Shown here: positions 1 to 64,000 of the stretch, in pieces
Numbering within the stretch: position 1 is the stretch's first letter
Layout: the number at the start of each line of letters is the position of its first letter
DNA from: Promethearchaeota archaeon
Lineage (GTDB): Archaea; Asgardarchaeota; Lokiarchaeia; Sigyniarchaeales; SOKP01
DNA: 64,000 nt
Direction of reading: 5' to 3'
NCBI GenBank assembly: GCA_019058445.1
Contig: JAHPZA010000006.1
Span: 372,001 to 436,000 of the forward strand
Program-made: the position numbers and the translations under genes
Notes under the pieces: model-generated
What the model was told of the DNA's origin: nothing
The model's input: only the letters and a program-made list of their open reading frames with translations
Database searches by the model: none

Positions 1-165
1 GGTTCCAGAAACCTCTGTTTGGTATTGTGTAAACTGGGCACCAAGCGTCATTACATATGCAGCGTCAAATTCTCCTTTAGTATACTTTTTTATTAGAGAG
101 GTTTTACCAACGGCACCATCTCCAATAACGGTTATTTTATAAACTAATCCCCTCTCATCACTCAT
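1..165 (-). CDS. Rab/Ras-like small GTPase, N-terminal part (cut by window edge)
   Basis: Only the first 55 codons lie in the window; the frame is open to base 1. It starts at the ATG whose complement is at 163-165. The visible part carries a classical P-loop, GDGAVGKTS (residues 15-23), after a hydrophobic first strand (VYKITVIG). A switch-I-like stretch with T40-L41-G42-A43 follows, equivalent to the Rab/Ras T-I-G motif. This is the normal Ras-superfamily layout and differs from the two aberrant GTPases at 9.1-10.8 kb. Asgard genomes encode many such GTPases; their roles are mostly unknown, with membrane or cytoskeletal signalling as the family expectation. It is transcribed leftwards, and the membrane ubiquitin-fold gene behind it runs the same way. 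The remaining G motifs and any C-terminal anchor are outside the window. Confidence 0.88.
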   Translation of the reverse strand, partial: MSDERGLVYKITVIGDGAVGKTSLIKKYTKGEFDAAYVMTLGAQFTQYQTEVSGT

Positions 166-358
166 ATTATCCACTTATAAGATTTTTTAGTAATTGAATT
201 TAATTGTTTTTTAAACCTAAGATAATATCCTCTTTTTCTATTTATGAAAACAGTTTTTCATTATTAATAAAAAAAAGTAATTTTAAATCTTTACAAAAGG
301 AAAATTAGATTTTTAAAAATGTAAATCAAAATATTTAACATAAATTCTATTTGTAATT

Positions 359-1186
359 TTATTTTTGAGGTATTCTTGAAGGAATCAAAACAATTTCATC
401 CTCAACTCTTAGATTATAATCTTTTATTTGGGCGTTTTCATTCATAATTATACCTCCTGTAGATAAGAGAAAATCTTCCAAATTGTAATCAAATATAACT
501 GCCAATTGATCCTTAACTACATGTACAAATTCATTTGATTCTATATTGATTGTTTTCTTCTTCTCCTTTGATTCAATTAATGAGATTGCATAAACAGAAA
601 TAATTTTTGGCTCTTCAACAAGACTCATTGGTGGAATATATATGATTTCTTCGTCAGTTTTATAAAGGTTCTCAAACATGCTTTTAATTAAATTACTTCT
701 TTCTTCCTGAGTAAAATATAGTAATTCTTTAATGAATTGCTTTTTATCAACCTCCGATAAACCTAAACGATTAATTTTAGCCAATTCATTAGGGTTGAGC
801 TCTGTAAAAATAAAATTCTCAATAAAAGGCATCTCTTCATAAGATTTATCTGAATCAACATATTTCTGAATAGATGGCATATCATCCATATAAACTTCGA
901 TAATATCAGTCGTTTCCTTTTCTTTAAGTAAACTTTTTCTCTTCTCAAGTGCCCTTACCTTAGACACGAATTGTTTTTTTCCAGTTAACTTATCATCCAT
1001 ACTTTCATGATGTATAACTGTATAAATCGTGCCTGTAGATAACACTACCACACTCCCTATAACCAATATGAATAAGAAAAGAGGATTCCCAAAGAAAAAA
1101 ATGAGATAGAATAGTATAGAAACAGCACATAGAGCTATTAATACCCCAATTCTTATTATTTTTTTTTTTGATGTATTTGTACTCAT
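359..1186 (-). CDS. Membrane-anchored protein with C-terminal ubiquitin-like domain
   Basis: 275 residues. Two hydrophobic segments (about 10-32 and 36-58) form an N-terminal hairpin anchor. A charged helical middle follows (about 65-190), then a C-terminal beta-grasp-like domain (about 195-272). The last 45 residues align by eye with the soluble ubiquitin-fold protein at 2201-2554: both have the order D-F-x-L-S-[TS]-G-G, a short acidic turn, Y-[NS]-[LV] and a final [LV]-L-I-P strand. This is the ubiquitin pattern (acidic turn, DYN-like turn, terminal strand). The protein ends in PQK, without diglycine, so it is probably a ubiquitin-fold interaction domain and not a conjugated tag. It lies between the small GTPase and a winged-helix gene on the same strand. 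The ubiquitin-fold call rests on similarity between the two local proteins and on pattern; no profile search was possible. Confidence 0.7.
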   Translation of the reverse strand: MSTNTSKKKIIRIGVLIALCAVSILFYLIFFFGNPLFLFILVIGSVVVLSTGTIYTVIHHESMDDKLTGKKQFVSKVRALEKRKSLLKEKETTDIIEVYMDDMPSIQKYVDSDKSYEEMPFIENFIFTELNPNELAKINRLGLSEVDKKQFIKELLYFTQEERSNLIKSMFENLYKTDEEIIYIPPMSLVEEPKIISVYAISLIESKEKKKTINIESNEFVHVVKDQLAVIFDYNLEDFLLSTGGIIMNENAQIKDYNLRVEDEIVLIPSRIPQK

Positions 1187-1270
1187 AATTTTATCATCAT
1201 TTTCTCACGATTATTATATTCATTTTCTTCAATAAAAATGCAATAGGATTAAATATGAAGTAATTCAAAT

Positions 1271-1942
1271 TCAATCTCTACGAACAAATTTTACAGCTTT
1301 TAAGTACCTCTCATTATTTAATTTATACAAATTTCTTGATTTTTCTTTTTCTACTTCTACCAACTTCAAATTAGTTAAAGCTTCTAAATATTTCTTAATA
1401 GTATTATGATTTTTCTTAAGACCATCGGCTATCTCTGTAATCTTGAGCGGTCTTTCATTCTTCATAAGTGTAATAATAGACTGGACAATATCATTTGCCA
1501 TATAATAGTATAATTGATCATATTTAGGATTTGAATCAAAATTGAAGAATATGCATCGATTCCTGATTTTTTTAGATCTGATAAATTGAAATTTTTCCAA
1601 AGCTGAAAGATGCCACAAGGCCAAATTGCTTCCTAAATTATGTGCTTTCATTATTTCATTGATGTTTTTACCAGGATTTTGTTGTATGTATTTATAAATT
1701 TCATTCCTTGTTGGATTATCAATAATATCCTTTTTCATTAATTTATTTCCAGAAATTATTATCCTTTTCTTGATTAAGGATTTAATAATGAGTTCGATTT
1801 TATTCTTATTTATATCAGGGTTATGTTTAACCCTGTTATTTACAAATTCCACTATATCTTTCATTGAAAAGAAAGGCTTCTTTGACAAATATTCTCTAAC
1901 TATTTCTAAAACTATCTTTTCAGCATTATTCGAAGAGCTCAT
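1271..1942 (-). CDS. Winged-helix transcriptional regulator (multi-domain)
   Basis: 223 residues with two clear winged-helix units. One is at about 75-135 (NPTRNEIYKYIQQNPG, then NINEIMKAHNLGSNLALWHL), an ArsR/MarR-like arrangement. The second is at about 150-215 (ITLMKNERPLKITEIADGL, then TIKKYLEALTNLKLVEVE). The N-terminal 70 residues look like a third helical/winged segment. Such duplicated winged-helix proteins are common archaeal regulators. It is divergent from the soluble ubiquitin-fold gene, and the 258-base spacer probably holds both promoters, so it may regulate the neighbouring ubiquitin-fold/RING genes; that is inferred from position only. No metal or ligand site is obvious. Confidence 0.75.
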   Translation of the reverse strand: MSSSNNAEKIVLEIVREYLSKKPFFSMKDIVEFVNNRVKHNPDINKNKIELIIKSLIKKRIIISGNKLMKKDIIDNPTRNEIYKYIQQNPGKNINEIMKAHNLGSNLALWHLSALEKFQFIRSKKIRNRCIFFNFDSNPKYDQLYYYMANDIVQSIITLMKNERPLKITEIADGLKKNHNTIKKYLEALTNLKLVEVEKEKSRNLYKLNNERYLKAVKFVRRD

Positions 1943-2200
1943 AATCTAATATTTTACTCGTGCCAAATAGCCCGGTTTTTAATAAGCTTCTTTCTTTCTA
2001 AGTTAAAATATTATGTTTATAAATTATATTATTCCTTCACTCAATTTATAGTATTGTTATTTAAGAAACTTTGAGTGTTTCAATTTATTTTTTTCAGAAT
2101 AATAAAAATCTTCACATTTATTCCTAATTCATTCAAATAATCCCAACAGTATCATTCTATTAACTAAAACAAATAAAAAAAAATAAAATGAGTGATTATT

Positions 2201-2554
2201 ATGAGTTTTAAAGATGAATTTGATGAGGATTTAGGAGATGGTATTGAAGTCCCTGTACCAGTATCAAAAACTCCAGCTGGCAAGACTCCCACAGCAGGAG
2301 GGAGTAATATTGCTCTCTATTTCACATCTACAATTGGTCCTGGTGAGAAAAAACAGAAGTTAACCGTTAACGACGGCAATGCCGTAAGCGATATCAAGCG
2401 AACCATTGGAAATATTTTTGGTTTAAATCCGGCTGATTTTCACCTATCCTCGGGTGGAGTAACTATGGATGATGGTTCATCCCTAAATAATTATAGTGTA
2501 TCCAATGGAGACGAAGTCCTCTTAATCCCTGCTAGTACCGCAGGATATGAATAA
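2201..2554 (+). CDS. Soluble ubiquitin-fold protein without C-terminal diglycine
   Basis: 117 residues from the ATG at 2201, which has a GTGAT Shine-Dalgarno-like sequence four bases upstream; a GTG at 2192 in the same frame is possible but less well placed. Residues 1-35 are a disordered, acidic then Pro/Thr/Gly-rich tail. Residues about 36-110 form a beta-grasp-like domain. Its second half, from LSSGGVTMDDG to NNYSVSNGDEVLLIP, follows the ubiquitin pattern better than the MoaD/ThiS pattern. The C-terminus runs past the last strand as ASTAGYE, with no Gly-Gly, so conjugation would need unusual chemistry or does not occur. The RING-H2-like gene follows 78 bases downstream on the same strand and the two are likely cotranscribed. 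The C-terminal domain of the protein at 359-1186 is its closest local relative. Confidence 0.75.
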   Translation: MSFKDEFDEDLGDGIEVPVPVSKTPAGKTPTAGGSNIALYFTSTIGPGEKKQKLTVNDGNAVSDIKRTIGNIFGLNPADFHLSSGGVTMDDGSSLNNYSVSNGDEVLLIPASTAGYE

Positions 2555-2632
2555 AGGTTTTATAACTTTCCAAATTTAATTCTTTTTTTTTTATATTATT
2601 TTTAAAATAAATAAAAATAGTGGTGCTTAGAA

Positions 2633-3301
2633 TTGGCAAAAAAGAAATGGTTTGCTAAGCTAGCTAATTTATTTTCAAAACCACAAAGCACAAATCATAG
2701 AAATTCTCGCACCACTGTAAGCTCTCCTTCAAGATCAATAAATCGTACTACTTCTCGCACTGCTACGAGAACGCCTACAAGAACAGTAAATCATAGAACA
2801 ACTCGCACTACTATGCGCACTCCTACAAGAACTGTAAATCGTACAATATCTCGCACTACATCACGTACTACAGTACACTCTAATACTAGCCCTATTAATC
2901 GAACAAGAACAACGAATACCCAAACAGTATACAGGCAAACGACATCGAATTCAAAATCAGTTCATAGAACTTATACTAGTGGAAGGTCAGCAGTTACAAA
3001 AAAAACATATAGTTTAAAGAAGTTAAGACCAAGGGGTACAATTCTTTACAAGGAAGATTTCAAGTGTATATTTTGTTTTCAATTACCAAAACTTCCTGAA
3101 GATGAGAAAAGAGGAATTGTTATTTGTCCTCACTGTGGACACCCAGCACACGCTGATGAGTTTAGAAGTTGGTTAAAAAGCTCGAGACTTTGTTCTCGAT
3201 GTGATCGACCTTTCTCGATTACCTTCATTCAAAACATAGAAATAATCCCGACGCCTGTGTATATAAAGGCTATGAAGATTATTATGAAAAAAGGAAAATA
3301 A
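2633..3301 (+). CDS. RING-H2-like zinc-finger protein with long Arg/Thr-rich N-terminal region
   Basis: 222 residues, TTG start with a GGTG upstream. Residues about 15-130 are low complexity, dominated by Arg, Thr and Ser, with an imperfect repeat around TRTPTRTVN seen at least three times. The C-terminal part (about 140-200) has Cys/His pairs in RING order: CIFC, then CPHCGHPAH, then WL, then CSRC. CGH-x2-H followed by a Trp and C-x2-C is typical of RING-H2 E3 ligases. The usual sixth ligand (Cys after the second His) is Glu here, and an extra Cys precedes the C-G-H, so zinc binding may be rearranged. The basic tail could bind nucleic acid, membrane or an acidic partner. It sits directly behind the ubiquitin-fold gene, which favours a ubiquitin-like role, but no E1, E2 or JAB protease gene is in the window. 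Confidence 0.68.
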   Translation: MAKKKWFAKLANLFSKPQSTNHRNSRTTVSSPSRSINRTTSRTATRTPTRTVNHRTTRTTMRTPTRTVNRTISRTTSRTTVHSNTSPINRTRTTNTQTVYRQTTSNSKSVHRTYTSGRSAVTKKTYSLKKLRPRGTILYKEDFKCIFCFQLPKLPEDEKRGIVICPHCGHPAHADEFRSWLKSSRLCSRCDRPFSITFIQNIEIIPTPVYIKAMKIIMKKGK

Positions 3302-3437
3302 TAGTTATATTAAATGTTATTCCTTAAGTTAAAATTTAGCAATAATAAATTAAATCAAAATAGTTTTAGGAAAAGATTCATTATATCTCCCATTAATTAA
3401 CGATAAAAATCGAATTACTCGTAAAAAACGAACACTA

Positions 3438-6377
3438 ATGCTCTCTGATCAACTTAAAGAACAGCTAAAAGGATTCAAGACAGACAAAGAGTTAAAGAAA
3501 GAATTCAAAAAAATCGCTTCTAAAGACCCAGATTCATATTTTCCTACTAAAGAACTTAAAAATTTAGGATACATGAGAAAACATTGCAAATGCGGGACTT
3601 ATTTCTGGACCACCAATAAAAATAGAAATGTTTGTGGCGATCCTGCATGTTCTGGAGGATTTCAAGTGGTTATAGACAATCCCTCTCCTGTGAAATTATC
3701 GTATATCGATGTTTGGAAAAAAATCGTAGAAGTTCTTGAACCTAGGGGTTATAAACCTATAAAAAGATATCCATGTGTGGCTAGGTGGAATCCAACCACC
3801 GAATTTACGATCGCCTCGATTTCTGCGTTTCAACCTTATGTAATTACAGGTGAAGTGGAACCTCCTGCAAAAAAGCTTTTAATTCCCCAATTTTGCTTAA
3901 GATTCAATGATATTGAGAACGTAGGTTTGACTGGCTCACATTGCTGTGGCTTCGTAATGATAGGGCAACACACGTTTGTCTCTCCAGAAGAATGGGATCA
4001 AGGACAGCTGTTCATGGATATGCATGATTTCATTCATAAAGGTGTTGGTTTAGCTAAAGAAGAAATTACGATTCATGAAGATTCTTGGGCAGGAGGAGGA
4101 TCTTTCGGCTGTAGCCTCGAATTTTTCAGTAGAGGCGTTGAATTATTTAATCAAGTATATACTATGTTTGAACAGACTCCTAATGGTCCTCGAGATTTGA
4201 AGCTTAAAGTACTTGATATGGGATTGGGTCAGGAACGCGTCGCATGGTTTTCACAAGGCACTCCTAATATGTATGAAGCAGTATTTCCGTATGTTTTAAA
4301 AAAATTGAGAGAAATTACAAAAATCGAGTTAGATTTGGATTTGTATAATAAATTTTCTCAGTATTCTGCTTATTTAAACATGGATGAAGTTGATAATATG
4401 GATGCAGCTTGGGGGCGTGTTGCTCAAGAACTTAATATTGATGTAAAGGATTTAAAAAAAAAAATCTTGCCTATGACCGGTCTTTATTCCGTTGCCGAAC
4501 ATGCGCGGAGCTTATTATTTGCCATTAATGATGGGAAATTACCGTCAAATGTAGGAGGTGGATACAACTTAAGAGTGATTTTTAGGCGTGCTATAAGTTT
4601 TATTGATAAATTTAATTGGAATATTGATATTGCAGATGTATGTTCTTGGCACGCAAAAGAGTTAAAAGAACTATTTCCAGAAGTTTCTGAACACCTAGAT
4701 GAAATTAGAGAAATACTTGGAGTTGAAAGAGAGAAATTTTATGCTACAAAGAAAAAAGCTAAAAAAATTTTAGAAAAGGTATTAGAAAAAGGTGGAATAA
4801 CTAAAGAGACGTTGATTGAATTATACGATTCGAATGGGATTAGTCCCGATATGGTCAAAACCACAGCAAAAGATTATAATATTAAAATTAAAATACCAGA
4901 TGACTTTTACTCATTAGTTGTCGAAAGACATGAGAAAGTCGAACAAATTCATGCGACAACAAAACAAATCGAGTTAGATTTAGCTGGTATCCCAGAAACG
5001 AAATCCCTCTACTACTATGATTATACGGAAACCTCTAATGAGGCGAAAGTATTAAAAATCCTTGATAATATGGTAATTTTAGACCAATCTGTAGCTTATC
5101 CGACATCAGGAGGGCAATTACATGATATTGGAACGATAAATAATCAACCTTTCAACGATGTATTTAAACAAGGAAACCATATTATACATGTTTTAGAGGA
5201 AAAGCCGAGGTTTAAAGAGGGGGATGTTGTCAAAGTGGAGGTAGATCATGAATGGAGAACACAACTCGCACAACACCACACAGCAACTCATATTGTAAAT
5301 GCTGCTGCCCGGGAAATTTTAGGCTCACATATAAATCAAGCCGGAGCTAAAAAAACATTGAAGAACTCTCACTTGGATGTTACCCATCATGAACAGATAT
5401 CTAATGAGAACCTTATTCAAATTGAGGAAAAAGCCAATGAAATCGTAAAGAAAGGAATAGATCTCTATCTTGATTTTATTCCACGTTCGGATGCCGAAAA
5501 AAAATATGGAATGGCAATATATCAAGGTGGGGCAGTTCCCGGAAAATTTGTTAGAATAGTAGAAGTTCCAAGTGTGGATGTGGAGGCTTGTGGCGGAACT
5601 CATCTTAATAATACATCTGAAGCTGGTGAGATTAAAATTACCAAATCCCAGAAAATTCAAGATGGGATAGTGAGGTTAACTTTTACTGCAGGAGAGGCAA
5701 CAGAAAAATTGAAAGAAAGAAATAAAGAATTATTAAGTGAACTTGGAATTATTTTAAATGTTGATTCTGATAAAATTGTGGGAAGAGTTAAGGAATTATT
5801 AGAAAAATGGAAAAATGTAAACAAAGCCCTAAAAAGTGGCAAAGTTAAACAAGAAGATTTGGAACTGAATTCGAGTGAAACTTATGAGGGAGACTTACTA
5901 TCTGAAATCTCTCAAATTCTTAATGTAAAGAAAGACCAAATCCCGTCAAAGGTTCGAAAATTACTTGGTGAGTGGGAAGATAATAAATCAAAATTGAACC
6001 AGATTAGTCCAGAATATATTAATCAATTAATTAAGAACGCAAAATCCTATAAAACCTATAAAGTTGTTATTGGATCTTTTCGAGATTTGGATAATAAAGA
6101 CATTCAGAGTGTAAGTTCTAATGTATTAAAAAGGGATGATGACTATATTACTATATTTTTTAATGAAAAAACTAAAGCTATAAGTGTTATAGGTATGTTG
6201 GGGGCGAGAGCAATCGAAGAGGGAGTTTTTAACATGGGGAAATTCATCCGTGAAACTGTAGAACACTTTGGAGGTAGAGGGGGCGGTAAAATAGATTTTG
6301 GTTCTGGTTCCGCAGCAAATATATCTATGGATGCAATTAAAAACTATGTAAATAAAAAATTATTTGAAGAACAGTAG
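3438..6377 (+). CDS. alaS: Alanyl-tRNA synthetase, archaeal type, with a duplicated C-terminal helical motif
   Basis: 979 residues; archaeal AlaRS is usually nearer 900. It charges tRNA-Ala and hydrolyses mischarged Ser/Gly. The N-terminal part has the archaeal insert with Cys ligands (CKCGTYFWTTNKNRNVCGDPAC) and the class II catalytic core (SHCCGFVMIGQHTF; EDSWAGGGSFGCSLEFF; GLGQERVAWF). The editing domain carries QHHTATHIV (first zinc/editing His pair) and VEACGGTHL (second Cys/His site). The C-terminal Gly-rich domain has HFGGRGGGK and DFGSGSA. The excess length comes partly from a repeated motif before that domain: about 764-795 (ILNVDSDKIVGRVKELLEKW) and about 820-852 (ILNVKKDQIPSKVRKLLGEW). 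The gene is alone, with a 136-base leader. Its presence beside dtdA 8 kb away suggests no functional linkage beyond translation quality control. Confidence 0.97.
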   Translation: MLSDQLKEQLKGFKTDKELKKEFKKIASKDPDSYFPTKELKNLGYMRKHCKCGTYFWTTNKNRNVCGDPACSGGFQVVIDNPSPVKLSYIDVWKKIVEVLEPRGYKPIKRYPCVARWNPTTEFTIASISAFQPYVITGEVEPPAKKLLIPQFCLRFNDIENVGLTGSHCCGFVMIGQHTFVSPEEWDQGQLFMDMHDFIHKGVGLAKEEITIHEDSWAGGGSFGCSLEFFSRGVELFNQVYTMFEQTPNGPRDLKLKVLDMGLGQERVAWFSQGTPNMYEAVFPYVLKKLREITKIELDLDLYNKFSQYSAYLNMDEVDNMDAAWGRVAQELNIDVKDLKKKILPMTGLYSVAEHARSLLFAINDGKLPSNVGGGYNLRVIFRRAISFIDKFNWNIDIADVCSWHAKELKELFPEVSEHLDEIREILGVEREKFYATKKKAKKILEKVLEKGGITKETLIELYDSNGISPDMVKTTAKDYNIKIKIPDDFYSLVVERHEKVEQIHATTKQIELDLAGIPETKSLYYYDYTETSNEAKVLKILDNMVILDQSVAYPTSGGQLHDIGTINNQPFNDVFKQGNHIIHVLEEKPRFKEGDVVKVEVDHEWRTQLAQHHTATHIVNAAAREILGSHINQAGAKKTLKNSHLDVTHHEQISNENLIQIEEKANEIVKKGIDLYLDFIPRSDAEKKYGMAIYQGGAVPGKFVRIVEVPSVDVEACGGTHLNNTSEAGEIKITKSQKIQDGIVRLTFTAGEATEKLKERNKELLSELGIILNVDSDKIVGRVKELLEKWKNVNKALKSGKVKQEDLELNSSETYEGDLLSEISQILNVKKDQIPSKVRKLLGEWEDNKSKLNQISPEYINQLIKNAKSYKTYKVVIGSFRDLDNKDIQSVSSNVLKRDDDYITIFFNEKTKAISVIGMLGARAIEEGVFNMGKFIRETVEHFGGRGGGKIDFGSGSAANISMDAIKNYVNKKLFEEQ

Positions 6378-6552
6378 AAGCTCTTAAATCCTTAATTTTA
6401 AAAAATACTAATTTTTCTTCTATATAGAGAGATTTTAAATCTTTAATTTTTTTGGGAGATAACTGGTATAATTAACCCAAACCGTCAATACTTAGCATCT
6501 ATATAGAATATATATGTTACTATAAAATATAAGGAATTCACTTATAACCCCC

Positions 6553-6577
6553 TATTCTCTTTTTTTTATTGAGAATA
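6553..6577. repeat. Inverted repeat between alaS and the small ORF
   Basis: Perfect 7-base arms TATTCTC (6553-6559) and GAGAATA (6571-6577) flank an 11-base T-rich loop. It lies about 175 bases behind alaS and 20 bases before the start of the next small reading frame. It could form a short hairpin in the leader of that frame, or act as part of an alaS terminator, since the loop itself is a T-tract. Confidence 0.45.
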
Positions 6578-6596
6578 GAAGAAAAAAGGGATATAT

Positions 6597-6785
6597 GTGA
6601 AAGAAGATTTATTATTTGAATTATTAGAAGAAAAAGAGGAATATAGCAACCTCCAATATTATCTTGGAAAATCCCAGAATTCAATAATAAGGTTATCGAT
6701 AAATAATATTATCGACCAGATTAATAAAAAAATAAATCAGATTTCTAATGAACTCCTTTCTGTAAATCATTTTAAAAATAAATAA
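6597..6785 (+). CDS. Small helical protein of unknown function
   Basis: 62 residues from a GTG start; AAAAAAGGG just upstream could be a ribosome site. The sequence is strongly helical and charged (LLEEKEEYSN, then IIDQINKKINQISNELL) and could form a short coiled coil. No family was recognised. It ends 29 bases before the first metallophosphoesterase and reads in the same direction, so cotranscription is possible. AT-rich DNA yields chance frames of this size, but the amphipathic heptad-like pattern argues for a real gene. Confidence 0.45.
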   Translation: MKEDLLFELLEEKEEYSNLQYYLGKSQNSIIRLSINNIIDQINKKINQISNELLSVNHFKNK

Positions 6786-6814
6786 AACATAGAATTATAA
6801 ATATTAGATGAAAT

Positions 6815-7627
6815 ATGGTAGAATTAATACAAATATCTGATTTACATTACGGAAGTAATGAATTTAATGAAGAATGTCTTTTAAATGTAATAGATTATAT
6901 TAATGATGTTCGACCGGATGCGGTGATATGCACAGGAGATTTGACCCATAAAGCTAAGAAATATCAATATGAGGATATCGCTCAGTATTTGGCTGATATT
7001 AAAGTTCCAATTTTTAATGTTATTGGAAACCATGATGTGAAGAACAATGGAGTAGTCTTTTTCGAACGGTATATAGGACCAAGGAGATGGAAAATAAATC
7101 TTAATGAGAAAAACACGATGATTATGGGTGTCCGTAGCCCCCGGGATAATACGTCTGAAGGAGAGCTCGGGGATGAACAATTAGAGTGGATGGTGAACCA
7201 TCTAAAACATTCAAAAAATATACTTAAAGTACTTGCACTTCATCATCATCTGGTAGCTGTGCCTTATGCTGGAACGAAGCGAGATACACTAATTGATGCG
7301 GGAGAAGCGCTGGAATTAACCCAAGCATATAACATCGATTTAGTACTTATGGGACATAGACATGTACCTCATGTTTGGAGATTTGGTAATACTGCATTAC
7401 TTTATTGTGGGACAACTTCAAGCGATAAAGTTAGGGCGGATGAATCTCCCTGCTTTAATCAGATTAGTCTTTATGAGGATGAATTGGAAGTTTTTGTTGT
7501 AGATTCCTGTAGTTTACAAAGAAAGCTCTTAATTTCGCAAAAAAGAGGCGAAATTGACTATGTCAGACCAAGAAAGGCAAGAATCGATCATTTAATACAA
7601 ACTAAAGTTTTTCAAGATACATTTTAG
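6815..7627 (+). CDS. Calcineurin-like metallophosphoesterase (copy 1)
   Basis: 270 residues with all motifs of the dimetal phosphoesterase fold: ISDLHYG (D-x-H, residues 7-13), CTGDLTH (G-D), GNHD, LHHHLVAVP and MGHRHVPH (G-H-x-H). The motif set and length resemble the CpdA/Icc group of cyclic-nucleotide phosphodiesterases and related archaeal enzymes, but the substrate cannot be read from the motifs. There is no signal peptide or membrane segment, so it is cytosolic. The C-terminal ~70 residues end in a basic RPRKARIDHL motif that is shared with copy 2 at 7753-8586. The two genes are 125 bases apart and clearly arose by tandem duplication. The spacer is very AT-rich and probably contains a separate promoter for copy 2. 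Confidence 0.9.
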   Translation: MVELIQISDLHYGSNEFNEECLLNVIDYINDVRPDAVICTGDLTHKAKKYQYEDIAQYLADIKVPIFNVIGNHDVKNNGVVFFERYIGPRRWKINLNEKNTMIMGVRSPRDNTSEGELGDEQLEWMVNHLKHSKNILKVLALHHHLVAVPYAGTKRDTLIDAGEALELTQAYNIDLVLMGHRHVPHVWRFGNTALLYCGTTSSDKVRADESPCFNQISLYEDELEVFVVDSCSLQRKLLISQKRGEIDYVRPRKARIDHLIQTKVFQDTF

Positions 7628-7752
7628 TAAACGTTCTCTTTCTTCATTGAATAAAAAAAGAATTAAATATCTCAAGAGATATTTTTATTTAACTCAATTA
7701 ATATCTTATTATTTAAATAATAATATCATAAAATTAAATCGTTGAATTAATT

Positions 7753-8586
7753 ATGGCGGGTATTGAGATTATTCAGATAAGTGATTTACACTTTGGCTCA
7801 GGCTTTAAAGATGATTATATCAAAAATGTCATTAAGTATATCAAACTCTGTAATCCTGATGTTGTAATTTGCACGGGTGACGTAATTCACAAGGGAAGAA
7901 TTGTGCAATATAAAGGTATTCTTCCCTATATTAATGAAATTAAAGGAATTACGAGATTTTTAGCCGTGCCAGGAAATCATGATGCAAAGAATAGTGGTCT
8001 TATTTTTTTTGAGAAACTAATCGGTCCACGACGTTCTTATATGCACATAGAGGAAAAAAATTCGATTTTGATTGGACTTTGCAGTGCAAGAGATGACATG
8101 GCAGAGGGGGAAATTGGAGATGAGCAATTAGATTATTGTGGAAGATATCTAAATGCTTATAAAAATTTAGAAAATAAGGTACTCGCTTTGCACCATCATT
8201 TAATTCCTGTGCCTATGTCGGGACAAAAATTTACTACAGTGAGGGATGCCGGAGAACTCTTAGAATTTGCTCAATATTTTGAAGTGGACTTAGTTTTAAT
8301 GGGACATCGTCATGTACCTCATGCATATGTTATAGATTGGGAAGATAACTCAAGCACTACTTTTCTCTATTGTGGTACCTCAACTTCGAATAAGGTCAGA
8401 TCTGATGATTACCCTTGTTTTAATCACATTTTTCTCGATGAAGGCAATTTAGAAGTGTTTATTGTGAATTCCACTAATTTAGAGAAAAGTCTCTTATTAG
8501 AGCGACAAGAACATCATACAAAATTCATAAGACCTCGTAAAACACGTATAGATCATTTGCTTGCTTCAAAAGTTTGGGATGAATGA
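7753..8586 (+). CDS. Calcineurin-like metallophosphoesterase (copy 2)
   Basis: 277 residues, paralogue of the preceding gene. It has ISDLHFG, CTGDVIH, GNHDAKN, ALHHHLIPVP and MGHRHVPHA, so both metal sites are intact. The order of shared blocks is identical through to the C-terminal RPRKTRIDHLLASKVW. Differences cluster in the loops that would shape the substrate pocket, for example a short insert after the GHRH motif (VIDWEDNSSTT), so the copies may have diverged in substrate. The Nudix gene begins 69 bases downstream on the same strand; phosphoesterase plus Nudix hydrolase could together remove damaged or signalling nucleotides, which is only an inference from neighbourhood. Confidence 0.9.
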   Translation: MAGIEIIQISDLHFGSGFKDDYIKNVIKYIKLCNPDVVICTGDVIHKGRIVQYKGILPYINEIKGITRFLAVPGNHDAKNSGLIFFEKLIGPRRSYMHIEEKNSILIGLCSARDDMAEGEIGDEQLDYCGRYLNAYKNLENKVLALHHHLIPVPMSGQKFTTVRDAGELLEFAQYFEVDLVLMGHRHVPHAYVIDWEDNSSTTFLYCGTSTSNKVRSDDYPCFNHIFLDEGNLEVFIVNSTNLEKSLLLERQEHHTKFIRPRKTRIDHLLASKVWDE

Positions 8587-8655
8587 TTGTAACTATAAAA
8601 TCTTAAATATAAAATTTGATAGTTAGTTAATTCAGAAAAGGAGTAAAATCACATC

Positions 8656-9081
8656 ATGCCTGAATATAAATATCCCGCATTAACTGCTGATGCAGTTATT
8701 AAATACGAAAAGAATAAGATAGTCCTAATTCGGAGGAAAAATCCCCCTTTTAAGGGAAAGCTGGCTTTGCCTGGAGGATTTGTAGATAATAAAGAAACTC
8801 CAGAGCAAGCATGCATTAGAGAAGCTAAAGAGGAAACCAACTTAGATATAAAAATTATTAAAAAAATTGGTATTTTTTCAGGTCCCGACCGCGATCCAAG
8901 AGGGCTTGTAGTTACAGTCGCATTTTTATGTGAACCCCAAAAGAAGAGCGAAGCACCTAAGGCTCAAGATGATGCTTCCGGATTAGAAATCGTGCCATTT
9001 TCAAAACTTGCTTCTTTAGAGTTTGCTTTTGACCATAAAGATATTTTAAAAAGAGCCGGAATAATCAAAAATATAGATTAG
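8656..9081 (+). CDS. Nudix hydrolase
   Basis: 141 residues, a normal size for a single-domain Nudix enzyme. The Nudix box is complete: G-G-F-V-D-N-K-E at about 38-45, then REAKEETNLDI (REUXEEXGU with Asn at the Gly position). It hydrolyses a nucleoside diphosphate linked to some moiety, using Mg2+ bound by the box glutamates. The N-terminal pattern (YPALTADAVIKYEKNKIVLI, then RRKNPPFKG) and the conserved LPGGFV resemble the ADP-ribose/NADH pyrophosphatase group, so ADP-ribose is a reasonable but unproven substrate. An AAAAGGAG sequence lies shortly upstream of the ATG. It follows the two phosphoesterases in the same direction and may belong to their unit. Confidence 0.92.
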   Translation: MPEYKYPALTADAVIKYEKNKIVLIRRKNPPFKGKLALPGGFVDNKETPEQACIREAKEETNLDIKIIKKIGIFSGPDRDPRGLVVTVAFLCEPQKKSEAPKAQDDASGLEIVPFSKLASLEFAFDHKDILKRAGIIKNID

Positions 9082-9107
9082 TTTAAAATTTTTCAATCAA
9101 AATTGGA

Positions 9108-9908
9108 TTATTCTTTATCAAAATATAATTCAAAACATTTACAGCAAGGTATACCAATATTTATCTCATTATAATAAAAATCATTAAAATTTTCCGATTC
9201 CTCAATAAGATCTAATAATATTTCTTTTAACTTCATCAAGCTAGGGTCTCTACTGTAATAAAATTTTTTGAGGGCGTCATAATGATTTTTTTTTTTGCAG
9301 ATGGGACAAATTGAAAAATATTGCAAAAACTTTTTGAATTCACTGTCTTCTCTTGGAATAAAAATAGAAAAATCTTCTATTTGATAATAGGGTTCAATTT
9401 TCTCAATCAAGATTTTAAAGATAGTCTCTTTTTTCTGTTTGAGATCTTTATCATAAATAGATATGAAAAAAATCCCATCTAAATCAAACTGTTCAATTAA
9501 GTTATAAATTTCTTCATCAGTAACTTCACGTATATTTAAATCATCCTTAGTTCCTACTAGAACAATTGGTATTTTATAATTATTTATTATTCCATTTTTC
9601 CTAACTGTTTTTATCCAGAAGTTCAATTCTTTAAAAGACGCATGATTTGATAAATCAAAACATAAAATAGCACATGATACCCCCCTACAAAATACAGGAA
9701 ATAGAAAACGAAATCTTTCTTTTACATTAGGATCCCAACAGATAAATTGATAGGAATCTCCATTATTTATAATACATTCAATCGGCCGAAATGACACTCC
9801 CAAATTATTGAATTCAAGATTAAAAGATGCCTTTCCATCTAAAAATGAAGTCTTCCCCGAGCCAGCAGCTCCTCCAATTATCATTTTTAGCTTATATGTT
9901 CTAACCAT
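9108..9908 (-). CDS. Atypical Ras-like GTPase with C-terminal cysteine cluster (copy 1)
   Basis: 266 residues. The N-terminal Ras-like fold has a P-loop (GGAAGSGKTS, 12-21) and a specificity motif close to NKxD (GTKDD, 119-123). The G3 motif is aberrant: where Ras has W-D-T-A-G-Q it reads CWDPNVKERF (58-66), so both the DxxG glycine and the catalytic Gln are absent. The SAK motif is degenerate (FISIYD). Residues about 195-266 add CPIC (201-204) and IPCCKC (255-258), spaced as a possible zinc site. The protein therefore probably binds nucleotide but hydrolyses it poorly or by another route. The gene at 10064-10813 is a paralogue with the same layout, reading the same way 155 bases upstream. 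No membrane segment is seen. Confidence 0.82.
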   Translation of the reverse strand: MVRTYKLKMIIGGAAGSGKTSFLDGKASFNLEFNNLGVSFRPIECIINNGDSYQFICWDPNVKERFRFLFPVFCRGVSCAILCFDLSNHASFKELNFWIKTVRKNGIINNYKIPIVLVGTKDDLNIREVTDEEIYNLIEQFDLDGIFFISIYDKDLKQKKETIFKILIEKIEPYYQIEDFSIFIPREDSEFKKFLQYFSICPICKKKNHYDALKKFYYSRDPSLMKLKEILLDLIEESENFNDFYYNEINIGIPCCKCFELYFDKE

Positions 9909-10063
9909 GATATAGAGAATACCCTCAAATACCTGAAAAAAAATTACCTCAAACTTAACATGAAAATACTTATTAAAAAATGTTTTGATGTTTTACTTAA
10001 TCACAATCGATTTTCGGAGTAAAGCATCGATGATTCTTTATAGGATGAAATAATAAGGTTTTT

Positions 10064-10813
10064 TTAATAGTTTACTCCAAAAAGCTGTTCATAACATTTA
10101 CAGCATGGTATTCCAAATTCAATATTACGATGAAACATATCATCGAAATCATTTGACTCATCAATCAAGTATAATAAAGTATCTTTTAATCTTATTGATT
10201 CTTCATTTCTGCTATAAAAAAACTTTTTTAAATAATTAAAGTGTAATTTACGCTTGCACACGGGGCAGATTGAGAAAAAATCGATAAAATTTTTGAAATT
10301 CTCATCATATTCTGGGAGGAATATAGCGAACTCCTTAATAGAAATTTTATCCAATTTTTTTATTAACTTTTTAAAAATTGTTTCACGATTATAATTATCT
10401 TTTGAAGTATAAAATATGCCATCTAACTGGTAAGTTTTAATAATTTTATTTATCTCACGAACAGTTACCTCCCTTTTTAAATCACTTTTAGTGCCAATCA
10501 AGATAATTGGGATTGTTCCGGCTACTTTCCTTATCGTAGTTATCCAATAATGCAATTCCTCAAATGATTTTCTATCAGATACATCAAAACAGAGAAGAGC
10601 TCCTTTTGCGCCTCGACAAAAACTAGGATATAAACATTTGAATTGCTCCATAACTTTAAAATCCCATAATTGGAGGAGGTAAGAATCCTCATCGTTGACG
10701 AGACAGTCGATTAGTTTAAAAGAAACCCCTATATGGAAAAATTCTTCATCATTGAAAGGAAAATAGGTGCCATTTATAAACGTTGTTTTCCCGGCGCCTG
10801 ATGCGCCACCCAT
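10064..10813 (-). CDS. Atypical Ras-like GTPase with C-terminal cysteine cluster (copy 2)
   Basis: 249 residues from the first ATG. Motifs match copy 1: P-loop GGASGAGKTT (2-11), G3 replaced by WDFKVMEQF, GTKSD (107-111), and Cys sites CPVC (183-186) and IPCCKC (235-240). The annotated ATG falls immediately before the P-loop and would delete the first beta strand. The frame stays open upstream to a stop at 10844-10846, and these extra codons (ending IFKII) align with copy 1. The codon aligned with copy 1's initiator Met is ACG at 10841-10843, and there is no ATG, GTG or TTG between. The true product may therefore start at a near-cognate codon, or the start codon may have been lost. The 155-base gap to copy 1 suggests separate promoters. 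Confidence 0.8.
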   Translation of the reverse strand: MGGASGAGKTTFINGTYFPFNDEEFFHIGVSFKLIDCLVNDEDSYLLQLWDFKVMEQFKCLYPSFCRGAKGALLCFDVSDRKSFEELHYWITTIRKVAGTIPIILIGTKSDLKREVTVREINKIIKTYQLDGIFYTSKDNYNRETIFKKLIKKLDKISIKEFAIFLPEYDENFKNFIDFFSICPVCKRKLHFNYLKKFFYSRNEESIRLKDTLLYLIDESNDFDDMFHRNIEFGIPCCKCYEQLFGVNY

Positions 10814-11004
10814 GATTATTTTGAATATACATGACTTAGCCGTTTAAATGCACCATCTAACCTTACCTAATAAATACAATTGATTATAATACTAAAAATT
10901 TTTGATTTAAAAAATATTTGGTAACAAAAAATCATAAATAATAGTCGTTATTTAACAAAATCTAATCAAATATTGTTCAATTATCTTTATAATTATTTTG
11001 GATT

Positions 11005-11385
11005 TTATTTGATTTCATAAAGATTTCCATAGGTATCTTTAATAAATAAATAATAACCATTCCCATCTTTTCGGGGAACCTTTATAGTAGGATATCCCAT
11101 AGATAATGCTTTATTTAAGAATTCATCACGATCTTCCACCACTAAGCACACATGAGTAAAAATATCTTTAGATTTTGAAGTATTATCAGTAATAAAAACC
11201 TCGAAGCTTACTTCATCGTTTTCATATCTAATGATTTTTTGTTCTTTTTTTACGTCAAAGAATTGCTCCATTAAATCCGCAGAAACATTGAATGATCGAG
11301 TTTTTCTTAAGTCTAATAAATTGACGAAAAAATCGTCACTACTTACCTCTGAATTTGAAGCTACAGCAATATGTTCAACTTTCAT
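11005..11385 (-). CDS. VOC (glyoxalase/bleomycin-resistance) family protein
   Basis: 126 residues, the typical size of a single VOC monomer with two beta-alpha-beta3 units. Signature pieces are KVEHIAVAS at the start (first metal-side His), THVCLVVED in the middle (second His) and DTYGNLYEIK at the end (terminal Glu strand). The family includes glyoxalase I, methylmalonyl-CoA epimerase and dioxygenases; the substrate cannot be assigned here. A full metal-ligand set is plausible (His, His, Glu) but was not modelled. The gene stands alone on the minus strand, divergent from the small membrane protein at 11514. Confidence 0.75.
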   Translation of the reverse strand: MKVEHIAVASNSEVSSDDFFVNLLDLRKTRSFNVSADLMEQFFDVKKEQKIIRYENDEVSFEVFITDNTSKSKDIFTHVCLVVEDRDEFLNKALSMGYPTIKVPRKDGNGYYLFIKDTYGNLYEIK

Positions 11386-11513
11386 ATTTTTACCACAAAT
11401 ATTATTTTTTTATATATCAAAATTTAATGTCTTAATTAAATAATAGTCAATATTATTTTAAAAGTAAGAAATAGAATATCAAATTAAATTAAATGAAGTG
11501 AGAATTAAAAATT

Positions 11514-11873
11514 ATGGAAAAAGAAGATAAATTAAGATATATTTCAGGGATTCTATTAATCATTTCTGCCATCACGCATAATGTCCAGTTATTCGTTTAT
11601 GGATTTGCTTGGCATCAAATTACCGCCGCGTTATATGGAGCTAGTTATGCTGTTCTTGGAATTTTACTCCTTAAATTCAAGGACAATAAAATCATACTCT
11701 TAATATGCATAATTATCCCTGCGATTGGTGGTACTCTTGGAGTTCTCAGATTTATAACAATACTTACAGAAGAAAGTGTTGTAAATTATTTTATTATATT
11801 CCATGTTATTGTCGATATTATTGTGGTGCCCAGTTGTATTTACTTATATTTACAACTACGAGAAAAAGAATAA
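11514..11873 (+). CDS. Small four-helix membrane protein, unknown function
   Basis: 119 residues with four hydrophobic segments at about 8-30, 35-53, 60-82 and 90-114 and short charged loops. A charged start (MEKEDKLRY) and a charged end (LREKE) suggest both termini are cytosolic. No family was recognised; the shape resembles small DoxX- or DUF-type membrane proteins. It is divergent from the VOC gene and 130 bases before the aminotransferase, with no clear operon partner. Confidence 0.6.
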   Translation: MEKEDKLRYISGILLIISAITHNVQLFVYGFAWHQITAALYGASYAVLGILLLKFKDNKIILLICIIIPAIGGTLGVLRFITILTEESVVNYFIIFHVIVDIIVVPSCIYLYLQLREKE

Positions 11874-12003
11874 AAGAGTAAATTATTCATTTTTTTTTCA
11901 TCTTGTTTTCTAAAATTTTGGGAAAAATCTCAAAATATTTTTGTTTTAGAAAACTATGTAATATTATCCTTTTAAACAGAAATAATATCTTTAAAGTGAT
12001 TAG

Positions 12004-13194
12004 ATGTCAGATTATTACTCTAAATTAATTGAACTGGAAAAAGCCCATCATACGAAGTTATTTAGTAAACGAGACTTCGTTATTACTAAAGGAAGTGGGG
12101 CTCTTTTATATGATGGAAAGGGGAATGAATATATTGATTGCGTGGCGGGACATGCGGTATTGAATATCGGTCATAGTCATCCTAAATTTATTGCGGCTAT
12201 AAAAAAACAGCTTGAAAATGTCGTTATGGTGCCACCTGGATTTCCCGTAGAAGAAAGAGCTAAATTATTAGAAAACTTGGCAGAAATAACTCCGAAGCCA
12301 CTAACACAGTCATTTTTATGCAATAGTGGTACGGAATCAATTGAAACTGCCTTAAAAGTAATTTTAGCGGTAAATAGAGAGAAATCAAATCCAGAAATCA
12401 TCGCGTTTAAAAGAGATTTTCATGGGAGGACCTTAGGATCATTAGCAATGACCCATAATATGAAATATCGTAAACCATTCTTATCATGGTTATCTCCTAA
12501 TGTGAAATTCGCTTCCCACGGAAATATTCAATCTGTAAGGGAATTAGTAAATGAGAACACTGTTGCCATATTTTGTGAACTCATTCAAGGAGAAGGAGGT
12601 ATTCATTTAGTTCCTGATGATTTTCCAAAAGCCTTAAGAGAATTATGCGATGAAAAGGATCTGATTTTAGTAATAGATGAAGTTCAAACTGGATTTGGAA
12701 GAACAGGAAAGATGTTTTCCTTCGAACATTATAATATCATTCCAGATATCATTTGCGTAGCAAAGGCGATAGCTGGGGGATTACCTATGGGAGCCACGAT
12801 TGCTTCAGAAGATTTATATAATAAATTTCAAGAAGGTGAACACGGGACTACTTTTGGAGGGAATCCTATAGTATGCGCTGCGGCAAATGCGGTTATTGAC
12901 ATAATTAAAGAAGAACGATTAATAGATAATTCAGCATTACAAGGGGAAAAGATATTAAAAGATTTAAATACTCTGGCTGAAGAAAGTAACCTCATTAGAA
13001 CTGTAAGAGGAAAGGGCTTAATGATAGGGGTAGAATATAAGAAAAAAGTCAAAGAATTGATTAAAAAGGCTGAAGAAATGTATGTTCTAGTATTGAATGC
13101 TGGTTTAACAGTGATACGACTTCTTCCTCCGTTGGTTATAAATGACAGTCAAGTGGCAAAAGTTTTAGATGTTATGCATAAGATCTCGGAATAA
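12004..13194 (+). CDS. Class III pyridoxal-phosphate aminotransferase (ArgD/LysJ/GABA-T-like)
   Basis: 396 residues, the usual length of acetylornithine/LysW-lysine aminotransferases. Class III hallmarks are present: the Gly-rich N-terminal substrate loop (AVLNIGHSHP), CNSGTESIETALK (phosphate-binding turn), DFHGRTLGSLAMTHN, DEVQTGFGRTGKMF (the Asp that holds PLP nitrogen) and CVAKAIAGGLPMGA with the Schiff-base Lys, followed by HGTTFGGNPIVCAA. It transfers an amino group from an omega-amine donor to 2-oxoglutarate. Whether the substrate is acetylornithine, LysW-bound lysine/ornithine or 4-aminobutyrate cannot be decided, because no other arginine or lysine biosynthesis gene is near. A GATTAGATG context precedes the ATG. 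It is probably a single-gene unit. Confidence 0.9.
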   Translation: MSDYYSKLIELEKAHHTKLFSKRDFVITKGSGALLYDGKGNEYIDCVAGHAVLNIGHSHPKFIAAIKKQLENVVMVPPGFPVEERAKLLENLAEITPKPLTQSFLCNSGTESIETALKVILAVNREKSNPEIIAFKRDFHGRTLGSLAMTHNMKYRKPFLSWLSPNVKFASHGNIQSVRELVNENTVAIFCELIQGEGGIHLVPDDFPKALRELCDEKDLILVIDEVQTGFGRTGKMFSFEHYNIIPDIICVAKAIAGGLPMGATIASEDLYNKFQEGEHGTTFGGNPIVCAAANAVIDIIKEERLIDNSALQGEKILKDLNTLAEESNLIRTVRGKGLMIGVEYKKKVKELIKKAEEMYVLVLNAGLTVIRLLPPLVINDSQVAKVLDVMHKISE

Positions 13195-13316
13195 CTATGA
13201 ATTAGGCTTAAGCAATATTTAAATTATTAACTCTTTTATTGAAAATTTAAAACCAACCATAACCTATTATTTAATTATTAAAAGAAAAAATGATCCAATT
13301 TTAGCGGTTAACTCTA

Positions 13317-14186
13317 ATGACAAATGTTACTGAAAAAGAATTTGTAGAGAAGTTATTAAACACTATCCGTAAACTCACATCTATAGCAAATAATCAGGGA
13401 GCCAGATTTAGAACTAAATGGAACGAGTATTTAAAAGATATCAATGATAATCCACATTCAGTCCGCCAAATAAAGCTAGATAAAGAAAAATTCATTGATG
13501 ACATTAATTATCGAATACAAATATTAAAAGAAATAGAGAATGCTTTTGCAGATGGATATCATAGTATAAAAAATTTATTGGAAACATTGTATAATTCATA
13601 TTTTAACAACTCTGAGTTATTTAATAAAGATTTTTCCAAAGCAGACCAACTTATGTTAAAATACTATGTTGCAAGAGAAATCTTGGGCAATTTAGTTCAA
13701 TATAATCAAATGGATCATGAAACTGTTCCCCTTAAATACAATGTGATAGCCAGAAATTATTTATTAATTAAACTTAAAGGCCAGAATGATTCAGAAATTC
13801 TTGAAAATCTGAAAAAATTGAAAATTGACATTAATATGACTCAATTACATGAGATTATGGATGAAATTATAGCTGATGGGATTATAACCAAATCACAAAA
13901 AGGCGACCATTTATTCTACGAATTAAAACAAGAATTACAATTATCAGATAAAGGTATAGAAACTTTTAATAGAAATTTACGTTCCCTAGTTGATTGGCCC
14001 ACTCAATTTTGGAGGAGTTTTTATAATATAAGAGAATTAAATGTTACGGTTGAAGATAATATTCCTAACCAAGATTTCTTGCATAAAGTCTTAAGTAGGA
14101 CAGCCACTCAGGGTTTTCCTGCAGCAGATTATGTTATTAAAAACTTAATAAAATATTATGAGGAAATTAAGAAAGATTTAAACTAA
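13317..14186 (+). CDS. Hypothetical helical protein with a possible winged-helix segment
   Basis: 289 residues, almost entirely alpha-helical and rich in Lys, Asn and Glu. Residues about 140-220 (YNVIARNYLLIKLKGQND, then TQLHEIMDEIIADGIITKS and YELKQELQLSDKGIETF) have the rhythm of a winged-helix domain of the kind that reads a gene-specific signal in archaeal regulators. No Cys cluster, membrane segment or enzymatic motif is visible. It ends four bases inside the 3' end of the convergent dtdA gene, so the two transcripts overlap tail to tail. I do not recognise a family; similar proteins occur as lineage-specific genes in Asgard genomes, which is an expectation, not a search result. Confidence 0.55.
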   Translation: MTNVTEKEFVEKLLNTIRKLTSIANNQGARFRTKWNEYLKDINDNPHSVRQIKLDKEKFIDDINYRIQILKEIENAFADGYHSIKNLLETLYNSYFNNSELFNKDFSKADQLMLKYYVAREILGNLVQYNQMDHETVPLKYNVIARNYLLIKLKGQNDSEILENLKKLKIDINMTQLHEIMDEIIADGIITKSQKGDHLFYELKQELQLSDKGIETFNRNLRSLVDWPTQFWRSFYNIRELNVTVEDNIPNQDFLHKVLSRTATQGFPAADYVIKNLIKYYEEIKKDLN

Positions 14187-15061
14187 AGTTCTTTTGTTTT
14201 TTTAATGGGAATATCAAATTCTTCTAATATTGGGATAAGATGCGCCTTGTCAGCAGAATTCGTCCCTTTCCAATCTATTACAAAATACTCTACTTCTTCC
14301 AAATTCTTAGTAATCATTTGCTCAACCATTTCATACGTTAAGGTTTGGATAAAATACTTAGGGCAAATATAAGAGAAAGCTACATTCTTGTTTATTAATG
14401 ACTTTCTGAACTGAGGCCCATAATGCGTACCTCCAAATCCGATACAAATCCTTTGGGATTTTTCTTCCTGAAATTGTAGATATTTAATTATTGTATTAAT
14501 TATGGACTTGGCTACTATTTGACCACCTTCATCGATAATCCATTCTTCCTCACTACTCCCTAACTCCATAAACACTAAAGGTTTTTTTAACAGAGTTGGA
14601 CCGTGGTGGGTTACTTCAATATCAAATGAAAATTCCGCGAGTTGTGAAGATTTTTCCTGCTCAATTAATGATAAAAAGCCTGCTTTTAATAATAATGCGC
14701 TTGCGTAAGAAAGTTCTCGGGGATTTCCTCCAAAATCTGCTTTATCTGTCCAATTTCCCGTTGTATGGATTAAAAATGCTGGCCGAGCAGCTTCTGATCT
14801 ATGACGACTCGCAAAAATAAGTAAATCCGGATTGATATCCGTCTCACTTAATCTCAAATCATTTAAATATATCAATGGATCATCTGTTAAACCCAAATAT
14901 ACTTGAACATTTTCTAAAGGAATGCCATTTTGAGCATTAGACTCTAACTGAAAAAGAGGTTTTTCATGCCATTTTGATTTAATTTCCTTAAATTGAAATA
15001 AATGTAAAAATTTATCTCGGATATTCATGGAAGCTTTATCTTCAGTGGAAGTTATAATCAA
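14183..15061 (-). CDS. dtdA: D-aminoacyl-tRNA deacylase, archaeal/plant type (DTD2)
   Basis: 292 residues, close to the archaeal DtdA/GEK1 family length. It removes D-amino acids from mischarged tRNA. Diagnostic pieces are ITSTEDKASMNI at the start, EVTHHGPTLLKKPLVF in the middle and CIGFGGTHYGPQF near residue 215, which holds the conserved zinc-side G-G-T-H-Y; the tail has FVIDWKGTNSADKAHLI. Bacteria and most eukaryotes use the unrelated Dtd1, so the gene supports an archaeal origin. It overlaps the 3' end of the convergent hypothetical gene at 13317 by four bases. It is transcribed alone; the 516 bases upstream hold its promoter. Confidence 0.93.
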   Translation of the reverse strand: MIITSTEDKASMNIRDKFLHLFQFKEIKSKWHEKPLFQLESNAQNGIPLENVQVYLGLTDDPLIYLNDLRLSETDINPDLLIFASRHRSEAARPAFLIHTTGNWTDKADFGGNPRELSYASALLLKAGFLSLIEQEKSSQLAEFSFDIEVTHHGPTLLKKPLVFMELGSSEEEWIIDEGGQIVAKSIINTIIKYLQFQEEKSQRICIGFGGTHYGPQFRKSLINKNVAFSYICPKYFIQTLTYEMVEQMITKNLEEVEYFVIDWKGTNSADKAHLIPILEEFDIPIKKTKEL

Positions 15062-15577
15062 AAATTGCGGTATTTATTATTCACCTAGTAATATTCTATT
15101 TTTTTGAACAAATTTGATTAAATCTAAATATAAGTCACAAAATCATTAAAATTCTAAATGGATTTTCATTTTCAAAATTTTATCGACAAAAATGAAGACA
15201 ATTAAATAAACAAATTTCTTTTCTTATTACGAAATTCAAATGGTTAAATAGGTGTTCTTGAAATTAAAGAAAAAAAGGATAAACATGAAATGTTTTTGAG
15301 CTTTATTGCACCATTTACTCATGGTTGAAAAGCTGTATTTTTTCAAACAATGGCAGAAAAAAAAGAAATTTCCTCAATAAAAAATGATTATGAAGTTAAG
15401 CATAAAAGAAAAGATAAAAAGAAAGAAAAGCTGATACCAATTCCGATGTGATATATCATCATCAAATCATAAATACAATTCAAATTTTTAGCTTAATTTT
15501 ATATCAAACATAACAAAAAAATTAAAAAGAATCAGATAGATTTAAGGTTATATACAACACCTATATAATATAATTCA
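15062..15577. other. Intergenic region upstream of dtdA
   Basis: 516 AT-rich bases between divergent genes. No long frame is present. One tiny frame at 15350-15451 (ATG to TGA, 33 residues) is very Lys-rich and starts MAEKKEISS; similar small basic peptides exist in archaea, but chance is equally likely. No tRNA, CRISPR-like repeat or strong hairpin was seen. The promoters of dtdA and of the membrane gene at 15578 should lie at its two ends. Confidence 0.4.
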
Positions 15578-16543
15578 ATGGAACTTAGTCTAATCATAAT
15601 CATACTACTTGCTCTAATTTTTAGTTTTTTATTTTTTATTGAAGATTTTATCCCTGGGATTCGGTTTAAATTAAATAAATCTTTTATTGCTGGAATCTCA
15701 ATAGCCTACTTCTTTCTCATCCTTTTACCCGAGATAGCTGAAGGATTGCCCGAATTTCCATTTGATCTCAAAATTTTTGAGTATTTATTTATATTAATCG
15801 GTTTTATTTTTATACATGTATCAGAAAAATTGATTCTGCAGAAGGTGGAATCAAAATCTCAAAAAAGAGTACGCAAATTAATAAAAATGGAACAAAATTT
15901 AGAACTGGTAGGGGAAAATATAGAAAATATCTTAAATAAGGAATTAAAACAAGAAAAATTAGATGAAGATGCTCTTAAAGCTCTCGGAGAGACAATAACA
16001 GAATTAAAAGATCAAGAAGAGGAAATAAAAATAGAAATAGAGCAAAAAAAAAAGAAAATACAAATGAAAATTGAAAGAGATTTAAAAGAGATACGTTTTT
16101 TTACTGATTATATCTATCATTTTATCGTAGGGATTATCCTGATTGCTCTTTTAATCATAGATTTATTATCAGGTATACTGTTTTTTATTTTTGCTTTTTT
16201 CAGACTTATTATTACCAGAAGTTCAGAATTTAGTAAAGAAATATTTTCCGATTTAGGTATTGAGATAAAGTACGAGGAATCAGGTACTATACGTTTTGTT
16301 CTAGCTTCATCCGTACTTGTAGGGGTGATAATTGGTACATTATTCGAACTTTTTTTCCCAGTTAATATCGAATTAATATATATTTTATATTCTTTTATTT
16401 CCGGGGTTATACTTTATACAATCGTAAGAGAAGTAATCCCAGAAAAAGAAAAAGGAAATCCCATTTATTTCTTAATTGGAGTAGTTGGATTTACCGTGAT
16501 TATCTTTATTATCCGGATTTTTACTACTTTAATTACCATATAA
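15578..16543 (+). CDS. ZIP-like polytopic membrane protein with a central coiled coil
   Basis: 321 residues. Hydrophobic segments lie at about 4-22, 33-52, 65-82, 180-215, 238-262, 263-283 and 290-318. A charged coiled coil of about 85 residues (95-180, EQNLELVGENIENIL then EEEIKIEIEQKKKKIQ) is inserted between the third and fourth. Two segments resemble ZIP metal transporters: IAGISIAYFFLILLPEI matches the G-x-x-[IL]-x-x-x-[FL]-x-x-L-P-E helix, and FISGVILYTIVREVIPE matches the G-x-x-[LF]-Y-x-x-[LIV]-x-[DE]-x-x-P-E helix. The two metal-binding helices of ZIP proteins (H-N-x-x-D-G and H-E-x-P-H-E) have no counterpart. It may be a ZIP-fold protein without transport chemistry, or a transporter with other ligands. 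The longin-like gene follows 143 bases downstream. Confidence 0.55.
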   Translation: MELSLIIIILLALIFSFLFFIEDFIPGIRFKLNKSFIAGISIAYFFLILLPEIAEGLPEFPFDLKIFEYLFILIGFIFIHVSEKLILQKVESKSQKRVRKLIKMEQNLELVGENIENILNKELKQEKLDEDALKALGETITELKDQEEEIKIEIEQKKKKIQMKIERDLKEIRFFTDYIYHFIVGIILIALLIIDLLSGILFFIFAFFRLIITRSSEFSKEIFSDLGIEIKYEESGTIRFVLASSVLVGVIIGTLFELFFPVNIELIYILYSFISGVILYTIVREVIPEKEKGNPIYFLIGVVGFTVIIFIIRIFTTLITI

Positions 16544-16686
16544 GGAAGAAAATAAAATGAATATTTTTATAATTCTCAACAGTGAAATAATATTGTTGAT
16601 TAAAAATAATTTTTCTAATATTAAATGCGTTTATGATGTCTCATTATAATTTGCTTGTCAACTAGTTCAAATGGGGTTATAACACT

Positions 16687-17115
16687 ATGGTTAAAGTGAT
16701 ACAAGATCTTTGGATTTTAACTGATGGGGGTATTGTACTTTTTAACAGAGTTTATGACCCAAAAGTTTGTGCTCAACTCTTTGGAGCATTAATGACAGCA
16801 TTAGATTCGTATTCTAAAGAAGTTGGAATCGGACCAGGAGGGATAGATAGTTTTGAAATACAAAATATACGTTTTACCATTACCAGAAGTGGAAATCTTC
16901 TTTTTATTGCAAATTCTTCAAAAAAATTTAAACAAAAAAAAATTTTAAATGAATTAAATATAATCTCTGAACGATTTTTCAACAAATACTCTGAAATTCT
17001 TGATAATTTTGATAATTGGAATATGGAAATCAGTGTTTTCTCGGACTTTGAAGAATACATCAAGGATCAATTAGAGAATCCCGTAAAACAATTCTGGACA
17101 GGGATGGCAAGGTAA
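16687..17115 (+). CDS. Longin-like domain protein (paralogue A)
   Basis: 142 residues, one globular alpha/beta domain. It starts with a short strand (QDLWILTDGGIVLFNRVYDP), then a helix with QLFGALMTALDSYSKEVG, strands with F-x-I-x-x-x-x-F-x-I, a Lys-rich turn (SKKFKQKK), a long helix, and an acidic end (SDFEEYIKDQLENPVKQFW). The order strand-turn-strand-helix-three strands-helix is the longin/roadblock layout used by proteins that pair with small GTPases. Two more copies lie at 46945-47352 and 48372-48779 and share the W-I-L-x-x-x-G-x-V-L-F and Q-L-F-G-A-L-M motifs, so this is a real family. It lies behind the ZIP-like membrane protein. The assignment to longin is by fold pattern, not by a search. 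Confidence 0.7.
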   Translation: MVKVIQDLWILTDGGIVLFNRVYDPKVCAQLFGALMTALDSYSKEVGIGPGGIDSFEIQNIRFTITRSGNLLFIANSSKKFKQKKILNELNIISERFFNKYSEILDNFDNWNMEISVFSDFEEYIKDQLENPVKQFWTGMAR

Positions 17116-17494
17116 TAATATCATAATAAAGGATTGAAAAAATAAGAAATAAATAAAAAAAAGAATTTCAATTTTTTTTTGAATTGAATAATTAATTTGT
17201 TGAGACAGTTTTAAAATTTGGAATAAATTAAATACTCAATTTTTTTCGGTTTGCTTCTATATGGTCCAGCATTAGAGAAAAGTATACTTTATTAGATGTA
17301 TAGACATATATCATAGGATTAAAAAAAATTAGTTAATAAAGGATTTAATATTAAACATGAATTAAAATAAATTAAAAATTTCATATAGTCAGTCATTTTT
17401 TATTTTCAATTAAATAGTTTATCTTATATAAGTAATTTATGTAAGAATTAACACTTACAATCTAACCCATCCCATTTTAAAGCTTATACTTGAA
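17116..17494. other. Intergenic region before the accessory block
   Basis: 379 bases, extremely AT-rich, without a frame worth annotating. A 7-base inverted repeat, TTCAATT (17167-17173) and AATTGAA (17182-17188), flanks a T-run about 50 bases behind the longin gene and may be its terminator. Nothing else stands out. The region marks the left border of the accessory genes. Confidence 0.4.
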
Positions 17495-19726
17495 ATGCAT
17501 TCAATAAAAAACTTAATGAAATATGGATCTCAGATTGGTATTACAAATTTGATTAATCTCAAACCAAAATCTAGTACTAAAAATGAGCTTACTCTAAAAC
17601 TTAATGAACTTCGGATTTCAGATTGGATTAACGAACTAATACAAGATGAAAGATTTCAAAAGATTAAAGAAGAGCTTATAGCTATCAAGAAAAATGTTAG
17701 GAAATTAGATTTCCAGGAAAGAATCGAAGAACTAAGATCTCTTATACGTAAAACATTGAAATTTAATTATACTAATTTGGATTATATAGATATTACTGGA
17801 ATCAATTTGTATGACCCAAAATATGTTCTTCTAAAATATAAATATGGTCAAATAAAATTTAAGCGGGAATTTGAAAGAGATGTCATACATTCAGCAAAAA
17901 CTAGTGATATATTAAATGAGATATCTGATAAATATTATAATGGAGATGAATTACTTATTGCTTTTTTGCCTGATGGAAGAATCCTCCCATTAGAAGAAAT
18001 TCATCATGTGTGGTTAAAAAAAGCTGGATATTTTGTAGACTCATTCATCTTTATTGCTCCTCAAAAATATGTTGGTGAACTAGCACCATTACTTGATCAA
18101 ATCAGTGAGACTAGATTAAAGTTTGAGCTTGATAGATTTTTAAATAAAATAACATATGCTTTAAATAATATATCTTTCAAGGAACTAGTGTATTCAGAGG
18201 ATGGAACATTAAGAACTCGAATATTAGAGATTCAAAAAAGCAAAGTACTAATTAAGGAGGATGAAGGAAATCGATCTTATACTAAGAAGAAGTTATATGG
18301 ATCTTATGCTTTATCGGTTTTATTTGGAATGAATGAAGCATTTCTAAAAACGACAATAGACAGAATACATATAGGTTCTCAAATGGGAATTACTGAAGAT
18401 AGTCTATTCTTGATTAAATCTGAATTATACTACAAAATATTTCAGATTGAAGATAAAATTGAAGATTTTCTTCAAGAAATTGACAATGCCGTAAATGATT
18501 ATTTAAAAGCAATTTATAATTCTCAATATAGTGAGAATCCAATGTACTTTACTATTCTTGAACTAAGTGCAAGCTTGAGAAATCTTCTATATAAAGCTGA
18601 ATTAATTAGTACACCTACCTATGAAGGATTGGGTGAATTAAATTTAGAGAGCAGAATGTTAAATAATTTGCGTTCTATAGTTTCAAAACATAAATCAAAA
18701 AAAAATGAAAATGTAATCACTAATTTATGGATAGAATTATATGCTGAATTAATAGATAAATATGGTGATATATTAAGATCTAAAAATTTAATTAATGTCT
18801 TCAATTTCGCCTTTGAGAATTTATTTAATGAAATTCAAACAGAAATTATTCCTTTTTACGCCGAAAATACTATTCGTGGTGAATTTATAAAAGAAATATT
18901 AAAAATTTTTCCAGATAATATGTTTATTTCGAGTGGATCACTTTCTTATATCTTATTTAAAGATAAATTATATCTAAATAGAAAATTCTTAATTGAAGAA
19001 AGAATAAATCTGGCTGTAGACAGTGTCATTTACGAAAGAATTGAAGAAAACATATTAGAGTTAGAATTAGGTGATTTTAATTTCTTCATAACTCTCCTAT
19101 CTGAAGATCAATTAAGATTCATGAAAAAAAAAATTATTGAGACTATAAATGTTTTTAAGAGATTTTACTCTGGAGATAAGACATCTATTAAAGAAGAATT
19201 TACAAAGAAAATATTCGAACAACTTTTTAACAACCCTAATTCACCTTATAGAGATATTGAAGTAGTATCTGCTTGGCCTGATTGGCTCATTGGTCCTAAT
19301 GGTCGCGGACTTGAGTTAGATGGTTTAGTTGAGGAAGCTGATTTTGCTTTTGAAATGAATGGACCATATCATAACAATCCTAAACTAATTTCGAAAATGT
19401 TTAATATTCCACTTGCAGAAGCAAAAAAGAAGGTTCAAGCTGTTCAAGAAAAAGATCAAATAAAAATTGATGAGTGCAAAATTCGAGGAATAAGGCTTCT
19501 TATCTTAGATTATAATATGGACTTTGAAGAAATTGTCGAAATCTGTTGTAAATTCTATGCAGATTTATTAAATAATAGAAATATAGATGAGAAAATAGAT
19601 TGGAGAGATTTCCATATAGATTGGAAAAAAATTCTAGAAGATATAAAGAAAAAAAGAATGGAAAATTTAATCTGGAGATTTAATATCAGAAATAAATTAG
19701 ATGATTCTGAAGTTCTCCAAAGGTAA
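17495..19726 (+). CDS. Large protein with C-terminal PD-(D/E)XK nuclease-like domain
   Basis: 743 residues. The N-terminal ~600 residues are helical, Lys/Glu/Ile-rich and unrecognised. The C-terminal part (about 600-690) has GRGLELDGLVEEADFAFEMN, then VQEKDQIKIDECKIRGIRLL. This follows the layout of Vsr/homing-type endonuclease domains: E-L-D-G, then the [AV]-F-E-x-x-G strand and a Q-x-x-D-x-x-K helix ahead of a G-I-x-L-[LI]-x-[IL] strand. The position where family members often have a Lys or Gln after the strand Glu is Met-Asn here, so catalysis is uncertain. The gene has an unusually low GC content even for this window and opens a run of defence-like genes. It may sense or cut foreign DNA; the large helical N-terminus could be the sensor. 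In-frame open sequence continues for 68 codons after its stop. Confidence 0.6.
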   Translation: MHSIKNLMKYGSQIGITNLINLKPKSSTKNELTLKLNELRISDWINELIQDERFQKIKEELIAIKKNVRKLDFQERIEELRSLIRKTLKFNYTNLDYIDITGINLYDPKYVLLKYKYGQIKFKREFERDVIHSAKTSDILNEISDKYYNGDELLIAFLPDGRILPLEEIHHVWLKKAGYFVDSFIFIAPQKYVGELAPLLDQISETRLKFELDRFLNKITYALNNISFKELVYSEDGTLRTRILEIQKSKVLIKEDEGNRSYTKKKLYGSYALSVLFGMNEAFLKTTIDRIHIGSQMGITEDSLFLIKSELYYKIFQIEDKIEDFLQEIDNAVNDYLKAIYNSQYSENPMYFTILELSASLRNLLYKAELISTPTYEGLGELNLESRMLNNLRSIVSKHKSKKNENVITNLWIELYAELIDKYGDILRSKNLINVFNFAFENLFNEIQTEIIPFYAENTIRGEFIKEILKIFPDNMFISSGSLSYILFKDKLYLNRKFLIEERINLAVDSVIYERIEENILELELGDFNFFITLLSEDQLRFMKKKIIETINVFKRFYSGDKTSIKEEFTKKIFEQLFNNPNSPYRDIEVVSAWPDWLIGPNGRGLELDGLVEEADFAFEMNGPYHNNPKLISKMFNIPLAEAKKKVQAVQEKDQIKIDECKIRGIRLLILDYNMDFEEIVEICCKFYADLLNNRNIDEKIDWRDFHIDWKKILEDIKKKRMENLIWRFNIRNKLDDSEVLQR

Positions 19727-20030
19727 ATTCAGCATCTGATTTCAATTAAAATTCCTTTGAAATTATTTGAATCAAAAGTTGATATAATACCTTATAATTT
19801 ACCAATAAAGAAAATGTCATGTGATATTTTAAAAGTAGAAAAGGAGATGGCAATTCTAAATAAAATTATGAAGAAAGCAAAATTTTATTTCAATATATGG
19901 ACATTGAATCCAATTTCCTTGGGATTAATTTGAAACCAAAAATTGGACAATCTTTTAAATCATCAGAAATAATCTATGATAAGGTTATTAATCCAAATTA
20001 AAGGATATAAGATTTTTAAGGGGAATTTTT
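19727..20030 (+). pseudogene. Possible decayed coding sequence behind the nuclease-like gene
   Basis: The stop of the preceding gene (19724-19726, TAA) is followed in the same frame by 68 open codons until TGA at 19931. The translation looks protein-like (SIKIPLKLFESKVDIIPYNL). A second frame overlaps from an ATG near 19900 (starting MDIESNFLGINLKPKIGQSF) and stays open to a TAA at about 20001. The two could be pieces of one gene joined by a frameshift, or an extension of the preceding gene lost by a stop mutation. Chance is not excluded in DNA this AT-rich. The region also must hold the promoter of the Schlafen-like gene. Confidence 0.35.
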
Positions 20031-21230
20031 ATGTTATTCACACCCAATGATTCCGAAAACATTAATCAAGAATATCTTGAAAGTTTGATTAAAAATCAAA
20101 TCCAGGAAAGCCATCATCTAGATTATAAAAGAGAAGTCAGTGGGAACAATAATGAAATCGCAAAAGATATTTCAGCCTTTGCGAATTCAGATGGTGGAAA
20201 TATCATATATGGCATTGATGAAAAAGAACATCTACCTAAAAAGATTACTCCAATATTACAAACTGATGTAAGAGAAAGGATCGATTTAATTACTAAGGAT
20301 GGAATAGATCCCCCATTGAATATAAGAATATTTCCTATTCCAGTTAAAACTGATGAAATAGAAGGATATGTTTATGTATTATTTATACCAAAAAAATACC
20401 CCCGAATCCATCAGGCGAAAGGTTATAAGAAATATTATAAACGGACAGAATTTACTTCAAGTCCTATGGTGAACAGCGAAATTGAGCAAGTTTTTGATTC
20501 TTTTTTTACACTTGAGAAAGAAAAAGACGATTTAGTAGGTTTTATTGAAAGAGAATTTTTAGATTATCTGCATAGAAATAATTATTTAAGTAGTTATAGC
20601 TCCACTGATGGTAATGATACTCATGGAAATTTAATCTTGAGCTCCTTTTTAATAATTAGTCCTTTAGATATTAGAGAAACGATATTCAATGATGATATTC
20701 TTACTTTTCTTGAGAAAGACTTATTTCTAAATTCAAATAAAACTGATGAATTGTTCGAAGGAACTCCTATTGTCAGACAAAACGATTATATTTACGATTC
20801 TGACTCAAAACGACTTAAAAATATATTAATTCATAAAGATGGAATAATTATTTATAATTTAAGATATGAAGTACCATTTAATTCTCAGCAGGAATTGACT
20901 CTTAAAAAAAAATTAAATTTGGTATATTTATCTAATTATTATTTGGGATTTTTTAACTTTTTATATGAATTATATAAAAACTTTCTCTATTTTGGAGATT
21001 TAACTATTCAATTGAAAATTATGGGAATTTCAAGCTGGCCACTTCTACAACCTCCTTCTAATCCTAAGCAGTTAAAACTTGATAATATAAAAGTTATTGT
21101 AAATATAGAGGAACTTTCAACGGGTAAATTAGAGGTAATTAAAAGATTATTTGAACCAGTATTAAATGCTTATGGCAAGACTAATAAAGATGCCGAAAGA
21201 TTATATAGTCAAATTAGTAAAATATTGTGA
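20031..21230 (+). CDS. Schlafen AlbA_2 domain protein
   Basis: 399 residues. Residues about 15-150 form an AlbA_2 domain: ESHHLDYKREVSG (E-x-x-x-x-[DE]-x-K), IAKDISAFANSDGGNIIYGI (the conserved AFAN-x-x-G-G core) and YKKYYKRTEFTSSPM (Y-x-R-x-G-x-x-x-x-x-M-like strand). This domain occurs in archaeal and bacterial regulators and in eukaryotic Schlafens, where it forms RNase or nucleotide-binding units. The C-terminal 250 residues are unrecognised, with alternating strands and a hydrophobic helix near 300. GGGGAA precedes the ATG. It lies between the nuclease-like gene and a HEPN gene on the same strand, spacing 39 bases to the latter, and the setting suggests antiviral or stress-induced growth control. 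Confidence 0.82.
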   Translation: MLFTPNDSENINQEYLESLIKNQIQESHHLDYKREVSGNNNEIAKDISAFANSDGGNIIYGIDEKEHLPKKITPILQTDVRERIDLITKDGIDPPLNIRIFPIPVKTDEIEGYVYVLFIPKKYPRIHQAKGYKKYYKRTEFTSSPMVNSEIEQVFDSFFTLEKEKDDLVGFIEREFLDYLHRNNYLSSYSSTDGNDTHGNLILSSFLIISPLDIRETIFNDDILTFLEKDLFLNSNKTDELFEGTPIVRQNDYIYDSDSKRLKNILIHKDGIIIYNLRYEVPFNSQQELTLKKKLNLVYLSNYYLGFFNFLYELYKNFLYFGDLTIQLKIMGISSWPLLQPPSNPKQLKLDNIKVIVNIEELSTGKLEVIKRLFEPVLNAYGKTNKDAERLYSQISKIL

Positions 21231-21269
21231 TCACTTAATTAAGAATAAAATCACTAGAGACTTATTATA

Positions 21270-22721
21270 ATGACAAATTTAGCAGAATTACCAAAATTAA
21301 AAGAAGAAACATGGAAATTAGTGCACCATTATCTCGTAAATTTTGAAAAGGGTTATGAAAGGAAAATCTTTAATGAAACAATAGGGCAAAAATACATTGA
21401 GAGTTTAACTCAAACTCCTGAAATTGGAAAATTTCAATGGAATGCAGTTGCAGGCGAAGAATTTAACATTCTTCCTGTTTATATGATGCATTTTTTAGGA
21501 AACATGTATGTATATTGTCAGAATCAATTAAAAAAAATGCAGAAAGCAGAATTAAAAACTAACCAGGGCCTTAAGGACCATTTCGATTCACAGTACATTT
21601 TATTAGAGTCCGAGGTTCTCATTCCCGATTATTTTTCTTACCAAATACTCATCCCCGCATTTAATATTATACTAAAGGATGCAAAAAGTCTTTCACTCGA
21701 TATTAATCATATTTTTATCAATATTACGGATAATGAAGTGCCCTATGGTATTAAAGATTTCAGGAATCCTCCCTTTTTTTGGTCAAAACGCAAGGAAGAG
21801 CAGAAATGGATTAAAGATGCAACAACAAGCATCGAAGTCTCTTATAACAAAACAAAAAGACTTCGTGATGAGGAACCTTATACAGCGATGCCATATTATC
21901 CTTTAGATCCTAATGGAAAAGAAGAATTTAACGAGTTAGTACTTAGCATTCCAGATTTCTTTATGTTGTATTCAGATCGCCATGAATTTTTTCCATTTTC
22001 GATAAGTCATTATTATTGGGTGAAACTTCCAGCTTTTTCAGATTATTTCCCATTTGTAAAGGGATACATTCATTATTCGTTTCCCCGTCCAAACGCCTAT
22101 TTAAGAATGTACGACACTGATACATGGGCCTTTTGGATATCCAATTGGCAATCACATTATGATTGGTACTATAATGCTTTTTATGGTGATGGTCGAGAAT
22201 CAGAATCAAAGCGAATTTTTCGATATGCTGTAAACACTATCCGTACGCTGAATAACATTCAATTTGCTGATTTAAAGGTATTCATTTTGGTATCCACATT
22301 TGAAGGATTGTTATATAAAGAGTCAATTGGTGAAGATTTAATTGGAAATCTAAGAAATAAACGTGAACCTGTTATCAAAGTTTTTAAAAAAGTGAGTGAG
22401 ATAGAAAGTAAGATGTGGATTCACTTTGATAATAACAATGAGTATGAAGAAAATTTAGAGAAATTCCTTAACGATGCTTTTACAGTACGAAATAACATTG
22501 CTCATCCAGAGAAAATAATAGAACCCGAATATCAACCTGAATTTCTATATGATGGGATTCCTCAGAATTATTATTATGGAAGATTAACAGAGGACATTCA
22601 AACTAATTTCAAAGAGTTCCTATGGTTTTTATTAAAAATATGGGTTAATAAGAAGTTCCAGTCGAATGAAGATTGGTATTCCTATTTAGAAGATGTAAAA
22701 AACCAAATCTTAGAAGGGTAA
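21270..22721 (+). CDS. HEPN domain protein with RX4H motif (ApeA-like)
   Basis: 483 residues. The N-terminal ~300 residues are rich in aromatic residues (YYWVKLPAFSDYFPFVKGY, then DTDTWAFWISNWQSHYDWYY) and look like a beta-rich sensor or binding domain. The C-terminal part (about 320-470) is helical with FILVSTFEGLLYKES, then FTVRNNIAHPEKI. The latter contains R-x4-H, the catalytic motif of HEPN ribonucleases, in the expected place after a paired helix. Large proteins with this architecture, including ApeA, act as abortive-infection RNases. It starts 39 bases behind the AlbA_2 gene, and that close spacing suggests one transcript. It ends 18 bases from the convergent AbiTii-like gene. Function as a toxin is inferred. 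Confidence 0.7.
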   Translation: MTNLAELPKLKEETWKLVHHYLVNFEKGYERKIFNETIGQKYIESLTQTPEIGKFQWNAVAGEEFNILPVYMMHFLGNMYVYCQNQLKKMQKAELKTNQGLKDHFDSQYILLESEVLIPDYFSYQILIPAFNIILKDAKSLSLDINHIFINITDNEVPYGIKDFRNPPFFWSKRKEEQKWIKDATTSIEVSYNKTKRLRDEEPYTAMPYYPLDPNGKEEFNELVLSIPDFFMLYSDRHEFFPFSISHYYWVKLPAFSDYFPFVKGYIHYSFPRPNAYLRMYDTDTWAFWISNWQSHYDWYYNAFYGDGRESESKRIFRYAVNTIRTLNNIQFADLKVFILVSTFEGLLYKESIGEDLIGNLRNKREPVIKVFKKVSEIESKMWIHFDNNNEYEENLEKFLNDAFTVRNNIAHPEKIIEPEYQPEFLYDGIPQNYYYGRLTEDIQTNFKEFLWFLLKIWVNKKFQSNEDWYSYLEDVKNQILEG

Positions 22722-22739
22722 TTAAAACTTCATAAAGCT

Positions 22740-23708
22740 TTAAACTAAGTTAAGAATGTCACCTACGAGGAGATAGGTATAAACCACGATGCGGTTTGCT
22801 TCCTCTCTGTCGATTTTTGCGTGGGTTGCTTTATGTGAACCCTTTAAAATACTTTCTAATCGATCCCCAATAAATCTAAGATGCGATCCTACTATTTTAA
22901 TATATGTCTCTGATTCACTTTTTTGATTAATAAACTCAATAATTCTATTGATGTATTGTTCCTCACCAAGTTTATGAGATTTCCCATCTATACCTTTCTT
23001 GATATTCTTAGTTGGAGGATAAATAGCATCTGCTAAATCTTTTAGAATTCTTCGACAAATATGGACTGCGTTTGACCAATTTTCAGGATTCTCAGAAGTG
23101 AGATTTTCATATATAGCAACTAATTTTTCAAGAGATTCTGGAACTATTTCTCCTATTTTTTGATCAACATTTTGTTTTATCGCACTAAAGATATCTTCAG
23201 CTATTTTCGAATAATTTAGTTCTAAGTAGGTTTTTGTAATATATTCATAAATAAATGATCGTCGATGTGCTAATATTTCTGAGACTTCTTGAAATCTTTT
23301 TTGTAAATTATTACGCTCATCTAAATCGCTTGCTGAGTCTATTCTCTTAATTATAAATTTTTTCTCACTCTCTAATTTTTCTATTGCATCTGGAATAAAT
23401 TCTAAAAATCCATCTACTTCTAAATATTCCCTTCCTGCCAATGTTGCCAATCTTTCTACTTCACGGAATTCAATATTTTCTTCATAAACATTAATTTTTG
23501 GGTATCCAGAGATTTCTAATTCCATTAGCCTCACCATCTCAAAATTATTCAACAAACGAGCGAGACGAATTGTCTTGAGTGCAATTAAAGCTAGAGAAAT
23601 CTCACTTAATTCAATGTTTTTCAAGATCTCGCTTGCAAGGTGTATAGCCTCATTATAAGCCTTTTTTGAAGGAGGAACTTTAAAAATATCATTTTTAATT
23701 TTTTTCAT
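22740..23708 (-). CDS. AbiTii-like protein
   Basis: 322 residues. The N-terminal 90 residues are the AbiTii-type helical bundle: repeated Leu/Ala helix, LALIALKTIRLARLLNNFE (conserved [AL]-x-R-L-A-x-x-L), then MELEISGYP, the characteristic E-L-x-G-Y-P. The rest is helical, including an NWSNAVHICRRILKDLADAI stretch (HEPN-like). AbiTii domains occur in bacterial abortive-infection proteins. It is convergent to the HEPN RX4H gene and divergent from the small nucleotidyltransferase gene (86 bases), so it may be paired with the latter in function. It has no membrane or nuclease motif apart from the general bundle, and its activity is unknown. Confidence 0.7.
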   Translation of the reverse strand: MKKIKNDIFKVPPSKKAYNEAIHLASEILKNIELSEISLALIALKTIRLARLLNNFEMVRLMELEISGYPKINVYEENIEFREVERLATLAGREYLEVDGFLEFIPDAIEKLESEKKFIIKRIDSASDLDERNNLQKRFQEVSEILAHRRSFIYEYITKTYLELNYSKIAEDIFSAIKQNVDQKIGEIVPESLEKLVAIYENLTSENPENWSNAVHICRRILKDLADAIYPPTKNIKKGIDGKSHKLGEEQYINRIIEFINQKSESETYIKIVGSHLRFIGDRLESILKGSHKATHAKIDREEANRIVVYTYLLVGDILNLV

Positions 23709-23794
23709 CTATATAACTTACAAAAAATTATAAGTTTAAGAATATTGATATGAATGATCTTCAATTGTGAAATTAGAATTCAAGATGTGTTTTT

Positions 23795-24157
23795 ATGAGT
23801 GAACGAGAAAGTTATGCCAAAAGATATAAGAATCTTTGGATATCATTATCTGATTGGCTTAAAACTAAATCTGGTTGGAAAGTGGGAGGAGTAGCAAAGG
23901 AAGGATCTCGCAGGGAAGGAGATTTTAAGGATAAAAGCGATTTGGATATGGATTTCTGGATAGCTGAAACATATCAGAAGCAGAAAGTCTATGATGACAT
24001 TATCCCGAAATTAAGGAATCATTACAAGAGTAGCCAAGTACAAAAGGGACGTAGCAGCAATGTCATTAAATTCTCCTCGAAGGATCTTAAGGTAGATATC
24101 GTGTTGCTCCCTAAAAAGGAATTCATGGAGAAGAGGAAGAAATACAAAGAAAACTAA
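23795..24157 (+). CDS. Small nucleotidyltransferase (Pol-beta superfamily)
   Basis: 120 residues, an isolated catalytic core. It carries AKEGSRREGDFKDKSDLDMD, which is G-S followed by D-x-D (SDLDMD) as in MNT/CCA/cGAS-type enzymes, and SSKDLKVDIVLLPK, which supplies the third Asp on its strand. The three carboxylates that bind two metals are all present. It lacks the C-terminal helical domain of CD-NTases or CCA enzymes; stand-alone cores of this kind act as antitoxins that modify a partner, usually a HEPN protein. A HEPN gene and an AbiTii-like gene lie within 2.5 kb, so a HEPN/MNT-like module is plausible. The ATG follows a TTTTATG context without a clear Shine-Dalgarno. Confidence 0.75.
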   Translation: MSERESYAKRYKNLWISLSDWLKTKSGWKVGGVAKEGSRREGDFKDKSDLDMDFWIAETYQKQKVYDDIIPKLRNHYKSSQVQKGRSSNVIKFSSKDLKVDIVLLPKKEFMEKRKKYKEN

Positions 24158-24573
24158 AATTATCAATTTTTGAAAGAGATCTATAATTCTATGATTTATA
24201 AAACTATTCAGTTATATAAATAAGAGAGGTTTAAGGATTAATAATTAATACAGCAATAAACAATCTCTAATGATAATATTGGGATTCTACTTATTATTCT
24301 ATAGAATTTGGTTTATATAAATCATTTTTATATAAGATTTGCATTGTGACTGTGAAATCATGTTAAAGGCTCACCCTATTGTGATGGCGGATTTTGGTAT
24401 TGATGTAGAATAGTCAAATTTTTCTCCGTTATTTTATTTTTGTCGTGCTTGCCTCCTTCTGATGGGATGTAGGATTTTCTTCATATTCCATATGATATTA
24501 CATCCCTATTTTTATTATGTAATTCTATATAATAAAAAAAGAAAAATAAAAAAAAAAATTAATTTTTAAGAAT
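24158..24573. other. Intergenic region between the accessory block and the CODH-like genes
   Basis: 416 bases between convergent genes. There is a 17-codon frame from 24360 (starting MLKAHPIVMADF) that is too short to judge, and a nested hairpin described separately at 24464-24506. The stretch 24361-24480 is richer in G and C than its surroundings. No tRNA pattern (no GTTCRANNC loop) could be found here. The last 50 bases are almost pure A, consistent with a T-tract terminator for the minus-strand CODH-like unit. Confidence 0.4.
24464..24506. repeat. Nested inverted repeat (possible structured RNA or terminator)
   Basis: Outer arms GGGATGTA (24464-24471) and TACATCCC (24499-24506) are perfect over 8 bases. 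Inside the loop, CATAT-TCC-ATATG forms a second hairpin of 5-base arms. The symmetric nesting and the GGG/CCC ends are unusual in DNA this AT-rich. It lies 68 bases behind the end of the CODH-like unit and 300 bases behind the nucleotidyltransferase, so it could end either transcript; no T-run follows directly. Confidence 0.45.
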
Positions 24574-24801
24574 TTAAATACCTAATTTTGTTCTATTTGA
24601 TTCTATATGCTCCATCATAGCATCAACGGCTTGAACAGGATCTGTTTCAACATGCAGGATTCCCCCTGTAACATCCTTACAATCTACAGTTAAGAGTTTA
24701 ACTAAATTGGGACCGCCAGTGACAGTAGGGACCGGATTAACATATGTGTAAAGACCAAAGGCTAATGCGAAGATTGCATCAATTGTTGCCTTCTGCTCCA
24801 T
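24574..24801 (-). CDS. C-terminal fragment of the CODH/HCP-like enzyme as a separate frame
   Basis: 75 residues that continue the family sequence where the 565-residue frame at 24822-26519 stops. The first residues are MEQKATIDA. In Ni-CODH this place reads S-E-K-A with a catalytic Lys, and in the hybrid cluster protein it reads Y-E-Q-K-A, whose Glu binds the cluster and whose Lys is active. The rest (FALAFGLYTYVNPVPTVTGG, then TGGILHVETDPVQAVDAM) is the normal CODH C-terminus. It begins 20 bases after the stop of the upstream frame and in a different reading frame, so it is either an independent subunit, a product of recoding, or the tail of a broken gene. No strong Shine-Dalgarno is visible before its ATG; translational coupling is possible. 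Confidence 0.7.
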   Translation of the reverse strand: MEQKATIDAIFALAFGLYTYVNPVPTVTGGPNLVKLLTVDCKDVTGGILHVETDPVQAVDAMMEHIESNRTKLGI

Positions 24802-24821
24802 TGGAACTCGCTAATATTGAA

Positions 24822-26519
24822 TTAATTAGCAATATATTCTGGAGCAGCCGCGACTATAGGCAGATCTGGAATAGGCACACCTCCAAGAGCCCCAGATATA
24901 GCTCCGATTAAATCAGCTATTCGCCCTGTATCTGTGCATGTACCATAACTTAACACAGGGGGAACTGATAATTTCTCACATAAAGCTTTTAGACCTGGTC
25001 CAGCTAAATCTTTTGCTTCAAAAGAACAGAGTCCTGCCACTTGTAATGCTCCATTACCACACCCCATAGATAGGACCAATACATCCCTTTTAATTAATTC
25101 CTTAGCAATATTTATAGTATGTACATCTTGTCCATAATCTCTTAACGTTGTACAAGAAACTAATCCAGCTACACCTCGAATTGTGCCATTTTTTATAGCC
25201 TCTAATAAAGGCTCAATGCTACCACCGAGTGCTGCAACTATACTTTCAGTTGAAAATCCAACCAATGCTTCATTCATCTCTAATCCTGTCACTGGCTCTA
25301 TGTTTGCTCTCCGTTCTTGAAAATTATCAATAGCCATTTGTAAGAGTTTTCCTGCCTGTTCTTCTGCCTTTTCAGGAAGATAATCTAATCTTTCGGTTAT
25401 TCCTTCAAAAGCTACAACTTCCGATACTGGAATCAATTTAAACTTATATCTTTCAGCATAGAGCGGATCTATGGGCATAGAACAGTTCATGTCACATACA
25501 AACGCATCAATACAACCGCTCGCTAAGATTGCTTCTTGCATGATCCAATTTCCTGTGAATCCATAAAACACATCATCCATTTCCCATCGCTGTATCATTT
25601 CTTGCCCAGTTTCTATGTTAGCTATGATTCTTAATCCCTTAGCACCAACTGCTTTAGCTTTTTCTTGCCATTCTTGTTTACGCGCCAATTGAACCATCGC
25701 AAATCCTAAAAATGGTTCATGACCATTAGGAACAACATTCACATAATCGGGGTCCAAAACACCTAAGTTTACTCGCATTTTATGGGGTTTAGGTACATTA
25801 AATAAAATATCTTGACAAAATTCATTCACTATCTGACTCTGGTATGCCATAGCCACTCCTAGTCTCATCGCCTTAAGTGCTAAGCTGGCATAATAACCAT
25901 CTATATTTGTAAGACATGAACTAGTTGCCAACATCATTTCGCTATAAATTCCTCCCGGAAAGATATTTAATTTTTTCCAGACATCCTTCCTTTCTTTTGG
26001 TGCTAATGCTTCTACTATTTTACTTGAATCCGTGTAAGATCTATTAAAATCATCTTTTACAAATTCGCATAGGCGAAGCGCAATTTCTTTATCTGAACCA
26101 GAAGTATCAACTCCAAGACGTTTTGCAAAACTTTTCAACTTATCCGGTTCGCTAATTTTATAAGGTGTTTTACCTTCAGCTGTTGCCTTAAGGGTTTTAA
26201 TAGTTGTTTCTGTATGATAATGGTACGTGGAAGCCCCTAAAACATTTCTAAGTAGCATCATTCGCATTGCCATTCCATCTGCTGTAATTCCACATACACC
26301 TCTTTTATCGATAGAAGCATCCGCTCTACAAGGGCCATTAGAACATAAATCGCATCGAGCACCTTTTAAGCAAAATGGACATCTTTTATCAGGGACACCT
26401 CCAAAACCTTGTGCCTCAAAACGATCCCAGATATTAATCATACCATCTTTTTTAATTCTCTCATAAACTTTTCGTACTGACTCATGATACGATAATCTTT
26501 CACCTTCCAATTTCCACAC
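24822..26519 (-). CDS. CODH/hybrid-cluster-like metalloenzyme, main chain
   Basis: 565 residues, ending about 75 residues short of a complete CooS-type chain; those are encoded by the next frame. The N-terminus has the CODH-type cysteine cluster: CPFC (47-50), CDLC (56-59), C64, and C76 in GVCGITADG. Visible active-site ligands are H267 (GHEPF), C346 (CDMNCSMP), C456 (VSCTT), C487 (SMGCGNGAL) and C528 (GTCTDTGRI). The C-cluster Cys that lies in the CCTGNE motif of CooS is missing; the motif here is NIETGQE, with Glu303 at that position. With Glu in the small frame this gives the ligand set of hybrid cluster proteins (His, Glu, four Cys, Glu). The enzyme may not be a true CO dehydrogenase. No CooF or ACS subunit is adjacent; the sulfur genes follow 174 bases upstream. 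Confidence 0.82.
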   Translation of the reverse strand: MWKLEGERLSYHESVRKVYERIKKDGMINIWDRFEAQGFGGVPDKRCPFCLKGARCDLCSNGPCRADASIDKRGVCGITADGMAMRMMLLRNVLGASTYHYHTETTIKTLKATAEGKTPYKISEPDKLKSFAKRLGVDTSGSDKEIALRLCEFVKDDFNRSYTDSSKIVEALAPKERKDVWKKLNIFPGGIYSEMMLATSSCLTNIDGYYASLALKAMRLGVAMAYQSQIVNEFCQDILFNVPKPHKMRVNLGVLDPDYVNVVPNGHEPFLGFAMVQLARKQEWQEKAKAVGAKGLRIIANIETGQEMIQRWEMDDVFYGFTGNWIMQEAILASGCIDAFVCDMNCSMPIDPLYAERYKFKLIPVSEVVAFEGITERLDYLPEKAEEQAGKLLQMAIDNFQERRANIEPVTGLEMNEALVGFSTESIVAALGGSIEPLLEAIKNGTIRGVAGLVSCTTLRDYGQDVHTINIAKELIKRDVLVLSMGCGNGALQVAGLCSFEAKDLAGPGLKALCEKLSVPPVLSYGTCTDTGRIADLIGAISGALGGVPIPDLPIVAAAPEYIAN

Positions 26520-26612
26520 CTCATTACTTTGTTAAAAATTTTTTAAGATAGATTGGTTTATAAAAATTCTATCTCTAAATTATTGAAATTTCTTAAGTAA
26601 ATATATCTATAT

Positions 26613-26634
26613 TCGAACATGTTCGAACATGTCC
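26613..26634. promoter_or_regulatory. Palindromic, tandemly repeated operator-like site upstream of the CODH-like gene
   Basis: A perfect 12-base palindrome CGAACATGTTCG (26614-26625) overlaps a second copy, CGAACATGTCC, so that CGAACATGT occurs twice 10 bases apart, one helical turn. It lies about 95-115 bases upstream of the minus-strand start at 26519. A TATA-like TTTATAAA at about 26559-26566 lies between, so the site is upstream of the promoter and would suit an activator. Confidence 0.5.
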
Positions 26635-26692
26635 AGAAATGCTATAAAAAATTGAGTAAAAAATTGAAATTTAAAATTGCTTTTAATTTAAT

Positions 26693-29068
26693 TTAGTCAT
26701 ATTCCTTTGCAACTGGATATCCTTTACGATGCCACATCATCATTCCACCAGTCAAATTTCTCACGTCTTTAAACCCTGCTTGTACTAAAAGTTGGGCTGC
26801 CATCATCGATCGTGCTCCACTATGGCAAATAGTTATTACTTCTTCATCTTTATAATCGTTGAGAGCATCGAAATCATTCATGAGTTCACCAAGTGGCACT
26901 AATTTAGCTGATTTAATATGGCTTCCCACCCCATTATATTCCTGAGGAGTGCGTACATCAACCAGGATAGCAGGTGCGTCCTCTGACTCAAGCCTCTCAT
27001 ATAACTCATCAGCAGTTATGTCTGATAAGGCAGGGGCTTCAGGGGTTCTAAGTTCTTTTCTTGTTTTCCGTTCAACCTTTACAGGTGAAATAATTTCCCC
27101 TTGAGGGATTGTACCCTTCTCCAACGTAGCAACAAGCTTTCCTTCTTCTTTCCCTAAATATAATAAGTCAATGGCCTCATTTAATTTTGAATATGCTTCC
27201 ACACTTGATTTAAATCCTGGATCCGTTGCATATACTTTCAATTTTTTGCCTTCTGGGAGTGTATCAAGCCCTTTAATTAATGCATTTAAAGGTCCTGGAC
27301 AGCTTAATCCACAGGCATCTACTGTAATAAATTCATCATCTCCTGTTGCTTTTTCTTTTACGAAAGTTTCCATTTGCGCCTCAAATCCTCCACATGAGGC
27401 TACGATCTCTTCACATGAAGCACTTGCCATTTCATAGAGCTTATACCCTCCTGTTAGATCGTATACTTCTTTGTAACCATGCTGGAGAAGTATTCGAGTT
27501 GCTAAATAGCTTCTATATCCCACCTCACAATAAGCATAGATGGGTTTATTCTTTGGAATCTCTTCCATTCTATCTCTTAATTCTTCAATCGGAATATTTA
27601 TAGATCCCTCAATGGCTCTAGCGTTATGCTCTTCTGGTGTTCTTACATCTAATAAGACTACACCATTGTTTTTAAGATCATCAACATCATGCCAATGCCA
27701 AATAGGCATATCTCCTTTGAGGAAATTTGCTGCAACAAATCCAGCCATATTCACCGGATCTTTAGCTGAGCTGTAAGGAGGTGCATATGTTAGTTCTAGC
27801 TCTTCTAAATCAAAAACTGTACCTCCCATTTTTATAATCGTGGATATTACATCAATTCTCTTTTCCGTCCCTTGCCCTCCCACGATTTGTGCTCCTAATA
27901 CTTTTCCTGTAGGGACTTCAAACAGAAGTTTAAAAGCCATAGGAACAGCTCCCGGGTAATACCCAGCATGGTTATTAGGATGGACATATACTTTATCATA
28001 TTTAATCTCAGAATTTTTCAGCTGTTTTTCTGTTAAACCCACGGCTGCCACACTCACATCAAAAACTTTTACTACTGAAGCTCCTAAAATACCCTTATAT
28101 TCATTATCTCTCCCTGCTATGTTATCTGCTGCGATTCTTCCTTGCTTATTAGCAGGACCTGCTAAGGCAATAGCGATTGGATCTCTCGTTTGAAAATGGG
28201 TTACCTGAACGGCATCTCCTACAGCGTATATGTGAGTATCGGAAGTTTGCATTTTCTTATTCACAATAATATGCCCTCTCTGCCCTAAATCCAGTCCAGC
28301 GTCTTTTGCTAATTTACTCTGTGATCTAATTCCAATCGCTAATATAACCAGGTCTGTTTCAATCATACGACCATTTTTAGTCTTCACATAAGGCTTATCA
28401 CCATTAATTCTTCCAAAAGACTCTACGGGGTCCTCCAGAACTAAGCACACCCCATTTAAAATTAATTCCTGATGAATGAATTGGGCAATTTCTTTGTCGA
28501 ACGCGGGCATAACTTGATCAAGCATTTCTACAATTTTTACTTTAACACCTTTTTCTACTAAATTTTCTGCCATCTCTAATCCAATAAACCCGCCACCTAC
28601 AATAACCGCATGATTAATTGTTCTCTTATCTACAAAGTCTCTAATCTTGACTGCATCAGGAATTGTCCATATGGTATAATAAGGAATAGAATCTAATCCT
28701 TGAAATGGAGGAATTATTGGCTGTGAACCTGTAGCTAGAAGTAAATAATCATAATAAAGCTCGTACTCTTGCATATTTTGTAAATCTCTCACTTTAATCC
28801 TTTTCTTGGCTTTATCGATTGAAATCGCCTCGTTATTAACTCTTACGTCTATATTGAACCGTTCAAGAAATCTTTCAGGTGTGACCAATTCCAATGATTC
28901 TTTTTCCTTAATTACATTTCCAACGTAATATGGTAAGCCACAATTTGCAAAAGATACGTAAGGACCTTTATCAAGCATGATTATTTCAAAATCTTCTCTT
29001 AATCTCCTTAGACGAGCTGCGGCAGATGCGCCACCAGCAACTCCACCAACAATTATTACTTTCTTCAT
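26693..29068 (-). CDS. CoA-disulfide reductase fused to rhodanese, TusA and a second rhodanese
   Basis: 791 residues. Residues 1-450 are a flavin NAD(P)H-disulfide reductase: GGVAGGASAAARLRRL (FAD), SFANCGLPYY with the redox Cys43, VIVGGGFIGLEMAENLVEKG (NAD), and a C-terminal dimerisation domain with YYPGAVPMAFK. This is the CoADR/NAD(P)H sulfur reductase type. Then come a rhodanese domain (about 465-560; active YCEVGYRS), a TusA domain (about 610-690; CGLSCPGPL) and another rhodanese (about 700-791; CHSGARSMM). Such chains reduce polysulfide or CoA persulfide and hand sulfane sulfur to carriers. It is cytosolic. It faces the same way as the IscU/IscS/DsrE/TusA genes 577 bases upstream and probably forms with them a sulfur-handling regulon, but with its own promoter. 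Confidence 0.93.
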   Translation of the reverse strand: MKKVIIVGGVAGGASAAARLRRLREDFEIIMLDKGPYVSFANCGLPYYVGNVIKEKESLELVTPERFLERFNIDVRVNNEAISIDKAKKRIKVRDLQNMQEYELYYDYLLLATGSQPIIPPFQGLDSIPYYTIWTIPDAVKIRDFVDKRTINHAVIVGGGFIGLEMAENLVEKGVKVKIVEMLDQVMPAFDKEIAQFIHQELILNGVCLVLEDPVESFGRINGDKPYVKTKNGRMIETDLVILAIGIRSQSKLAKDAGLDLGQRGHIIVNKKMQTSDTHIYAVGDAVQVTHFQTRDPIAIALAGPANKQGRIAADNIAGRDNEYKGILGASVVKVFDVSVAAVGLTEKQLKNSEIKYDKVYVHPNNHAGYYPGAVPMAFKLLFEVPTGKVLGAQIVGGQGTEKRIDVISTIIKMGGTVFDLEELELTYAPPYSSAKDPVNMAGFVAANFLKGDMPIWHWHDVDDLKNNGVVLLDVRTPEEHNARAIEGSINIPIEELRDRMEEIPKNKPIYAYCEVGYRSYLATRILLQHGYKEVYDLTGGYKLYEMASASCEEIVASCGGFEAQMETFVKEKATGDDEFITVDACGLSCPGPLNALIKGLDTLPEGKKLKVYATDPGFKSSVEAYSKLNEAIDLLYLGKEEGKLVATLEKGTIPQGEIISPVKVERKTRKELRTPEAPALSDITADELYERLESEDAPAILVDVRTPQEYNGVGSHIKSAKLVPLGELMNDFDALNDYKDEEVITICHSGARSMMAAQLLVQAGFKDVRNLTGGMMMWHRKGYPVAKEYD

Positions 29069-29645
29069 AATTATCTCATCATTTTTATGTTCTTACTTCT
29101 TAATTTTTAGTTACTCAAAAAATACTCACTACTTTACTAGATGGGATTAAATATCATTTTTTAAGATAATTCTTATGAGTTGTAAATTATGAATCTGTAT
29201 TTTCTTTTCTAATACAGATTTCTTTAGAAATTTCTTATGAATTAAAAAGATTATAATTATAATTTAGAGGGATAATACAAGAAAAATAATCCTTACATTT
29301 TCAATTAATTTTTCGTTGAATTTGTTTTAGCTGTGAAATATCTTCAGATTTACCAAAATTTCTATTTGACATCGCTGATTAAATTACTATAAATTATCTC
29401 TATAAGCTTAATCGGTAAAATAACACAAGTTCTTTTAAAATCTTTTAGTTTTTTTTCTAAATAATACATTATACTTTAAGTATAATTTATACTTTGGATA
29501 AATAATAACAAATTTAAAAATTAGACATATTTTATCTTGTTTTTATCTAATATAACGCACATTTAGGTTAATGTTGATAAATTTATAATAAGCTTCAAGA
29601 AAATTTATACAAAATTTTGAAAAAAGTAAGCTAAAAAAAAAATTT
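29069..29645. other. Long intergenic region between the CoADR fusion and the iscU fusion
   Basis: 577 bases, very AT-rich, no credible frame. It holds the downstream end of the iscS-iscU transcript and the promoter of the CoADR fusion. One clear structure lies at 29192-29220 (separate entry). Apart from that and T/A runs, nothing was recognised. Confidence 0.4.
29192..29220. repeat. Perfect 10-base inverted repeat
   Basis: AATCTGTATT (29192-29201) and AATACAGATT (29211-29220) are exact inverses with a 9-base loop. It lies 124-152 bases upstream of the CoADR fusion start on the minus strand, so it may be an operator, or a 5' leader hairpin. Confidence 0.45.
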
Positions 29646-30458
29646 TTAATCTAATTTAGGTTGTCTTTCATCCAGAATTATAACCGCATCTATAAATAGC
29701 TCATAATTCTCATCTTCATCAAAATCATGGATGACAACTTTCTCCACTTCGTCAGTTTCACCCTTTATTTCCAAGAGCTCTGATTGTTGAATGATTTTCA
29801 CATCTGAGTGCTTCAATTTGCTTCTTAGTTCAGTATTCCCCGGTATTTCTTTCGCTGAAGTAACTACTATCACTCGACCTGTATATTCTGTTAAATTAAG
29901 TGCAAGTTCTAAAGACTCATCTCCGGAGTCTAAGATTAAAACTCTCTTGTTTTTAAATTCAGTTAAATCTTGAGCTTCTTTATATACTCCTTTTCCTAAG
30001 AATTCATCAACGCCAAGAATAACTTTTATATCTATTTGACAGGATGTCATGACCTCAACCTCAGGCTTAGTTCCATCTCGATAATTTCTAATGGCCGCCT
30101 GTAAAGCATCTGCAGCCAAATTGGAGCAATGCATTTTAATCGGAGGTAATCCATCAAGTTCATCTGCGACATCTTGCCTCGTGATTTTATATGCATCATC
30201 AAGTGTTTTACCTTTTGCCATTTCTGTAACCATTGATGATGTAGACACTGCTGAACCACATCCGAACGTTCTAAATTTAATATCATCTATGATATCCTCT
30301 CCTTTGTCATTCTTCCCCACTTTTATGAACATTTCCATAAGATCACCGCATACAGGATTTCCGACTTTCCCATATCCATCAGGGTCTTCTATTACTCCTA
30401 CATTTCTAGGATTTCGAAAATGATCTAATACTTTTTCTGAATAATTTGTTGATTTCAT
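29646..30458 (-). CDS. iscU: IscU scaffold fused to a nucleotide-binding-like domain
   Basis: 270 residues; ordinary IscU has about 130. Residues 1-128 are a complete IscU: NPVCGDLMEM (C37, D39), TFGCGSAVSTSS (C67) and MHCSNLAADAL (H110, C111) are the Fe-S assembly ligands. After a linker with one further Cys (C140), residues about 160-270 resemble the NAD-binding domain of thioredoxin reductases: KNKRVLILDSGDESLELALN, then TGRVIVVTSAKEIPG, then SDVKIIQQSELLEIKG and a closing VDAVIILDERQPK. The glycine-rich GxGxxG loop is absent, so NAD binding is doubtful and the domain may be a docking platform. The ATG overlaps the adjacent end of the iscS-like gene (stop at 30459), indicating tight coupling. 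It should build Fe-S clusters with that protein. Confidence 0.88.
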   Translation of the reverse strand: MKSTNYSEKVLDHFRNPRNVGVIEDPDGYGKVGNPVCGDLMEMFIKVGKNDKGEDIIDDIKFRTFGCGSAVSTSSMVTEMAKGKTLDDAYKITRQDVADELDGLPPIKMHCSNLAADALQAAIRNYRDGTKPEVEVMTSCQIDIKVILGVDEFLGKGVYKEAQDLTEFKNKRVLILDSGDESLELALNLTEYTGRVIVVTSAKEIPGNTELRSKLKHSDVKIIQQSELLEIKGETDEVEKVVIHDFDEDENYELFIDAVIILDERQPKLD

Positions 30459-31652
30459 TTAACTATCCACCTCTTTATATTGTTTTAATAAATCAGGAGG
30501 CGTTAATGGTGATAAAATCCTTAACCTTTTAACTATTCCAGGTAATACTTCTATAATTTTATCTATATCCGCCTCTTTCGTAAATCTTCCTAAAGATAAT
30601 AATAAACTACCATGAGCTTCTTCATGCAATAAGCCCATAGCTATTAATGTATGTGAGGGTTCTAATGTTTTTGAACTACAAGCAGATCCAGTTGCTGCTG
30701 CAATTTTTTCGTCTTTTAAACCAAGAATTAAAGACTCTCCCTCAATGTAATCAAAACGAAAGTGGGCATTAATAGGAAGCCTTTTTTCAGGATGGCCATT
30801 TAAATGTGATTTTGGGATTGTGTCTAAGACACTTTTTATAACTTTATCTCTTAATTTCCTAAGACGTTCCGCTTCGGTAGTCATTTCTTCTTTCATGATT
30901 TCTGCTGCCTTTGCAAAACCCACTATTCCAGGTATATTTTCTGAGCCTGATCTCATCCCTCGCTCTTGTCCACCACCAATTATAACTGGATTTACTCGAA
31001 CACCTTTTTTCAAGTAAAGAGCCCCTACTCCTCTCGGTCCGTAAATATCGTTTGATGATAAAGTAATTAAATCTATAGGTACTTTTTGCACATCTATAGG
31101 TATGGTACTTTCGCTTGCAACTGCATCGGTATGAAACAAAATCTTTTTCTTAGATGCTATTTCACTTATTTCATTTATTGGTTGAAGGGAACCAACTTCA
31201 TTACTCGCAGTTGCAACAGAAATTAGAATGGTATTATCAGAAATCAAACGCTCAAGCTTATCCAACCGAATAATTCCATATTGATCAACAGGAACTCTGC
31301 TTACTTTAAAGCCTTGTCTTTCTAGATATTTTCCAAGATTTAAAATTGAGATGTGTTCAATTTCAGATATGATAACATGATCTCCTTTCTTTTGACGATT
31401 AAGTGCGGCACCAATTAAGGCTAAATTATTAGATTCTGTGGCGCTTGATGTAAAAATAATATCAGAAGGATTTGGAGCATTAATAAATTTAGCAACATTT
31501 TCACGAGATTGTTCTAATATATCTGTAGCTACATCTCCGTCACAATGTAAAGAAGAGGGATTTGCGAATTTTTCTTTAAAATAAGGAACCATTTCTGTCA
31601 ATACACGCTCATCTACTGGTCGTGCGGCTTGATAATCTAAGTATATACTCAT
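30459..31652 (-). CDS. iscS: Cysteine-desulfurase homologue with the PLP lysine replaced by Asp
   Basis: 397 residues, full NifS/IscS length. It has the family start (YLDYQAARPVDERVL), SSATESNNLALIG (cofactor loop), SEIEHISIL (His), and the mobile persulfide-forming Cys (GSACSSKTLEPSH, Cys325). In the PLP site, where the family reads S-[AS]-H-K-x-Y-G-P, it reads SSNDIYGPRGVGALYL: Asp202 replaces the Schiff-base Lys (codon GAT at 31047-31049) and Asn replaces the His. The same Lys-to-Asp change is known in Archaeoglobus fulgidus IscS, which lacks PLP and still assembles with IscU. The protein should therefore not cleave cysteine; it may offer Cys325 as a ligand or sulfur acceptor. iscU directly overlaps downstream; dsrE and tusA lie upstream. 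Confidence 0.93.
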   Translation of the reverse strand: MSIYLDYQAARPVDERVLTEMVPYFKEKFANPSSLHCDGDVATDILEQSRENVAKFINAPNPSDIIFTSSATESNNLALIGAALNRQKKGDHVIISEIEHISILNLGKYLERQGFKVSRVPVDQYGIIRLDKLERLISDNTILISVATASNEVGSLQPINEISEIASKKKILFHTDAVASESTIPIDVQKVPIDLITLSSNDIYGPRGVGALYLKKGVRVNPVIIGGGQERGMRSGSENIPGIVGFAKAAEIMKEEMTTEAERLRKLRDKVIKSVLDTIPKSHLNGHPEKRLPINAHFRFDYIEGESLILGLKDEKIAAATGSACSSKTLEPSHTLIAMGLLHEEAHGSLLLSLGRFTKEADIDKIIEVLPGIVKRLRILSPLTPPDLLKQYKEVDS

Positions 31653-31731
31653 AACATTATTCCTCCATAAGTTTTATCTTGTTTTTTTATTTTTATTAAT
31701 TCATATATTAAAAGTATAAAAAAATTTAAAA

Positions 31732-32097
31732 TTAAAACCACTGTGTAGCATCAGCTTCAAGAACCAAATCGTTTAATGTCGCGGCACCTACAATTTTTAC
31801 TCCCGGAATTAATTCCACCTTTTCCCATCCTAACATTCGTTTTGAAGCTTCACATACTAAAATTTCTATGCCCATTTCCAATGTTTTATCTAGCATTTCT
31901 TTTACGCTTGGAAAATCTCCGATTTTTATTTGTTCCGCTTCTCCAGGTTTTAGTATTTTTAATGCTGTTCCTAAATAGTACACTTTTGCTCCAAGGTCCA
32001 TAGCTTTTGCTGTCTGGGCTAATATTAAGGGAGAATATTGCCTCTCAGGAGCATCGCTTGTCTGTACATATAAAATCCATTTTTTATCTTCACTCAT
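31732..32097 (-). CDS. DsrE/F-like sulfur carrier protein
   Basis: 121 residues, a DsrE-fold domain: KKWILYVQTSDAPERQYSPL (first strand and helix), MDLGAKVYYLGTALKIL, and EMGIEILVCEASKRMLGW, where Cys81 or so lies in the DsrE active loop. The family binds sulfur as a persulfide and passes it on between TusA and other carriers. It lies between tusA (17 bases upstream) and the iscS-like gene (80 bases downstream) on the same strand, so it is well placed to receive sulfur from TusA and to give it to the desulfurase-dead IscS. Confidence 0.85.
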   Translation of the reverse strand: MSEDKKWILYVQTSDAPERQYSPLILAQTAKAMDLGAKVYYLGTALKILKPGEAEQIKIGDFPSVKEMLDKTLEMGIEILVCEASKRMLGWEKVELIPGVKIVGAATLNDLVLEADATQWF

Positions 32098-32113
32098 TTT
32101 CTCTTATCCCATC

Positions 32114-32374
32114 TTATTTTTTTTTCCTAAATATAAATGTTAAAATGCCATCTTCATTGGTAAAATCTAAGATTTCTGTTTCGGTACGTTTTGCCCATCT
32201 CTGTAAATCCTCTTCAGCAGCAGGATCATCGGCTACCACCCTAAAACATTGACCAACTTCAACAGATTCAGATAAATTGCGTACTTCAAACAAGGGTTCA
32301 GGACAAAATAATCCAGTAGTGTCTAATTCCTCTATAATTTCAATATCTTCTTTATCGTTCATTTTAATACCCAT
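32114..32374 (-). CDS. TusA-like sulfur carrier
   Basis: 86 residues, the size of TusA. The motif GLFCPEPLFEVRN holds the persulfide Cys in the C-P-x-P signature, followed by VGQCFRVVADDPAAEEDLQR, the second half of the two-layer alpha/beta fold. It probably transfers sulfane sulfur to the DsrE protein, which starts 17 bases downstream, and further to IscS/IscU. As first gene of the unit it lies directly behind the palindrome region at 32493-32550. A second TusA domain is within the CoADR fusion. Confidence 0.9.
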   Translation of the reverse strand: MGIKMNDKEDIEIIEELDTTGLFCPEPLFEVRNLSESVEVGQCFRVVADDPAAEEDLQRWAKRTETEILDFTNEDGILTFIFRKKK

Positions 32375-32882
32375 ATTTTATTTTTTTAATTTTAAATTTG
32401 AATTGATCTCTATGATTAATGAGTACAAGTAAAAACAAAAATATTCTCATTATAAATTAGTGAAATTACAAGGCACTCTTAAAAATACGATTAATCCCTT
32501 TCTAAAAGAACCTTATAAATTATAAGTTCTTTAAAAAGGAATCCCTTTCTGAAAAAAGGATGAAGCTTAAAAAAAGATCAAAAAATTTATGAAATAATTG
32601 GAAACTTGGAAAAAAAAGAATGAGAGAATCGAGAAAAGCAATCCAAAACACAAGCGTTTCGGACATGGGATAAAATTTAGTTACCATTTAATTAGGAAAT
32701 TAGGGGATATTATGTATGTTTTCTCGAGTTCCCTCTATCTTCATAAGGAAAATCTAATATATAAATGTTTTTTCCAAAAAGATACGATTAAAAGAAAAAT
32801 CTAATATGGAACTCCATTAATATGGGCAAATCTCAAGTAGTAAAAGGCTGAATTTTAAATTTTTAAAAAAATTGTATATTAT
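32375..32882. other. Intergenic region upstream of the sulfur genes and the ABC exporter
   Basis: 508 bases between divergent units. It contains the palindrome and direct repeats at 32493-32550. A frame from a TTG at 32598 to 32804 is not convincing (see rejected). The start region of the ABC gene is very AT-rich. Confidence 0.4.
32493..32550. promoter_or_regulatory. Near-perfect palindrome flanked by 11-base direct repeats
   Basis: The palindrome at 32505-32532 reads AAAGAACCTTATAA, then ATTATAAGTTCTTT; its arms pair over 13 bases with one bulged base. On both sides lies AATCCCTTTCT (32493-32503 and 32540-32550), a direct repeat of 11 bases 47 apart. It is 130 bases upstream of the tusA start and 330 before the ABC gene. 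The combination suits a regulator binding site controlling the sulfur genes, or the remnant of a small mobile element. Confidence 0.5.
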
Positions 32883-33659
32883 GTGAAACAAAAAGAAGAA
32901 GAGAAAATTTTAGAGGAAGACAAAGAAGCAGACGAAATTATTGCGTTAATGAAAGATAATATTGTAATTCAAGCAAATAACTTAGTAAAAGATTATCATA
33001 TCGGAGAGTATATTGTAAGAGCGGTTGATGGTGTTTCTCTCACAATTAGAGACGGAGAGTTTATCGTTATAAGAGGCCCCTCAGGTGCGGGAAAGACCAC
33101 ACTTCTTAATTTAATTGGTGGGCTAGATTCACCTGAGAAAGATAAAGGGACAATTTATGAGCATGGAGTTAAAATAAGTGATATGGAAGAAGAATCATTA
33201 GCTACGTTTAGACTTATTAATTCCGGATTTATTTTTCAAAATTATAATCTCATTAGTACTCTGACCGCTGAAGAAAATGTGATGTTTCCTATGAATCTTG
33301 CTGGAGTAACCTTTAAACAAGCACGAGACCTTGCCGTAAAGTTATTAAAAAGATTAGGATTGGGGCAACGTAGAGAACATTTACCTTTTCAACTTTCAGC
33401 AGGAGAGCAGCAGCGGGTGGCTATCGCTCGAGCAATGGCAAATGATCCTCCAGTGTTATTGGCTGATGAACCCACTGCGAATTTGGACAAAAAGTCTGCT
33501 GAAATTATAAGAGATCTTTTTAAAGACTTAAAAGCGTTAGGTAAAACAATAATTATAGCAACTCACGATGATTATTTAATCGAACTTGCCGATAAAATAA
33601 TCGATTTTGAAGAGGGTAAAATTATAAATGAGGAAATAATCTCAAATAAAAAACAATGA
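32883..33659 (+). CDS. ABC exporter ATPase, LolD/MacB type
   Basis: 258 residues, GTG start. The first ~35 residues are a charged extension; an internal Met (MKDNIVIQANN) would remove most of it. Complete ABC motifs are present: Walker A GPSGAGKTT, Q-loop FIFQNYNLI, signature LSAGEQQRVAIARAM, Walker B VLLADEPTANLDKK and switch His (ATHDDYL). The motif FQLSAGEQQR and overall sequence match the MacB/LolD/FtsE group that energises FtsX-like permeases, moving lipoproteins, peptides or signals mechanically. The permease gene follows 23 bases downstream on the same strand, so the two form one transporter. Confidence 0.93.
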   Translation: MKQKEEEKILEEDKEADEIIALMKDNIVIQANNLVKDYHIGEYIVRAVDGVSLTIRDGEFIVIRGPSGAGKTTLLNLIGGLDSPEKDKGTIYEHGVKISDMEEESLATFRLINSGFIFQNYNLISTLTAEENVMFPMNLAGVTFKQARDLAVKLLKRLGLGQRREHLPFQLSAGEQQRVAIARAMANDPPVLLADEPTANLDKKSAEIIRDLFKDLKALGKTIIIATHDDYLIELADKIIDFEEGKIINEEIISNKKQ

Positions 33660-33682
33660 ATAAAATATTGATATAATTAAAC

Positions 33683-35623
33683 ATGTCTTTAGATTTTGCC
33701 TTAAAGGATTTTTATCGAAAAAGAAAATCGAATTTTCCTTATGTGCTAACTATTACATTAGTCATAGCACTTGCCGAATTCTTAATTTACTTTTCAATTT
33801 CGCTAGGTGTGAATTTAATTGTTCAAAACAATGTATTCTATCAAGAGGACATTGATAACGAATATTATTTTTCAGGAGCTATAAATCTTATATATACCCG
33901 ATTTAATACCCTTATTCTTACATTAGTACTCGTGCTTGCGTTTATGATAGTGGTAGTGATAACTACTACGTTAGTGATTCATAAGAAAAGAGATATCGCG
34001 ATAATGAAAGCATTAGGTACATTGCCTGATAAACTATATGGATTTTATCTCTTAGAAGCATATCTTATTTTTTTATTTGGGTTTCTTTTAGGCTTTTTTC
34101 TGGGCTTAGCTTCCTTCGGCGTATGTGCATTAATTATGAATTTTTTAGGATTTAAACTCATATATCGAATTGATTATGTCTATACTCCCTTATTATTTTT
34201 TTCCTGTTTTATAGGAATTTTTGTGATACCTGGGTATTCTTTGCGAAAAATAGGAAATCAAAAAATAGTAAAATCATTCTCAAAGGACGTTCCTTATGAT
34301 CTCGTCGCTTCTAAAAAAATGTCCATCATAGCGAGATGGCTTTCCTCTTTTGGATTTAATATAAAAATAGCAATAATAAATACAAGTAGGAGAAAAAGTG
34401 AATTTATAAGATTTTTCCTTATCTTTTCTATAATATTCTTAATAATTTTTACGTTAGGCTTAGGTGTTTTTGTGCTAAATACATCTTCACAGGAATGGAT
34501 TAGAAAGTCTCAGGGTGAAGATATCGTAGTAATTGGGCATGAAGATGTGGTAGATGAGTATGCGAATATGTATGAAATGTTTTCTGATCCAACGATTTCT
34601 GTGGATGAGGACGATATAGATTTTACGGACTCTAAATACATGTTTAATAAGACAGAGATACTTGAAATTAAAGAAATGGATAAGGTTCATAAATATGAGT
34701 ATAGATTAATTAAGTTTTGTGATATTGAGGAATTAATTGGATATTATTACTATACGGGAGAGGAAGGAGGTGGAGGATATAGAACAGTTGGTCAAGACAG
34801 AAAAGGTAATTATCCGATTATTGGTGTTGATCCAGACGAGATTATACAAGATTTTGAAATTGAGGGAAGGTGGTTTGATGAAGACGATGCTAATGATAAT
34901 ATGACCATAGGCGATGGGCTAGCCTATGATTTTTTTGACTACCCACTTGATCAAAGCATGAAAATTAAAGATATAGGTCATAGGTTTCATATATCTGGAG
35001 TCATTATTGATAGTTTTTATAGTGGATATGCTGGATATATCGACTTACAAGAGTTTCAAGAGGGAATGAACTTTACTACTAATGAAGTTAATATAATTCT
35101 ACTAGAACTTGACAGTAATGCCTATGATGATATAAAAGAGGACTTAAAAGATCTAATCAAAGCTAAGTTAGGATCTGAATTTACCTGTAAAAATTTAGAT
35201 GAAATATTTGAACAAAATATTAATTATCTGTCGAGCTTAACGCTATATCCGATAATGTTAATAATGATAATGGCCATTATTTCAATTCTCTCTTTATACA
35301 ATTATCAAAAAGCAGGTTTAGTTGAAAAAGCAAAAGATTTCTTAATCATGAGAGCATTAGGGTCCAAAAAAAAAGCGTTAAAAAGAATTTTGTTTTTAGA
35401 ATCATTATTTGTCATAATCCCCTCTCTTTTATTGAGTTTAGCATTGGGGATGATTATTAACTCTGTTATTTTATTCGATCGTGCCTATCTGCCTCCTTTA
35501 TATTTTCCTTTTATCGGTATTGCAATATTATTTGGAGTAATGATACTGTTCAACTTGTTAAGTTTAATTCCAATTATGAAAAAAATCAATAAATTTTCGA
35601 TTAAAGACTTTGATATATATTAA
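33683..35623 (+). CDS. FtsX-like ABC permease
   Basis: 646 residues with two FtsX modules. Helices at about 18-43, 75-103, 120-150 and 160-180 form the first (including VITTTLVIHKKRDIAIMKALG, the coupling segment). After a helix at 240-267 a large hydrophilic extracytoplasmic domain runs to about 515. The second helical set (about 520-640) contains DFLIMRALGSKKKALKRIL, the repeat of the coupling motif. The M-[KR]-A-L-G motif in both halves is diagnostic of FtsX/MacB permeases. Substrate unknown; the acidic extracytoplasmic domain is the likely sensor or cargo site. It partners the ATPase 23 bases upstream. Confidence 0.9.
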   Translation: MSLDFALKDFYRKRKSNFPYVLTITLVIALAEFLIYFSISLGVNLIVQNNVFYQEDIDNEYYFSGAINLIYTRFNTLILTLVLVLAFMIVVVITTTLVIHKKRDIAIMKALGTLPDKLYGFYLLEAYLIFLFGFLLGFFLGLASFGVCALIMNFLGFKLIYRIDYVYTPLLFFSCFIGIFVIPGYSLRKIGNQKIVKSFSKDVPYDLVASKKMSIIARWLSSFGFNIKIAIINTSRRKSEFIRFFLIFSIIFLIIFTLGLGVFVLNTSSQEWIRKSQGEDIVVIGHEDVVDEYANMYEMFSDPTISVDEDDIDFTDSKYMFNKTEILEIKEMDKVHKYEYRLIKFCDIEELIGYYYYTGEEGGGGYRTVGQDRKGNYPIIGVDPDEIIQDFEIEGRWFDEDDANDNMTIGDGLAYDFFDYPLDQSMKIKDIGHRFHISGVIIDSFYSGYAGYIDLQEFQEGMNFTTNEVNIILLELDSNAYDDIKEDLKDLIKAKLGSEFTCKNLDEIFEQNINYLSSLTLYPIMLIMIMAIISILSLYNYQKAGLVEKAKDFLIMRALGSKKKALKRILFLESLFVIIPSLLLSLALGMIINSVILFDRAYLPPLYFPFIGIAILFGVMILFNLLSLIPIMKKINKFSIKDFDIY

Positions 35624-35750
35624 ATAGGTTAGCACTATTATTACTTAAAGCAATGAAAAAAAGTAATGAAATACTTTTCAACCTTAAGGCTTAGTTCTGA
35701 AATTATAAGTATTTCAAATAAAACTCTTGACAAAAAATAAGGATAAAAAA

Positions 35751-36548
35751 TTGACTGAAGAGGATTTAAAAGCTAAAATTTTGGAATTAGAAAATGAAAT
35801 TAAAGAAAAAGATCGCGAAATTTATGACTCCTATGATAGAATTGATCAGCTAGAAGAGACTATTATGAAATTAGAATTATGTCTCGATGAAGAAGGGGAA
35901 AAAAATTCAAAGGAAAAGAAAAAAAGTATTAGAGAAACAAAATTAGAAATTGAACTTGATGAAAAGGAAAAAGAAATAAGAGATTTAAAAAATCGGATGG
36001 GAGGTTTACGAAAGGAAAAAACCCAAATTCAACGCGAGCTTGAAAAATATACGAAGGTTGATACTGGAACAGTAATAAGAATTGAAGAGAAAAAGGAGCC
36101 TTTTGAGACTTTAGTGAAAGAGCTACAAGACAAAATTAATAAACAGAATAGATTAATAAATGATTTAAAAAATCAAGTAATTTCAAGCAAAGAGTTCCAA
36201 GAAAAAATGAAACTCAAAGAAGAGAGGATTCTATCCTTAGAAAATGAAAATAAAGAGTTAAATGCATATGTGTTATCTATTAAAAACACCCAAGAAGAAA
36301 CTGAGGATAATTTACTGTATTTAATGAAAACAAAAGAAGCAGATATTGAAAAATCTGAGAATAAAATTGAAGAACAGAAGAATCAATTGAAAAATATAAA
36401 AGAAGTTTTTGGCTTTCAAAATAAAATAATTAGTGAATTAAAAAACCAAATTCAATCTCAGAAGTCTCTCTGGTCTGATTCCCAGCTTAAATCTAAACTT
36501 AAAAGGCTTGAAGAATTAAATGAAAAAATGAGTAAATATATCGTTTAA
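35751..36548 (+). CDS. Coiled-coil protein (paralogue 1)
   Basis: 265 residues from the TTG at 35751. This start matches the beginning of the paralogue at 36829 (TEEDLKAKILELE against TEENLTAKIKELE) and has AAGGA eight bases upstream; a TTG at 35727 would add eight residues. The whole protein is a charged coiled coil rich in Glu and Lys. Shared with the paralogues at 36829 and 55190 are a [KR]-x-R-M-G-x-[LI]-R-x-E turn (KNRMGGLRKEKTQIQREL here) and, with paralogue 2 only, the block RIEEKKEPFETLVKELQDKI. The invariant M-G-turn suggests a specific binding site. It is probably cytosolic and structural or scaffolding. It follows the ABC permease by 127 bases. Confidence 0.65.
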   Translation: MTEEDLKAKILELENEIKEKDREIYDSYDRIDQLEETIMKLELCLDEEGEKNSKEKKKSIRETKLEIELDEKEKEIRDLKNRMGGLRKEKTQIQRELEKYTKVDTGTVIRIEEKKEPFETLVKELQDKINKQNRLINDLKNQVISSKEFQEKMKLKEERILSLENENKELNAYVLSIKNTQEETEDNLLYLMKTKEADIEKSENKIEEQKNQLKNIKEVFGFQNKIISELKNQIQSQKSLWSDSQLKSKLKRLEELNEKMSKYIV

Positions 36549-36665
36549 AACTATTTATTAATGATACCGACTTCCGGAATAATTGAAGAATTGAGTTTAT
36601 TTTTTTAAAAAAAATATAAATTTTAGTTTAATATGATCAAAACTTTGCAAATCTCATAAAATTAG

Positions 36666-36687
36666 TAAATCATTCCAGAATGATTTA
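36666..36687. promoter_or_regulatory. Palindrome between the two coiled-coil genes
   Basis: TAAATCATTC (36666-36675) and GAATGATTTA (36678-36687) are perfect 10-base arms around CA. It lies 142 bases upstream of the second coiled-coil gene within a 280-base spacer that otherwise has no structure, and may be an operator. Confidence 0.4.
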
Positions 36688-36828
36688 TTAAAACTAAAAA
36701 TCAATATTAATTAAAAAGAAACCAAATTAAAAATCATTTCACTCTATTAAATAAAAACTTAAAATTTAAAAAAATGTGTTAATGTAAGTTATTAAAATAC
36801 CTCTTGCACGAAAAATTTCCAATTCAAA

Positions 36829-37767
36829 ATGACTGAAGAGAATTTAACGGCTAAAATTAAGGAATTAGAAAGACAATTAGAAACCAAAGAGCAAGAGATA
36901 CTGAATTATCTAGATAAAATCGAAGAGCTTGAAGAGACCGTTCTTAAATTAGAAACTCTTATATCGGATGAAAACGCAAAATCTTCCAAAAAAAAATGGA
37001 AAAAAGCAAAGGATTCAATTCTTGAAACTGAACTTGAAGAAAAAGAAAAAACTATACGAAACTTAAAAGATAGAATGGGGTTCTTAAGAAAAGAAAAAAT
37101 TCAGATCCAACGCAAACTTGAAAGATTTATTAAAGAAGAGAACAATACAACGTTAATTCGAATTGAAGAAAAGAAGGAGCCTTTTGAGACTTTAGTAAAG
37201 GAATTGCAAGATAAAATTAACAAACAACAGATTATAATTGCTGAATTACAGGAGAAAATTAAGATTGAAGAAATTGAGCGAATGAAAGAGACTATTAACA
37301 AATTAAACGCAGAAATAAGGAATAAAAATATCAAAATAAAAGAATTAAGTAATAAAAATTTAGGTTTAGGAATAAATCAAAAACTTATCAATGGTAAATT
37401 AGAACAAGGAGCTCCAAAAAGCTCAGTTAATTCACTAACAGAGGAATTGCAGCGAAAATTAAATAAAGCAAAAAAAGAAATTAAAGATCTTCAAAAACAA
37501 TTAGAAGATTATAAAATATGGAAAGCAGCTCCCGCTGAAAACTCTCAAGATGAAATAATCCGAGAGTTAAGAAATAAATTAGAACGAATTTCAGCTCAAG
37601 ACCATGCAATAAGTGAATTAGATAAGATTTCAAATCAAATTACACACACCTCATCTGAAGATCCTCATCTCGCGTTAATGATTAAAGAATTGAAAAACTT
37701 AATTGAAGATCTGAAAACTCAAAATATTCAACAGAGATTAGAAACCTCTAAATTGAGAAAAAAATAA
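36829..37767 (+). CDS. Coiled-coil protein (paralogue 2)
   Basis: 312 residues from an ATG. It is coiled coil over nearly its length, with regular heptads. The turn KDRMGFLRKEKIQIQRKLER (about 85) and the block RIEEKKEPFETLVKELQDKI (about 115) are shared with paralogue 1; the later parts differ, with a Ser/Asn-rich break near 205 and a C-terminal heptad stretch. It ends nine bases before rnz, so the two are cotranscribed, though no functional link is apparent. Tandem copies of one coiled-coil family beside an ABC exporter suggest scaffolds for membrane-linked assembly; that is inference. Confidence 0.65.
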   Translation: MTEENLTAKIKELERQLETKEQEILNYLDKIEELEETVLKLETLISDENAKSSKKKWKKAKDSILETELEEKEKTIRNLKDRMGFLRKEKIQIQRKLERFIKEENNTTLIRIEEKKEPFETLVKELQDKINKQQIIIAELQEKIKIEEIERMKETINKLNAEIRNKNIKIKELSNKNLGLGINQKLINGKLEQGAPKSSVNSLTEELQRKLNKAKKEIKDLQKQLEDYKIWKAAPAENSQDEIIRELRNKLERISAQDHAISELDKISNQITHTSSEDPHLALMIKELKNLIEDLKTQNIQQRLETSKLRKK

Positions 37768-37776
37768 ATTTAATCA

Positions 37777-38760
37777 ATGTTAGAACTCATAATCCTTGGG
37801 TCAAGTGCCGCAATACCCATAGAAAAAAGAAACTTATCCTCCGTAGCATTAAGATATAAGAATCATATTATCCTATTTGATTGTGGAGAAGATCTCCAGC
37901 GCAGATTTATACAAGCAGGTTTGAAATTCAATAAACCTTTAAAAATATTAATTTCTCATTTTCATGGAGACCATATAATAGGGCTTCCAGGGTTATTATT
38001 TCGTTTTTCTTTAACTGATCGGTCCGCTCCACTTACAATCCTAGGGCCTCCCAACCTCTTTCTGTATTTATACCTTCATAGAAAAATCTTGGGATTGAAA
38101 GCAAACTATCCTATTACTATTGTTGAAATAGATCACTTTAATAATATTCTAACTGAATATGAGGGTTTAGACTCTGAGGAACCTGTTAACAAAATTGAAT
38201 TAGTAGATAACACTATCCACGAAACCAATAGGTATTATCTAAAGTATAGCTTAGTGAATCACTCTGTACTTACCTATGCCTTTGCTTTTGTGGAAAAACC
38301 TCGATATGGTAAATTTAATCCAAAAATAGCACGAGATTTAGGTATCCCTGAAAGTAGACTCTGGAAAAAACTTCAAGCAGGTGAAAGTGTTGAATTTAAT
38401 GGTAAAAATATTGATCCAGTGAAAGAAGGAATAGTTGGCCCAGAAAGACCGGGAAGAAAAATCACTTATTCAGCAGATACAGCACCATGTAAGGAATTAA
38501 TAGAATTAGGTAAAAATTCTGATATTATAATTCATGAAGCAACATTCTCAGAGCGTTTAGCTGAAACTGCTGAAGAAAAAAAACATTCGACTTCAGTCGA
38601 TGCTGCCAATGATGCTCTTAAAATGAATGCGAAACAATTAGTGTTAACCCATATTTCCTCTAGATATCAAGAAGACGCCCTTAAATTGCTTGAAGAAGCT
38701 AAAGAAATCTTTTCCAACACCATCTTAGCTGAAGATTTAATGCGAATTACTTTAAAATGA
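37777..38760 (+). CDS. rnz: Ribonuclease Z
   Basis: 327 residues, the short tRNase Z form. It cuts the 3' trailer of pre-tRNAs. The metallo-beta-lactamase signature SHFHGDHIIGLPGLL supplies three His and the Asp; TYSADTAPCKEL (Asp), HEATF (His) and LTHISSRY (His) complete the dizinc site. The exosite segment typical of RNase Z lies between about 140 and 195. It starts nine bases behind the coiled-coil gene. Its presence is expected in an archaeon; there is no tRNA gene nearby. Confidence 0.96.
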   Translation: MLELIILGSSAAIPIEKRNLSSVALRYKNHIILFDCGEDLQRRFIQAGLKFNKPLKILISHFHGDHIIGLPGLLFRFSLTDRSAPLTILGPPNLFLYLYLHRKILGLKANYPITIVEIDHFNNILTEYEGLDSEEPVNKIELVDNTIHETNRYYLKYSLVNHSVLTYAFAFVEKPRYGKFNPKIARDLGIPESRLWKKLQAGESVEFNGKNIDPVKEGIVGPERPGRKITYSADTAPCKELIELGKNSDIIIHEATFSERLAETAEEKKHSTSVDAANDALKMNAKQLVLTHISSRYQEDALKLLEEAKEIFSNTILAEDLMRITLK

Positions 38761-38882
38761 AAATGTTCTCTTAAATTTAAGAAAAAGCAAAAGTTTAACT
38801 ATTTCTAAAACATAAAAATCTTTATATAGAAATTCAATTTAATTAGTCATTTAATGACAATCTAATTAAAAAGGTGAAATGA

Positions 38883-40181
38883 ATGTCAAGTAAAGAAAAA
38901 GCATGGTATGAAGATGAAAAACTCAAAAGTTTATACGTCAAAGCACAGAGTAACGCATTTCGGGGATATACTGCTCCTGTTATATGCCCCAAAACGACAT
39001 GGATCGGTACAAATAGCCTTACTGATTTTATTAATCACCTTGGAGCGTATTTAGCTGATGATGAGAAGAGAGTGTTGATTATAGTTGACCCAGCGCTGCG
39101 AAGAATGGCAGAAAAAGTGGCTGATAAAATGAGGTCTATGAAACAAATTGATAGCAAAATTTTCGATCAAGTCTTTCCTGAGGTCCCTAGATATTCTATC
39201 AAGGATGGAGTGAAAGTATGTGAAGAATATGAGCCTAAAACTATTATCGCCATTGGAGGGGGATCTACTATGGACACCGCTAAAATGATATTTTTATTAT
39301 ACGAACAACCAAATATTAATTTTAATACAATGATGGCTCCCAGTTTTTTAGGGTTAAGAAAAAAAGTCCATCTCTTTGTCGCTATCCCCACTACCAGCGG
39401 GACGGGTTCAGAGGCGACCTTTGTTTCGGTAGTAACTGATACGAATCGTGATCCACCTAAGAAAACCTCAGTAGTGCTTTATGAACTTTGCCCCGATTTT
39501 GTTGTACTTAATCCGGATTTTGTAAAAAATATGCCACCCTGGCTCACTATGGGAACAGGAATGGATGCCTTGGCTCACTCTATGGGCACGTATATGATCA
39601 TTATGAGCTCTTTTTATAATGATATGCATAATCAAAAAGCAATTGAATTAATTTTAAAATATTTACCTAGGGCAGTTAAGAGGGGAAATGATATGGAAGC
39701 CAGAGAAAAGATGCAAATCGCTGCGTGGCTAGCTACATCAAGTATAGCTGGTATTGAACACGGTTTTGGACAATCCTTTGGGGCAATTTTTCATGTTCAT
39801 CACGGAATCTGTGTTGCACTCTTTCTATGCGCTTCAATTGCATATCAATCTAAAGTCACTAATAGATTCTATGATCTCGCAAAACTCTTTAAAATTAAAA
39901 GATCGGGAAGACAGAAGGATGAAATTTTAAGGGAATTACTCGAAAAATTGCAGGATTTCATGAAAAGCATTGAATGCCCTCTCTGCATTGAAGAACTCAA
40001 AGATCCCGCGATTTCTTACGACGAGTATATGGCAAAAATGGAGCATTTAATTGAATATTGCTTTAATGATTATTGTACTCTCTCATCAACTCGTCCTTTA
40101 AATAAGAAAAGTATTAAAAAAATCTTTGAAATCGCATATAAAAATAAAATAGATGATTTAATGGAGTTGCATTATAAATGA
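38883..40181 (+). CDS. Iron-dependent alcohol dehydrogenase
   Basis: 432 residues. The NAD(P)-binding half carries AIGGGSTMDTAKMIFLL and TTSGTGSEATFVSVVTD. The metal site is MDALAHSMG (Asp, His) with HGFGQSFGAIFHVHHGICVA providing the two further His (H-x-x-H). This is the type III (Fe) alcohol dehydrogenase family, longer than the usual ~385 residues because of a C-terminal insertion with ECPLCIEEL. It reversibly oxidises an alcohol to an aldehyde. AAGGTG precedes the ATG. The aldehyde:ferredoxin oxidoreductase gene starts 18 bases downstream, and the two would form a path from alcohol to acid plus reduced ferredoxin, or the reverse. Confidence 0.92.
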   Translation: MSSKEKAWYEDEKLKSLYVKAQSNAFRGYTAPVICPKTTWIGTNSLTDFINHLGAYLADDEKRVLIIVDPALRRMAEKVADKMRSMKQIDSKIFDQVFPEVPRYSIKDGVKVCEEYEPKTIIAIGGGSTMDTAKMIFLLYEQPNINFNTMMAPSFLGLRKKVHLFVAIPTTSGTGSEATFVSVVTDTNRDPPKKTSVVLYELCPDFVVLNPDFVKNMPPWLTMGTGMDALAHSMGTYMIIMSSFYNDMHNQKAIELILKYLPRAVKRGNDMEAREKMQIAAWLATSSIAGIEHGFGQSFGAIFHVHHGICVALFLCASIAYQSKVTNRFYDLAKLFKIKRSGRQKDEILRELLEKLQDFMKSIECPLCIEELKDPAISYDEYMAKMEHLIEYCFNDYCTLSSTRPLNKKSIKKIFEIAYKNKIDDLMELHYK

Positions 40182-40199
40182 AAACAGAAGGGATATAAA

Positions 40200-42062
40200 A
40201 TGAGCGAAAAATTATTAGGTTATAATGGAAAATTAGCGTATATTGATTTAAATTCTAAGAAAATCGAAGTTAAAGATTTAAATCCTAAAATTGCCGAAGA
40301 TTATATAGGTGGTGCAGGCTTATCTGCAAAATTAACATATAATTTACTTACAGACTCGGATTATGAGGTCTTAAAGGATGATTCTTTATCCGCAAATAAT
40401 CCACTGATTTTTGCGACGGGACCGCTGACTGGAACTGCCACACCTTCAAGTAGCAGGTATTCTATAACTGCAATTTCGCCCTTAACTGGAATTTGGGGTG
40501 AGACAACATCTGGAGGCTTTTTCCCGTTAGCCTTAAGAAGAAGTGGATTCGATGCGATTATTATTACTGGGCAAGCTCAACAACCAGTATATCTCCACAT
40601 AAATAATGGAGAAGTTAACATCAAAGATGCAAATGAATTATGGGGTAAAAATACCAGAGATACAATAGAGTTAATTAGAAAAGAGTTAACAGATGATAAA
40701 ATTAGAGTGGCTTGCATTGGGAAAGGCGGAGAAAATTTAGTAAATTATGCATGTGTTATAAATGATGAGGGAAGAGCTGCTGGAAGATGTGGTTTGGGCA
40801 CAGTGATGGGAAAGAAAAGGCTAAAAGCCATTGCAGTGAAAGGTAATAAATCAATTGAGTATTCAGATAAAGAGGGATTAATGAAAGAAGGGAAAAACGC
40901 ATTAAAAATGCTAGACGCTTCCTTTGCCGTAAGTTTTTGGAATCACTATGGGACATTATGCTATACTGATATGGGAATGATATTGGGAGATGTACCAGTG
41001 AATTATTATACTAAGACGGAATTTGCTGCTGAAACCTTAACGGGAAGAACTTTAAAAGAACGTTATCCCGTCATGAATTACGCATGTGCCGGATGCACAA
41101 TAGGATGCGGGAGAACAACGATGGCAGATATTGACGGATCTGAAGTTGAAATAGATGGTCCCGAGTATGAGACTACAGCAGCTTTCGGTCCAATGTGTGG
41201 GATTCTTGATTTTGAGCCAATTCTCAAAGCAAATCACATATGCAATCTCGAAGGAATAGATACCATCTCTAGTGGAGTATCCATTTCATTTCTAATTTAT
41301 TTATGTGAGAAAAAAATCAATGTGGATAAAATATCTACTTATCTAAAAGATATTCCAGTAGAAGAGATTAAGTGGGGCAACGATAAATTACTCCTTAAAT
41401 TGATTAACCAGATTATTAATAGGGAAGGGATTGGAAATTTATTAGCTGAAGGCGTCAGAAAAATGGCAAAGGAATTTGAAGTTGACCCCGAGTTAGCGGC
41501 TCATGTGAAAGGGCTAGAAGTTCCTATGCATGATCCAAGAGCTTATGTTGGACAAGCACTCTCATATATGACATGCTGCGTAGGTGCAAACCATAATAAG
41601 GGTGATTTCTTCAATATCGATGGGGATGCTGCCTCATACGCAAAAGTTCGAAAAGGTGATAGATTTAGTGTTGACGGTAGAGAGGCTGCTGTACTTATGT
41701 ACCAAGATATCACTAATATTTATGATTCTGCAACAGTGTGCCAATTTCCCCATATTAAAATACCCATTTTGGGCAGGTTATTTAAAGCTGCTACGGGATT
41801 TAATAGCTTAGGAAATAAGAAAACTTTATTAATAGCTGGAGAACGAGCCAATAATCTGAAACGGGTAATTTCATGTAAACTAGGGTGTACCAGACAAGAT
41901 GATCACTTACCAAAAATTGTAACCGAGCCAATAGAAAGTGGTGGAGCAGCCGGAATCAAAATTGATTTAGAAAAAAATTTAAAAACTTATTACAATCTGC
42001 GTGGTTGGGATTGGGAAACTGGTGCTCCCTCAAATGAAAAATTAGAACAATTAGGGATTTAA
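40200..42062 (+). CDS. aor: Aldehyde:ferredoxin oxidoreductase (tungsten pterin enzyme)
   Basis: 620 residues, normal for the family. It oxidises aldehydes to acids and reduces ferredoxin at a tungstopterin centre. Key pieces are an N-terminal YNGKLAYIDLNSKKIEVKDL, GGAGLSAKL, ATGPLTGTATPSSSRYSI and CIGKGGENLVNYACVINDEG (pterin-binding half), YACAGCTIGCGRTT with C-x2-C-x3-C of the 4Fe-4S cluster, and the fourth Cys in GCTRQDDHLP. The protein is cytosolic. It starts 18 bases behind the alcohol dehydrogenase, with AGAAGGGAT as ribosome site, and is followed (convergent) by a MoaD-like gene that may serve pterin biosynthesis. Confidence 0.95.
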   Translation: MSEKLLGYNGKLAYIDLNSKKIEVKDLNPKIAEDYIGGAGLSAKLTYNLLTDSDYEVLKDDSLSANNPLIFATGPLTGTATPSSSRYSITAISPLTGIWGETTSGGFFPLALRRSGFDAIIITGQAQQPVYLHINNGEVNIKDANELWGKNTRDTIELIRKELTDDKIRVACIGKGGENLVNYACVINDEGRAAGRCGLGTVMGKKRLKAIAVKGNKSIEYSDKEGLMKEGKNALKMLDASFAVSFWNHYGTLCYTDMGMILGDVPVNYYTKTEFAAETLTGRTLKERYPVMNYACAGCTIGCGRTTMADIDGSEVEIDGPEYETTAAFGPMCGILDFEPILKANHICNLEGIDTISSGVSISFLIYLCEKKINVDKISTYLKDIPVEEIKWGNDKLLLKLINQIINREGIGNLLAEGVRKMAKEFEVDPELAAHVKGLEVPMHDPRAYVGQALSYMTCCVGANHNKGDFFNIDGDAASYAKVRKGDRFSVDGREAAVLMYQDITNIYDSATVCQFPHIKIPILGRLFKAATGFNSLGNKKTLLIAGERANNLKRVISCKLGCTRQDDHLPKIVTEPIESGGAAGIKIDLEKNLKTYYNLRGWDWETGAPSNEKLEQLGI

Positions 42063-42257
42063 TTTGGCCGAAATTCCAATCTCTAACTTCTTTTATTTTA
42101 TTTTTTAATCATAATTTGCTAATAAACTTCTATAATATTTATAGGGAAAATTACTTCCTTCTAAATGATCTTAGAATAAGTAGTGAAGAAGCCCAAATTC
42201 TACTATATATTTAAACTATAAAAATTAAAAAAAGAGAATAAAAAAATTTTTAAGTTT

Positions 42258-42467
42258 TTATATGCCCCCGGCAATATGTGGAAGGATAACAATAGAATCC
42301 TCGGGGGAAATCTTCGTTGATTCATCGGCCTTCTTCCCATTCACAAGAATTCCAAAATATTTTTGTTCCAGATTCAATTCCACTAGAAGATCTTTAACAG
42401 TCATGGTCCTCTCAGGGGTGAAGGTCTCATAAATCCCAGTTTCTAACAATTCAGCAACTTGTTTCAT
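42258..42467 (-). CDS. MoaD/ThiS-like beta-grasp sulfur carrier
   Basis: 69 residues, about 10 shorter than MoaD. It shows TVKDLLVELNL, ILVNGKKADESTKISPEDS and IVILPHIAGGI. The L-V-N-G, E-D-x-[IV] and I-L-P-x-[IV]-A-G-G order is that of MoaD. The terminal Gly-Gly is followed by one Ile, so the glycine carboxylate is not free; removal of one residue would be needed before adenylation. The first strand looks short and the start is uncertain. It is convergent with aor, whose cofactor needs MoaD-type sulfur transfer, or it could be a SAMP-like tag. Confidence 0.75.
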   Translation of the reverse strand: MKQVAELLETGIYETFTPERTMTVKDLLVELNLEQKYFGILVNGKKADESTKISPEDSIVILPHIAGGI

Positions 42468-42550
42468 TTTTTAACCTCAATTAATTTATATTTAATAATT
42501 ATAAAACTGTTTTTATATTTATATTTATTGTCCTTATTTCTTTTAAGCAT

Positions 42551-42574
42551 TTACACTTATTTCAATAAGTGTAA
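42551..42574. promoter_or_regulatory. Perfect palindrome between the MoaD-like and TPR-like genes
   Basis: TTACACTTAT (42551-42560) and ATAAGTGTAA (42565-42574) are exact inverses around TTCA. It lies 84 bases upstream of the MoaD-like start (minus strand) and about 180 before the TPR-like gene. It may be an operator for either. Confidence 0.5.
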
Positions 42575-42611
42575 CGTATAAATAAATTAATAACTAGTAT
42601 GAAAAGTTATG

Positions 42612-42629
42612 ATTATCATCAATGATAAT
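42612..42629. promoter_or_regulatory. Second palindrome upstream of the TPR-like gene
   Basis: ATTATCAT (42612-42619) and ATGATAAT (42622-42629) are exact inverses around CA. With the palindrome at 42551 this puts two symmetrical sites in 80 bases of the same divergent spacer. Confidence 0.4.
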
Positions 42630-42905
42630 AACCAATTCTTTTAAATTTTACGATTTTGAAAAGAAAAACCATTCCTTTTTATTGTTCCCTTAATTCTAAT
42701 GCATAATAAATCTTTAATATTCATTATTCAATAAGCTTGAGTTGGTTTTGAGATTATCGATGAGGAGGATTTCTTAGAATACACTGATTTCCTAGAGAAT
42801 TTACGAAGTTCGATAGAGAAAGTCCAGATAATTGAGGATGCAAAAGAGAGACATAAATCCATTCACCAACTTGTAGATTCATCCATTAAAACATCAGATG
42901 AAATT

Positions 42906-44441
42906 GTGAGTGATGGGGATTATTTTGAGGCGGGAGAGTTTTTATATTCAGCTGGGGAATTGTTAGAAGAACTTGATTATTCCCACGCGCTTAAATTGTA
43001 TAAACAAAATATAAAATTATGGGAAAAACTCATCGCAGATCTTATAATACAAGCAAAACTTCATGAGACTGCCGAGATTTACCTTCGTATTGCTGATTTA
43101 TATGGAGAAAAATTTAATGACATTAAAGCGAGAAATAAGAATATTCTAAAAAGTATCGAATACTTGATCCAGGAAATCAATATTCTCAAAGATTTCAGTG
43201 ATCCGGAAACCGGTAATTCAGACATGCGAAAATTCACTCAAAACTATGAAAATGTTGCTGAATTATATTTAAAGGTTTTCGATTTTAAGAATGCCATTGG
43301 TTTTTATGAGAATGTGATTGAACTCGCAAAACTTTACAGTTATTTTGATATTTTATCCTACTCTTATCAACAAATTGCGTTTTGTTATGAAGAATTAGAT
43401 GATTATAATAAATCAAAAGATATCATCCTGGATGGAATCGATTATTTTTCTAATTTATTTGAAGTATTTGAAGAGAAAAATAAATATTTAGCCCTAGCTC
43501 AAATTTGTCAAATTTTAAAGAATCTTTATAAGATCTTGGATGATGATGAGCAATTTTACAGTTATTCAAAAAAGGAAGCAGGCGCCTATATCAGTCTTGC
43601 AAAAGGACTTGAGAAAAAAGAAGAACAATTCCAAAAGATCGCTCGATACTATAGAGGTGCTGGCTTATGCTACCAAGAAATCAATAATAATTTAATAGAA
43701 TGCGCGTCTTGTTTTGTTTTAGCAGGCAATTACTCAGAAAAGGTTGAAGATTACTCTGGAGCTGCAATTAATTTCATTGATGCGGCTAACGTGTTTAAAG
43801 AACTTAATAATTTTGAGATGGCATACAAGCATTTTGTAAAAGCGGGAGATAATTACTGGAAAATTGAAGATTTAAATCCTTCTACTGAAAGTTATTTAAA
43901 TGCATATGACACGGCTATTGAAGGAAATTTGGAGTTTAATCGATTTGGTATATTTAATCAAATCGTGCGAGGATTAAATAAAATCGCAAAGGAGGGGCTT
44001 AAAAATAAACAGTTCTTCACAGCTGCTACACTAATTTTAGAAAGCATTAAATTTTACGAGCAGTTAGATATCGCACAAGATATAGTCTTAAGAGAGATGG
44101 TTAGAAACGTCTACAAATACTATTATAAAGCGGCGAATCTCAAAAAAATCGGGTATTCTCATATTGTTCACTCATATGTGTTAGCCACTTTATCCAGCAT
44201 CCTAAACGGCAAGGTCAAAAAAGCATGGGAAATTATGTCTGAAATTGACTCTGAGGGGAAAACAGTTCGTATTTTTAAAGAAATGATACAAATGATTATT
44301 GAATGGGTTTCCGAGGGAAAACGAGTTAAAATTGAAAGCTTTCCATATAGAATAAAGAAAATTATAGAAGGATCTGAAGAAATTATGTATATTATTTCTT
44401 TATTCAAGAGCTTTCAACCACCACCTCAGTTCCTTTCTTAG
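42906..44441 (+). CDS. TPR/SNAP-like helical repeat protein
   Basis: 511 residues from the GTG at 42906. It is built of repeated helix pairs of TPR type, with aromatic and Ala spacing: YFEAGEFLYSAGELLEELDY, LHETAEIYLRIADLYGEKF, NYENVAELYLKVFDFKNAIG, YRGAGLCYQEINNNLIECAS and AAINFIDAANVFKELNNFEM. The [AG]-x-x-[YF]-x-x-A-[AG]-x-x-[YF] rhythm resembles alpha-SNAP and other eukaryote-like helical solenoids found in Asgard archaea; the family is not certain. The frame stays open for 55 codons upstream of the GTG, back to a TGA at 42738-42740, with coding-like sequence but no ATG, GTG or TTG. The real start may be a rare codon such as ATT at 42753. A protein-interaction scaffold is the likely role. 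Confidence 0.72.
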   Translation: MSDGDYFEAGEFLYSAGELLEELDYSHALKLYKQNIKLWEKLIADLIIQAKLHETAEIYLRIADLYGEKFNDIKARNKNILKSIEYLIQEINILKDFSDPETGNSDMRKFTQNYENVAELYLKVFDFKNAIGFYENVIELAKLYSYFDILSYSYQQIAFCYEELDDYNKSKDIILDGIDYFSNLFEVFEEKNKYLALAQICQILKNLYKILDDDEQFYSYSKKEAGAYISLAKGLEKKEEQFQKIARYYRGAGLCYQEINNNLIECASCFVLAGNYSEKVEDYSGAAINFIDAANVFKELNNFEMAYKHFVKAGDNYWKIEDLNPSTESYLNAYDTAIEGNLEFNRFGIFNQIVRGLNKIAKEGLKNKQFFTAATLILESIKFYEQLDIAQDIVLREMVRNVYKYYYKAANLKKIGYSHIVHSYVLATLSSILNGKVKKAWEIMSEIDSEGKTVRIFKEMIQMIIEWVSEGKRVKIESFPYRIKKIIEGSEEIMYIISLFKSFQPPPQFLS

Positions 44442-44504
44442 CATGTGGTAAATTTATATCACATCAAAAATACTGAGTTTAAAGATCTAGAGGGATATAT
44501 AATT

Positions 44505-45167
44505 ATGAACACTAACAAAAATATAGTCCTAATTTTTGATTTAGATTTTACTCTTATCAATAATAGGGAGGGAATTGTAAATTCCTTTAATTATGCGCTA
44601 AAAAGATATCATCTTCCTCAGCTTATTACGACTAAAATTGAGAAAATGATAGGTACCCCTCTAGAAAAAATGTTTGCTCAAGTAACTGATATGGATGCAA
44701 CCCCATTATGTTCAGCCTTCAGAGAATTTTATGTATCTGAGGGTATTTTCCAAGTAAAAGTATTTCCCGGCGTGAAAGATTTACTTATAGAGTTAAATAA
44801 ATGGTTTACTTTAGGAGTGATTACTTCGAAAAAAGAAGAGATCGCAAAAAAACTACTGCATTATCTAAAATTTGCCCGATGTTTTGATTTTATTTTAGGA
44901 GAAACTGAACAGAGAAAAAGCAAAACGGATCCCAAATTACTTCAATATTTACTCAAAACATATAAAGGTTTTCACTTTGTTATGATAGGAGACACACCTC
45001 ATGACAGAGAATTAGCTGAAGAACTGGAATGCCCCTTTATTGGAGTCCTTACGGGTATGCATTCTTATGAAGAGTTAAAATCGAATAGAAAGAAAGTTAA
45101 AAGTTTAATCCTAAATAATGTTGTAGAGATTACTTCACAGAAAATCTATTCTCTTTTTGATATGTAA
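44505..45167 (+). CDS. HAD-family phosphatase (phosphoglycolate-phosphatase-like)
   Basis: 220 residues from the ATG at 44505, with AGAGGGA about ten bases upstream; a GTG at 44445 in frame would add 20 unlikely residues. HAD motifs are LIFDLDFTLINN (I: D-x-D; the usual Gly after the second Asp is Phe), GVITSKKEEI (II: Thr/Ser), KSKTDPK (III: Lys) and MIGDTPHDRELAE (IV: G-D-T-x-x-D). The cap domain is small and helical, as in subclass I phosphatases. The substrate is a phosphorylated metabolite such as phosphoglycolate. It starts 63 bases after the TPR-like gene on the same strand. Confidence 0.88.
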   Translation: MNTNKNIVLIFDLDFTLINNREGIVNSFNYALKRYHLPQLITTKIEKMIGTPLEKMFAQVTDMDATPLCSAFREFYVSEGIFQVKVFPGVKDLLIELNKWFTLGVITSKKEEIAKKLLHYLKFARCFDFILGETEQRKSKTDPKLLQYLLKTYKGFHFVMIGDTPHDRELAEELECPFIGVLTGMHSYEELKSNRKKVKSLILNNVVEITSQKIYSLFDM

Positions 45168-45223
45168 ATTTCATAGGGTCAAAATTAGAACAAAAAATAA
45201 AATAAAAAAAGAAAAAGGCTTTA

Positions 45224-46684
45224 TTATTCCTTTAAATCTTCGTATTGTTTCATGAATTCTTCGGGTTTCCATTGCGTGTCCATATATTTAATAATACCTG
45301 AACTGTCTCTTGGGCCTACAACAACCCACGCATCTGCCTCATCTTCAAGAGCACCACTTAATCGGGCTGCCATACCCGGAATAATTAATATTCGATGGTC
45401 TACTTTATCAAATGCTTTAAATTCCTTTACAGCTTCAGCAATAGAACCCGCATTGAACTGACCTCCAGCTACAGCTGATTCAATTCCAATTCCTTCGCTA
45501 TCCACTACTAAAAGCCAGCTATCAATATTTCCACTTTTAAGATCTTGTTCAACGGGAATTTTCGTCATACGATAATTTGAAGTAACAAATATCGGGGCCA
45601 TTGGTCCAGGTTCTCCGACTTGATATAATCCAGCATCAACAGCGGGATATATTCTCGGATCAGAATATACCGTTTGTCTCATGGTCATTAAAGCCAATAA
45701 AGCCCAGATATCCTCTTTTTTCTGACCAGTATGAAGAACTATTAAAGAAGTGGCGACTGCAATCATCATTGCACCCATAATAATTTCTTGATATTGGTGT
45801 CGCCATAATTCATCTTTATCTTTTACCTCAACCTGACTCCAATAAGCGGCTGGAACTCCCATTATTGGCCAGCCAGCATTCACATCTTCCTTATCAATTG
45901 CAGCAGTCCTTATCTGTATAATATTATCATAGGTTGCTGCTAAATTACCTGATCCGAAAAGTGTGCCCGCATCTAAGACTAATTCTTTAACGCCTAATTT
46001 TTGTAAGGTAGCGCTCAATGACATTAATTCCTCAATATCCGTAGAGGTTGCCACCATAGGTAAATTATTTTGAACGGCAAATTTGCCAATTTGTTCCCAA
46101 GTATCTTTTGTTGCCGCATACAAGAGCGGTCTCTTATCTTTTATTTCTCCAGCAGCAGCTAATAAATTATCGGCATTAAAACAACATAGCATCACGGGAA
46201 GATTTGAAATTTCCGCGATTTTTTTCGCAGCTGCTTTAAAGTTATCAGCCTCTCCTGAAACACATCTCAGGGCGATACCATTAATTTTTAATACATCACC
46301 AATTCGTTCAACGGTTAAATCTGTTAAATATTTAACCATTTCTACTAAATCAGATTCAGCTAAGTCGTCAGGAATTTCAAGAAAAATAGCGGTTTCATTA
46401 TAATAAGTGAGCTGGTGTCGCATCAATACCTCTTCACCGCCAATTACAACTTCTCTTTCTCCTACACCAATTCTAACAGGTTTTTGGGGTGGTGTGGTGA
46501 TTTCAATCAATTTATTACGATTCTTAGCTTGCTTAGGATCCTGCATTAAGTGTGTGCAGTCTTGGACTCTTACTTTTCTTTCTAAAATATCAGTGGCAAA
46601 TGCCATACAAGTCTCGTACCCGCATTCTTTGCAATTGCTTTTATCAAGCAATGCGTAAACATCCAAGGGTGAAGCTCTTCCCAT
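45224..46684 (-). CDS. cdhE: Acetyl-CoA decarbonylase/synthase gamma subunit (corrinoid Fe-S protein large subunit)
   Basis: 486 residues from the ATG at 46684, which has TGGAGATTT upstream; an ATG at 46738 would add an unlikely hydrophobic leader. The N-terminus carries the 4Fe-4S motif NCKECGYETCMAFA then C in VRVQDC (C-x2-C-x4-C-x16-C). A TIM-barrel-like domain and a C-terminal corrinoid-binding domain follow (LLVVDSEGIGIESAVAGGQF). CdhE carries the methyl group between methyltetrahydropterin and ACS in the Wood-Ljungdahl pathway. No CdhA, B, C or D gene is next to it in this window, so it is an isolated member. It is convergent with the HAD gene. Confidence 0.94.
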   Translation of the reverse strand: MGRASPLDVYALLDKSNCKECGYETCMAFATDILERKVRVQDCTHLMQDPKQAKNRNKLIEITTPPQKPVRIGVGEREVVIGGEEVLMRHQLTYYNETAIFLEIPDDLAESDLVEMVKYLTDLTVERIGDVLKINGIALRCVSGEADNFKAAAKKIAEISNLPVMLCCFNADNLLAAAGEIKDKRPLLYAATKDTWEQIGKFAVQNNLPMVATSTDIEELMSLSATLQKLGVKELVLDAGTLFGSGNLAATYDNIIQIRTAAIDKEDVNAGWPIMGVPAAYWSQVEVKDKDELWRHQYQEIIMGAMMIAVATSLIVLHTGQKKEDIWALLALMTMRQTVYSDPRIYPAVDAGLYQVGEPGPMAPIFVTSNYRMTKIPVEQDLKSGNIDSWLLVVDSEGIGIESAVAGGQFNAGSIAEAVKEFKAFDKVDHRILIIPGMAARLSGALEDEADAWVVVGPRDSSGIIKYMDTQWKPEEFMKQYEDLKE

Positions 46685-46944
46685 ATTAAATCTCCATTTA
46701 ATGAAATTTAGAATTTTAATATAATATGTGTAAATCAATTGTGTATAGAATTAAAAACTTATTTTTTGTAATTCGAAAATCTGTGAATAGTGTCTAACGG
46801 ATATAGTCCACTAGATTATAACAAAAAAAGGAAAAGTAAGTTGAATCTTTTATCTTGAAATCGAAATTAAAGGTAAAATTATAGAAGAAAAACGTAAATA
46901 AATAAGCAAAATTAACAAAAATCAATTCAATTAGCTTTGAAGCT

Positions 46945-47352
46945 TTAGAATCCTTTCCAGAATTTTTTAATGGGCTCTTGCAAAGTATCCTCAATTTCCC
47001 CTTCAAAACCCTCAAACACGCTTACATCACTATCCCATTTTTGAAACCATTCATCAGAATATTTAGTTTGAAATCGTGATACTATCTTTTCTAACTCCAT
47101 AGCAACTTTTTTTTCTTTTGCTTTTTTCTCCGACGACGCCACAAAGATATAGTTTTTGGTTTTTTTCAGTATGAACCTTTTATCGGACAATTCAAAATTT
47201 GACAATCCCCCTTCAGCAAGTTTTTCTGCAAACATATTAAGTGCGCTCATTAAAGCACCAAAAAGTTGAGATTTCATTTGAGCATCAAATAATCGGTTAA
47301 ATAATACAGTTCCCGAGTGAGTAAGTATCCATATGTCTTGTATAACTTTCAT
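46945..47352 (-). CDS. Longin-like domain protein (paralogue B)
   Basis: 135 residues, same fold pattern as paralogues A and C. Shared elements are VIQDIWILTHSGTVLFNRLF, QLFGALMSALNMFAEKLAEG, GLSNFELSDKRFILKK and the acidic tail TLQEPIKKFW. It is closer to paralogue C (48372) than to A (16687). It lies 145 bases behind the 7TM gene, reading the same direction, so it belongs to the longin-7TM-longin cluster. Longin and roadblock proteins usually form dimers that regulate small GTPases, and three atypical or typical GTPases lie elsewhere in this window; a link is conjecture. Confidence 0.72.
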   Translation of the reverse strand: MKVIQDIWILTHSGTVLFNRLFDAQMKSQLFGALMSALNMFAEKLAEGGLSNFELSDKRFILKKTKNYIFVASSEKKAKEKKVAMELEKIVSRFQTKYSDEWFQKWDSDVSVFEGFEGEIEDTLQEPIKKFWKGF

Positions 47353-47497
47353 TTTTTATATCCCGTGAGAATTAAAAATTCGTTTTAATTCACTTCCTAT
47401 AATTCCTAGTATACTCCTTATACTATTTAAATATATTTTAGTCAATAAGTATAAATATATAACACTATTGTAATTGAAAAAATAAAAAAAAAGAGAA

Positions 47498-48229
47498 TTA
47501 AGAAATAAGCTTATCACTAATTTTCTTTGGTAAAAAGAATCCGAAATAGAATTCTATCGCACTTGTAATTAATATTATCCTTATTAAAATTAAGGTTATC
47601 GCGTTTAAAGAAAGTGATGCATCTAATATGGCTCCTACACCAAAGCTAATCCAGGCAAGTAATAAAAACCGTCCTTTCCATTGAACCTCGGGGTCGTCAA
47701 GTTTCATGGATTTGACAGCAAAGATAATACCCGTGATAAGAAACATAAATACTCCTCCTAATACGAAAATCAATAATAGCGGGCTATGAGACGAGTCAAA
47801 AGTGCTATTAAGGGTTCCTACCATACTCAAATTAGTTGCCAGTCCGATAATGATTGTTAACTCCCACACAATTGCAAATCCAAAAAAAATGATCAGGATA
47901 ATGTTTCTGGATTTCGGTTGGAGAATTTCACAATAAGACCAAATCCAACATATTATCGCAAGAGGGATAAAAATATTTGCAATCATTAAATAGGTAAATG
48001 CGTCCAATTTCACATTAAAAAATCCATAGGATATAAATTGAAACGCAACGCCAAACCATGCAGAAGATACGAAAATGTATGAAAGGCCGACGGTAATTAA
48101 ATCTCTTGTGCGATTAATAGCTATCGCCCTTGCGATTGCTTTTAGTCCAATGAAAATTGCAATAAGAACCCAGACTAAGCCGAGGCTCCCCTCAAGAATC
48201 TCAAATTGTGTTAAATCTGCTAATGCCAT
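47498..48229 (-). CDS. Seven-helix membrane protein, unknown function
   Basis: 243 residues with seven hydrophobic segments at about 14-34, 42-62, 76-98, 104-124, 150-172, 185-205 and 212-235. The start is short and cytosolic or outside by charge is uncertain; the last residues (FFLPKKISDKLIS) are basic, which favours a cytosolic C-terminus. No retinal-binding Lys motif, HisKA or enzymatic domain is visible, and no family was recognised. The gene sits between two longin-like genes on the same strand, so the three probably work together, with the 7TM protein as a membrane receptor or anchor and the longin proteins on the cytosolic side. That is inferred from context. Confidence 0.7.
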   Translation of the reverse strand: MALADLTQFEILEGSLGLVWVLIAIFIGLKAIARAIAINRTRDLITVGLSYIFVSSAWFGVAFQFISYGFFNVKLDAFTYLMIANIFIPLAIICWIWSYCEILQPKSRNIILIIFFGFAIVWELTIIIGLATNLSMVGTLNSTFDSSHSPLLLIFVLGGVFMFLITGIIFAVKSMKLDDPEVQWKGRFLLLAWISFGVGAILDASLSLNAITLILIRIILITSAIEFYFGFFLPKKISDKLIS

Positions 48230-48371
48230 TTTTTTCCCGAACTCTTAAAAATTACTAAAATTTCTTCATATAAGTATCAATTATTATCTATAGTCAAGAA
48301 ATAAGTTATATTTAAATCACTGCTATTACAAATATCTTAAAAAAGTCAATAAAAAATAATTCTAAATGTAA

Positions 48372-48779
48372 TTAAAATCCATTCCAGAATTGCTTTATAG
48401 GATTTTCAAGTGAATCTCCGATATCTTCTTCAAAACATTCAAAAGCGCTTACATCACAATCCCAATTTTTAAACCAATCATCGGGAAACTTTTTTATAAA
48501 TTTCTCTATTACATGTTCTAAACTTTCTACTAATTTTTTCTCTTTTACTTTTTTTGAGGCACTTGCTACAAAAGTATAGCTTCCCCTTTTCTTTAACACA
48601 AATTTTTTATCTGAAAGCTCAAAATTTGACAATCCTCCATCTGCTAGTTGTTCGGCAAACGTATTCAACGCGCTCATCAAAGCGCCAAAAAGTTGATTCT
48701 CCATTTGCGGATCAAAAACTCTACTGAATAAGACTGTTCCTGTATTAGAAAGGATCCAAATATCTTGGAGGAGGGGCAT
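48372..48779 (-). CDS. Longin-like domain protein (paralogue C)
   Basis: 135 residues. Shares with paralogue B the stretches LLQDIWILSNTGTVLFSRVF, QLFGALMSALNTFAEQLADG and GLSNFELSDKKFVLKK, differing mainly in the loop after the Lys-rich turn and in the acidic tail (SLENPIKQFW). It is the upstream gene of the cluster, 142 bases before the 7TM gene, with its own TATA-rich upstream region. Two cysteines near the end (CDVSAFECFEED) are absent from B. Confidence 0.72.
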   Translation of the reverse strand: MPLLQDIWILSNTGTVLFSRVFDPQMENQLFGALMSALNTFAEQLADGGLSNFELSDKKFVLKKRGSYTFVASASKKVKEKKLVESLEHVIEKFIKKFPDDWFKNWDCDVSAFECFEEDIGDSLENPIKQFWNGF

Positions 48780-49102
48780 AATTAAACGATCGTATATTAC
48801 TCAAGGTATTTAAATTTAATATACCAATTTCAATATTTATACTTTTATCAATAATCATTTGCTTTATTATATTTAAACTTGATCTCTAGAAAGGTAAAAA
48901 ACCAGTAAAAACGTTAAAATCAAGTTTATTTAATTCGAAATCAGATATTTGTTAATAAAATATTTCTCATCTAACTGGGAGGAAAAAGCCCTCCTTATAA
49001 TGCTATTGAGGTTAAAATTAATATGATCTTAGTAAGTATTAGTAATATAATTGAAGTTTTATTTTCAAAAAGAATAAAAAATTTCTATTTTTTTCTTAAA
49101 TA
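48780..49102. other. Intergenic region between the longin cluster and the acyl-CoA synthetase
   Basis: 323 bases between divergent genes. It holds a GC-rich hairpin at 48978-48994 (GGAGG and CCTCC around a 7-base loop) and a 26-codon frame at 49023-49103, entered separately. The remainder is AT-rich promoter sequence for both sides. Confidence 0.4.
48978..48994 (+). repeat. GC-rich hairpin containing a ribosome-site-like GGAGG
   Basis: GGAGG (48978-48982) and CCTCC (48990-48994) pair perfectly around AAAAAGC. In a region of very low GC this is a strong local stem. It hides an ideal Shine-Dalgarno and lies 28 bases before the small frame at 49023. Confidence 0.4.
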
Positions 49103-49103
49103 A
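49023..49103 (+). CDS. Possible 26-residue leader peptide of the acyl-CoA synthetase gene
   Basis: ATG at 49023 with GAGGTT eight bases upstream, 26 codons, ending in TAA at 49101-49103 whose last A is the first base of the next gene's ATG (TAATG overlap). The peptide is hydrophobic then basic-aromatic (VLFSKRIKNFYFFLK at the end). The overlap suggests translational coupling; conservation is needed to call it real. Confidence 0.3.
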   Translation: MILVSISNIIEVLFSKRIKNFYFFLK

Positions 49104-50551
49104 TGCCACACAGTCTAGAAGAGTTCAAAAAATTTGATTCTGTGTTTCATCCAAAACACATCGCATTTATAGGGGCTTCTGAAAGCTCAAGATTTGGGGC
49201 TATGTTATATTTACCTGCGTTTAAGGATTCGAAATTTTCAGATACATTTTACCCTATTAATCCGAAGCATGATACAGTTTTGGGCTGGAAATCTTATCCT
49301 TCAGTACTGGATGTACCTTATCCTATTGATATGGCTTATATCTCATTAAAAATTAATGCTATTCCGCAAGTTCTTAAAGAGTGTGTGGAAAAAAAAGTAA
49401 AATGGGTAACAATATTTGCATCTGGATTTTCAGAAACTGGTGATCTTGAAAGTGCACAGAAAGAAAAAGAACTTCAGGAGATAATTAAGGGTTCGGATAC
49501 CAGAGTGATTGGTCCCAATTGTTTAGGTCCGTTTAATACCGAAAATGGGATATCCTTTGCACTTAACTCTCCAAATGTAATTCCAGGATCCGTATCTTTT
49601 ATGTCACAATCAGGTGGACATTTGACGCAATTATTGGACATCGGGTTTAAGCGTGATATAAGATTTAGATACGGCGTTTCATTTGGAAATCAAATAGATT
49701 TAAACGCCTTGGATTTCTTAAGACATTATCATTTAGATCCGAAAACTAAAGTGATTGCAGCATACTTGGAATCTTTTGGAACAGCATATGGCCATGAATT
49801 TTTTGAAGAGCTAAAAGAAACTACTAAAATAAAACCAGTTATTATATGGAAAGGAGGTCACACAGATGATGGCTCTCGGGCAGCATTTTCACATACAGGA
49901 GCTATTGCTTCAGATTTAAAATTATGGAAAGCAATGGCTAAACAAACTGGTGCAATATTAGTGAAAGATAATGAAGAATTCTGGAATACAATTAAGACTT
50001 TTGAAATACTATTTCCCAAACACATGCCTAATGGAAGAAATGTCGGAATCATAACTCCTGGAGGTGGTTCATCAGTTAATATGACAGATCTATTTGCTTA
50101 TCATAACCTTAAGGTCCCAGAATTAACTCATAATTCTCAAGAAAAATTGGCTAAAATTTTACCTCGAGAAAATGTGAATGTTAAAAATCCAATAGACTTA
50201 GGAGCACCGGGATTTGTATTAGAAATTTTTGCTTCCTGTATTGAAATTGCTGTAAAAGATCCAAATCTCGATATTATTGTTGTTCCTCTTTGGCCAGATC
50301 ACTTATATAATTATATTATTAAGAGAATGATTCAAATTCAGCAAAATACTCCGAAGCCATTTTTATTTTGCTTGCCATGGATTGCAGATTCATTTGATTT
50401 GGCAAAAAGATTCAAAAAAGTAGGAAAATTATTAAGAAAACAAAGGCAACTTTACTTCTTGTCTTTTAAAGAAGCAGCGAATAGTATCTCTCTCTTCTGT
50501 GACTATGCCGATTTTCTAAAAGCTCATAATATTCAAATTTCTAATAGCTAG
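49103..50551 (+). CDS. NDP-forming acyl-CoA synthetase, alpha (CoA-binding/ligase) subunit
   Basis: 482 residues, equal to the alpha part of acetyl-CoA synthetase (ADP-forming); the beta ATP-grasp part is not fused and not in the window. It converts acyl-CoA, ADP and phosphate to acid, CoA and ATP. The CoA-binding domain has HIAFIGASESSRFGAMLY; SFMSQSGGHLTQLLDIGF lies where the ligase domain begins; RAAFSHTGAIASD carries the conserved S-H-T-G-A; a second ligase domain follows. It lacks the catalytic partner here, so it may pair with a distant beta subunit. It is the first gene of a unit with gamma-glutamyltransferase 64 bases downstream. In this anaerobe it would serve acetate or amino-acid-derived acyl-CoA energy conservation. 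Confidence 0.88.
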   Translation: MPHSLEEFKKFDSVFHPKHIAFIGASESSRFGAMLYLPAFKDSKFSDTFYPINPKHDTVLGWKSYPSVLDVPYPIDMAYISLKINAIPQVLKECVEKKVKWVTIFASGFSETGDLESAQKEKELQEIIKGSDTRVIGPNCLGPFNTENGISFALNSPNVIPGSVSFMSQSGGHLTQLLDIGFKRDIRFRYGVSFGNQIDLNALDFLRHYHLDPKTKVIAAYLESFGTAYGHEFFEELKETTKIKPVIIWKGGHTDDGSRAAFSHTGAIASDLKLWKAMAKQTGAILVKDNEEFWNTIKTFEILFPKHMPNGRNVGIITPGGGSSVNMTDLFAYHNLKVPELTHNSQEKLAKILPRENVNVKNPIDLGAPGFVLEIFASCIEIAVKDPNLDIIVVPLWPDHLYNYIIKRMIQIQQNTPKPFLFCLPWIADSFDLAKRFKKVGKLLRKQRQLYFLSFKEAANSISLFCDYADFLKAHNIQISNS

Positions 50552-50614
50552 CTGAATTTTAATAGAAGTATTTACAATTTTAAATATTAAACATAATAAA
50601 AAGATAAGATAGAT

Positions 50615-52201
50615 ATGTCTAAGGATTTTAAATGGAAGTTTCCATACCCCTCCCGAAGGATGCCTATTTGCGCTAAAAATATTGTTGCAACCTCTCAGCC
50701 CCTTGCTGCTCAGGCAGGTTTACGAATGTTGCTTAAAGGCGGGAATGCTGTTGATGCCATTATCGCAACTGCAATTACTATAGCAGTTGTAGAGCCTACA
50801 AGTAATGGTTTAGGGAGCGATGCATTTGCTATTTTATGGGACGGGAAAAAACTTAACGGGCTTAATGCTTCGGGTAGATCTCCCGCAGCATGGACGCCAG
50901 AATATTTTTCAAAATATAAAGAAATGCCGCTCCTTGGCTGGGATACAGTTACCATCCCGGGAGCTGTTTCAGCTTGGGTTGAGCTATGGAAAAAATATGG
51001 ACAGCTTTCTTTTAAAGAATTATTTGAGCCCGCCATCGACTATGCGAAAAAGGGATATTTAATTTCACCGATTACGGGTGATGTGTGGAATCCCTTATCT
51101 AGAGTTTTTAAAAAGTATCCCGGTTATCGTGAAGCTTTTCTACGAAACGGAAAAGCTCCTAAGCCAGGGGAGCTATTTAAATTTCCGGATCAAGCACGCA
51201 GCTTGGAATTAATTGCAGAATCAGAGGGGGAAGCTTTTTATCACGGAGAATTAGCAAAAAGAATCATTGATTATGCTAAAAAGACGGGTGGAACTATGAC
51301 CCTTGAGGATCTTGAAAATCACAATCCTACATGGGTAGAGCCTATAAAAATTGAATATAAGGGTGTGGAATTGCATGAAATTCCCCCTAACGGTCAAGGA
51401 TTAGCTGCGTTGATAATGCTCGGTATACTGAAGAATTTTGATATAAGTTCCTTTAAGCCAGATTCTGTGGATTCTATCCATCTTCAATTAGAAGCTATGA
51501 AATTAGCGTTTGCTGACGCTCATCGTTATATTTCCGATCCCTCTACTCTCGAATTTGATCCAAAATATCTCCTTCATCCTGAGTATTTAAAAGAGAGGGC
51601 AAGTCTAATTGATAGTCAAAATGCCCAAAATTACGAATATGGCTTACCTAATTTTGGAGATACCGTCTATTTAACTGCTGCTGATGAAAATGGCATGATG
51701 ATTTCATACATTCAATCTAATTATTTTGCGTTTGGTTCCGGAATTGTCATACCTGGTACAGGCATTAGCCTCCAAAATCGAGGTGCTGGTTTTGTATTAG
51801 AAGAGGGACATCCCAATCACGTTGGTCCAAATAAACGACCTTATCATACCATAATACCTGCCTTTGTTACCAAAAATCGTGAACCTCTAATGAGCTATGG
51901 AGTAATGGGAGGACCCATGCAGCCGCAGGGACATGCACAGATGATGATTCGCATATTTGAATACAAACAAAATCCACAAACAGCAAATGACGCTCCCCGT
52001 TGGCGTGTAATGGACGGTCTTGATGTAATAGTAGAATCAGAGTTCAATAAAGAGACAGTGAAAGCACTTAAGGAGAGAGGACATAAAATTTCGACCAGTC
52101 ATTTTGTTGAATTTGGAGGGGCTCAAATGATCTACAAAGTAGATGGTGGATATATAGCCTCATCAGATCCGCGAAAGGACGGACAAGCTGTCGGTTTTTA
52201 A
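50615..52201 (+). CDS. ggt: Gamma-glutamyltransferase family Ntn hydrolase
   Basis: 528 residues. GGT precursors cleave themselves before a catalytic Thr; here GDTVYLTAADENGMMISYIQ contains the Thr at the new N-terminus (about 350), followed by SNYFAFGSGIVIPGTGISLQ and NRGAGF, the conserved substrate-loop and Gly-rich end. The start AKNIVATSQPLAAQAGLRML and NAVDAIIATAITIAVVEPTS match the large subunit. There is no signal peptide, unlike most bacterial periplasmic GGTs, so this one acts in the cytosol, probably on gamma-glutamyl peptides or related amides. It lies 64 bases behind the acyl-CoA synthetase gene. The D-aminoacylase at 58133 and transporter at 56675 lie further on; a peptide-scavenging theme is possible. 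Confidence 0.92.
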   Translation: MSKDFKWKFPYPSRRMPICAKNIVATSQPLAAQAGLRMLLKGGNAVDAIIATAITIAVVEPTSNGLGSDAFAILWDGKKLNGLNASGRSPAAWTPEYFSKYKEMPLLGWDTVTIPGAVSAWVELWKKYGQLSFKELFEPAIDYAKKGYLISPITGDVWNPLSRVFKKYPGYREAFLRNGKAPKPGELFKFPDQARSLELIAESEGEAFYHGELAKRIIDYAKKTGGTMTLEDLENHNPTWVEPIKIEYKGVELHEIPPNGQGLAALIMLGILKNFDISSFKPDSVDSIHLQLEAMKLAFADAHRYISDPSTLEFDPKYLLHPEYLKERASLIDSQNAQNYEYGLPNFGDTVYLTAADENGMMISYIQSNYFAFGSGIVIPGTGISLQNRGAGFVLEEGHPNHVGPNKRPYHTIIPAFVTKNREPLMSYGVMGGPMQPQGHAQMMIRIFEYKQNPQTANDAPRWRVMDGLDVIVESEFNKETVKALKERGHKISTSHFVEFGGAQMIYKVDGGYIASSDPRKDGQAVGF

Positions 52202-52293
52202 ATAATTAAAAAATTACTGTTAAAATTTAGATTATTTCTTTTGAAAAATTTAAAATAAAAAAAAAGAAGTATATATTTGTAAGGTTAAAATGA

Positions 52294-53022
52294 TTAGGGA
52301 AGCGTTATTTCATTTGTATCTTCGTTTAGATTGATGATTCCCTTTACAGCCATTTGCTTTATTGTCCTCACAGCCATAATAGGGGGAACATCAAGTTGTT
52401 TTTTCAAATCGTCTAAATTTGCAGAACCCTTCCCCATAATTGTTGCGAGAATATCTACTTCATGAATTTCTTCATCAGAATTTTCCATCAAATAGGACGC
52501 AAAAAAGCTCATTTGTTTTGATTCGTTAATCTTTTTCTCTAACTCATCCATTTTATTAGCATAATCAGTTTTCAAATCACTTTCTCTTGATTCATTATCA
52601 ACTTTTTTCTGATCTAATGTGGTTTTTTCAGACTCTTTTGCAGTGATTTGTTCATTTACGGTATCTAATTTAGAAAGCAATGTCTCCAGTTCAAATTGTG
52701 GTTTTTTCAAGTCATTTGTCGTGGTTTCAAGAGTGGTAGTAAGTTCCGTAATTTTTGATGTTAAATCATCTTTGGTAGCCTTAAGATCTTCAAGTTTTTT
52801 ATCCAAACCTTCGGACTCTGTTCGTAAGCTGGTTATTTCTGAATTCTGTTCTTTAATTTTCTCTAATAATTGTTCGTTTTCTGCTTGCACTGTTTTCATG
52901 CTTTTCCACGTATTACTTAAATTTTGAACTATATCCTCTCCGTGTTTATTTAAAAGTTGATGGTAGGTGTCAAAAGCTGTCTCAAATTGTTCTATTAAAG
53001 CTAGTATCTCTTTTGCGCTCAT
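52294..53022 (-). CDS. Coiled-coil protein with C-terminal winged helix (pair member 2)
   Basis: 242 residues. Residues about 25-165 are a long Glu/Lys/Thr coiled coil (TSKITELTTTLETTTNDLKK; KMDELEKKINESKQM). Residues about 180-242 form a winged helix (EVDILATIMGKGSANLDDLK, then VPPIMAVRTIKQMAVKGIIN). Its ATG (53022) overlaps the stop of the upstream gene at 53022-53024 (TAATG), so the two are translationally coupled and probably bind each other. No DNA-binding or enzymatic motif beyond the fold is recognised. Coiled coil plus winged helix is also the layout of ESCRT-related and condensin-kleisin partners; no specific family was identified. Confidence 0.6.
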   Translation of the reverse strand: MSAKEILALIEQFETAFDTYHQLLNKHGEDIVQNLSNTWKSMKTVQAENEQLLEKIKEQNSEITSLRTESEGLDKKLEDLKATKDDLTSKITELTTTLETTTNDLKKPQFELETLLSKLDTVNEQITAKESEKTTLDQKKVDNESRESDLKTDYANKMDELEKKINESKQMSFFASYLMENSDEEIHEVDILATIMGKGSANLDDLKKQLDVPPIMAVRTIKQMAVKGIINLNEDTNEITLP

Positions 53023-53771
53023 TATATATCAATCTCCCCCTTTAATGTTACTGTTCCGGCTGCCTCATCATATTCAATGGGCCCGCCTTGTTCAATCATT
53101 TTCTTTAAAATCTTTTTAGCTGTTTCTTCTTTCATATCGATCGCTAAAGTAATGTTTCTTAGCTCTAATGTAGCATCTTTCTGTAATGACATTATAAATT
53201 GCAGGAGCTGAGAAACGATATATTTAGATTTTATTAACGCTTTCATCGCAGCAACTCTATTAATATAAGAATTTGCAAAGATTTCTTTCTTTTCAAACTC
53301 AGTTTTTAGTTGTTCTTCAATTTGGGTCATTTTTTCATCGAATTCATCTTGAAGGGTTGATAATTCTTGAATTCTATCTTTTAATTCTGCTAATCGTTGG
53401 CTCCGGTTTTCTAATTCTTCCTTTTTTGACTTAATTTTCTCTTGAGTTTCATTTAATTCATTTTGAACTTTTTGAATCTTGTCCAATAATTCTTGACGTT
53501 GTTTAGATAATTGACTATTTTCCTCCTCAAATTTGATGATATCTCTGTTAATCTGCGATATCTTATTCTTAAGGGAATTTATTTCATCGTCGTTAGATTC
53601 AATAGTTTTAACGTTATTGTTTTTTTCATTTTCGAACTGTTCTATTAAATTTAATAAGTTTGACGGATGATCCTTTAGTTTCGGAACAGTTTCAGAGTTT
53701 ATCCCGGTTATTTCTTCTATAGTACTAATAATTTTCTTTAAAGATGTTTTCGCGTTAGTTATTTCACTCAT
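53022..53771 (-). CDS. Coiled-coil protein with C-terminal winged helix (pair member 1)
   Basis: 249 residues. The N-terminal ~30 residues are a Leu-rich helix, then a coiled coil from about 35 to 165 (NSLKNKISQINRDIIKFEEE; DRIQELSTLQDEFDEKMTQI). A winged helix closes it (about 180-245: LRNITLAIDMKEETAKKILK, then IEYDEAAGTVTLKG). It has the same architecture as the gene that overlaps its end, with weak sequence identity, so the pair probably arose by duplication and forms a heterodimer. The gene stands at the head of the two-gene minus-strand unit, divergent from the ferredoxin gene at 53946, so a shared promoter region of 174 bases controls both directions. Confidence 0.6.
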   Translation of the reverse strand: MSEITNAKTSLKKIISTIEEITGINSETVPKLKDHPSNLLNLIEQFENEKNNNVKTIESNDDEINSLKNKISQINRDIIKFEEENSQLSKQRQELLDKIQKVQNELNETQEKIKSKKEELENRSQRLAELKDRIQELSTLQDEFDEKMTQIEEQLKTEFEKKEIFANSYINRVAAMKALIKSKYIVSQLLQFIMSLQKDATLELRNITLAIDMKEETAKKILKKMIEQGGPIEYDEAAGTVTLKGEIDI

Positions 53772-53945
53772 AGTACTAACTCCTTTAAAATGTTCTTAAA
53801 AGTCTAATCTTAATTATTTAATTTAAATTTTCTTAATTCGAATAAAAATAGAGATTTTAACTAAACTTTAACAAAAAATAAGGTTTTAAAAACCATTTAA
53901 AATTAATTCAAGTTAAAGTACAAACCTATTTATTCAGTAGCTAAA

Positions 53946-55049
53946 ATGAATGATCAAGATATATACGAGCAATTAATGAGTCATTTATCTAAATTAGCGA
54001 TGAGTTATGCGCCCAGAGAAGATTTACTTCCAATTTTAAAGGAAAGTCTTAATCCAGAGGAAGCCAAAGTAATCCTCGCATTACCTAATTATGTAATACC
54101 ATTACAAGGTGCTAGGATTAGTGAAATTTCAAAAAACTCGGATCTCTCTTTAGATAAACTTAAACTAATGCTTGGAAATCTTTCAGAAAGAGGGTTAATA
54201 TATTCATGTAAAGATGAAAAAGAAGGGGATATAAAGTATGCCATCAATCAGCCAGGTTATGGGTTTCCGCAAACTTTTTTCTGGAAGGACGAGGCTACTC
54301 CTCATTCAAAAAACATGGCAAAACACATTCTAAAATATTTTAATAATGAAGTAACAAAAGAAGTATTCGCTCCTACACCAACACCTTTTCGGTTTGTCCC
54401 AGTTGACGAAACGATTGAACCTGATATCCAATCGGTAATGCCATATCAAATCATGAACAATATAATTGAAAAGGCAAGAGTTATTGCCGTTTCGAACTGT
54501 TCATGTAGGGTTACAACAAAACTTATAGGAAGAGACTGCGGACATCCGTTAGAAGTATGCATGAAATTTAATGAATTAGCAGAATATGTAATTCAAAAGG
54601 GATTTGCAAGAGAAATTTCTAAAGAGGAAGCCAAGAAAATTAATAAATGGGCTTCCGAAGCAGGGTTAGTTCATTTTGTAGATAATATTATCGATAATGT
54701 GCTCCAGAATTGTAATTGTTGTGGCTGCAGTTGTTGGAATCTGGGACGTATCAAGCGTAGAAAAATCCCGAGAGATGAAATAATTGCCACTTATTTTATT
54801 CGCAATACTATTGAAGATAATTGTATAGGATGTGGTAATTGTATTGAAATCTGTCCTGCTGATGCTGTTCATTTAGTAGATAACATTGCTCAAGTAGAAA
54901 GAGACTGGTGTATTGGCTGCGGTGTTTGCGTATCCAAATGCCCGAATGATGCAATTAAAATAGTTATTCGGGATGATTTAAAAAATAAAATCCCTGAAAA
55001 CACTTTTGAAGAATTGCATCAACAAATATTAGAAAATAGATGGAAATAA
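53946..55049 (+). CDS. Ferredoxin-domain protein with N-terminal winged helix
   Basis: 367 residues. The N-terminal ~110 residues look like a winged-helix domain (ISEISKNSDLSLDKLKLMLG, then NLSERGLIYSC). A Cys-rich middle has VSNCSCRVTTKLIGRDCG, then CNCCGCSCWN. The C-terminus carries two 4Fe-4S ferredoxin motifs: NCIGCGNCIEICPADAV and WCIGCGVCVSKCPNDAI. Proteins of this layout are frequent in Asgard and methanogenic archaea; they probably sense or deliver electrons, with the winged helix as regulatory or interaction part. The substrate or partner is unknown. It is divergent from the coiled-coil/winged-helix pair and precedes the coiled-coil gene at 55190 by 140 bases. Confidence 0.82.
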   Translation: MNDQDIYEQLMSHLSKLAMSYAPREDLLPILKESLNPEEAKVILALPNYVIPLQGARISEISKNSDLSLDKLKLMLGNLSERGLIYSCKDEKEGDIKYAINQPGYGFPQTFFWKDEATPHSKNMAKHILKYFNNEVTKEVFAPTPTPFRFVPVDETIEPDIQSVMPYQIMNNIIEKARVIAVSNCSCRVTTKLIGRDCGHPLEVCMKFNELAEYVIQKGFAREISKEEAKKINKWASEAGLVHFVDNIIDNVLQNCNCCGCSCWNLGRIKRRKIPRDEIIATYFIRNTIEDNCIGCGNCIEICPADAVHLVDNIAQVERDWCIGCGVCVSKCPNDAIKIVIRDDLKNKIPENTFEELHQQILENRWK

Positions 55050-55189
55050 CCTATTTAGATACCTCACATTGAACTTATCGTTGATTTTTAAAATTTTTTT
55101 ATCAGCTATAATTTAAAACCAACGTAAATTATAAATCTAACATAAAAAATTATTGATATGAAAACAAGAAAAAGTGAGAAATTGAAAGT

Positions 55190-55651
55190 ATGGCAGAAGA
55201 TTTCCAAAAAAAAAAAATTGAAGAATTAGAATCACAATTAGAAGTAAAAAATAAAGAAATTTCTAATTATCTCAATAGAATAGAATATCTAGAAGATACG
55301 ATAATGGAAATAGAAAATGATTCCTCTAAAGGAACTAAAAAAAGCGAAATTCCCTTATTAAAATTTCAAAAAGAGGAATTAGAAAGAAAATATCGTGAAT
55401 TGAAAGATAAAATGGGATATATACGTGCTGAGAATGTAAAACTAAAAATAGAACTTGAAAAGCAACGAAAATCTAATCCAAATTCAACTTCAATTCAAAT
55501 CGTTACTCAAAATCCCTTTTCAAATCAAGTTATTACCTCTCTCGCTAAAGATGTTGTCTATATCGAGAATGAAATTAAAAAAGCAGATATGAATAAAGAA
55601 GAAATTGTTCGGAAATTAAAGCATTTTATGAAGCTCATTAAGGATGGATAG
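55190..55651 (+). CDS. Coiled-coil protein (paralogue 3, short)
   Basis: 153 residues. It shares with the genes at 35751 and 36829 the start pattern (KKKIEELESQLEVKNKEISN), the LED-T-I-M-E heptad near residue 35, and the turn KDKMGYIRAENVKLKIELEK. It then diverges and ends in an unrelated helical tail (VVYIENEIKKADMNKEEIVR). This confirms a dispersed coiled-coil family with a constant M-G turn. It follows the ferredoxin gene by 140 bases, and no operon is clear. Confidence 0.65.
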   Translation: MAEDFQKKKIEELESQLEVKNKEISNYLNRIEYLEDTIMEIENDSSKGTKKSEIPLLKFQKEELERKYRELKDKMGYIRAENVKLKIELEKQRKSNPNSTSIQIVTQNPFSNQVITSLAKDVVYIENEIKKADMNKEEIVRKLKHFMKLIKDG

Positions 55652-55803
55652 AATTTTATGGATATAAATCCAAACTTGAATGCCCTTCTTATTGGAATCC
55701 TTTTAAATAATCATAACAATAATAATTAAAATCAAAAGACTTAATTTTTCAAAGATCATTCCAATTAATTATCAATAAGTCAATATTTGAGAGATGAAAT
55801 TAA

Positions 55804-56487
55804 TTGATAAAAGAGGGAATATTAAAAGGGGCAGACCGTAAAGAACCGATCTGGAAAAAAACTAAACTTGGAGAACCCTTTAAGAAAGCATTAGACACAT
55901 TTAGGGAGAGTGTGCTTGGACGTGATGATTTTGATCCCACAGCATTATTACAATTTGGTTTGTTTATGTCAATGGCAGTAATTAATATGTTAAAAGAAAA
56001 TGAAGCCACTTTTGGTGTAGAAGGTCAAAAAGCAGCAAATAGGGCATTGATCAAAACAGGATATAATGTAGGAAAGGAAATTGTTGAAAGTGCGGAAATA
56101 CCACAAGATATTACTCCCATAGAATTAATGAGTTTTATAGCCACGATTATTAATACGCAAGCTTGGACTTCAATTGAGGACCCTACTATTGATAGCGAAG
56201 ATCAATGCTCATTTAATATATTATGGTGCCCATTACAGGATGTATACCGAGCATTTGATTGTAGAGTCCAGAGGTATTTGGTTCAAGGAATTATAGATGC
56301 ATTTAGGGAAAAAAATCCTTTTGGGAATGATTATCAGGTAGAATTCACTCAAACCATTCCGGCTGGCGCAAAACATTGCCGATTTGTTATTACAGAAAAA
56401 AAACCCGGTGAACTGGATAAATGGGAGGGATATTCAAAAATATTAGAGAAAAAAGCTATGAAAAGATTGAAAGAAAGACAAAAATAA
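55804..56487 (+). CDS. ATC-hydrolase-like protein (L-2-amino-thiazoline-4-carboxylic acid hydrolase family)
   Basis: 227 residues, TTG start with AGATGA upstream. The C-terminal half contains FNILWCPLQDVYRAFDCRVQ and RYLVQGIIDAFREKNPFGND, then FTQTIPAGAKHCRFVITEKK. The order C-P, then D-C-x3-Q, then P-x-G-x-x-x-C-x-F fits the ATC-hydrolase family, which has been linked to cysteine-precursor hydrolysis in a few bacteria and has unknown roles elsewhere. The N-terminal half is helical. The catalytic assignment is by pattern only and a V4R-type sensor is an alternative. It precedes the transporter by 187 bases in the same direction. Confidence 0.55.
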   Translation: MIKEGILKGADRKEPIWKKTKLGEPFKKALDTFRESVLGRDDFDPTALLQFGLFMSMAVINMLKENEATFGVEGQKAANRALIKTGYNVGKEIVESAEIPQDITPIELMSFIATIINTQAWTSIEDPTIDSEDQCSFNILWCPLQDVYRAFDCRVQRYLVQGIIDAFREKNPFGNDYQVEFTQTIPAGAKHCRFVITEKKPGELDKWEGYSKILEKKAMKRLKERQK

Positions 56488-56674
56488 CTATTATTTTTCC
56501 TTCTAAAAACTTTTAACATTAATTTTATGTTTTTTTATTTTTGGAATTGAATATAGGATTGTAAATTCAATAATAAATAGCTCAAAAAACTTACTTAGTA
56601 TAATAAGTTTTATATAAAAATGAGAGAGAATTATTATTTAAAAGTCTTAAAATTTTATTAAAAAAAGTGATTTT

Positions 56675-58069
56675 ATGTCTGATAAAAGTATAATCCCAAC
56701 ATATACTATAAATGATAAACTTATATGGAGTTTGGCGAGTCTAGGAGGATCAATAATTTCTGGAATATTTGCAGCATTACTTCTCTATTTTTATCAAGTT
56801 TATTTAGGTTTGGATGCGTTCTTGATAGCGATTGCCGCAGCGATTTATGCAATCTGGAATGCAATAAACGATCCGCTTTTTGGCTATATTTCTGATTCAA
56901 AAAGCTACAAAAAAAAGGGTCGGCGTATACCTTACATGAGATACACAACTCCGTTATTGGCCTTTGGATTTATCTTGGTTTGGTTCGTACCGTTAACATT
57001 GGACAATTTTTCCATCTTTTTATGGATGTTAATTTCAATGTTAATATATGATACGGCCTATACGATAATTTTTCTCATGCAATCTGCTTTATTACCGGAA
57101 ATTACTGAAGATGACCACGAAAGAGGTGAGTTCAATAAATATGCAGGGCTTTTCTATCTTATAGGAGTAATTATCGGATTTGTCATTCCCGAACTTTTAC
57201 GGCCTAAGGTTGGTCAAATATCATTAATACCGTTATACATAGGAGTAATAGCTGTGGGAATTATAGGTTCCATATTTATCGTAATTCCAACATATAGGTT
57301 CCATGAACGTCCGGAATTCACGCTTGTTGACGAACCTGTAGGCCTTGTTGATGCCATTAAATACACTTTTAAAAGCAAAGCATTTATAATAGTTGCGTGC
57401 GCCAATTTCATGAGTATCTTTATGCAACAGATACTCTTAGGATTAATGTTCTATTTGGGAGATTATGTCTTGCGCACTTCTACTCTCTATTTAGTTTTAT
57501 CTTTATTTGTTGGGTTAGTAATTGGTACGTTATTTGCTAATATCCTAGCGGGAAAATTAGGGGTAGTAAAGGCACAGCAAGTACTATTAATTATTGGTGC
57601 AATCTTCCTAATGGTAATCCCCTTCGTTCCTAATTTTTTTATTTATGTATGCTTATTTTTTGCTGGAGTTGGAATATCGGGACCATTAGTTTTGACTAAT
57701 GTGCTTTTTGCTCAAGTTGCCGATGAGGACGAAACTATATCAGGTGTAAGGAGAGAAGCTATGTTTTTTGGAACAAACGCACTCATAACTAAACCTGCTC
57801 AATCTGTTGCCATAGCAGTAGCCGCTATTTTATTGCAGTTATCTGGTTTCATACCAGCTGGAGAGAAAGGAATAGTTCTTGATCAACCTGAATCTGCAAT
57901 ATTTATGATGAAAATAGTAGTTGGTTTTCTTCCGGGACTTGCTCTTTTGATCGGCGCACTAATTTATATTTGGTATCCCCTGAAAGGTGAATATTTAACG
58001 AAAGTTCAAGAAAAAGTATTAAGGATGCATGAAGAAAAGCATGCAAAATTAATGGAAAGACAATCTTAA
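56675..58069 (+). CDS. GPH-family cation symporter (MFS-type)
   Basis: 464 residues with 12 membrane segments from about 15 to 445. The first loop motif IWNAINDPLFGYISDSKSYK contains N-D-P and D, the family signature of glycoside-pentoside-hexuronide symporters, followed by GRRIPYMRYTTPLLAFGF. The second half repeats the pattern (LITKPAQSVAIAVAAILLQL). GPH carriers import sugars or related solutes with Na+ or H+; the substrate cannot be read from sequence. The gene is monocistronic, convergent with the D-aminoacylase gene at 58133, which may act on what it imports. Confidence 0.88.
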   Translation: MSDKSIIPTYTINDKLIWSLASLGGSIISGIFAALLLYFYQVYLGLDAFLIAIAAAIYAIWNAINDPLFGYISDSKSYKKKGRRIPYMRYTTPLLAFGFILVWFVPLTLDNFSIFLWMLISMLIYDTAYTIIFLMQSALLPEITEDDHERGEFNKYAGLFYLIGVIIGFVIPELLRPKVGQISLIPLYIGVIAVGIIGSIFIVIPTYRFHERPEFTLVDEPVGLVDAIKYTFKSKAFIIVACANFMSIFMQQILLGLMFYLGDYVLRTSTLYLVLSLFVGLVIGTLFANILAGKLGVVKAQQVLLIIGAIFLMVIPFVPNFFIYVCLFFAGVGISGPLVLTNVLFAQVADEDETISGVRREAMFFGTNALITKPAQSVAIAVAAILLQLSGFIPAGEKGIVLDQPESAIFMMKIVVGFLPGLALLIGALIYIWYPLKGEYLTKVQEKVLRMHEEKHAKLMERQS

Positions 58070-58132
58070 AAATAAATTCTCTTTTTTTTCCTTTTTTAAA
58101 CTCATAATAGTAAAAATAAGACTGAGTTTTCT

Positions 58133-59758
58133 TTATTTATGTTTTAAAATCTGCCCATTTAAAGTTCCAATATGATTTCCTCTCTCAACCGTAATTTTAC
58201 CATTCACAATAACATAATCAATACCAACAGGGTATTGACAGCCGTTCTTATATGTTGCTTTATCAATGATAATTTCGGGATCGAATATAACTAAATCAGC
58301 TTTATATCCTGGCTTAATTATGCCCCGATTCTTTAAATGAAGGATAGAGGCTGGTAATGAAGTCATTTTTCTAATTGCTTCCTCTAGTGATATAATTTTT
58401 TTTTCTCTCACAAATCGGCTTAATATTCTGGGAAATGTACCGTAAGCGCGAGGATGAGTGTTTCCTTCTAGAGGGATTATACCATCTGATCCAATACTTA
58501 CAAAGTCTTGTTTAAACAGAGATCTTATGCTTTTTCTTTCATTCATCATTTTCATAGAAACCATTATGGCCCCCTCCTCATCCCTTATGAAATCTAGTAA
58601 AGCATCAAGAGTATTTTCATTCGGATAAAGAGTTTTTAATGCTTTTTCTAACTTAAAACCTTGAATTTCTTTATTATATAACACAGAAATGATATTAGTG
58701 TTTCTCCCTAAATAAGAGATGATCCCCTCTATTATTTCTGATTTTGAAATACCTTCAGGAACGTTTTTTATATAATTTGTTGTTAGTGTATTTAAAATTT
58801 CATTGATAATCCTTTTTCTCACTTCAGGATTTGTCAAATTTTCCTTAAAATTAGCGTAAACCCATGGCTTCAGTAAGAGCCCTGACAAGCTAGATGAGCT
58901 TGCCTCGTATGGATAAATATCTGCGTGGATATTGAGCCCCTCACTACGAGCTTTTTTGATAAATGCTATCATTTCCGGGGTTAAATCCCAAGCTGTACTA
59001 CTCACTGCTTTCCAATGTGAAATCTGAGCTTGAACTTCTGCCTTACGAGCAATCTCTACGAGTTCGGTCATGCCCGTATCAATCACATTGGTCCCTTCAT
59101 TTCTCATATGGGAATCATATATCCCGTTATATTCACTAACAACTTTTGCGAGTTCAATTATCTCTTCTGTAGATGTAATTATACCAGGTGAATAAATAAG
59201 GCCCGTGGATAATCCAAATGCACCTGCTTCCATTCCTCTTCTAATAATCGTTTTCATTATCTCAAGTTCCTTATTAGTAGCAGTTCGATCTTCCATGCCT
59301 AAAACGCTCGCCCTTACATTCCCATGTGGTATAAAAAACGCTAAATTTGGAGAAATTCCTTTTTTCTCGAGTAGCTCCATATATTTTTGAATCGTATCAT
59401 ACAATTGTAGTTTTGAAGAGCCAAACATGTTGGTGACAAAATTAGCATAGTAGTTTCGTACCTTATCATTGGCAGGGGCGAGTCCTAAACCACACATTCC
59501 CACAACTAGAGTTGTCACTCCTTGCATAATACTCGGTTCAGCCTTATTAATTTGGAGAATCGTCAGATCGGCATGTGAATGCATATCGATAAATCCTGGA
59601 GCAATAATTTTACTCGTAGCATCAATTAGAATGTTTCCATTTGATGCTAAATTAGGTCCGATTTCCTTAATTTCCTCATTTTCTATCAATAGCTCACTTT
59701 TATATTGTGGGGTACCAGTTCCGTCAATAATTGAGCCATTCTTTATTAGAATTCCCAT
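58133..59758 (-). CDS. N-acyl-D-amino-acid deacylase (D-aminoacylase-like amidohydrolase)
   Basis: 541 residues, typical length. It starts with IKNGSIIDGTGTPQYKSELL and has the amidohydrolase metal motif IIAPGFIDMHSHADLTIL (H-x-H), then GVTTLVVGMCGLGLAP, GLSTGLIYSPGIIT, YDSHMRNEGTNVIDTG (His), QAQISHWKAVSS (His) and a late VSIGSDGIIP (Asp). The C-terminus returns to the beta-sandwich with KPGYKADLVIFDPE. It hydrolyses N-acyl-D-amino acids or similar amides; related enzymes include dihydroorotase-like proteins, so the substrate is probable, not certain. It is convergent with the GPH transporter. It stands alone on the minus strand. Confidence 0.88.
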   Translation of the reverse strand: MGILIKNGSIIDGTGTPQYKSELLIENEEIKEIGPNLASNGNILIDATSKIIAPGFIDMHSHADLTILQINKAEPSIMQGVTTLVVGMCGLGLAPANDKVRNYYANFVTNMFGSSKLQLYDTIQKYMELLEKKGISPNLAFFIPHGNVRASVLGMEDRTATNKELEIMKTIIRRGMEAGAFGLSTGLIYSPGIITSTEEIIELAKVVSEYNGIYDSHMRNEGTNVIDTGMTELVEIARKAEVQAQISHWKAVSSTAWDLTPEMIAFIKKARSEGLNIHADIYPYEASSSSLSGLLLKPWVYANFKENLTNPEVRKRIINEILNTLTTNYIKNVPEGISKSEIIEGIISYLGRNTNIISVLYNKEIQGFKLEKALKTLYPNENTLDALLDFIRDEEGAIMVSMKMMNERKSIRSLFKQDFVSIGSDGIIPLEGNTHPRAYGTFPRILSRFVREKKIISLEEAIRKMTSLPASILHLKNRGIIKPGYKADLVIFDPEIIIDKATYKNGCQYPVGIDYVIVNGKITVERGNHIGTLNGQILKHK

Positions 59759-59868
59759 AAAAAATCTCTTTTCATTTTCAAATAATCTATTAAGTTAGTT
59801 AATTTAGATAATCAGAAAAATTTTAAATCAGTTTAGAATTATACTCTTAAATTTAAAGGTGAATTAAT

Positions 59869-61170
59869 ATGGCTAATGTCAGTTCAAAAATAGAAAAGAA
59901 TAATGTACCCGAAATAAAAGAGAAGCATCTACCCCAAAAATTTAACTACATGAAAAATAAAGTGGTTGTACTCCCATTAGATGAATATTCACCAGAAAAA
60001 ATTCAAAAAACTTTACGATCCATAATCAATATGTTAGGAATTAAGGAGTACATCGCCAATAAATCAGTTTTGCTAAAACCTAACCTTCTCGCTCCATCGA
60101 AAAATGCATTTACTCCTCCCGAAATTGTGTTGGAATTAATTAAACTTATAAAAACAGATATGCTTGCAAAAGAAGTGCTCGTTGGCGACTCCACAATGAC
60201 CAAAAAATTAACTAGTATTACTTTTAAAAGAAGTAAATTCAATGATATTTGTGAAGCAGAAAAGGTTAAAACTCTTAACTTTTTTGAATCTGAACGAATT
60301 AAAGTCAATTTAAATAATCCTGTATATGACGTTGAAGAAATAATTTATTTACCAAGAGAAATTAAGGACATTGATATAATTATTAATCTACCCAAGTTAA
60401 AAACTCATAATGGATATGTTTATACCGGTGCGATTAAAAATCTTTTTGGTCTTTTAGGAAATAAAATGAACATGCATATGACGCATAAAAATAAAATAGA
60501 ATTTCAAAAAATGCTCGCAGACATATTTTTTGCAGTAGAAGAAACTAATAGTAGCGATTTCCCCAAGATTTTAACTATTATGGATGCAGTCATAGCAATG
60601 GAGGGTAAAGGTCCTAGAGCAGGTAAACCAAGGAAAATTGGCCTTATGATAGCGGGATTTAATCCTGCAGCGGTAGATATTGTAGGATATACATTAATGA
60701 ATGGAAATCCGACTAATTTAGATGCCATAACCTCATTAGCAAAAAGAACGGAACTTCCTGTTGATATTAATCAGTTAGACATTATTGGAATAGATAACAT
60801 TAATAATTTCATTATTAAAGACTTTAAAAAACCTAAAATTTCCCTCCTGAAAAAGGATCGGATTAGAGAGGGTACTCTTATTTCAAAATTATCAGAAAAA
60901 TTAATGAAAATATCTATAAAAATCAATCGCAAACGATGCATCCTCTGTGAAGAGTGTGTGAGACACTGCCCTGCGGAAGCCTTAGTCAAGAAAAACGATC
61001 GGATTTTTGTTGATCATGATAAGTGTATTGAATGCTTTTGTTGCGGAGAAAGTTGCCCTAATAATGCCATAAGTGCTAAATTTTACATCTTTAGAGTTCT
61101 CCCCTTGGCAATTTTATTGTTTAGTATAGCAGCAATAATTATCCTATGGTTCATAACTTCTCTCTTTTAA
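59869..61170 (+). CDS. DUF362 protein with ferredoxin domain and C-terminal membrane anchor
   Basis: 433 residues. Residues about 25-310 are a DUF362 domain: SVLLKPNLLAPSKNAFTPPE, DIIINLPKLKTHNGYVYTGA, NLFGLLGNKMNMHMTHKN and AMEGKGPRAGKPRKIGLMIA. Two 4Fe-4S motifs follow (KRCILCEECVRHCPAEALVK, then KCIECFCCGESCPNNAI). A hydrophobic end (RVLPLAILLFSIAAIIILW, residues about 405-430) should anchor it in the membrane with the Fe-S part on the cytosolic face. DUF362-ferredoxins are linked to Fe-S or flavin-dependent redox steps in anaerobes; the exact reaction is unknown. The HypE-like gene follows 136 bases downstream in the same direction. Confidence 0.88.
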   Translation: MANVSSKIEKNNVPEIKEKHLPQKFNYMKNKVVVLPLDEYSPEKIQKTLRSIINMLGIKEYIANKSVLLKPNLLAPSKNAFTPPEIVLELIKLIKTDMLAKEVLVGDSTMTKKLTSITFKRSKFNDICEAEKVKTLNFFESERIKVNLNNPVYDVEEIIYLPREIKDIDIIINLPKLKTHNGYVYTGAIKNLFGLLGNKMNMHMTHKNKIEFQKMLADIFFAVEETNSSDFPKILTIMDAVIAMEGKGPRAGKPRKIGLMIAGFNPAAVDIVGYTLMNGNPTNLDAITSLAKRTELPVDINQLDIIGIDNINNFIIKDFKKPKISLLKKDRIREGTLISKLSEKLMKISIKINRKRCILCEECVRHCPAEALVKKNDRIFVDHDKCIECFCCGESCPNNAISAKFYIFRVLPLAILLFSIAAIIILWFITSLF

Positions 61171-61305
61171 ATTGTAGTTTTCAATTATTAGGAAAACTTA
61201 CAAATTTGCTTTATTATCATAAAAATATCTCTTCTCCTTGAATCTCTTTCAACTTTAACCTCATAAATTTAAATATCTTTCTTCTCTTATTATAATGATA
61301 CCTCA

Positions 61306-62349
61306 ATGAGAGAAAATAAGAAGAATTTCCCAGTTGGAAAACTCAAACACGACTTTTTAGCTAGAATACTTGATAATTTCATTTCTGATTTAGCTATTCA
61401 AGACGAAAGAGTAATTATGGGATCTAAAATTGGAGAAGACGCGGCTGTAATTGATATGGGGGAAAAATATTTAATTGCAAAAACGGATCCCATTACATTT
61501 GCTACAGATGAAATAGGCTATTATGCTGTAAATGTTAATGTAAATGATGTAGTATGCACGGGTGCTAAACCAAAGTGGTTTCAATCCACTATTTTATTAC
61601 CCGAAAAAAATACAACTGAACAATCTATTGAAAGTATTTTTAAAAGTATCCATGATACATGCAAGTCTATGAATATAACGGTAATTGGGGGGCACACAGA
61701 AGTGACTCCTCGGCTTGATAGGCCAATTGTAATTGGTTCTTTATTGGGGGAAGTTGAAAAAGAAAAGCTTGTTTTAACCTCTGGGGCAAAACCAGGAGAT
61801 GCGATTATTTTAACAAAAGGAATATTTATAGAAGGGACGGCTATAATTGGCCGTGAAAAAGAAACAGAACTCTTAAAAAGAGGTTTTGATTTGTCATTTA
61901 TAAACACATGTAAAAATTACCTCTTTGAACCAGGTATAAGTGTTTTTAAGGAAGCACTTTTAGCCGGAGAAAACTTTGAGATTAATTCTTTTCATGATCC
62001 AACGGAAGGTGGCTTATACTGCGGCATCGCAGAAATGGCAATAGCTTCTGAAACGGGAGTCCTCGTTGAAGAAGAAAGAATAAAAGTGCTACCAGAACCA
62101 TTAGAATTAAGTAAGATTTATAATTTAAATCCGATGGGAACTATATCTTCAGGTTCATTATTGATTACTTTACGCGATGATAATGAGGAATTCTCTAAAT
62201 TAATTGATATTTTAAATAAAAACAACATTTTAGCTAATAAAATCGGTAATGTTGTAGATAAAAAGAAAGGGCTAATGATAAGAAGAAAAGATGGAAAAAT
62301 CCAACCTCTAAAATACTCTGAAACGGACGAAATTACCAAAATATTCTAA
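61306..62349 (+). CDS. HypE/AIR-synthase-like ATP-binding enzyme
   Basis: 347 residues. It has the PurM fold: KIGEDAAVIDMG (D-D/A motif), AKTDPITFATDEIGYYAVNV and NVNDVVCTGAKPKWFQSTIL, VIGGHTEVTPRL, and SFHDPTEGGLYCGIAEMAIA (the conserved D-P-T-E-G-G-[LI]). This is the family of HypE (hydrogenase maturation), ThiL, SelD and PurM. The last Cys that ends true HypE (…I-C at the C-terminus) is absent; the protein ends EITKIF, so cyanide transfer to hydrogenase is unlikely. It probably phosphorylates or dehydrates an unknown carboxamide or similar substrate. No hydrogenase gene is nearby. Confidence 0.85.
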   Translation: MRENKKNFPVGKLKHDFLARILDNFISDLAIQDERVIMGSKIGEDAAVIDMGEKYLIAKTDPITFATDEIGYYAVNVNVNDVVCTGAKPKWFQSTILLPEKNTTEQSIESIFKSIHDTCKSMNITVIGGHTEVTPRLDRPIVIGSLLGEVEKEKLVLTSGAKPGDAIILTKGIFIEGTAIIGREKETELLKRGFDLSFINTCKNYLFEPGISVFKEALLAGENFEINSFHDPTEGGLYCGIAEMAIASETGVLVEEERIKVLPEPLELSKIYNLNPMGTISSGSLLITLRDDNEEFSKLIDILNKNNILANKIGNVVDKKKGLMIRRKDGKIQPLKYSETDEITKIF

Positions 62350-62497
62350 ATAAACTCAGAATTTCAAGATAAATCATTATTTACCGAATATTTTTATATT
62401 CAGAATTTAAACTAATATTATATCTACATAATTTATTTTTGATTAATCTTTTATATTGATATCAACATCGACATATTGATCTATAAATTGGTTCAAA

Positions 62498-64000
62498 GTG
62501 GTAAATAAAGAATTAACTGAGATTCTAAATCAACTCAGTGAGATCTTTTCTGAGGAAATCTTTAATCTTAAAATGCATAAAAAAGCCTACTTCAATATTT
62601 TAGAAAAGAATAAAGATAAGTTCGAGAAATTCTTAGATCTCATAAGATCAAAATGGTTGGAATTTAAAAAAGTTAATCAGAAAAGAGTAATAAAGAAAAC
62701 ATTTACCAGCTTTTTATACATTAATTTCCATCAGTTCTTTAAATTATATTTACAGGATTTTTTTGGATTTGAAGCTGATTCCTTAGAACTAATTATAAAA
62801 GAAAATATATCAGATGATACTCTACTTTTAGAATACAAGTATCATTTAACCTCTGAAGAGATAGATCTTTATGAAGCTACTTCTAAAAAAGTTAAAGGTA
62901 ACCTTTATGGTTTACTATTCTTTACAGGATATTTATATCTTTTAACTGATGTCATAGGGATTTTAATTAGAAAGACGATAGGAGAGAAAATCTTAATTAA
63001 TCTCGATTGTGGAATAATAAAAAACGAAGATGACCATAATTTTCTAAATTTCTTGATATTAATTAGAAGTGATAAAAAAGAAGTTTATGTAAATTACTTT
63101 TATATGACATTATATTACTTTCTTAAACAATTTAAAGGAATCCCAGATGAATATTATGATAGATTGCTTAAAGGAAGAGAAAGATTATACCAAATTGCAT
63201 TGGATCAATACCCTACGGTAAAAGAGAGATTAGCCAATTTACTATATTATTTTTATAAAAAATGTAATTTATTAGAAAACTTCTGTCCCTTGTTAGATTT
63301 TTTAAACTTTGTATGCTCGCGTGTTGAAGACTCTTCGTTTTCTAAACATGATGTTATTAGAAAAGAGTTTTTAGATAATTTTGATTATACTATTGAAAAA
63401 AAAAATTCATTAACCAGAATTTTCGATTTCTTGGATCAGAAAAGTACCCTTTATAGTACGTTTCAAGCAAATAATCTTCCATCTCAAAAATCTCAATTTA
63501 ATTTATTTTTACTGATAATGAAATATTACTTTGCGAGTGGATTAGAAGCTTTTGAAGTGAGTGACTTACTATTTCTACCCGAGACGTTTAAAAAGAGGTT
63601 GAATCAACATAATAAATCTGTGAAGGAAGGAGTAATAGGATCAAATATTATCAATGATATAAATGAATTTATTAACTACTTTGCAATTTTGTCAAACAGT
63701 GGGGATATAAATAGCAATTTTAAAACAATATTTAATAAGGAAGTCTCTCAAATGAATTATCGATTTTTTAGGTCCTTTTTAAAGAGTTTTAATACGAAAT
63801 TTTTATCTTTAATAGATAAAGAGAATGAGATATTATCTGAGAACCCGAAAAATGAGCTTTATACATTTAATATTATTGTAGACCATATTTCCAGAATGTT
63901 ATACGTATTAATAGATAAAATTTTCCTCACTTCATCCAATCCCGATGACTCTTCAAAAAATTTTATTGATCCTCGAGGAAGATATATAGGGAAAAATATT
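62498..64000 (+). CDS. Large helical hypothetical protein, cut by the right edge
   Basis: A frame open from a GTG at 62498 to the last base gives 501 residues without a stop. The first residues are VVNKELTEILNQLSEIFSEE. The sequence is rich in Leu, Lys, Phe and Tyr, strongly helical, with no membrane segment except possibly one near 140 (YGLLFFTGYLYLLTD). No domain was recognised. Codon use is like that of the surrounding genes, and a 501-codon open frame is far too long for chance in this AT-rich DNA. The AAAGTGGT context gives no clear ribosome site, so a start slightly elsewhere is possible. The end lies outside the window. Confidence 0.7.
   Translation, partial: MVNKELTEILNQLSEIFSEEIFNLKMHKKAYFNILEKNKDKFEKFLDLIRSKWLEFKKVNQKRVIKKTFTSFLYINFHQFFKLYLQDFFGFEADSLELIIKENISDDTLLLEYKYHLTSEEIDLYEATSKKVKGNLYGLLFFTGYLYLLTDVIGILIRKTIGEKILINLDCGIIKNEDDHNFLNFLILIRSDKKEVYVNYFYMTLYYFLKQFKGIPDEYYDRLLKGRERLYQIALDQYPTVKERLANLLYYFYKKCNLLENFCPLLDFLNFVCSRVEDSSFSKHDVIRKEFLDNFDYTIEKKNSLTRIFDFLDQKSTLYSTFQANNLPSQKSQFNLFLLIMKYYFASGLEAFEVSDLLFLPETFKKRLNQHNKSVKEGVIGSNIINDINEFINYFAILSNSGDINSNFKTIFNKEVSQMNYRFFRSFLKSFNTKFLSLIDKENEILSENPKNELYTFNIIVDHISRMLYVLIDKIFLTSSNPDDSSKNFIDPRGRYIGKNI

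Follow-up and report, generated by a model that had tools for sequence, protein, structure and literature searches.

What might a ubiquitin fold be doing in an archaeal membrane, when the genes next to it encode a soluble ubiquitin fold, a RING-like protein and a winged-helix regulator, and no E1 or E2 gene lies within 3 kb? The question arose from an original prediction for positions 359-3301 of a 64,000-nucleotide stretch of DNA (G000:C6:372001-436000, hereafter the window) from a genome of 4.6 Mb, all close relatives of which are Lokiarchaeota/Lokiarchaeia MAGs. The four predicted ORFs were all found at the coordinates claimed for them (Table 1), and the absence of E1 and E2 from the 3 kb in question was borne out. 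A Rab-like GTPase was also placed at the edge of the locus: the gene is real (1-174, cut by the window edge), but it is not a conserved neighbour in the relatives and was ruled out as a member of the unit. A survey of the gene neighbourhood had been proposed as a check, and when it was run on related genomes the gene arrangement was found to be kept in 36 related loci; therefore the neighbourhood is not due to chance. The reading that we favour, with moderate confidence, is that the membrane protein (memULD) is a non-conjugatable ubiquitin-fold sensor, which together with the winged-helix protein (wHTH) adjusts the expression of ubiquitin genes within a split conjugation system.

Table 1. Genes, domains and non-coding features of the locus (window coordinates).
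Feature	Position	Strand	Description or basis
memULD, 275 aa	359..1186	-	two-TM hairpin, helical tail domain, C-terminal ubiquitin fold; ends in IPSRIPQK
memULD ubiquitin-like fold, residues 195-269	380..604	-	AlphaFold, Foldseek
memULD tail domain, residues 88-180	647..925	-	alignments with cytosolic tails of surface proteins
memULD TM segments, residues 13-31 and 36-54	1025..1150	-	Kyte-Doolittle scan; AlphaFold helices 5-33 and 35-48
Element copy CTTCATATTTAATCC, 2 mismatches	1246..1260	-	74 nt upstream of memULD start
wHTH regulator, 223 aa	1271..1942	-	winged-helix matches
Divergent intergenic region, wHTH/ubiquitin	1943..2200	.	length and two sequence blocks kept across 29 loci
Element CTTCAMAWTHATTCC, window copy CTTCACATTTATTCC, 0 mismatches	2110..2124	+	91 nt upstream of ubiquitin start
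Soluble single-Gly ubiquitin, 117 aa	2201..2554	+	sequence profiles, alignment with ubiquitin
RING-like protein, 222 aa	2633..3301	+	Thr/Arg-rich linker, then C-terminal zinc domain

The membrane-anchored ubiquitin fold and its winged-helix neighbour

The ubiquitin fold that had been claimed for the C-terminus of memULD is confirmed by the AlphaFold model, in which this part of the protein forms a beta-grasp with a pLDDT of about 90. Its best Foldseek matches were Caldiarchaeum ubiquitin (first), ISG15, ubiquitin and SUMO, with E values down to 4e-7 and TM-scores of about 0.8-0.9 as normalised to single-domain targets. The proposed membrane tether was recovered as well, in the form of two hydrophobic segments. 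A C-terminal Gly after the last strand is absent from 36 of 36 memULD tails; because this Gly is missing, memULD is, judging by its sequence, not a conjugatable ubiquitin and should be neither activatable nor attachable. Outside its own family, in the rest of the phylum sample, matches to memULD were confined to the ubiquitin part. We rejected an EMC3/TMCO1 identity of the protein: the match (E 1e-3) lies below the curated cut-off and covers the TM part and the start of the tail domain, while the tail domain is a family of its own.

This tail domain, for which the AlphaFold model has low to moderate confidence, is the middle domain of memULD and also constitutes the cytosolic C-terminal tail of large surface-type proteins (ectodomain, TM, tail) encoded in the same genome. 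The original prediction did not consider that memULD and the wHTH may form a regulator pair, of which the genome contains further paralogues. It had correctly named a winged-helix regulator, and the protein indeed contains winged-helix domains (HTH_24, E 1.8e-8). Eight wHTH paralogues were detected in the genome of the window at E<=1e-6, and six of the eight adjoin tail-domain genes, where chance adjacency is estimated at well under 1% per gene, assuming roughly 4,000 genes. Across the family, a wHTH gene lies within three genes of 21 of the 34 listed tail-domain proteins, one own-genome protein being counted in two loci. In four more of the listed proteins, all from a single genome (G007), the tail domain is followed within one ORF by a wHTH of nearly full length, and in these fused paralogues ectodomain, TM and wHTH make up one chain. 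The other listed proteins are mostly located at contig ends, and the true exceptions are L223 and two small proteins. memULD has its ubiquitin fold behind the tail domain, in the place where the fused paralogues carry the wHTH. Taken together, fusion and adjacency speak for a joint action of tail-domain proteins and wHTHs. These data suggest that memULD and the wHTH are a variant of a membrane-anchored regulator pair, and linkage and fusion point to a putative contact between the two proteins.

A 15-nt element upstream of the ubiquitin gene and memULD

The divergent region between the wHTH and ubiquitin genes measures 248-276 bp in 28 of 29 loci and 207 bp in the other one, and it holds the conserved 15-nt block CTTCAMAWTHATTCC. 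With <=1 mismatch allowed, 28/31 loci have the element about 100 nt before the operon ubiquitin gene, and with <=2 mismatches 26/35 loci have it upstream of memULD, most often at a distance of 72-77 nt; it was derived from aligned ubiquitin-side sequences of related loci, and these counts are not independent events. Since the derivation used the ubiquitin side only, the memULD-side copies serve as an independent check. Control genes have the element in 3 cases of 175, and this near-absence rules out that the block is a general promoter element. A direct palindrome as operator was ruled out too, the AT-rich region having just weak short inverted repeats. No copy was found upstream of Ub2 (0/31), upstream of wHTH genes (0/35) or near the ubiquitin operon that the window genome carries on another contig (C10, see below). 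Of 19 ubiquitin operon loci without memULD, one has the element, and the genome of that locus has memULD elsewhere. The open-access literature that we searched contained no report of the memULD/wHTH pair or its element, which suggests, and does not prove, that none exists.

The main rival to the sensor reading is that memULD acts as a docking factor, as plant MUBs/UBL3 do: its fold would bind an E2 or the membrane RING and concentrate conjugation at the membrane, and the wHTH would be a mere co-inherited neighbour or a regulator of memULD only. In keeping with this, the RING of the operon is, like memULD, a membrane protein, and the two are neighbours. However, MUB anchors are C-terminal lipids and differ from the N-terminal TM hairpin of memULD, and docking leaves unexplained the tail domain common to surface proteins, the linkage and fusion to the wHTH and the shared element. 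We thus regard docking as a serious but unlikely explanation. Because its tail domain places memULD among wHTH-partnered membrane proteins, the function of a pathway sensor is the most likely one.

The soluble ubiquitin and the enzymes of the conjugation system

The soluble ubiquitin fold, likewise part of the original prediction, is well supported by sequence profiles. The window protein matches Pfam ubiquitin with E 1.3e-4, which is under the gathering score, and its paralogue on contig C10, 71% identical to it, scores above the gathering threshold (29.6 bits, E 5.9e-7); the family profile aligns with human ubiquitin (hhalign prob 76%, E 2.2e-5) and with Caldiarchaeum ubiquitin (E 2e-3). Both folds had been said to lack Gly-Gly. 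This is true of both, but the soluble one ends in STAG-YE and has a single Gly at the position of Gly76: in the alignment with human ubiquitin Gly115 (codon 2543-2545) falls on Gly76 and Ala on Gly75, and a Tyr-Glu extension stands behind Gly115. The tail LLIPAS[T/I/V]AG is conserved in 22 aligned family members and is followed by 0-4 residues; the AG tail (STAG/IAG/VAG) is kept in 62/63 soluble ubiquitin matches (36 named loci), with <=5 residues behind it. In more distant Asgard families the tail is kept as IP[AVHST]STAG, apart from sporadic variants, SRAG among them. Matches to the ubiquitin profile were present in 83 of the 196 sampled phylum genomes and in 22 of 58 genera. Since the Gly is kept in the soluble tails and missing from the memULD tails, the soluble ubiquitin is expected to be conjugatable and memULD is not; the former is probably a single-Gly modifier, often made as a precursor. 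We found no earlier description of the Asgard single-Gly tail in the open-access literature searched, and although this is no proof of absence, it suggests that the tail has gone undescribed.

The RING-like protein has no Pfam model at threshold. Its residues 133-222 gave a confident AlphaFold model (pLDDT 89.6). With few exceptions, the 50 Foldseek matches listed for this region are E3s of the RING or U-box type (best E 1.6e-3). The ligand pattern is C-x2-C-x16-C-x2-C-x4-H-x13-C-x2-C, with seven invariant Cys/His and an invariant Asp/Glu. Of the earlier designation RING-H2-like, the RING-like fold stands and the literal consensus falls, as the RING-H2 spacing C-x2-C...C-x(1-3)-H-x(2-3)-H-x2-C...C-x2-C is not matched by 2633-3301. 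The modeled fold and the zinc ligands are thus those of a RING protein, with a predicted E3 activity. The protein is without TM segments and is a relative of the operon's membrane RING, having the Thr/Arg linker in common with it.

The tagging enzymes are found in the same genome on contig C10, where a proteasome subunit, a coiled-coil RING, a coiled coil, ubiquitin, E1, E2, JAMM and a membrane RING are encoded (Pfam ThiF E 1e-60, UQ_con 1e-24, JAB 1e-13). Catalytic motifs are kept in 57/59 E1 orthologues (ThiF/catalytic Cys), 53/55 E2 orthologues (HPN and Cys) and 50/52 JAMM orthologues. In most relatives wHTH-memULD stands directly beside Ub-E1-E2-JAMM-RING, E1 being present in 29/36 loci; the gene order in genera g3, g7 and g8 is FtsZ ... 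cc, Ub2, memULD, wHTH, Ub, E1, E2, JAMM, membrane RING, and among the distant Asgard loci examined the majority also show the order Ub-E1-E2-JAMM-RING. In 3/5 genomes of the window's genus (g1), memULD-wHTH-Ub-RING and the E1 operon occupy two separate places. This layout may have arisen either by a split of the operon in g1 or by a joining of two loci in the other genera. As judged from gene content, the window locus is one part of a ubiquitin-like conjugation system that is complete (E1, E2, RING, JAMM) and in this genus distributed over two chromosomal places; a conjugation gene set of the archaeal/eukaryote type and a single-Gly modifier are both present, and covalent conjugation is predicted. 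E1 occurs in 39/40 family genomes with full-length memULD, and the exception ends at a contig edge. In 14 genomes E1 occurs without memULD, and genus g2 is without both; therefore memULD is an accessory of the system. Genera g4, g5, g6 and g9 have an E1 operon and no memULD, which is thus not essential.

One would argue that a single-Gly modifier with a short C-terminal extension points to an early UFM1-type pathway. The tail, IPxxx[AV]G plus two residues, has a geometry which we take to be similar to that of the UFM1 tail, and the genome carries a UFL1-like gene (E 1e-16). However, the profile matches ubiquitin and not UFM1, the E1 is nearest to UBA1/UBA2/UBA3 (E about 1e-38), with UBA5 far behind (about 1e-15), and the E2 is a canonical UBC with HPN retained. 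Membership of the UFM1 system was rejected, as neither UFM1 homology nor a UBA5-type E1 nor a UFC1-type E2 was found, and we consider an early pathway of this type improbable. Marginally less probable still is that the genes of this locus are a duplicated copy of the C10 operon that is in decay and now functionless, a notion suggested by the main enzymes being elsewhere and by the RING being without its former TM segments, but opposed by the intact ORFs, by two sister genomes of the same layout (L059, L060) with 63-86% identity for Ub, memULD and RING, and by the conserved non-coding blocks. The view of the original prediction, that a locus without E1/E2 and without Gly-Gly serves for binding or sorting and not for tagging, is hardly tenable, since E1, E2 and JAMM are adjacent in relatives and present on C10 in the same genome, and the soluble ubiquitins conserve the one C-terminal Gly that the chemistry needs.

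Proposed mechanism and comparison with known systems

Gene content, folds, tails, synteny, tail-domain/wHTH linkage and shared element are directly established, and the binding partners, the wHTH as the factor binding the element and the sign and direction of regulation are inferred. E1, E2, RING and JAMM would handle the soluble ubiquitin, the YE of the window protein first being removed, most likely by the C10-encoded JAMM protease, and the window RING-like protein could act as an accessory E3. The ubiquitin fold of memULD would contact E1, E2, RING or JAMM non-covalently and in this way sense the state of the pathway, the tail domain would pass the state of memULD to the wHTH, and the wHTH would act on the 15-nt element upstream of the ubiquitin gene and memULD, producing a feedback loop. 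As the C10 operon is without the element, feedback in this genome would be confined to the ubiquitin and RING genes of the locus itself.

Among the known prokaryotes, Asgard archaea are most closely related to eukaryotes, and the locus offers a membrane link to the ubiquitin system in a compact gene set: a membrane ubiquitin fold, a membrane RING, a regulator and a putative operator. The conserved single-Gly tail questions Gly-Gly as the original form in the Asgard lineage. More broadly, it could be that in Lokiarchaea a membrane-tethered, non-conjugatable ubiquitin fold evolved into the sensor part of a membrane transcription regulator, made of two proteins, that controls the ubiquitin operon, and that ancestral-type Asgard ubiquitins use a single Gly; we advance this tentatively, as a possibility that we take seriously and stop short of believing. 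If true, it would be a feedback circuit in which the conjugation machinery is monitored by a copy of ubiquitin.

Archaeal and Asgard ubiquitin operons, membrane transcription regulators and eukaryotic membrane ubiquitin folds are all already known. The Caldiarchaeum subterraneum operon comprises Ub, E1, E2, RING and Rpn11, according to two papers (PMC5654768, PMC6043591), in the searched text of which this operon is credited with neither a membrane protein of the ubiquitin fold nor a wHTH pair. Both systems have the set of E1, E2, RING and JAMM, the ubiquitin fold and a modifier precursor with a C-terminal extension. In contrast, the Caldiarchaeum ubiquitin has Gly-Gly plus nine residues and the Lokiarchaeal one a single Gly (STAG) plus 0-5, and the operon RING is membrane-anchored in Lokiarchaea, unlike in the Caldiarchaeum operon. 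Lokiarchaeota ubiquitin genes were described in a discrete cluster, among the Asgard ubiquitin-ESCRT gene clusters, in a study (PMC9192718) whose searched text is silent on memULD and its regulator as well as on the single-Gly tail.

With MUB/UBL3 of eukaryotes memULD shares a membrane-tethered ubiquitin fold that is no conventional conjugated modifier. Besides the difference between TM hairpin and C-terminal lipid, memULD adds a tail domain and is encoded with a transcription regulator. Its tails (IPSRKEKN, IPSRIPQK and similar) carry no C-terminal CaaX, the prenylation motif of MUB/UBL3, and we do not claim that memULD is a member of this family. Membrane transcription regulators, archaeal ones included, are known from the accessible part of PMC10269533; with these and with the ToxR/CadC type our system would share the coupling of a membrane protein to a DNA-binding domain, which the four fused paralogues have in one chain. 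Our system differs from them in that memULD and the wHTH are made as two proteins and that sensing is predicted for a cytosolic ubiquitin fold.

Genes at the ubiquitin operon

The 296-aa protein whose gene adjoins the ubiquitin operon in the window's own genome harbors a CxxC motif close to the N-terminus and a C-terminal ubiquitin fold with the tail STAG-FF; the tail of its counterparts in some members of the genus is SRVAG or SRVAE. The same C-terminal domain, with SRAG or STAG tails, is found in three proteins of ~580-600 aa from other Asgard families, and their genes also lie close to the ubiquitin operon. Genes of a proteasome subunit and a coiled-coil RING protein adjoin this E1-encoding operon in genera g1 (that of the window), g4 and g9, a neighbourhood from which a link between tagging and the proteasome is possible.

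Further genes on contig C9 of the window's genome

The surface protein combines a beta-helix, a transmembrane segment and a cytosolic part, in which a zinc-finger-like segment is accompanied by the tail domain of memULD (the two-TM ubiquitin-fold protein of the window); a paralogue of the winged-helix regulator adjoins its gene. The second small ubiquitin-like protein is unrelated and ends in AGGI (Gly-Gly, then one residue). Since additional E2-like and JAMM genes lie near each other on this contig, our data suggest that the genome has more than one ubiquitin-type system.

Coordinates of the genes discussed
Gene	Location	Coordinates
296-aa protein	L007 (C10)	13770-14660
Proteasome subunit and coiled-coil RING	L007	3605-4225 and 4285-6372
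~580-600 aa proteins	L132	10072-11814
	L133	1910-3718
	L128	11119-12849
981-aa surface protein	L056 (C9)	1270-4215
Small ubiquitin-like protein	L008 (C9)	9171-9395
UFL1-like (E3_UFM1_ligase, E 1e-16)	G000:C9 (L246)	653248-653961
E2-like and JAMM genes	G000:C9	220442-222382 and 274832-278128
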